From Chrysochromulina tobinii (taxonomy: Eukaryota > Haptophyta > Prymnesiales > Chrysochromulinaceae), in NCBI GenBank assembly GCA_001275005.1, contig JWZX01002857.1, forward strand, positions 1 to 20,367: 20,367 nucleotides of DNA, in the 5' to 3' direction. The notes beneath the pieces are model-generated. The model was given only the letters and a program-made list of their open reading frames with translations, had not been told where the DNA came from and did no database searches. Positions 1 through 20,367 of this stretch are shown here, piece after piece. Within the stretch, counting starts at the first letter, position 1. The number at the start of each line of letters is the position of its first letter. A program made the translations under genes and the position numbers.

Positions 1-176
1 CGAGGACCCCTCTTGGGTCGCAGCAAGACGGACGCACAAATTCCCAGATTCCAAGTTTCCGAGTCTAATACCTAGGGCTTGCCAACGACGAACGAGCAGG
101 GTAGGGACTCTAGGGAGCACAGATTCCAGGATACAGAGCGCAGTTTCTATTTCCGCTCCTGTACTCTGACATAACC

Positions 177-231
177 GATACATGCGGGATACATGCGGAA
201 TACATGCGGGATATATGCGGGACACGTATCA
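177..231. repeat. 11-bp tandem repeat (GATACATGCGG)
   Basis: Five consecutive 11-bp units start at 177, 188, 199, 210 and 221. The first two are identical and the others carry one or a few changes. The unit contains the GATACAT word that is scattered, in both orientations, over the next 350 bp. Confidence 0.9.
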
Positions 232-365
232 CTCGGGGGTTTGGGGGTATCCAAGCGCGGTCGCAAGTAGGGCTCGATATACGTATCTTGATGTGTATCT
301 CTTGTATCCCATATGTATCTGACATGTATCGTGATTGTTTCTTGTGTGTCATGTATCTGAGGGTT

Positions 366-393
366 AAGATACATTTTATCTTAAATGTATCTT
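366..393. repeat. Perfect inverted repeat, 11-bp arms
   Basis: AAGATACATTT at 366-376 is the exact reverse complement of AAATGTATCTT at 383-393, with a 6-nt loop. It sits inside the GATACAT/ATGTATC field and could form a hairpin in single-stranded DNA or RNA. Confidence 0.85.
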
Positions 394-478
394 AATTGTA
401 TCTTAAATGTATCGTAAAGAAGGATACATACATATCCATAGGTAAGACATCAAATGATGGGCAAAGTGACAGATACAA

Positions 479-571
479 ATGTATCTTGATGTATCTCGAT
501 GTATCTTGATGTATATGAACGGGACACATCAAGATACAATCCAGATACATGCAGGATACATCAAGATACAT
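479..571. repeat. Inverted repeat, 16-bp arms, in GATACAT field
   Basis: ATGTATCTTGATGTAT occurs at 479-494 and again at 499-514. Its exact reverse complement, ATACATCAAGATACAT, lies at 556-571. The arms therefore flank a spacer of about 41 nt. The field is AT-rich compared with the rest of the window. Confidence 0.85.
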
Positions 572-1319
572 CAGGATACGTATCCGATAGGACCCCCCCC
601 CAAATAAGGATAGGAAACCCCCCGTCACCCAAGATCTCGGCCGTAGACGTACTATGTTCTGAGCCAGATATGGAAGTGCCCTACACGACGCACCAGCACT
701 CTCCAGTGTGAGGTCTGGTCGGTCGGGGTCAGAGGGAGGGATAAGATATGAAGTTGATGTCCGAGGTCGGGGTCGGGTCTGAGACGTCATCAGGAAATCG
801 AGAGTCGTTTCCGATCCCGACCGCGTGGAGACCTCGAAGGTCAACCCCACCCCGATCCCTAGGCGACCCCACCCGGCCCGCCGAGGCGAAGACTGAGAGT
901 CGTTGGCGCACACTGGAGAGTCAGACACTGAAAGGGCGGGAACGGTCCGTCGGAGTTTCGTCACTGACCTCCCAGGGTTTCGTCATCTCCTTATTAGGGT
1001 TCCCAATGTTTCGTCATATAAGGAAATCTCGGGGAATAAAAACTCTATATTCATAGCGGTGTTGACGGCCGCGTCACGGCGTGAAGCGGTGCGCGCCGGT
1101 GTTCGTCCTCAGCGTCTGCGCCCGGCCGGTGCGTCCCCCGGTGTCCGGCTCCGGCGGCTGAGTGACGTGTCCTTCATCGCAATGCCTTCATACAGCTCTC
1201 AGCTGCCCGGTTTGCGGTTACCTGGTTACCCGGTTGCCCGGTTTCTAGAGATTACAATGAGAAATGCTGGATGGCGTGCGAGAAAGAGAAACGAAACCTA
1301 CACGCGACGCAGCGTTCGC

Positions 1320-2457
1320 TCAACTACCACAAGAACTACGCTCCCGCTCGACGGCTCGTCGGTCTGCGATCTGCTTCGCCTCCGCGAGAAGTTGCTTCTT
1401 GAGGTCCTTGAACCCGGGCGACGCGCGCAAGCTCACATCTGCCACTTGGAGGAGCGAGTACAACTCATCCACACGCCCAGCCTCAACGGCCACCCGGAAT
1501 TGTGCGGGAACCTGAACAAAGAGAGACCAGAGAGGATGTCAACCAGTGGTCATCAGTGCTCATCAGTGCTCATCAGTGCTCATCAGTGCTCATCAGTGCT
1601 CATCAGTGCTCATCAGTGCTCATCAGTGTCCATCAGATTTGGAGCCGATCGGAGGCGATCAGAGGCTGAGGCACCTCGAGCGGTTTTGCGAGCTCATCGG
1701 CGCTCTTGAAGCCGCTTGGCAGTTTGGGCGCCACGTCGGGCGCGCTGCGCGTGGAGACCATGGACGCATCGGCTGCAGCCGTCGCTTCGGCGTCGTGTCG
1801 GGCACACTCCTCGCGGGCGAGCTTCGCACGCGTCGCCGCGATCTGCTGCGCGAGAGTCGGCTTGAACGGCAGGTCAGGCTCCGCCAGGTCCGCTGCCGTC
1901 TCCGCGCCGTGTGCCGCCGCCGCCACGGCCTGCGCTGCTGCCTTTTCCTCAGCTTCCAAAAAAGCAGCGACCTCCGCCTCCGACTCCAACTCCGCTTGGC
2001 GCCTCGCCTCCTCTTCGGCACGCAGCTCCGCCTCTAGCTCGGCCCGCTCCGCCGCCTCACGCGCCTCCTTGGCTCGCACTCGTCGTTCGCGCGCCTCCTC
2101 GGGCGTCTCCTCGGGCAAGCTCGCGCTGACAGCCTTGGCGCGCGTCGCCGCAATCTGCTCTGCCAACGACAGCGGTCTTGGTGGAGGCGGCGGCGGTAGT
2201 GTTGGTGCCAGCGTGCAAGTTTCAGCCAAATCGCCAGCTGTTGCGGTATTGCCACCACCGGCCACTTTGGCACGCGTCGCCGCAATCTGCTCTGCCAAGG
2301 TCAGGGGTCTTGTTGGAGCAGCGGCTGCCAGCTGTGCGTCGATCTGGACTTTGGCGCGCGTCGCAGCGATCTGCGCTCTCAGATCAGGAGCCGCGGTAGG
2401 CTCATGTGGTGCTGGCATCCACTCTTCCACGCCAGCCGATGAAGTGACCCACGGCAT
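1320..2457 (-). CDS. Ala/Glu-rich protein with four WH2-like repeats, two exons
   Basis: Exon 1 runs 2457-1675 and exon 2 runs 1511-1320. The intron 1674-1512 is GT-AG and in phase 0, giving 324 residues. The first ATG (MPWVTSSAGVEEW) is used. The motif L(A/R)(E/Q)QIAATRAK occurs four times, at about residues 25-36, 53-64, 97-108 and 201-212. A six-proline run lies before the third copy, and a strongly charged, probably coiled-coil Ala/Glu/Arg stretch (about 115-175) lies before the fourth. The repeat resembles the short actin-binding WH2 motif (hydrophobic-x-x-I-x-x-G/A-x-x-L/K-K), and poly-proline next to such motifs is typical of actin nucleation factors, so a cytoskeletal role is possible. 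The resemblance is weak and unproven. Exon 2 (VPAQFRVAVEAGRVDEL and onward) looks like a helical C-terminus and has no recognised family. The exon structure is convincing; the function is not. Confidence 0.7.
1512..1674 (-). repeat. Intron filled by a 10-bp tandem array
   Basis: Seven perfect copies of the decamer CATCAGTGCT (plus strand) occupy 1551-1620, with degenerate copies on each side. On the transcribed strand the unit is AGCACTGATG, so every unit contains CTGAT, which fits the YTNAY branch-point consensus. The donor is GAG|GTGCCT and the acceptor is TTTGTTCAG|GTT. A pyrimidine-rich stretch precedes the acceptor. Confidence 0.85.
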
Positions 2458-2697
2458 GACGACGGAGAGACAAATGAGACAAATGAGACATCGGAGAGCG
2501 GCGCGTGAAGTTCAGCATGGCTGTGAACGTCGTGTTGGTGTGTTAGAAAGAACGTCGTGGGTCTTCAATTTATGAGCAAGAACACTCATAAAATGTCGTG
2601 AGAGGCACAACGCGAACACGCCAGCGACTCCAAGCAGCCTTTGCCGTTCAAGTTGGCCGTCTCGCGTTTGCGGCAGCACACTGTCGAGAGCATTCGA
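2458..2697. other. Spacer between two minus-strand genes
   Basis: About 240 bp between the stop of the upstream gene (2698) and the ATG at 2457. It probably holds the promoter and 5' UTR of the downstream gene. A short repeat, GACAAATGA twice, lies at about 2470-2490. No convincing TATA element was seen. Confidence 0.4.
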
Positions 2698-3237
2698 TCA
2701 GTGGGCCATGGACTTGAGTGAAGATTTGAGTGAGGATACCAGCGCCTCCTCACCCTTCGTCGCCAAAGTGACCGCTGGGTCCGTCTGCGTGAGTCCATCC
2801 CAGATTTTGCTGCCGTCAAACAAGGTCTTGGGGCCGGCACCAGGCGCGGAACCCCCAAGAGGTGGCAGCTTCTTCTTGCTGGATGCCGCCTCGTGCTGCC
2901 TGTCCAGCAGCCGGACGTAAGCCGCCGGGTCAGGTCGGCAAAAGTACTCTCCCGCCATGATTTGGCTCACACTGAGCGAGCGCTCTGGCCGCACGAGGCA
3001 CGCGTCCGACCGGGGCCGCATTGGAACCTGCGCACTGGGTCGCGGCTCCTGCGTGTACGAGCCACCTCGCTGGCGGACGAGCGAGATCTCGTATCCATAC
3101 GTGGTGAATTTAGTCTGGTTGCGCCGCGGCGGCCCTCGCGCCCAGTAGTCGGGAGGCGGCCAGCGCATGACTGGCGGCAGCGTCATGGATTGGTGGGGCG
3201 AGGGGCGAGGAGCGAGGCCCTTGGTGGTCCGCGACAT
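2698..3237 (-). CDS. Conserved-looking protein of unknown function (179 aa)
   Basis: A single open frame of 179 residues from ATG (MSRTTKGLAPRPS) to TGA. It is basic and proline-rich at the N-terminus (RWPPPDYWARGPPRR). A middle part, KFTTYGYEISLVRQRGG, has a more ordered composition. A stretch near residues 90-112 (LSVSQIMAGEYFCRPDPAAY) could be helical, and the C-terminus is a serine/lysine-rich tail. There is no signal peptide, no membrane segment and no motif I can assign. The size and Tyr/Pro/Arg-rich composition recall small axoneme or microtubule-associated proteins, but that is only an impression. It is divergent from the SulP gene across a spacer of about 420 bp. Additional exons cannot be excluded. 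Confidence 0.55.
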   Translation of the reverse strand: MSRTTKGLAPRPSPHQSMTLPPVMRWPPPDYWARGPPRRNQTKFTTYGYEISLVRQRGGSYTQEPRPSAQVPMRPRSDACLVRPERSLSVSQIMAGEYFCRPDPAAYVRLLDRQHEAASSKKKLPPLGGSAPGAGPKTLFDGSKIWDGLTQTDPAVTLATKGEEALVSSLKSSLKSMAH

Positions 3238-3656
3238 GTCGAGCGGCGCTCGGGATAGGACCTGTGTGGAGGGGGCCTTGCTGAGCGCCCTCCAGGGCTA
3301 CGGTCGGCCCGAGCGTCTCGTGCAAAAAACGACGAGCAAAAGTGCCAGGACAACGCGTTCGAATTCACACGACACTCGAGACTATCGACCTGGCAGATGA
3401 GACGTCTGACGAGGCCCATGAAACGTGACCCGAAGCGGCCTCATCCCTCACACATGCAAGAATACAACGCGTCAAGACGCCAGCTGGCAGCTGCTCACTC
3501 TCCGGCGGGCGACGGAGGACCCCCAGACGGGGATGTTGCTGGGGTTTCTATCTGTTCCGTGATGTCGCACTTCGAGAGCCAAGTAGACTATTCCGTTGGA
3601 GGTCATACGGAGATTTCTGCATCTCCTCTCCTGCACCCCCCACCTTCATCGGCAAA
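3238..3656. promoter_or_regulatory. Divergent promoter region
   Basis: The 419 bp between the start of a minus-strand gene (3237) and the SulP start codon (3657) must carry both promoters and 5' UTRs. The context around the SulP start, CAAAATGGC, is a good eukaryotic start context. I saw no clear TATA box, and no open frame here is credible as a gene. A non-coding first exon or a short N-terminal exon of SulP could be hidden here. Confidence 0.4.
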
Positions 3657-6632
3657 ATGGCAAGTTTCGCCCGTCTATTGCAGGAGGCCGTGCAAACGGC
3701 GGTGACTGACATACCCGGCTCCATTGTCAGCGCTGCTGTCGTCCTCGTGATTAACATTACTTGCGCCGGCATCATCTTCCCTGGAAGCCAGTTTGCAGAT
3801 GGAGTAGTGATATGCCTTATGACCTCGGCCGCTGGAACAGCACTCAGTATACCGATCGGAAAAGACCGTCCGCTAAAGTATCTGATGGTGAGCGACACGT
3901 TCATGGCATCGCTCTTCACTGTGGCGTCGAGTAGCATCAGAGCCGGCACACCAAACTACTTTGGCACGCTGGTGGCCACAATGATGTTCAGCAGTCTCAT
4001 CAACGCGCTGTGCTACATCGGTCTCGGCGTTGCCAAAGTGGGCAAGCTTGTCGAGCTCATGCCGTCGCCCGTCATTTCCGGGTACCTCGTCTCCATGGGA
4101 TTCGCTCAGCTATCCTCCGCGGCTAAACTGATTTCCGGGGTCCCTCTGACCGACCCAGCGAGTCTGGCTCATTCGCCGTTGCTACCCTCCTTCTTAGTGG
4201 CACTCGGGCTCGGCAGCACCGTCTATGTTCTGCAGCGCAAAACCACGGGGCTCGTCAACGTGTTGGTCATGCCCACCTTCCTTGGCTTAAGCATCACCAC
4301 ATTTGCTGTCCTCCGCCTGCTGCTGCCCGCCGCTGCACTCTCGGGCGCCTCCTTCGAGGTCCCCGCCTCAGTCGACCTGCTCAAGACGATCGAGCGGCTC
4401 GACCTCTCCAATATCGATTGGAAGTTGGCCTTCACAAGTGCTGTGCCCATCTCGGTCACATCCATGGTGCCAAATACCTTTGGACGGCTCCTCACCTACA
4501 GCTCGCTTGAGTCGAGGTGTGACGTACAGCTCGATTACAACGTGGAGCTGATCGCGAGCGGCGTGATGAACCTGGCGGCCGTACCCGCCGCGATGACTCC
4601 TGCGGTCAGCTTCTCGGGCATGCTTCTGAGCCATATGCTCGGCGCACGAGGCCGACTGCCGCAAGTCGTGGGCATACTGACGAGCGGCTACTTACTCTTC
4701 ATTGGGATGGGGTTGGTCGAGGCACTTCCAAAGATGATGTCCGCTTCGCTCCTGGTCACGCTCGGCTGCAGCTTCCTAGTCAGTGAGCTCACGGACGCGA
4801 TCCAGTGCTTGAAGAAGCAAGAATTCGCTCTGGTGCTAGTGCACCTGGCGGTGACCATCTACTTTGGCATGCTCTACGCCGTGCTGAGTGGGCTCCTCTT
4901 CTCCATGCTCATCTTCATAGTCGACTATGTGAGCCACTCCGGGGTGGTCCAGTCGGCCACGTCAGAACTGAAGCGCTCCACCGTGGTACGCACCAACGAA
5001 GAGTGGGACTTCCTCGCGGAACACGGGGCCTCGACCCTCATCATTCACTTGCAAGGGATGGCCTTCTTCGGCTCAGCGAGCCAGGTGACAGATGGCAATC
5101 GCGCTCATTGTCTGATGAGTGCCTCCCCAATGGCATGCTGAGGCATGCTGAGTGCCTCCCTAATGGCATGCTGAGTGCCTCCCCAATTGCATGATGAGTG
5201 CCTCCCCAATTGCGTGCAGGTGATCGATGTCATGCGCGCTCATCGTCTCGCACTGACGAGCGAAGGGCGGGAGCTTCGGAACATCATCATCGACTGTGAG
5301 CTGTGCCCTATGATCGACACGTCCGCCGTCTCTGCTCTCTTCCTCGCCAGGCGTATCTGCAAGGAAGCAAGGCTCATCTTCACGGCGGCGAATCCCGAGG
5401 TCCGATCGATGATCGAGAAGCGTCGAATCGACTTTCTTTATTTCGAGACGCTGGACGACGCGCTTGAGGCATGTGAAACCGACCTTCTCAAGCTCTATGC
5501 TATCACCCGAGCTCTCTTTCAACGGACAGGCTCTATGTCTGCGATTGAGCGTAGTCCTTCCGCGTCTTCGAACATCTTCGGCCTCTTCCGCCAAATGTCT
5601 CTCAAGCGTACAGGCACCAACTCCCTCTTTCAAGCCCCCGGGGCAGCGGCCAAGGTAGGTCTCGAATCCAAATCGGACCTCACCGAGCCCATGATCATCG
5701 GAAGAAAAGCTTCTGGTGACCGATGGCACAAAGCCGTCCACCTCCACCGCATAAAGAGTGAAGATCTGGTCGGCTCTTCGACGGCCGATAGGGTCGGAGG
5801 CATCGCTGTTTATCCTGCTGAGGAGTGCAAGGCGCACGCGCTCGCAAACCCTGAAGGGCATCGGCGCCTCATCGAGCGCTTCGTGCAGGGGGTGGAGGCG
5901 GTAATTAGCCTCTGATGGCCAATGATGACCTCTGATTGCCACTGGATGCCTCCCTCATCGAGCGCTTCGTGCACGGGATGAAGGCGGCAAATGGGATCCG
6001 AGACCTCTGATTAGCCTCTGATCGCCACTCTGACGACCTCTGCTGGCCACTTGCTTGCCACTGATTGCCTCCCTCATCAGGTACACGGCATCCGAGAGCT
6101 CTCCCCCATCATAGATTACTGTGACGTGGTCGTCTGCATGCCCGATTCTGTTATCTATGACGAGTCCGACACCCTCCGCGCTGGCCCATCGGCGGTCGCG
6201 CAGGGCGACCAGTACCTCTATTTCCTCGACAAGGGCTCGGTGACCGTCTCGCTGGCCGTGGACACCACCTCTGATGCTGCGTCCAAGCACAGGATAGGCA
6301 AAGTCGGGCCTGGTGCTGTACTCTCTCTGCGCTCTTTTATGATGAGTGGGGGGACTCCGGGGTCGCATTCTCCGCTCCCGACGATGGCGGTCGCGGATAC
6401 TGAGTGCCAGCTGCTTCGGCTGAGAGCAGACAGGTACGCAAGTATCGAGAAGGCTGATCCAGCGTTGGCCTGCAGACTCATCCGCTTGCTGCTGCAGGTC
6501 ACCCAAGCACGCTTGGCTGAGGCCGAACAGATTGCAATCTCGTCCCGGTCTCGGCGCAATCTCGTCGAGAAGATCCCCCGTCAGACATCGCCGTCAGACA
6601 TCGCGACGTATGCTCCCCCGAAGTTGCCCTGA
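3657..6632 (+). CDS. SulP-family anion/solute transporter with STAS and cyclic-nucleotide-binding-like domain
   Basis: Three exons, 3657-5084, 5220-5900 and 6081-6632, joined in phase 0, give 886 residues. Residues 1 to about 430 form the multi-spanning SulP core, beginning with DIPGSIVSAAVVLVINI...IIFP and passing through LMPSPVISGYLVSMGFAQL. A STAS domain follows at about 455-565. It is rebuilt only by splicing: HLQGMAFFGSASQ joins VIDVMRAH, followed by the hallmark IIIDCELCPMIDTSAVSAL. After a Ser-rich linker, exon 3 carries a cNMP-binding-like beta roll (about 704-860), seen as YLYFLDKGSVTVSL, KVGPGAVLSLRSF and TECQLLRLRADRY. The usual phosphate-binding cassette (GE...ALL...RxA) is not recognisable, so ligand binding may be lost. 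This order resembles the fungal vacuolar SulP branch typified by yeast Vsb1/Ygr125w more than plasma-membrane sulfate carriers. The substrate cannot be read from sequence. The N-terminus starts only about 18 residues before the first membrane segment. Confidence 0.88.
5085..5219 (+). repeat. SulP intron 1: begins with a diverged copy of exon 2, then tandem repeats
   Basis: The 135-nt GT-AG intron (CAG|GTGACA ... GTGCAG|GTGATC) opens with about 29 nt that match the first 29 nt of exon 2 at 23 positions; both share CGCGCTCAT at the same offset. The rest is built of imperfect units of about 23-25 bp around TGAGTGCCTCCCCAAT, repeated four times. It lies inside the STAS coding sequence and splices in phase 0. 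Confidence 0.85.
5901..6080 (+). repeat. SulP intron 2: CTGATTGCC repeats and an 86-bp duplication of the exon 2 end
   Basis: The 180-nt intron runs from GCG|GTAATT to CCCTCATCAG|GTACAC. It contains many TCTGATTGCC/CTGATGG units. From about 5953 it carries a second copy, offset by 86 bp, of the last part of exon 2 (CCTCATCGAGCGCTTCGTGC starts at 5867 and again at 5953) together with the adjoining intron start. The copy has drifted and contains a TGA, so it is probably not an exon. Confidence 0.8.
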
Positions 6633-7412
6633 GTCGATGTGAGTTTTCCCGCTTCTTCGTCAATGTTAATTTTTTTGTCAATGTGTGAGTGACGTGTATT
6701 TGTCCTGTGTGGAGGCGTCCGCCTCTCCGGGGCTCGGCTGGCGGTCAGCCGGTGTGCGCGCTCGGGCTAGCGGGCTAGCGGCCAAGCGAGTGTAACTAAG
6801 CGCGCGCGGATACTCAGGCATGTCCGGCGCGACCCTCAGCGGGAACCGAAAGTGCAAAGTCCGGTCCGAAACACTGCCTCACGTCGTCACTGGCGGGCGC
6901 CGCGACCGCCGACCCCCTACGCCCCCACACAAATAGAAATACCCGGCCTTCTACGTTGTACTTTCCTTACCGCGGCCGCGGACTGACCGGGCGTCAAATC
7001 GAATTTTAGTACGGTACGGTAGTCGAGCCTATCGGATTAGCATTAGGGCCGGGGTGTCCGACACACAAGACACATCCACGACGTACCTTACACGATACGA
7101 CACCGACACCGCTCCCCCCGCCGCCTCCCGCACCAGGCTTTGGTAGATACATCCCCGCGTTGATCCCCGCGCGTCTCGACGCAGGTCGGCCTCACAGGCT
7201 CTTCGACGCACACATCATCCCCCACCCGCACGGCATGTTGATCAAGTCGATCAAGTCGATCACAACACCCCTGCACCCGCCAGCCTACCAACGGCCTGCC
7301 CCTCCGCCACTCCAGCCCCACACCGCGGCGGCCGCGGTATCGGCCACAGGTATCGGCCTCTGTGTCCCTCGGCGGCATCTTGCCACCCTGCTGCCGAGGC
7401 GCTGACCCCCTT
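6633..7412. other. 780-bp spacer between convergent genes
   Basis: It lies between the 3' end of the SulP gene and the 3' end of the Hint-protein gene, so it should hold two 3' UTRs. No open frame resembles a protein family. Short direct repeats are present: GATCAAGTC at about 7241-7258, and GCTAGCGG at about 6766-6781. A T-run at about 6669-6675 lies shortly after the SulP stop. Nothing else was recognised. Confidence 0.5.
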
Positions 7413-8357
7413 TCAGGCGATGTACTTGCGATGGGCGCCGAGGAAGGCGTCGCGGAAGGTGGCGGTGAGCCCGACCGCCTCGAGCAGCGGCAGCCCGTAG
7501 GAGGCGAGGCGCACATTGTGCAGCTCGTCGAAGGACGTCGCCACGCCGTTCACGATCGGCATCGTGCCGTGCGAGAGCACCGGCGAGTGCAGGCCCGGCT
7601 TGGTCGCCGTGCCGATCTCCTTCACCTGCGTGGCGCTCACGGCAGCGCTCGATGAGACCGCCTCATAGACGGTCTCGCCGACGGCGATGTCCTTGGCCTG
7701 CTTGAGGTCGGCGCAGCACGCGGCGCCGACGGGCACGTGGTGCGTGGGCGTCAGCGTCAGGCTCCGGCCAGACGCCGTCGTGAGCACCACGAAGGTCGTG
7801 CCCTGCACGTCCGCATCGGCGAGCGAGAGGAGCGAGACGGTGTCGGTGGTGAGGGTGCCGTCGGCGCTGGCGGCGATGATGGCGTCGCCCGCACGGAGCG
7901 CGCTGAGGGGGCGCGGCGTGCCATCGGCCATCGTGATGAGCGCCTCGCTCGGGAAGCACGGGGCTTTGGACAGTTTGCAGGTCTTGAGGGCGCTGATTTG
8001 AGCGATCATGCTTGCCAAATAGATGTCAAGTCCCGTGATGTTAACTCCCGTGATGTTAACTTGCGTGAGCACCGTGACTTGCACGTCGACATAGAAGGCA
8101 AGAAAAGCCGAAAACTCCGTATCGGTGCACGTCTTGGCACATTGCCCGAATTGAGGGGTGATATAGCTTTCGCACGTGAATTGAGGAATGCCTCCGCCAC
8201 TGGGTGGCAGCGGCGACAGCGGAGGCGCAGTGAAGCATGTGCTCAAGCAAGTGGGGGGGACGTAACCCGCGGGAACTTGAAGACGCCGAGGGAGCGCCAC
8301 CTCGCCAAAAGGCGTGGGAGACGCCGGGGCGCCGACGAGAAGAAGAAGTGCGAGCAT
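7413..8357 (-). CDS. Secreted protein with Hedgehog-type Hint (autoprocessing) domain
   Basis: A single exon of 314 residues starting MLALLLLVGAPAS, a short hydrophobic signal peptide with likely cleavage near residue 12. A Cys-containing N-terminal region follows (about 30-130; Cys 37, 41, 62, 73, 77, 127) with a small VNITG repeat. A Hint domain occupies about 134-277: the catalytic-type cysteine in PCFPSEALITMADG (Cys134), RAGDAIIAA, then TLTPTHHVPVG with the Thr203-x-x-His206 pair, and HGTMPIVNGVATSF near the end, matching the HG(T/N)..V(N/D)GV.AS end of Hedgehog Hint domains. The family cleaves the bond before its cysteine through a thioester; in animals sterol then releases the N-terminal part. 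Key residues are present, so self-cleavage at Pro133-Cys134 is plausible, but the acceptor nucleophile is unknown. The upstream domain is not a Hedgehog signalling domain. Confidence 0.85.
   Translation of the reverse strand: MLALLLLVGAPASPTPFGEVALPRRLQVPAGYVPPTCLSTCFTAPPLSPLPPSGGGIPQFTCESYITPQFGQCAKTCTDTEFSAFLAFYVDVQVTVLTQVNITGVNITGLDIYLASMIAQISALKTCKLSKAPCFPSEALITMADGTPRPLSALRAGDAIIAASADGTLTTDTVSLLSLADADVQGTTFVVLTTASGRSLTLTPTHHVPVGAACCADLKQAKDIAVGETVYEAVSSSAAVSATQVKEIGTATKPGLHSPVLSHGTMPIVNGVATSFDELHNVRLASYGLPLLEAVGLTATFRDAFLGAHRKYIA
8031..8060. repeat. 15-bp direct repeat inside the Hint gene
   Basis: TCCCGTGATGTTAAC occurs twice in a row, at 8031-8045 and 8046-8060. On the coding (minus) strand it gives two VNITG pentapeptides in front of the Hint domain. 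The reading frame is kept, so it is a small in-frame expansion. Confidence 0.9.
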
Positions 8358-8872
8358 TGCAACTGAGATTCGCGCGAGAGCTCAACAAGTCAGCACGTGG
8401 TGCAACGAAAGGGGCTGGGCAGGCAGGGCCGCGTGAGCGCGTCCGGTCAGGCAGTCGGCGCAGGTCCTCGCACCAGGGAGACATCTTTCTTTGGAGATTG
8501 CTTTTTCTGAAATCAGAAATTTAATCTGTAACGCCGACGGCAACCTTGTGAATTGCTTAGACTTCAAATATTGGGAGTTCCCTTAAATTGAATTCAAAAA
8601 TTTAATCTTTGTAATTTTAAAACGAATTAGAACAGCTGCAAGTCTCCCCCCCCTTGGGTGTGGGGCGCTCCTCACCGTATCCCCTGCTGGTGACGACCGC
8701 CAACCACGTCACCAAGCACAATATTCATAGCGCAAGAGAAAGGCGTACTGAATTTTACTGAAGGGTGCATGCGGGCCTCACGGGTTCCGAGGCCTTGCAC
8801 GTCGGCGCATGATGTTTCGTCAAAACTCAAAGGTGAGTTGCCGTGGTGCCGATGCAGAGCGCCTTTCCCCTT
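8358..8872. promoter_or_regulatory. AT-rich spacer, likely promoter of the Hint gene
   Basis: The block from about 8485 to 8640 is sharply AT-rich in a GC-rich window and lies 130-280 bp upstream of the Hint-protein ATG. It holds two copies of AATTTAATCT (8517-8526 and about 8599-8608) and the self-complementary word TTTTAAAA-like stretch near 8615-8622. A small stem (GGCCTC at 8774-8779, GAGGCC at 8789-8794) lies about 80 bp beyond the stop of the AlkB-like gene. No gene is seen. Confidence 0.45.
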
Positions 8873-10654
8873 TCAGAATCGGCGCATCGTCAAGTTGAGG
8901 CGGCATGGCTTTTCGGGCAATCGCAAGAAGCCAGGCGCCGATCCTGAGAAGACGCTCTTCACGCCGTGCCATACGAGCCGGCTCGGCCCGCCAAAGACAA
9001 TCGCGTCGCCCGAATGGAGGCGCACGTACTGGCATTCCGAGGGGGGGGGCGGTGCCCCGCCCACCTGGGCCGTGGGAGGGCCGACCACGAAGACGCACGA
9101 GTCTCCCAAGGAGATGGAGACGATGGGGGTGCCGGCTGCGAGGCTCGCCGCGGACTCGTCTTTGTCCTGGTGAAGCCCCAGAGAGCCATGCCGGCCGTAC
9201 CGGTTGATGATCACAATGTCGGGCACATAGGGCTCGCTGTGTGAGTGCTCACCTAGCGCCGTATCGGGCGCCCGACTGGTCGGCAGCTCGTCCTCCTCGT
9301 CGTCTTCAGCCCATTCCCCCTCGTCGGCATCGCTCGGGGCAGCGCTCTTGGCATCCTGCGTGCCACCCTCCTCCTCAGCGCTCGGTACAGCGCTCGGGAC
9401 GCTCGGGGCAGCGCTCTTGGCTTCCTGCGTGCCACCCTCCTCCACAGCGCTCGGTACAGCTCTCGGGATCGACACGATCTCGTCCTCGGAGATCGCCCGC
9501 GTGCCCGCGCAACGCCCGCCCGTCGCTGCACTCGGTGCGTCGCCTGCGAGGCTGGCCCAGCGCGCCACCTTCGCCGCAGCCGCCGAGAGCTCGTCGGGCA
9601 CGGGAAGTACAGGCTCATCGTCAATATTGGTGCGCCGTGGGCTGTACGAGCCGTTACAATGATCCCAATGGCGCCCCAAGCAGACCATCTGCAGCCGCAT
9701 GGAATGCGAACCCATCGCACCGTTCGCCTCATACGTTGGCGTGAAGAAGCCTGCCTTCGCATGCTCGCCAACCCGGATGCACGTGTCGACGAGAGACTGT
9801 TGCTCGTGTGCGCTGAAGGCGTTCCGCAGCAGAACGCACCCAGGCTGCAGGATGCTGGCCGTCCGCTTGGGCGGTTTGGGCTTGCGCCACGCTTCCTGGT
9901 AGCAACGGGCGAGGCGCAGATTGTACTCACGCCCGCGCCAGCAGAGCCGAGCAGCCTCAGCAATGTTGCTCGCGTCGTTGGCAGCAGCAGGATACGTCCA
10001 ACCATCACTGCTGGACCATATGACGTGGGTCGCACCAGCAGGTTGGCACCACGGGCGGAGCAGCACCACTGCACAGACGAGGCGCGCCTCCTCTTTCGCA
10101 GTCGCTCGCCCGCCTATCATGAGCAGCGGCCTGTTGTTTTTACGAATTCTCACGGGATCCTCAGCTTGTGACTCCGCTCCGCATCCACCTAGAAGCCACT
10201 GTTCGACAATGTCTCGCGCGGGTCTAGGCTGGCACAGTAGTTCGTTCAAGTGGCGCTGCCACCCAGGCCCATCCGCAGGAATCTCTGCGGGAAGCACGCA
10301 GCCATTCTGCGCCAACAACTCATGAAGTGCTTCACGCTCGCTGTGCGTACGCCGCACAGGCGCACGAAAGCCTGCGAGCTCGATGCTACTATCGTCGCGT
10401 ACGTATACCGGTGGCCGTGCCGTCGGTTCGAGGACGAGCGGTACACTGTACCACTCGCCGTCAGCCCGGAACCGGAGAATTGGAGGACTGTCCTCGAGCA
10501 TGCGATTAGGTTCGAGCATGCTCGAGGACCGCCCGCATGCTCGAGACCGAGACTGCTGTGAACGAAGGCGCCGACACGGCGCCGCGAAGCTCGTCAGGGC
10601 AATATGTGTGTGCGGGACACGCATGCTCACAAGACGCATCTGGATCTCGAACAT
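8873..10654 (-). CDS. AlkB-family Fe(II)/2-oxoglutarate dioxygenase with N-terminal extension
   Basis: A 593-residue frame. The C-terminal 120 residues are diagnostic of AlkB: NRYGRHGSLGLHQDKDE with the iron ligands His495 and Asp497, PIVSISLGDSCVFVVG, GDAIVFGGPSRLVWHGV with the third ligand His563, and RLNLTMRR, whose Arg585 and Arg591 match the 2-oxoglutarate-binding arginines. The family removes alkyl groups from DNA, RNA or protein by oxidation; the substrate here cannot be told. The N-terminal half (about 50-280, from ILRFRADGEWYSVPLVLEP) is not recognised. Within the AlkB fold, before NRYG, sits an acidic low-complexity insert that includes a 23-residue repeat. The true start is uncertain: Met1 (10654) overlaps the divergent gene, whereas Met46 (10519) or Met52 (10501) would shorten or remove the overlap. 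The gene looks intact and intronless. Confidence 0.88.
   Translation of the reverse strand: MFEIQMRLVSMRVPHTHIALTSFAAPCRRLRSQQSRSRACGRSSSMLEPNRMLEDSPPILRFRADGEWYSVPLVLEPTARPPVYVRDDSSIELAGFRAPVRRTHSEREALHELLAQNGCVLPAEIPADGPGWQRHLNELLCQPRPARDIVEQWLLGGCGAESQAEDPVRIRKNNRPLLMIGGRATAKEEARLVCAVVLLRPWCQPAGATHVIWSSSDGWTYPAAANDASNIAEAARLCWRGREYNLRLARCYQEAWRKPKPPKRTASILQPGCVLLRNAFSAHEQQSLVDTCIRVGEHAKAGFFTPTYEANGAMGSHSMRLQMVCLGRHWDHCNGSYSPRRTNIDDEPVLPVPDELSAAAAKVARWASLAGDAPSAATGGRCAGTRAISEDEIVSIPRAVPSAVEEGGTQEAKSAAPSVPSAVPSAEEEGGTQDAKSAAPSDADEGEWAEDDEEDELPTSRAPDTALGEHSHSEPYVPDIVIINRYGRHGSLGLHQDKDESAASLAAGTPIVSISLGDSCVFVVGPPTAQVGGAPPPPSECQYVRLHSGDAIVFGGPSRLVWHGVKSVFSGSAPGFLRLPEKPCRLNLTMRRF
9331..9468. repeat. 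Two copies of a 69-bp coding repeat in the AlkB-like gene
   Basis: Unit 1 is 9331-9399 and unit 2 is 9400-9468, differing at only a few positions. On the minus strand each encodes 23 residues of the type VPSA(V/E)EEGGTQ(E/D)AKSAAPS. The length is a multiple of three, so the frame is kept. It lies in a disordered acidic insert, where length change is probably tolerated. Confidence 0.9.
10494..10545. promoter_or_regulatory. CGAGCATGC cluster with 14-bp palindrome at a divergent start region
   Basis: TCGAGCATGCTCGA at 10512-10525 is a perfect palindrome. Further copies of its half or core lie at about 10494-10503 (CTCGAGCATG) and 10535-10544 (GCATGCTCGA). The CAT/ATG inside the palindrome is Met46 of the AlkB-like protein, and the ATG at 10537 is the most upstream start of the plus-strand gene. 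It may be an operator-like site or simply a local duplication. Confidence 0.5.
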
Positions 10655-10734
10655 GTAACGTCGCTCGTCGGCGTCTTGTGAGCCTGCCTGGAGCCGCGCT
10701 CTTCGGCATAGGCTGCGGCGCGCGGTCCGTGCAA

Positions 10735-11934
10735 ATGCCGGAGCAACCGACGCGCAAGGACAAGGGGAAGCCCAGCTCGAAGCAGAAGAACGTGCCTAAG
10801 CGAAGCAGGACACATGGCATGTACACACACGTAGACGATATTGAAGCGCGTGCTGAGCATCATGATCATGAATCCAGATCTCGCTGTTTGTACAGAATCC
10901 TGCTGATCAACGGATGTGGCTTATCGCTCGCGGGAGCTTCCCTCGTCTTCCTGTATGCGGATGATGACGGAACGATGCCCATGCTACCGAGTTTGAGTGC
11001 TGCTGCGTGGTCGCCTTTGTGGCCACCTCCAACTCCATGGCCACCGTCGCCGCCACCGCCTCTGCCGCCTCCGCCACCGCCGCCGCCACCTTTGTATCCG
11101 TTACCGCCCTCCACATCGCCGCCGCCGCCATCTCCAGAACCACCCCTGCTGTATCCGATGCCACCTCCTCCGCGATTGCCGCCGACTTTATCGCCCCCTC
11201 CGCCTCTGCCGCCACATCCTCGGCCACCAGCCGGGCACCTTTCGGTGATCGCCGGTCTGAACGCGCGATTCGCGAGCGGTGGGCCGTACGACGGCGTATA
11301 CGACGGCGTGGCTCGTGCAGGGGTGTTCATTCGATCGTTCGACGGCCTGAATGAGAGGGACAAGCCTTGGAACCCGTGCACCACCTGCGTCTCTTCGGAT
11401 CGATTCCCGAGCTCGCTCATATACCCTTCACACACCGACATCTATTCCAGCGGCCCTGGCGGCTTCATCATCCACCCGAGCGCCGTGTCTGTCTTCTGCT
11501 CGTGCTATGGCGACTGCGGCTCGCAAGGTAAGTCATGTCCCACGCGCTACGGCGACGAGTCCTGCCGTCCCGGTTGCATGCATCCTTGTGATCCGGCGCG
11601 AGGCACCCGCAATTGGGGCTGCTCTTGGTACGGCGACGCGCAGCTCCCTCTGATGCAGAAGCAGCAAATCGAGGTCCGGGCTGGTGGCGGCTACAACGAG
11701 GTGGTCCTCGACCCGCGCCCGTGGGTTGCACACCTGCCCACGACCATCGAGGCGATGTTCGTGGTGAGGGTGTCCTCGCCTCAGGATGTGAAAACCATCA
11801 AGGATGTGCATGCATCCTTCTTGGCGACTTATGGGCTCACGTATGAGGACGGTCCGCCGGGCGTGCTGTACGATCCGAAGGCGAACCCCACGGCCCCGTT
11901 TGAGTATTTTCCATTGTTACCGGAGTCGGCGTAG
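10735..11934 (+). CDS. Type II membrane protein with poly-proline stalk and Cys-rich ectodomain
   Basis: From the ATG at 10735 it has 399 residues. An in-frame ATG at 10537 would add 66 more but would overlap the start of the AlkB-like gene on the other strand. The N-terminal 50 residues are basic and polar. One membrane anchor follows (about 51-74, YRILLINGCGLSLAGASLVF), then a proline-rich stalk (about 97-166, many PPPP and SPPP runs, like hydroxyproline-rich wall proteins). The C-terminal domain (about 170-399) has ten cysteines (215-296), a FDGLNERDKPWNPC segment, and the stretches GGYNEVVLDPRPW, LPTTIEAMFVV and VHASFLATYGL. No named family is recognised. The topology suggests a Golgi or cell-surface protein with a luminal or external globular domain on a stiff stalk. 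It appears complete and intronless. It is followed by a same-strand gene after about 400 bp. Confidence 0.75.
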   Translation: MPEQPTRKDKGKPSSKQKNVPKRSRTHGMYTHVDDIEARAEHHDHESRSRCLYRILLINGCGLSLAGASLVFLYADDDGTMPMLPSLSAAAWSPLWPPPTPWPPSPPPPLPPPPPPPPPLYPLPPSTSPPPPSPEPPLLYPMPPPPRLPPTLSPPPPLPPHPRPPAGHLSVIAGLNARFASGGPYDGVYDGVARAGVFIRSFDGLNERDKPWNPCTTCVSSDRFPSSLIYPSHTDIYSSGPGGFIIHPSAVSVFCSCYGDCGSQGKSCPTRYGDESCRPGCMHPCDPARGTRNWGCSWYGDAQLPLMQKQQIEVRAGGGYNEVVLDPRPWVAHLPTTIEAMFVVRVSSPQDVKTIKDVHASFLATYGLTYEDGPPGVLYDPKANPTAPFEYFPLLPESA

Positions 11935-12335
11935 TGCACTCAGTCATGCAGGAAGGCGTTATAGAAGCTGACAGTATACTCTCTGCGAGCGGAACGCGGG
12001 CCCGGGGCCTACCCCAAGACGAAGACACAGTTCGGCTGAATAGTCAACGAAGACAAGTTGCCGTTCGAAGTTGCTGTCCCTCGCCTTCAGCAAATATCAT
12101 TCACACTCCGAGTGCGAGTCTCACATCCGGAAAGCACCCATTTTTTCTTGATATGCCTACGTATTGATATTCCTCTAATCGCAGGAAATATTCGTTTCAC
12201 CAGCCCTGCGGAATTTACTATAAAGAACAGTCTAATAAGTGCTGTGTGTGTGTCGCGCGCCGCACGCTCGCGCGCGCGCCCGCGCCCGCGGCGCGCCGCA
12301 CGCGATCACATTCTGTACTTGTATCATCCGACAAG
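11935..12335. promoter_or_regulatory. Spacer with candidate TATA box
   Basis: A 401-bp gap between two plus-strand genes. TATAAAG at 12219-12225 lies about 115 bp before the start codon at 12336. A start of transcription some 30 bp beyond it would give a leader of roughly 85 nt that includes a very GC-rich alternating CG/GT run (12243-12300). The leader and the TATA call are inference from position and sequence only. Confidence 0.45.
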
Positions 12336-13544
12336 ATGGCGATGTCAGCCGCGGCACCGAGCTGCGATCGTGCGTATGTCGTTGGCGACTATGACTGTCC
12401 AGAGCAGATTGGCAACAGGATATTTGTCGTCCTCAATGCCCAGCTGTGTGCCGCAACGTTCGACACGCCACTCGTCTGGAGGAGAACGCCGGGAAACATA
12501 AGCCTCCGGCTGGGTTGTGATCGCTTCCTTGCTCGCAAGCCGTTGCTCACTCGTGCAGACGCTCTGCTTGAGCGTTGCCCGAAGATGACAGAGACAGCAT
12601 ACCTTCCATACGCAGCCAGAAATACTCCTCAGATGGATGCTCAGGAGCGTCACCTCAGAGATAGACCGCTTCAACCAAAGCCCGGAGAGCTCACGCATTG
12701 CGGCCAGCTCAATCGGCCACAGTTCCACCACGTGCTCAAGAATCCGGGTCTGCTGCCGCCGCAACGTACTGCACTTCAGAGCCGCTTCGATGGCGGCTTG
12801 CTGCGAGCCTATGGCGAGGCATTCAGCCAGCTCTTTGAGTTCACTCCTGAAGTTATGAAACTGGCGCACTCCGTCCTTCACAGCGGCGGGCCGCTGCTCG
12901 GCGTGCACGTGCGGCATCTGCCAGCCCACAGGCTTTCGTGGGCCGTGCTCGAGAATACCACCGTGGCGGCTGTCCTCAAGGCGGCCGAAGAGCTCAGCGC
13001 TGATGATCGTTGCCGCATCGCAATCGCTTCTGAGGAGTCCGCATCGGTCGAGCGCCTCTCTGCTGCGGTCGCCCACAAGTGTCATGTTGTGACAATTCCA
13101 CGCCGATCCGATGATGCGCTCAACCCTTTTGCGTCGGATCACGGTGCCTACTCTGGGATTACGTTTATGGCCGAACTCTACCTGCTGAGCCTTTGTACAG
13201 TCGTCTTTGCGGTCGGTGGCTCCTCATCTGCCGAGCTTGTGTTGGCTCTGACGCTGCAGCATAGAGGCCACCAGGCATTCCTGTGCCACGTCGATGCCAC
13301 GTGCTCAAACGTCACCTCCACTCCCTACATACCTTATCATTTCAGGTTTACGCCGACTCTCACGGCTGGTGGACCGCCAGAATGCGGCAACTGCGTGTGG
13401 GTGAGCTTCAGCCGGTGCAGCCGGCATCCGCCTTGGAGCAACCGCTCGGCAGTCCGGTGTTTTGCTGCTTGCTGTACGCCGGAGCGCCCATCACAGCCGC
13501 AACCGCTAGGGAATCTCAGCTTTGTTCGAGTCATCGAGGCTTGA
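12336..13544 (+). CDS. Putative fucosyltransferase-like (GT-B) protein
   Basis: From ATG at 12336 (context AAGATGGCG) the frame gives 402 residues. The frame stays open upstream to about 12246, but without an ATG. Features that recall O-fucosyltransferase and alpha-1,6-fucosyltransferase-like proteins are the GNR motif near the N-terminus (QIGNRIFVVLNAQLC, residues 25-38), a GVHVRH segment at 189-194 in the place of the HxRR donor-binding motif, and FMAELYLLSLCTVVFAVGGSSSAE at 277-300, like the nucleotide-sugar site in which a strand is followed by small serines. Many cysteines are present, especially near the end, as in luminal enzymes. There is no obvious signal anchor, so either an N-terminal exon is missing or the protein is not Golgi-localised. 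The family call is tentative; a different GT-B-like enzyme is possible. Confidence 0.6.
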   Translation: MAMSAAAPSCDRAYVVGDYDCPEQIGNRIFVVLNAQLCAATFDTPLVWRRTPGNISLRLGCDRFLARKPLLTRADALLERCPKMTETAYLPYAARNTPQMDAQERHLRDRPLQPKPGELTHCGQLNRPQFHHVLKNPGLLPPQRTALQSRFDGGLLRAYGEAFSQLFEFTPEVMKLAHSVLHSGGPLLGVHVRHLPAHRLSWAVLENTTVAAVLKAAEELSADDRCRIAIASEESASVERLSAAVAHKCHVVTIPRRSDDALNPFASDHGAYSGITFMAELYLLSLCTVVFAVGGSSSAELVLALTLQHRGHQAFLCHVDATCSNVTSTPYIPYHFRFTPTLTAGGPPECGNCVWVSFSRCSRHPPWSNRSAVRCFAACCTPERPSQPQPLGNLSFVRVIEA

Positions 13545-14086
13545 GATACACAGATACAGGTCTACAGGTCGGGTGTCCAGTACATATAGTAGTCACATAG
13601 GGCCTCCGAACAGGATAACTGGAAGCAGACTTTACCCGCCAGGCAGGGGCGCAGGCGAGGACCCCCAGGCGATTACAGGCGATAAGACCATCGCTATGCG
13701 CTCGACCGCTCACGGGCGAGCCCCAGCGCGTGTACAAATCACTAATCAGGACCATGGTGCGACCGAACTGCCGCGTAGAGGACCGCGGCGGCACGGCAAC
13801 ACGGTGGGGTGGACGGCGCCGGATCGTCAACGGCAACGCGCAAGATGAGAAGCGGACGCGCAACCGCACCCACGCGACCTGACGATCGGTGCGGTGTAGC
13901 GCGGTATAGGGGTGAATCTGACGGTGTCGGTGAAGTCGCCGATGTGGCGGAAGGAACACGAACAGCGCTGGGCCCGAGTCGAGTCGAGTCGCTTGACCTT
14001 TCTGACTTTTGATATTGATTTGAGTGCATCTCTTGGCTCTGGTGGCCTTCGCGCTATGAACTAGACTACGCTCTTGGAGCAATGTT
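13545..14086. other. Spacer between convergent genes
   Basis: About 540 bp between the 3' end of the plus-strand transferase-like gene and the 3' end of the minus-strand PC-esterase-like gene. The open frames here are low-complexity and unlike known proteins. A GTCGA repeat occurs at 13979-13989. It probably holds two 3' UTRs. Confidence 0.5.
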
Positions 14087-15642
14087 TTAATCGAAGCTCT
14101 CGGGCGGGCTCCACGGCACCCATTTGGTCGCGTGGTCGGAAGCGAGCTGGGCCCTCCTCTCGGCCCCGTCCCAGCACACAAAGGGCCACCATGGCTGCAG
14201 CTGAAGCTGGGCCTCGCACAAGACCGGACCGCCCTCCTTGCGCGCCACCTGAGCCGGCAGCCCCCCCTTTCGGCATCCTTCAAAGCGCTCCGCAAACCCC
14301 CTCTCCGTATGCCAAAGCGTTTCATTAGCATCGAAGAAGCGGCGCCTGCGCATCGACGCCATGCGGCGACGCGGCGCGCGGCGCGGCGCTACCGGAAGCG
14401 CGCCATTCGCGTCCACTGGCGGTGGCGGTGGCGACGCCCGAAGCGCCCGTTGTAATCGAGAGGAGGCGAGCAGGTTGACGAACAGAGTCGACCATGTATC
14501 AACCACACCCGGTAGGCAATAATGGACGCAGTCGAGCCGTTGGCGCACATGGGCAGGCCAGAAGCGTCCCATCGCACCGTCCGGGCGCATCGCGGACGGC
14601 AGCGCCACATCGAGGAAGCTCGCGCCGTATTGACGCGCCAGCCAGCTTGCGTGCTGGTTCTGGCGCGCGTACTGTGTCCAGCGCAGCTCGTTCGACGTGA
14701 CGTCGCCGTCGTTGCCGCTCCCGGCGGCGGCGGCGGCGATGGCGCCATCGAGAGAGAGAGGCGAGTCGAAGCGTGCGCAGCCGCGCACGGGCGTCGAAGT
14801 GCCAAGCAGCACGACGCTCGCCGGGTCCGTATGCCCCCACACCGCACGCCGGGCGATGAGGGAGTGAAGGGTGTGGTTGAGGTTGCGTGCGACGAATTCG
14901 ATGCGAGCGCGCCGGGCGGCCTCGGGTGGCGGGAGCTTGGTCCATTTCTCGGCGAGCATCAGGCTGCGTGGCAAGTGGTGCCCCATCCCCAGCAACACAC
15001 GTCCGCGTCGCGCGACGCTCGCTGTACGAATGGGTGCAAGATCGAGAAAGCATCGCACTGCCGCACCGTGTGGTAGTCGCTCACCATCTCCGTCCAGAGC
15101 AGCAGGTCAGAGCGCACGAAACTGAGGCGTGTGGCGCCATCGCACGCCGAGGCCGTCAAGTCGGCGATCACCATGCCGTTCTTCACGTCGCGGCCGAAGC
15201 GACCGCCGAGCATCAGCACGAGCGAGAGGAAGGTCTGCAGCACCGTCGAGTCGCCGACGACCACAATCTGCTTGCCACCCAGTACGTCGCACGCGCTCGA
15301 AGCCTCAAGCCGTCGCAGTGAGCATGCGTTCGGCACCCACTCGTACACCGGCCGCGGCGGCGGAGGCGGTGCTTGCTTGCTCGGCGGGTCGTCGCATTTC
15401 CCATAGTGCTGCGGCATGTTGGAGTTCATCTTGGAGCCAATGCTTGCCCAGAATTTTGAGGTGATACGGTACGGTGGCTGTGCGCCTGATGCGAGCTGCC
15501 ACTGGCCATCAGCGTAGCTGGTCGAGCCGTCGTTAAAGCACCCTGGCCTCGCCATGTGGCGCCCGATGCAGCGCCTTATTACCGAAACGTCGCATGAAGG
15601 TTTACAGCTGTGTGAGCTGTAACACTCCCAGCGCGCACCCAC
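14087..15642 (-). CDS. PC-esterase / TBL-like (SGNH fold) enzyme with an apparent 2-nt frame break
   Basis: Two overlapping minus-strand frames carry the two halves of one protein. The upstream frame (15642 to about 14998) holds YEWVPNACSLRRLEASSACDVLGGK and the SGNH nucleophile motif VVVGDSTV (GDS at about 15255-15247). The downstream frame (about 14997 to 14087) holds LLGMGHHLPRSLMLAEKW, VVLLGTSTP and the DxxH triad motif DCVHYCLPGVVDTW (14533-14522), the classic end of the PMR5/TBL polysaccharide O-acetyltransferase and PC-esterase family. Reading through would need two bases removed at a CA repeat (14995-15000). Alternatively a 53-nt intron starting GTGTGT and ending CCGAG would restore frame, but it removes the GHH stretch. 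The first 29 residues lack an ATG (first Met is MARPGC), and an AG lies just before them, so an upstream exon with a signal anchor is likely. The protein would act on glycans in the secretory route, by family inference. Confidence 0.75.
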
Positions 15643-15908
15643 TGCTCAGTACGGCATTGTGGAAGAGGGGGGCAGCAACATGTGAGAGATTTGTTCTTTC
15701 ATTCTAATCTTTCGTCTAAAAATGGAGGTGATGCCGGCATGCTCCGCTGTCTCCTGAGTGGAGTGTGGAAGTACTTGTGTCTATCTATTCGCAAAGAATC
15801 TACAGCGTGAACACAGAGAGTGGCGCTGTTCGTCTCTTATGTCGTCTTTCTACGGCTTCTTCGGACGACGCAGGATATCCTGGACGCAGGATATACTGGA
15901 CGTCGAGA
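15643..15908. other. Spacer with possible 5' exon sequence of the PC-esterase-like gene
   Basis: On the minus strand a pyrimidine-rich stretch (about 15655-15680) followed by GAGCAG just before 15642 could be a splice acceptor. A start codon and leader were not identified with certainty. A short direct repeat with core CTGGACGCAGGATAT-like sequence lies at about 15866-15903. Confidence 0.35.
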
Positions 15909-16646
15909 CTAGATGTCGTCGTGCAGTCGCCCACCCAAGCCGCGTGCGTACGCGAGGTCGGGATCGTCCGCCTCCGCCTTCTGCTCTAGCAGCCGGGCGG
16001 CGACGGCCGCAATGGCGCCCGAGCCAGCGCCCAGCGGATAGCACAGGCTCGAGTCTCGGTGCAGCGCCTCGCGGAAGGCCAGCGGCGACCGTAGGAACGA
16101 GTCCTCAATTTTGAGGTAGCCGAAGGTGAAACCGTACAGGCCGCCGGTCACCAAGGATATGCACGCTATCACGCGCACCTGCCATTCGGTGCGCACGAGT
16201 ATCGCACCCACGAGCGGCGAGTCGCAGCGCGCGAGCAGATCGAGGAATGAGAAGCTCACTGAAAAGGCGAGGCACATGCCCAACATCGCATAGAGCGGAA
16301 CCTTGCTCGATGCGGTGATGCCGTGCGACCAATCCCGCTCAAGCACGAAACAGACCGCGCCCGACGCCAAGTTGAGCGACGCAAAGGCCGCAAGCAGCCA
16401 AAAATTGTGCACATTGGCATCGCGGCACATCTGGTGAAACACGATGCCAGCGGAGGCGATGAAGAGTACGCCAAAAGAGATGGCGAAGAAGGGTGAGACC
16501 GATACCTCGATGAGTGCGCTGTTCACCATGAGCGAGTTGCAGAAGCCCATGCAACCGCCGACTAGCAAGCAGCGGCATAGGACGACCACTTTCCGAGGCG
16601 GGTGCTTACTGAGGGAGAAGTCTGGCATGGCGTGGCCCTTTTCCAA
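15909..16646 (-). CDS. Six-TM membrane protein of unknown family
   Basis: A single frame of 245 residues; Met1 at 16646 or Met7 at 16628 could start it. Hydrophobic segments lie at about 20-42, 50-71, 82-102, 116-138, 156-177 and 203-220, the last being rich in Ala and Gly. There is no signal peptide apart from the first segment. Short hydrophilic ends contain DDPDLAYARG near the C-terminus. Small residues (G, A, S) and cysteines are common within the helices, as in small transporters, but I cannot match it to a named family. It is divergent from the glucuronidase gene across only 201 bp, so the two may share a promoter. Confidence 0.65.
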   Translation of the reverse strand: MEKGHAMPDFSLSKHPPRKVVVLCRCLLVGGCMGFCNSLMVNSALIEVSVSPFFAISFGVLFIASAGIVFHQMCRDANVHNFWLLAAFASLNLASGAVCFVLERDWSHGITASSKVPLYAMLGMCLAFSVSFSFLDLLARCDSPLVGAILVRTEWQVRVIACISLVTGGLYGFTFGYLKIEDSFLRSPLAFREALHRDSSLCYPLGAGSGAIAAVAARLLEQKAEADDPDLAYARGLGGRLHDDI

Positions 16647-16847
16647 CTTTGGAACTTCTGATTACGGATTGATTACAGAAAGAGCTCGGCATAGCTGTGT
16701 GGTAGGACGAAGCCCAACTTTACCGTGACAAACTCTGATACGGAAATTGTGCGGTGACTGATGACGTGCATGCAAGAAGGGTGAATGGGGCGCAACACAA
16801 TGTACACACCACTTGTGATTTGACGAATTGACTGACGAGGGGCGGTC
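16647..16847. promoter_or_regulatory. Short bidirectional promoter region
   Basis: A 201-bp interval separates the start of the minus-strand membrane protein (16646) from the glucuronidase start codon (16848). It must serve both genes. ATGACGTG at 16761-16768 resembles a bZIP (CRE/ACGT-core) site. No clear TATA box was seen. Shared regulation is inference. Confidence 0.45.
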
Positions 16848-19800
16848 ATGCTTTTGTCCGTCCTGGGCGCGCTCGGGCGCGCGGGCCTGCTGCACCCGCA
16901 AGAGTCTGAGTCGCGCGAGATCAAGGATCTATCGGGCCTATGGCGCTTCAAGGCCGATTCCGGATCGGGCATGCGCGAGAATTGGCAATCCGGCGCTCTG
17001 TCTTTGCCGACCATGGCCATGCCAGTGCCCTCATCGTACAATGACCTGACGCAGGACGGCGCGCTGCGCGAGCACGTGGGCATCGTCTGGTACGAGCGCA
17101 CTGTCTTCCTGCCGATGCACTGGCTGACTCAGCGCATCGTGCTCTTCGTCGGTTCGGCCAACCACCATGCGGTGGTGTGGATCAACGGCAACTTCGTAGG
17201 AGAACACGAGGGCGGCCACCTGCCCTTCCACCTACCGCTCGAGCAGCTGCACCTGAACTTTGGCCGGCCCAACAGGCTGACCATCGCGGTCAACAACACG
17301 CTCAGCACAACAACGATTCCTCCGGGCATCGTGCAGGTCAACGCCGCTGGTCGCCGCATCCAACGACTGCAGATGGACTTTTTCAACTATGCCGGTCTGC
17401 ACAGGCAGGTGCTGCTGTACACGACGCCGCTGGTGGCGTACCTGGATGACATCCTCGTCTCCTGCCGCCTCGAGGGCGCGATAGCCCATCTCAACGTCTT
17501 CGTCTCCGCCGCGTCCGCTGAACCGCCACCGCCGCCGGGCGCAGTGACGGGCGCCGCGGCTTCATCTGTGCTCATCACGCTGCGCGACGCCGCGGATCAG
17601 GTGGTCGCGCGCGGGCGCATGCCTTCCGATCCGCGCCGTGGCGGGCGGTTGCAGGTGCACGACGCCCAACACGTACCCAACACGACGCGCAGCTCCGGTG
17701 GCCACGCTACATGTCCGTGCATGCAAGTGCTCACCACGGCGCCCTCACCTCTCCCCACATACTCCCCACAGGTGCACGACGCGCAGCTCTGGTGGCCACG
17801 CTACATGTCCGTGCATGCAAGTGCTCACCACGGCGCCCTCACCTCTCCCCACAGGTGCACGACGCGCAGCTCTGGTGGCCACGCTACATGTCCGACACGC
17901 CAGGCTACCTGTACACGATCGTCGTCGAGGTGAGCCCTTGCCCTCCCGCAACGGGCGCTGATGACGTATGATTGCCCTTGAGTGCCTACCTCATCAGGTG
18001 CGCGGCGTCGTCGAGGTGAGCCCCCCCGCGGCGGGCGCTGATGACGTATGATTGTCATTGAGTGCCTACCTCATCAGGTGCGCGGCATCGTCGAGGTAAG
18101 CCCTCGGACCTCGCGGCGGACGCTGATGACATTTGATTGCCACATGGACTCCCTCCCTCATCAGGTCCTCTCCACCGATGGCAACGTCTCCGACACGTAT
18201 CGGCTTAAGTACGGCCTGCGGACGGTCGACGTCACTCCCGAACGCGGCCTCCGAATCAACTCACGTCCCTTTTACTTGCACGGCTTCGGCAAGCACGAGG
18301 ACTCGGAGTTGCGCGGCAGAGGACTCGACCTGCCGCAGCTCGTCAAGGACATGAACTTGATGCGATGGATTGGCGGCAATTCGATCCGCACGACACACTA
18401 TCCGTACTCGACGGAATTCTTGCAGATGTGCGATGAGCTCAGTTGATGAGCTCAGTTGATGAGCTCGGATGAGCTCGGATGAGCTCGGATGAGCTCGGAT
18501 GAGCTCGGATGAGCTCAGATGACGTCCGATGAGCTCTGATGGCATCTGATTGCCTCCGCCATCAGGAGTGATGAGCTCGGGATTGCCGTCATTGGCGAGG
18601 CCCCCGCCGTCGGGCTGCAGAGCGTGAACATGGTACGCGAGACGCTGCGCACCCACCTTGAGGTGATGGGCGAACTCATCATGCGGGACAAGAACCACCC
18701 GTCGGTCATCATGTGGTCGGTTGCTAATGAGCCCGATTCCGAGGCGCCGAGTGCGGCCACGTACTTCAAGCACTTGATCGCCCAGACGCGCGCCCTCGAC
18801 CCGTCCCGGCCGGTGACATTTGCGACGTTCAAGGCGCCCGAGAAGGACGTTGTGTGCCAGCACGTGGATCTGATCATGGCCAATCGGTACCACGCATGGT
18901 AACGAGCAGCCGCCAGCCCTCCTTGCCTCTGATTGCCTTGATCACACGAGCAGCCGCCAGACCTTCTTGCCTCTGATTGCCTTTGGTTGCCTCCGATCGC
19001 CTCTGATCGCCTCCGATCGCTTTCCGATCGCCTCTCTAATTGCATCTCGGATTGCCTCCCTCATCAGGTACACCAGCACAGGCCAGCTCGACATCGTACC
19101 TTATACGCTCCGCAGTGACCTAGTCAACTGGCGGGGCCGCTTCGGCAAGCCGGTGATGCTCTCCGAATATGGCGCCGGCGCAGCATGCATGTGCTCACTA
19201 CGGCGCCATCGCCTCCCCACAGGTGATGCTCTCCGAATATGGCGCCGACGCAGTCGAAGGCGTGCACAGCGACCCTCCCATCGCCTTCTCAGAAGAGTTC
19301 CAAGCGGCGTATCTACGTGCCCATTTTGGCGTCTTCGACGAGCTCATGCAGGCACGCGAGCCCGTCCCCGTTCCGAGCCGCGTGTCGCCTCCGCTCGCCC
19401 CCGCGGACCGCTCATCCTGACCAGCGCTCGGGTTTGGTTGTGCTCGCGACGGCGCGCAGGCGGGCATCCTCGTCGGCGAGCACGTGTGGAACTTTGCGGA
19501 CTTTATGACGGCACAGGGCGTGACGCGCGTCGTGGGCAACCGCAAGGGGGTCTTCACGCGTTCCCGCCAGCCCAAGCTCGCGGCGCATACTCTTCGAGAG
19601 CGTTACTGGACAATCGCCAATCGCTCCACCCGCTGGCCGCTCTCGCTGGCCCAACTCGGCGCGACGTCTCGCGTCCGCGACGTCAACGCACCGACGGGTG
19701 CGAGCGCCACCGGCGCCGCCGTCGCCTCGAGCGCTAAGATGGGCGCGCCCAGCAATCGCGCTGCATCGGAGCGACGCGCTGCACTGGGCAGCCGTTTGGA

Positions 19801-19960
19801 TAGCGCTGCACTGGGCAGCCGTTTGGATAGCGCTGCACTGGGCAGCCGGATGGAGAATGCCGACAGTCGTCTCCTCGATGTGAGACAGCCTCGCAGCCTC
19901 GCTCGCAGCCTCGCAGCCTCGCAGCCTCCCACCCTACCCTCTTATGGCTCCCCTTCCTAG
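16848..19960 (+). CDS. GUSB: Beta-glucuronidase (glycoside hydrolase family 2), at least seven exons
   Basis: Exons 16848-17654, 17855-17929, 18165-18427, 18566-18898, 19068-19152, 19223-19351 and 19460-19960 give 730 residues. Two optional 18-nt microexons could add 12. A short hydrophobic N-terminus ([13 protein letters not shown]) may be a signal peptide. [27 protein letters not shown] and [18 protein letters not shown] follow the animal enzyme closely. The acid/base Glu437 (WSVANEPDS) and nucleophile Glu526 (MLSEYGAD) lie 89 residues apart, as do Glu451 and Glu540 in human GUSB. The N-x-K pair that reads the glucuronate carboxylate is present (GNRKG, Asn591 and Lys593). The enzyme removes terminal beta-glucuronic acid from glycans. 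After the family's usual end (RERYWTIAN) comes an unrelated tail of about 110 residues with a repeat. The sixth intron needs a GC donor. All other junctions are GT-AG and keep frame. Confidence 0.93.
17655..17854 (+). repeat. Glucuronidase intron 1: tandem copies of exon 2 plus a 44-nt tail
   Basis: The intron starts GTGCACGAC, the same as exon 2 (17855). It holds a diverged, enlarged copy (17655-17771) and a perfect 39-nt copy (17772-17810) of the first 39 nt of exon 2, each followed by a tail that runs from GTGCATGCAAGTGCTC to CCCCACAG. The second copy plus tail is 83 bp. The middle copy has its own AG before it and GTGCAT after it, so it could act as an in-frame 39-nt exon, but the protein family needs only one copy. 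Confidence 0.9.
17930..18164 (+). repeat. Glucuronidase intron 2: triplicated junction with two 18-nt candidate microexons
   Basis: Three successive intron-like units end in CCTCATCAG at 17997, 18077 and 18164. Between them lie two nearly identical 18-nt segments (17998-18015 and 18078-18095), each followed by GTGAGCC or GTAAGCC, as the end of exon 2 is. Each segment would add VRG(V/I)VE in frame. Skipping both gives the best match in length to known glucuronidases. The units share GGGCGCTGATGACGTATGAT and differ by a few bases. Confidence 0.85.
18428..18565 (+). repeat. Glucuronidase intron 3: array of the exon-edge word GATGAGCTCG
   Basis: The 138-nt intron runs from CAGAT|GTGCGATG to CGCCATCAG|GAGTGATG (phase 2). 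It is filled by about ten units of GATGAGCTC(A/G)G. The same word, GATGAGCTCGG, begins at the fifth base of the next exon and encodes D-E-L-G of the conserved protein. Near the acceptor the array turns into CTGATGGCATCTGATTGCC. Confidence 0.85.
18899..19067 (+). repeat. Glucuronidase intron 4: CTGATTGCC/CCGATCGCC array
   Basis: The 169-nt intron splits a tryptophan codon (TG|GTAACG ... CTCATCAG|GTACAC), giving HAWYTSTGQL. Its first 20 or so nt (GTAACGAGCAGCCGCCAGC) resemble the first part of the next exon (GTACACCAGCACAGGCCAGC). A second ACGAGCAGCCGCCAG copy lies at about 18947. The remainder is a run of CTCTGATTGCC and CTCCGATCGCC units. Confidence 0.85.
19153..19222 (+). repeat. Glucuronidase intron 5: 31-nt exon copy plus shared 39-nt tail
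   Basis: The 70-nt intron consists of a 31-nt copy of the start of the next exon (one mismatch; 19153-19183 against 19223-19253) followed by a 39-nt tail (19184-19222) from CATGCATGTGCTCAC to CTCCCCACAG. The tail aligns to the tail of intron 1 with about four substitutions and a 2-nt gap. The copied exon segment encodes the catalytic nucleophile motif VMLSEYGA. Confidence 0.92.
19352..19459 (+). other. Glucuronidase intron 6 with probable GC donor
   Basis: The protein family requires a join between FDELMQ and [12 protein letters not shown]. The acceptor GCGCGCAG|GCG is clear. No GT lies at the matching point upstream, but CAG|GCACGC gives a 108-nt GC-AG intron in phase 0. GT donors a little farther in (for example at 19364) also keep frame but add residues not found in relatives. 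CTGAC at about 19417 could be the branch point. It lacks the repeats of the other introns. Confidence 0.6.
19776..19853 (+). repeat. 27-bp coding minisatellite in the glucuronidase tail
   Basis: Units at 19776, 19803 and 19830 (the last incomplete) encode AALGSRLDS repeats near the C-terminus. The unit is a multiple of three, so the frame is unaffected. It lies beyond the conserved glucuronidase domain. Confidence 0.9.
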
Positions 19961-20127
19961 GCCACGCCCTCCTCGTACATCTGGGCGCTCTCTTATGGCT
20001 CCCCTTCCTAGGCCACGCCCTCCTCGTACATCTGGGCGCCCTCACATGGCTACCCTGGAGGGGCGTGCCCTCACATGGCTACCCTGGAGGGGCGTGCCCT
20101 CACATGGCTCCCATGGAGGGGCGTGCT
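19940..20127. repeat. Two adjoining minisatellites (51 bp x2, 29 bp x3)
   Basis: A 51-bp unit beginning TCTTATGGCTCCCC occurs at 19940 and 19991; the first copy contains the glucuronidase stop codon (19958-19960). It is followed by three copies of a 29-bp unit beginning CTCACATGGCTACC at 20041, 20070 and 20099, the last with a few changes. Confidence 0.9.
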
Positions 20128-20335
20128 CGACATTATCTTGGCCCAGGGCACAGCGTCGTCGCGAGCACTTCCAGCGCGCGACAGGAGCTTGGCGCTGTGG
20201 CGCCGACTCGCCACCGAAGGGGCCACGCCAGAGCACGCGCGCGAGCCACCTCACACGCGAGCGACACGCCGCCGAGCACGCGGCCCCTCCCCTCCCCTCC
20301 CACCTTCTCCATCCCCTCCTCGGCTCCTCGACACC

Positions 20336-20367
<32 letters not shown>
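20128..20367. other. 3' flank ending in a CT microsatellite
   Basis: No gene is recognised. The sequence becomes pyrimidine-rich from about 20285 (CCCCTCC runs) and ends with an uninterrupted (TC)n run from 20340 to the window end, which may continue beyond it. Confidence 0.7.

Follow-up and report, generated by a model that had tools for sequence, protein, structure and literature searches.

The beta-glucuronidase locus and its seventh intron

The window, that is, the whole stretch of 20,367 nucleotides of Chrysochromulina tobinii contig JWZX01002857.1 that was analysed, holds a sulfate-transporter-like gene (SulP) and a beta-glucuronidase gene (GUS), the introns of the latter being numbered GUS-1 to GUS-8 in the spliced model. 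The features around GUS-7 are as follows.

From 16848, + strand: beta-glucuronidase gene (spliced model)
19068..19152, + strand: exon 5' of GUS-7, ending in ...FGKP (gene model and alignment to 1bhg)
19153-19222, + strand: GUS-7, 70 nt, with 31 nt copied from the next exon and then a tail of 39 nt (direct repeat and frame)
19153..19183, + strand: first copy of the duplicated target, with GT at 19153-19154 as the putative 5' splice site (30/31 identical repeat; frame)
19184..19222, + strand: GUS-7 tail, 39 nt, made up of a head, a candidate branch point, a pyrimidine-rich stretch and the end CCCCACAG
19223..19253, + strand: original target, the 5' end of exon 19223-19351 (repeat, gene model and alignment to 1bhg)

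With seven introns taken out, the protein encoded up to 19222 aligned with residues 11-570 of human beta-glucuronidase (1bhg) at E 1.3e-145, and the alignment spans the GUS-7 junction. The eighth intron, GUS-8 (19352-19459), is of the GC-AG type, and its removal keeps the frame open beyond. The preliminary description of this locus had read GUS-7 as a 31-nt exon copy plus a 39-nt tail with one mismatch between the target copies; this was confirmed, the mismatch being G at 19178 against A at 19248, and when the 45 bases at the start of the exon were shuffled, 0/500 shuffles reached the repeat score. The duplication can also be read as 32 nt, because G19152 and G19222 match as well. The head of the tail is GCATGCATGTGCTCACTACGGCGCC, its first G lying at 19183, and A19197 within CTCAC is the candidate branch point. 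Inside the duplicated stretch lies the codon of the SEYG motif at 19235-19237, which we take to be the nucleophile motif of beta-glucuronidase. Removal of GUS-7 keeps the frame and restores SEYGADA, and its retention shifts the frame. The proposal that splicing between 19152 and 19223 would restore the coding frame therefore held, and both the frame and the homology across the junction agree with removal of GUS-7 from the mRNA.

Searching with the predicted empty-site protein gave four proteins at E 1e-8 or better. The metagenome proteins P0123 (3 member sequences) and P0124 (5) are without GUS-7, and they start within GUS-6 sequence, cross the GUS-7 site and continue past the next donor. As they include GUS-6 and post-donor sequence, they should represent DNA without GUS-7 or, less likely, transcripts spliced here only. 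P0125 (6 member sequences) reads through GUS-7 and thus represents the filled allele; in its first copy, D takes the place of the G encoded in the window, and the two copies of that allele thus agree at the mismatched codon. P0126, a 71% relative, is uninterrupted at the GUS-7 site and could be a transcript. Two further relatives (P0007 and P0008, 68%) were read by eye as uninterrupted at the sites of GUS-1 to GUS-5 and, in a shifted frame, at GUS-7, with an intron-like stretch kept near the GUS-6 site. The metagenome sequences with and without GUS-7 appear to come from the same species, and the presence of both filled and empty alleles therefore points to a young intron gain. At GUS-7, the sole locus tested in this way, an empty site for insertion into an exon was found, and the intron-less sequences looked for since the first description are P0123 and P0124.

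Related introns and the tail repeat family

Further features of the window that resemble GUS-7 in part are:

17655..17854, + strand: GUS-1 (intron 1), same tail family as GUS-7, with two tandem units of target copy plus tail (direct repeats)
17772-17854, + strand: second unit of GUS-1, 83 nt
5085..5219, + strand: intron in the sulfate-transporter-like gene, its first 29 nt a decayed copy of the next exon (0/500 shuffles)
18428..18565, + strand: intron with the end GCCATCAG and a possible small duplicated target, TGATGAGCTCGG (0/500 shuffles)

In the shuffle test, which covered ten modelled introns of the two window genes, a clear copy of the next exon was detected in three (SulP-1, GUS-1 and GUS-7), with GUS-5 weak. 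The scores of GUS-2 and GUS-3 arise from a tandem intron-exon repeat, and the test detected no copy of the next exon in SulP-2, GUS-4, GUS-6 or GUS-8 (46/500 shuffles for GUS-8). For intron 18428..18565 the evidence is weak because it sits within a 10-bp tandem array. The tail of intron 5085..5219 is of a different kind from that of GUS-7; P0121, a relative of the sulfate-transporter-like gene listed with PF00916, has a protein reading that suggests a better kept exon copy at the site of this intron. P0012 (36 member sequences) was seen by eye to represent a GUS-1 allele with one unit of copy plus tail, against two in the window. At 17930-18164, two 18-nt micro-exons (VRGVVE and VRGIVE) lie between three similar short introns; the region is a tandem intron-exon duplication, which gives about 12 extra residues relative to human beta-glucuronidase.

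The tail is not confined to GUS-7 and GUS-1; such a confinement had been named in the preliminary description as a refutation. In the genome searched (53.15 Mb, 2,253 contigs), the 24-base tail head gave 1,061 + 1,163 = 2,224 matches at three mismatches or fewer, and a reversed control pattern gave 0. The exact head together with CCCCACAG occurs 271 times, with GT next in 237/271, and the segment between the head and the CCCCACAG end varies in length and sequence. Taken broadly, as many similar introns in one genome, the term introner applies to this family, whose members are predicted to be introns from their structure. In IMG/VR the tail head matched one contig end (L138:4496-4554), where a head of the GUS-7 type is followed by a pyrimidine-rich stretch and then CACAGGTGAGT.

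The repeat survey comprised 174 distinct copies with enough flank, 153 of them with a recognisable 3' end. Loci came from searches for the tail repeat and from 20 stretches of 3 kb, with neighbouring tandem copies included, so that the figures describe the tail family and not all introns. A flanking repeat was defined by locally aligning the 80 bases that precede the head with the 60 that follow AG, a score of at least 12 being required; by this measure a direct repeat flanks 122/153 copies, against 2.2% of mismatched pairs, and 31/153 have no clear flanking repeat. The expectation that tail matches would lie at intron-like 3' ends between direct repeats was thus mostly upheld. The downstream repeat begins exactly after AG in 96 of the 122, and among those 96 the upstream copy starts with GT in 88 and GC in 5, preceded by G at position -1 in 80 and A at -2 in 54. 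For the 93 clean GT or GC cases the repeats are 16-53 nt long (median 31) and 100% identical in 36; the median distances are 36 from donor to head, 42 from head to AG and 78 in total, and the first two lengths are uncorrelated (Spearman 0.05). Against a looser control, which has neighbouring heads within it, the 99th percentile was reached by only 70/174 copies, and by 7/21 of those without a CCACAG-type end.

A second family, the CATCAG family, behaves similarly. Its pattern TGATTGCCTCCCTCATCAGGT gave 1,411 + 1,503 genomic matches at two mismatches or fewer (control 0), and GT comes next in 42 of the 71 copies examined. Flanking repeats reach a score of at least 18 in 26/71 copies, against 4.4% of controls, and of at least 11 in 39/71, against 14%. 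The top scores belong to tandem arrays (such as L047 and L008), and among the single copies L013, L019, L021, L036, L043 and L063 are clear, their duplications measuring 17-41 nt. Since this tail is unrelated in sequence to that of GUS-7, the behaviour is not bound to one sequence. The window also holds 10-bp tandem arrays at 1534-1646 (CAGTGCTCAT) and 18448-18557 (GATGAGCTCG), which resemble the units of the CATCAG tail family. A mirror-type element at L002:1341 (+), L127:149 (-) and L037:2303 (-) starts with its own GTACGTTGATTGCC-like 5' splice site and contains a head of the GUS-7 type; a copied stretch of the exon upstream seems to provide its 3' splice site. At L069 and L071 lies a different repeat family, in which AAGTCCGGGTTA and its complement recur densely.

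Departures from the usual geometry

The 5' junction of the insert varies, from overlap with the head up to at least 20 bases of filler, the larger values being inflated by mismatch decay. The filler is in some cases the flank of another copy, both locally (L025, L060, L012/L041, L122/L123 and L031) and across contigs (L009/L026, L004/L020, L006/L093, L124/L126 and others). A common flank was found in 11/180 same-contig pairs against 17/14,702 cross-contig pairs, with different downstream exons; these pairs are not independent. Few loci account for the 11, two of which (L049 and L075) may be tandem or inverted duplications; among the 17, at least 6 are members of a longer family that has a GTACGTTGATTGCC-like start of its own. 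The flank in common between L134 and L135 falls outside the pair count, having been filtered. A genome-wide search with the flanks of two copies returned the copies themselves and, for one, also a place with two mismatches, and no clear donor was seen in it.

Duplications extend across the splice site at L109, L119, L134 and L135. Some copies stop before AG, and some without AG lie within open frames, as at L055, where the frame has 864 codons. Unit length is divisible by three in the open frames of L088 (60 nt), L100 (48 nt), L023 (75 nt) and L114 (63 nt), and not in L121 (83 nt) or the minus-strand L075 copy (77 nt). Chance alone can give long frames in GC-rich DNA, and both orientations of L036 are open, which leaves L055 as the only strong case. 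In the open frames of L088 and L100 the head falls within tandem repeats, of 20 and 16 codons respectively, and is possibly read as protein.

Fragments in opposite orientation were also observed. At L075, two identical 25-bp repeats enclose an insert of 52 nt (1398-1449) that matches the reverse complement of 2120-2171 at every base. The latter stretch is part of an intron-like copy 670 bp off and takes in 20 nt of that copy's own target half. The insert is truncated at its 3' end and has no AG/GT, and at one of its two junctions an imperfect 11-nt match of target and donor was seen by eye. It sits in a small array, as 21 bp of the repeat are present in a third copy beside it, at 1327; this place was thus hit more than once or duplicated. 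At L067, a tandemly repeated 31-nt stretch runs opposite to a presumed intron tail at +820, with which it is identical.

Considering the variable 5' junction, the copied flanks and the opposite-orientation insert, the inserted sequence can be an intron piece with ends that are not fixed. The same junctions and flanks, with L075 and L067, indicate that neither orientation nor AG/GT is strictly required, and the duplications that span the splice site together with the copies lacking AG suggest that the usual geometry is largely the work of selection. The preliminary description had proposed insertion of a short element carrying only a 3' splice site, with a long target duplication. The flanking repeats and empty alleles support the insertion and the long duplication; the 3' splice site is not always carried and the 5' end is not fixed, and inserts of the GUS-7 type resemble a classical fixed-end transposon less than had been implied.

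Origin of the inserts and comparison with known systems

We lean towards the view that GUS-7 arose recently by insertion of a short intron piece, through templated filling of a widely staggered break. In the model proposed, the two strands of the target would be nicked at positions separated by tens of bases and so opened, or template switching would re-copy the target; part of an existing intron would then be copied into the gap, the fill-in leaving the target duplicated at both sides. The piece inserted into the beta-glucuronidase exon would bring a branch point, a pyrimidine tract and AG. Where a duplicated target starts with (A)G/GT, its first copy could act as the 5' splice site and the fragment would supply branch point and AG; the mRNA would be unchanged and the insert would survive. 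Selection by splicing would retain those inserts whose duplicated target begins with GT, and each new intron might serve as a template, by which the family would grow. The long and variable direct repeats indicate a widely staggered opening of the target, or its re-copying; these repeats, the non-fixed ends and the orientation are the reasons why templated filling is favoured, with a mobile element making long duplications as the main rival.

Such an element would be non-autonomous and moved by a transposase, an integrase or a target-primed reverse transcriptase with an unusually long staggered cut. We regard it as rather unlikely, although thousands of matches with a well-kept head and end speak for it, as does the composite-looking insert at L009 (tail-target-tail), in which the 74-nt second unit matches the L026 intron on another contig at 72/74 positions. 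The best argument for a mobile element comes from a scan for repeat-plus-filler structures in 80 kb of sequence, made up of the window and 20 evenly spaced 3-kb stretches from the contig list. Judged by eye, most of the 49 structures found were repeat arrays, tandem or of other kinds, or tail modules, the latter being prominent; other fillers, L068 and L072 for example, were few. If any template could be used, random fillers should be common, and their scarcity suggests something specific about the modules. Templated filling is further weakened by the 31/153 copies that have no clear flanking repeat, by the flank searches with two copies, which gave no clear donor, and by the position of the L075 insert in a small array. 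One of the 49 was tagged AG/GT by the scan rule, which missed GUS-7 because its repeat reads as 32 nt. A broader survey of direct repeats at any base in the same 80 kb gave 1,197 matches, swamped by other repeats; AGGT was absent from the 15 commonest contexts and present in seven matches. Against a mobile element stand the range of duplication lengths, the variable 5' junction with, in some copies, another copy's flank, the 3'-truncated L075 insert and, as judged by eye, no visible terminal inverted repeat, GCATGCAAG... and ...CCCCACAG not looking complementary.

It is improbable that excised intron RNA reverse-splices at AG/GT into DNA or RNA and is then reverse transcribed, like group II intron retrohoming. 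The downstream repeats that start exactly after AG, at targets that are mostly (A)G/GT, would fit such a process, but selection for splicing predicts the same bias. Reverse splicing as the sole mechanism was set aside in view of the spanning duplications, the copies without AG or AG/GT, the copy in a long open frame and the copy in opposite orientation. Plain tandem duplication of an AGGT-containing exon segment is very unlikely: GUS-7 does begin with an exon copy and tandem arrays of target plus tail do occur, but the 39-nt tail lies outside the duplicated exon and its head recurs genome-wide, so that this explanation, which leaves the tail unaccounted for, was rejected on its own. Mis-assembly can occur with short repeats, but an assembly artefact is scarcely credible here, as independent metagenome proteins cover both the filled (P0125) and empty (P0123 and P0124) sites and the insertion sites are many and different.

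Parts of this structure are known from other systems. Some earlier introner families have duplications of 3-9 bp (PMC9860276), the range also expected of an introner derived from a cut-and-paste DNA transposon, and the 16-53 nt found in our 93 copies lie outside it. In Symbiodinium microadriaticum the introner supplies the 3' splice site, a 4-bp duplication supplies the 5' splice site, and terminal inverted repeats are present (Gozashti et al., 2022; PMC9860276). The tail family likewise is a repeated element with one splice site from the duplication and an unchanged coding sequence, and differs in its far longer duplications, in the absence of inverted repeats by eye, in its variable 5' end and in the copied flank of some members. 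The introners of Amoebophrya (PMC7789003) are also repeated introns whose borders with the exons carry direct repeats. They differ from the tail family in that these direct repeats measure 3-5 nt, in having inverted repeats (8-20 nt) and in their non-canonical splice sites. New introns of Daphnia pulex have been attributed to repair of staggered double-strand breaks, with exon-border repeats of 4-12 bp (PMC4202315). Here too direct repeats of variable length lie at opposite intron ends with filler between them, but they exceed 4-12 bp, and a few modules occur at thousands of places, whereas the available text of PMC4202315 mentions no comparably large single family. As in tandem duplication of AGGT-containing exon sequence (PMC3443670), an exon copy provides the 5' splice site, and here a non-exonic repeated tail would give the branch point and AG. 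Excerpts of two other reports describe direct repeats of 4-30 bp (mean 11.4) near the borders of 213 introns (Rogers and Bendich, 2025; PMC11782384) and, in a mirusvirus study, introners without duplications (PMC12768974). Introner duplications of tens of bases were not named in the titles and abstract beginnings covered by our literature search, many subscription papers lying outside its scope.

The search rule of Gozashti et al. demands similarity reaching close to both splice sites (PMC9860276). This is a search rule and not a definition, and the tail family falls outside it, the first 36 nt (median) of each intron being target copy or filler. Surveys based on similarity at both ends could therefore miss tail-family introns, because only the 3' half is in common; the C. 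tobinii genome may already be among those surveyed by Gozashti et al.

How thousands of introns originate at once in some lineages is a question on which opinion is split between transposon and break-repair models. In the apparent mass intron gain described here, the footprints (long variable duplications, common flanks and an opposite-orientation fragment) fit break repair, and the scale fits a mobile element. As a tentative generalisation, introns might give rise to further introns with no transposase involved: pieces of excised intron RNA, or of intron DNA, would be the templates for filling widely staggered breaks, in either orientation and often in nearby genes, and selection for splicing alone would make a subset of them new introns and so the next templates. 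Since filled and empty alleles both exist at GUS-7, the mechanism is directly testable.
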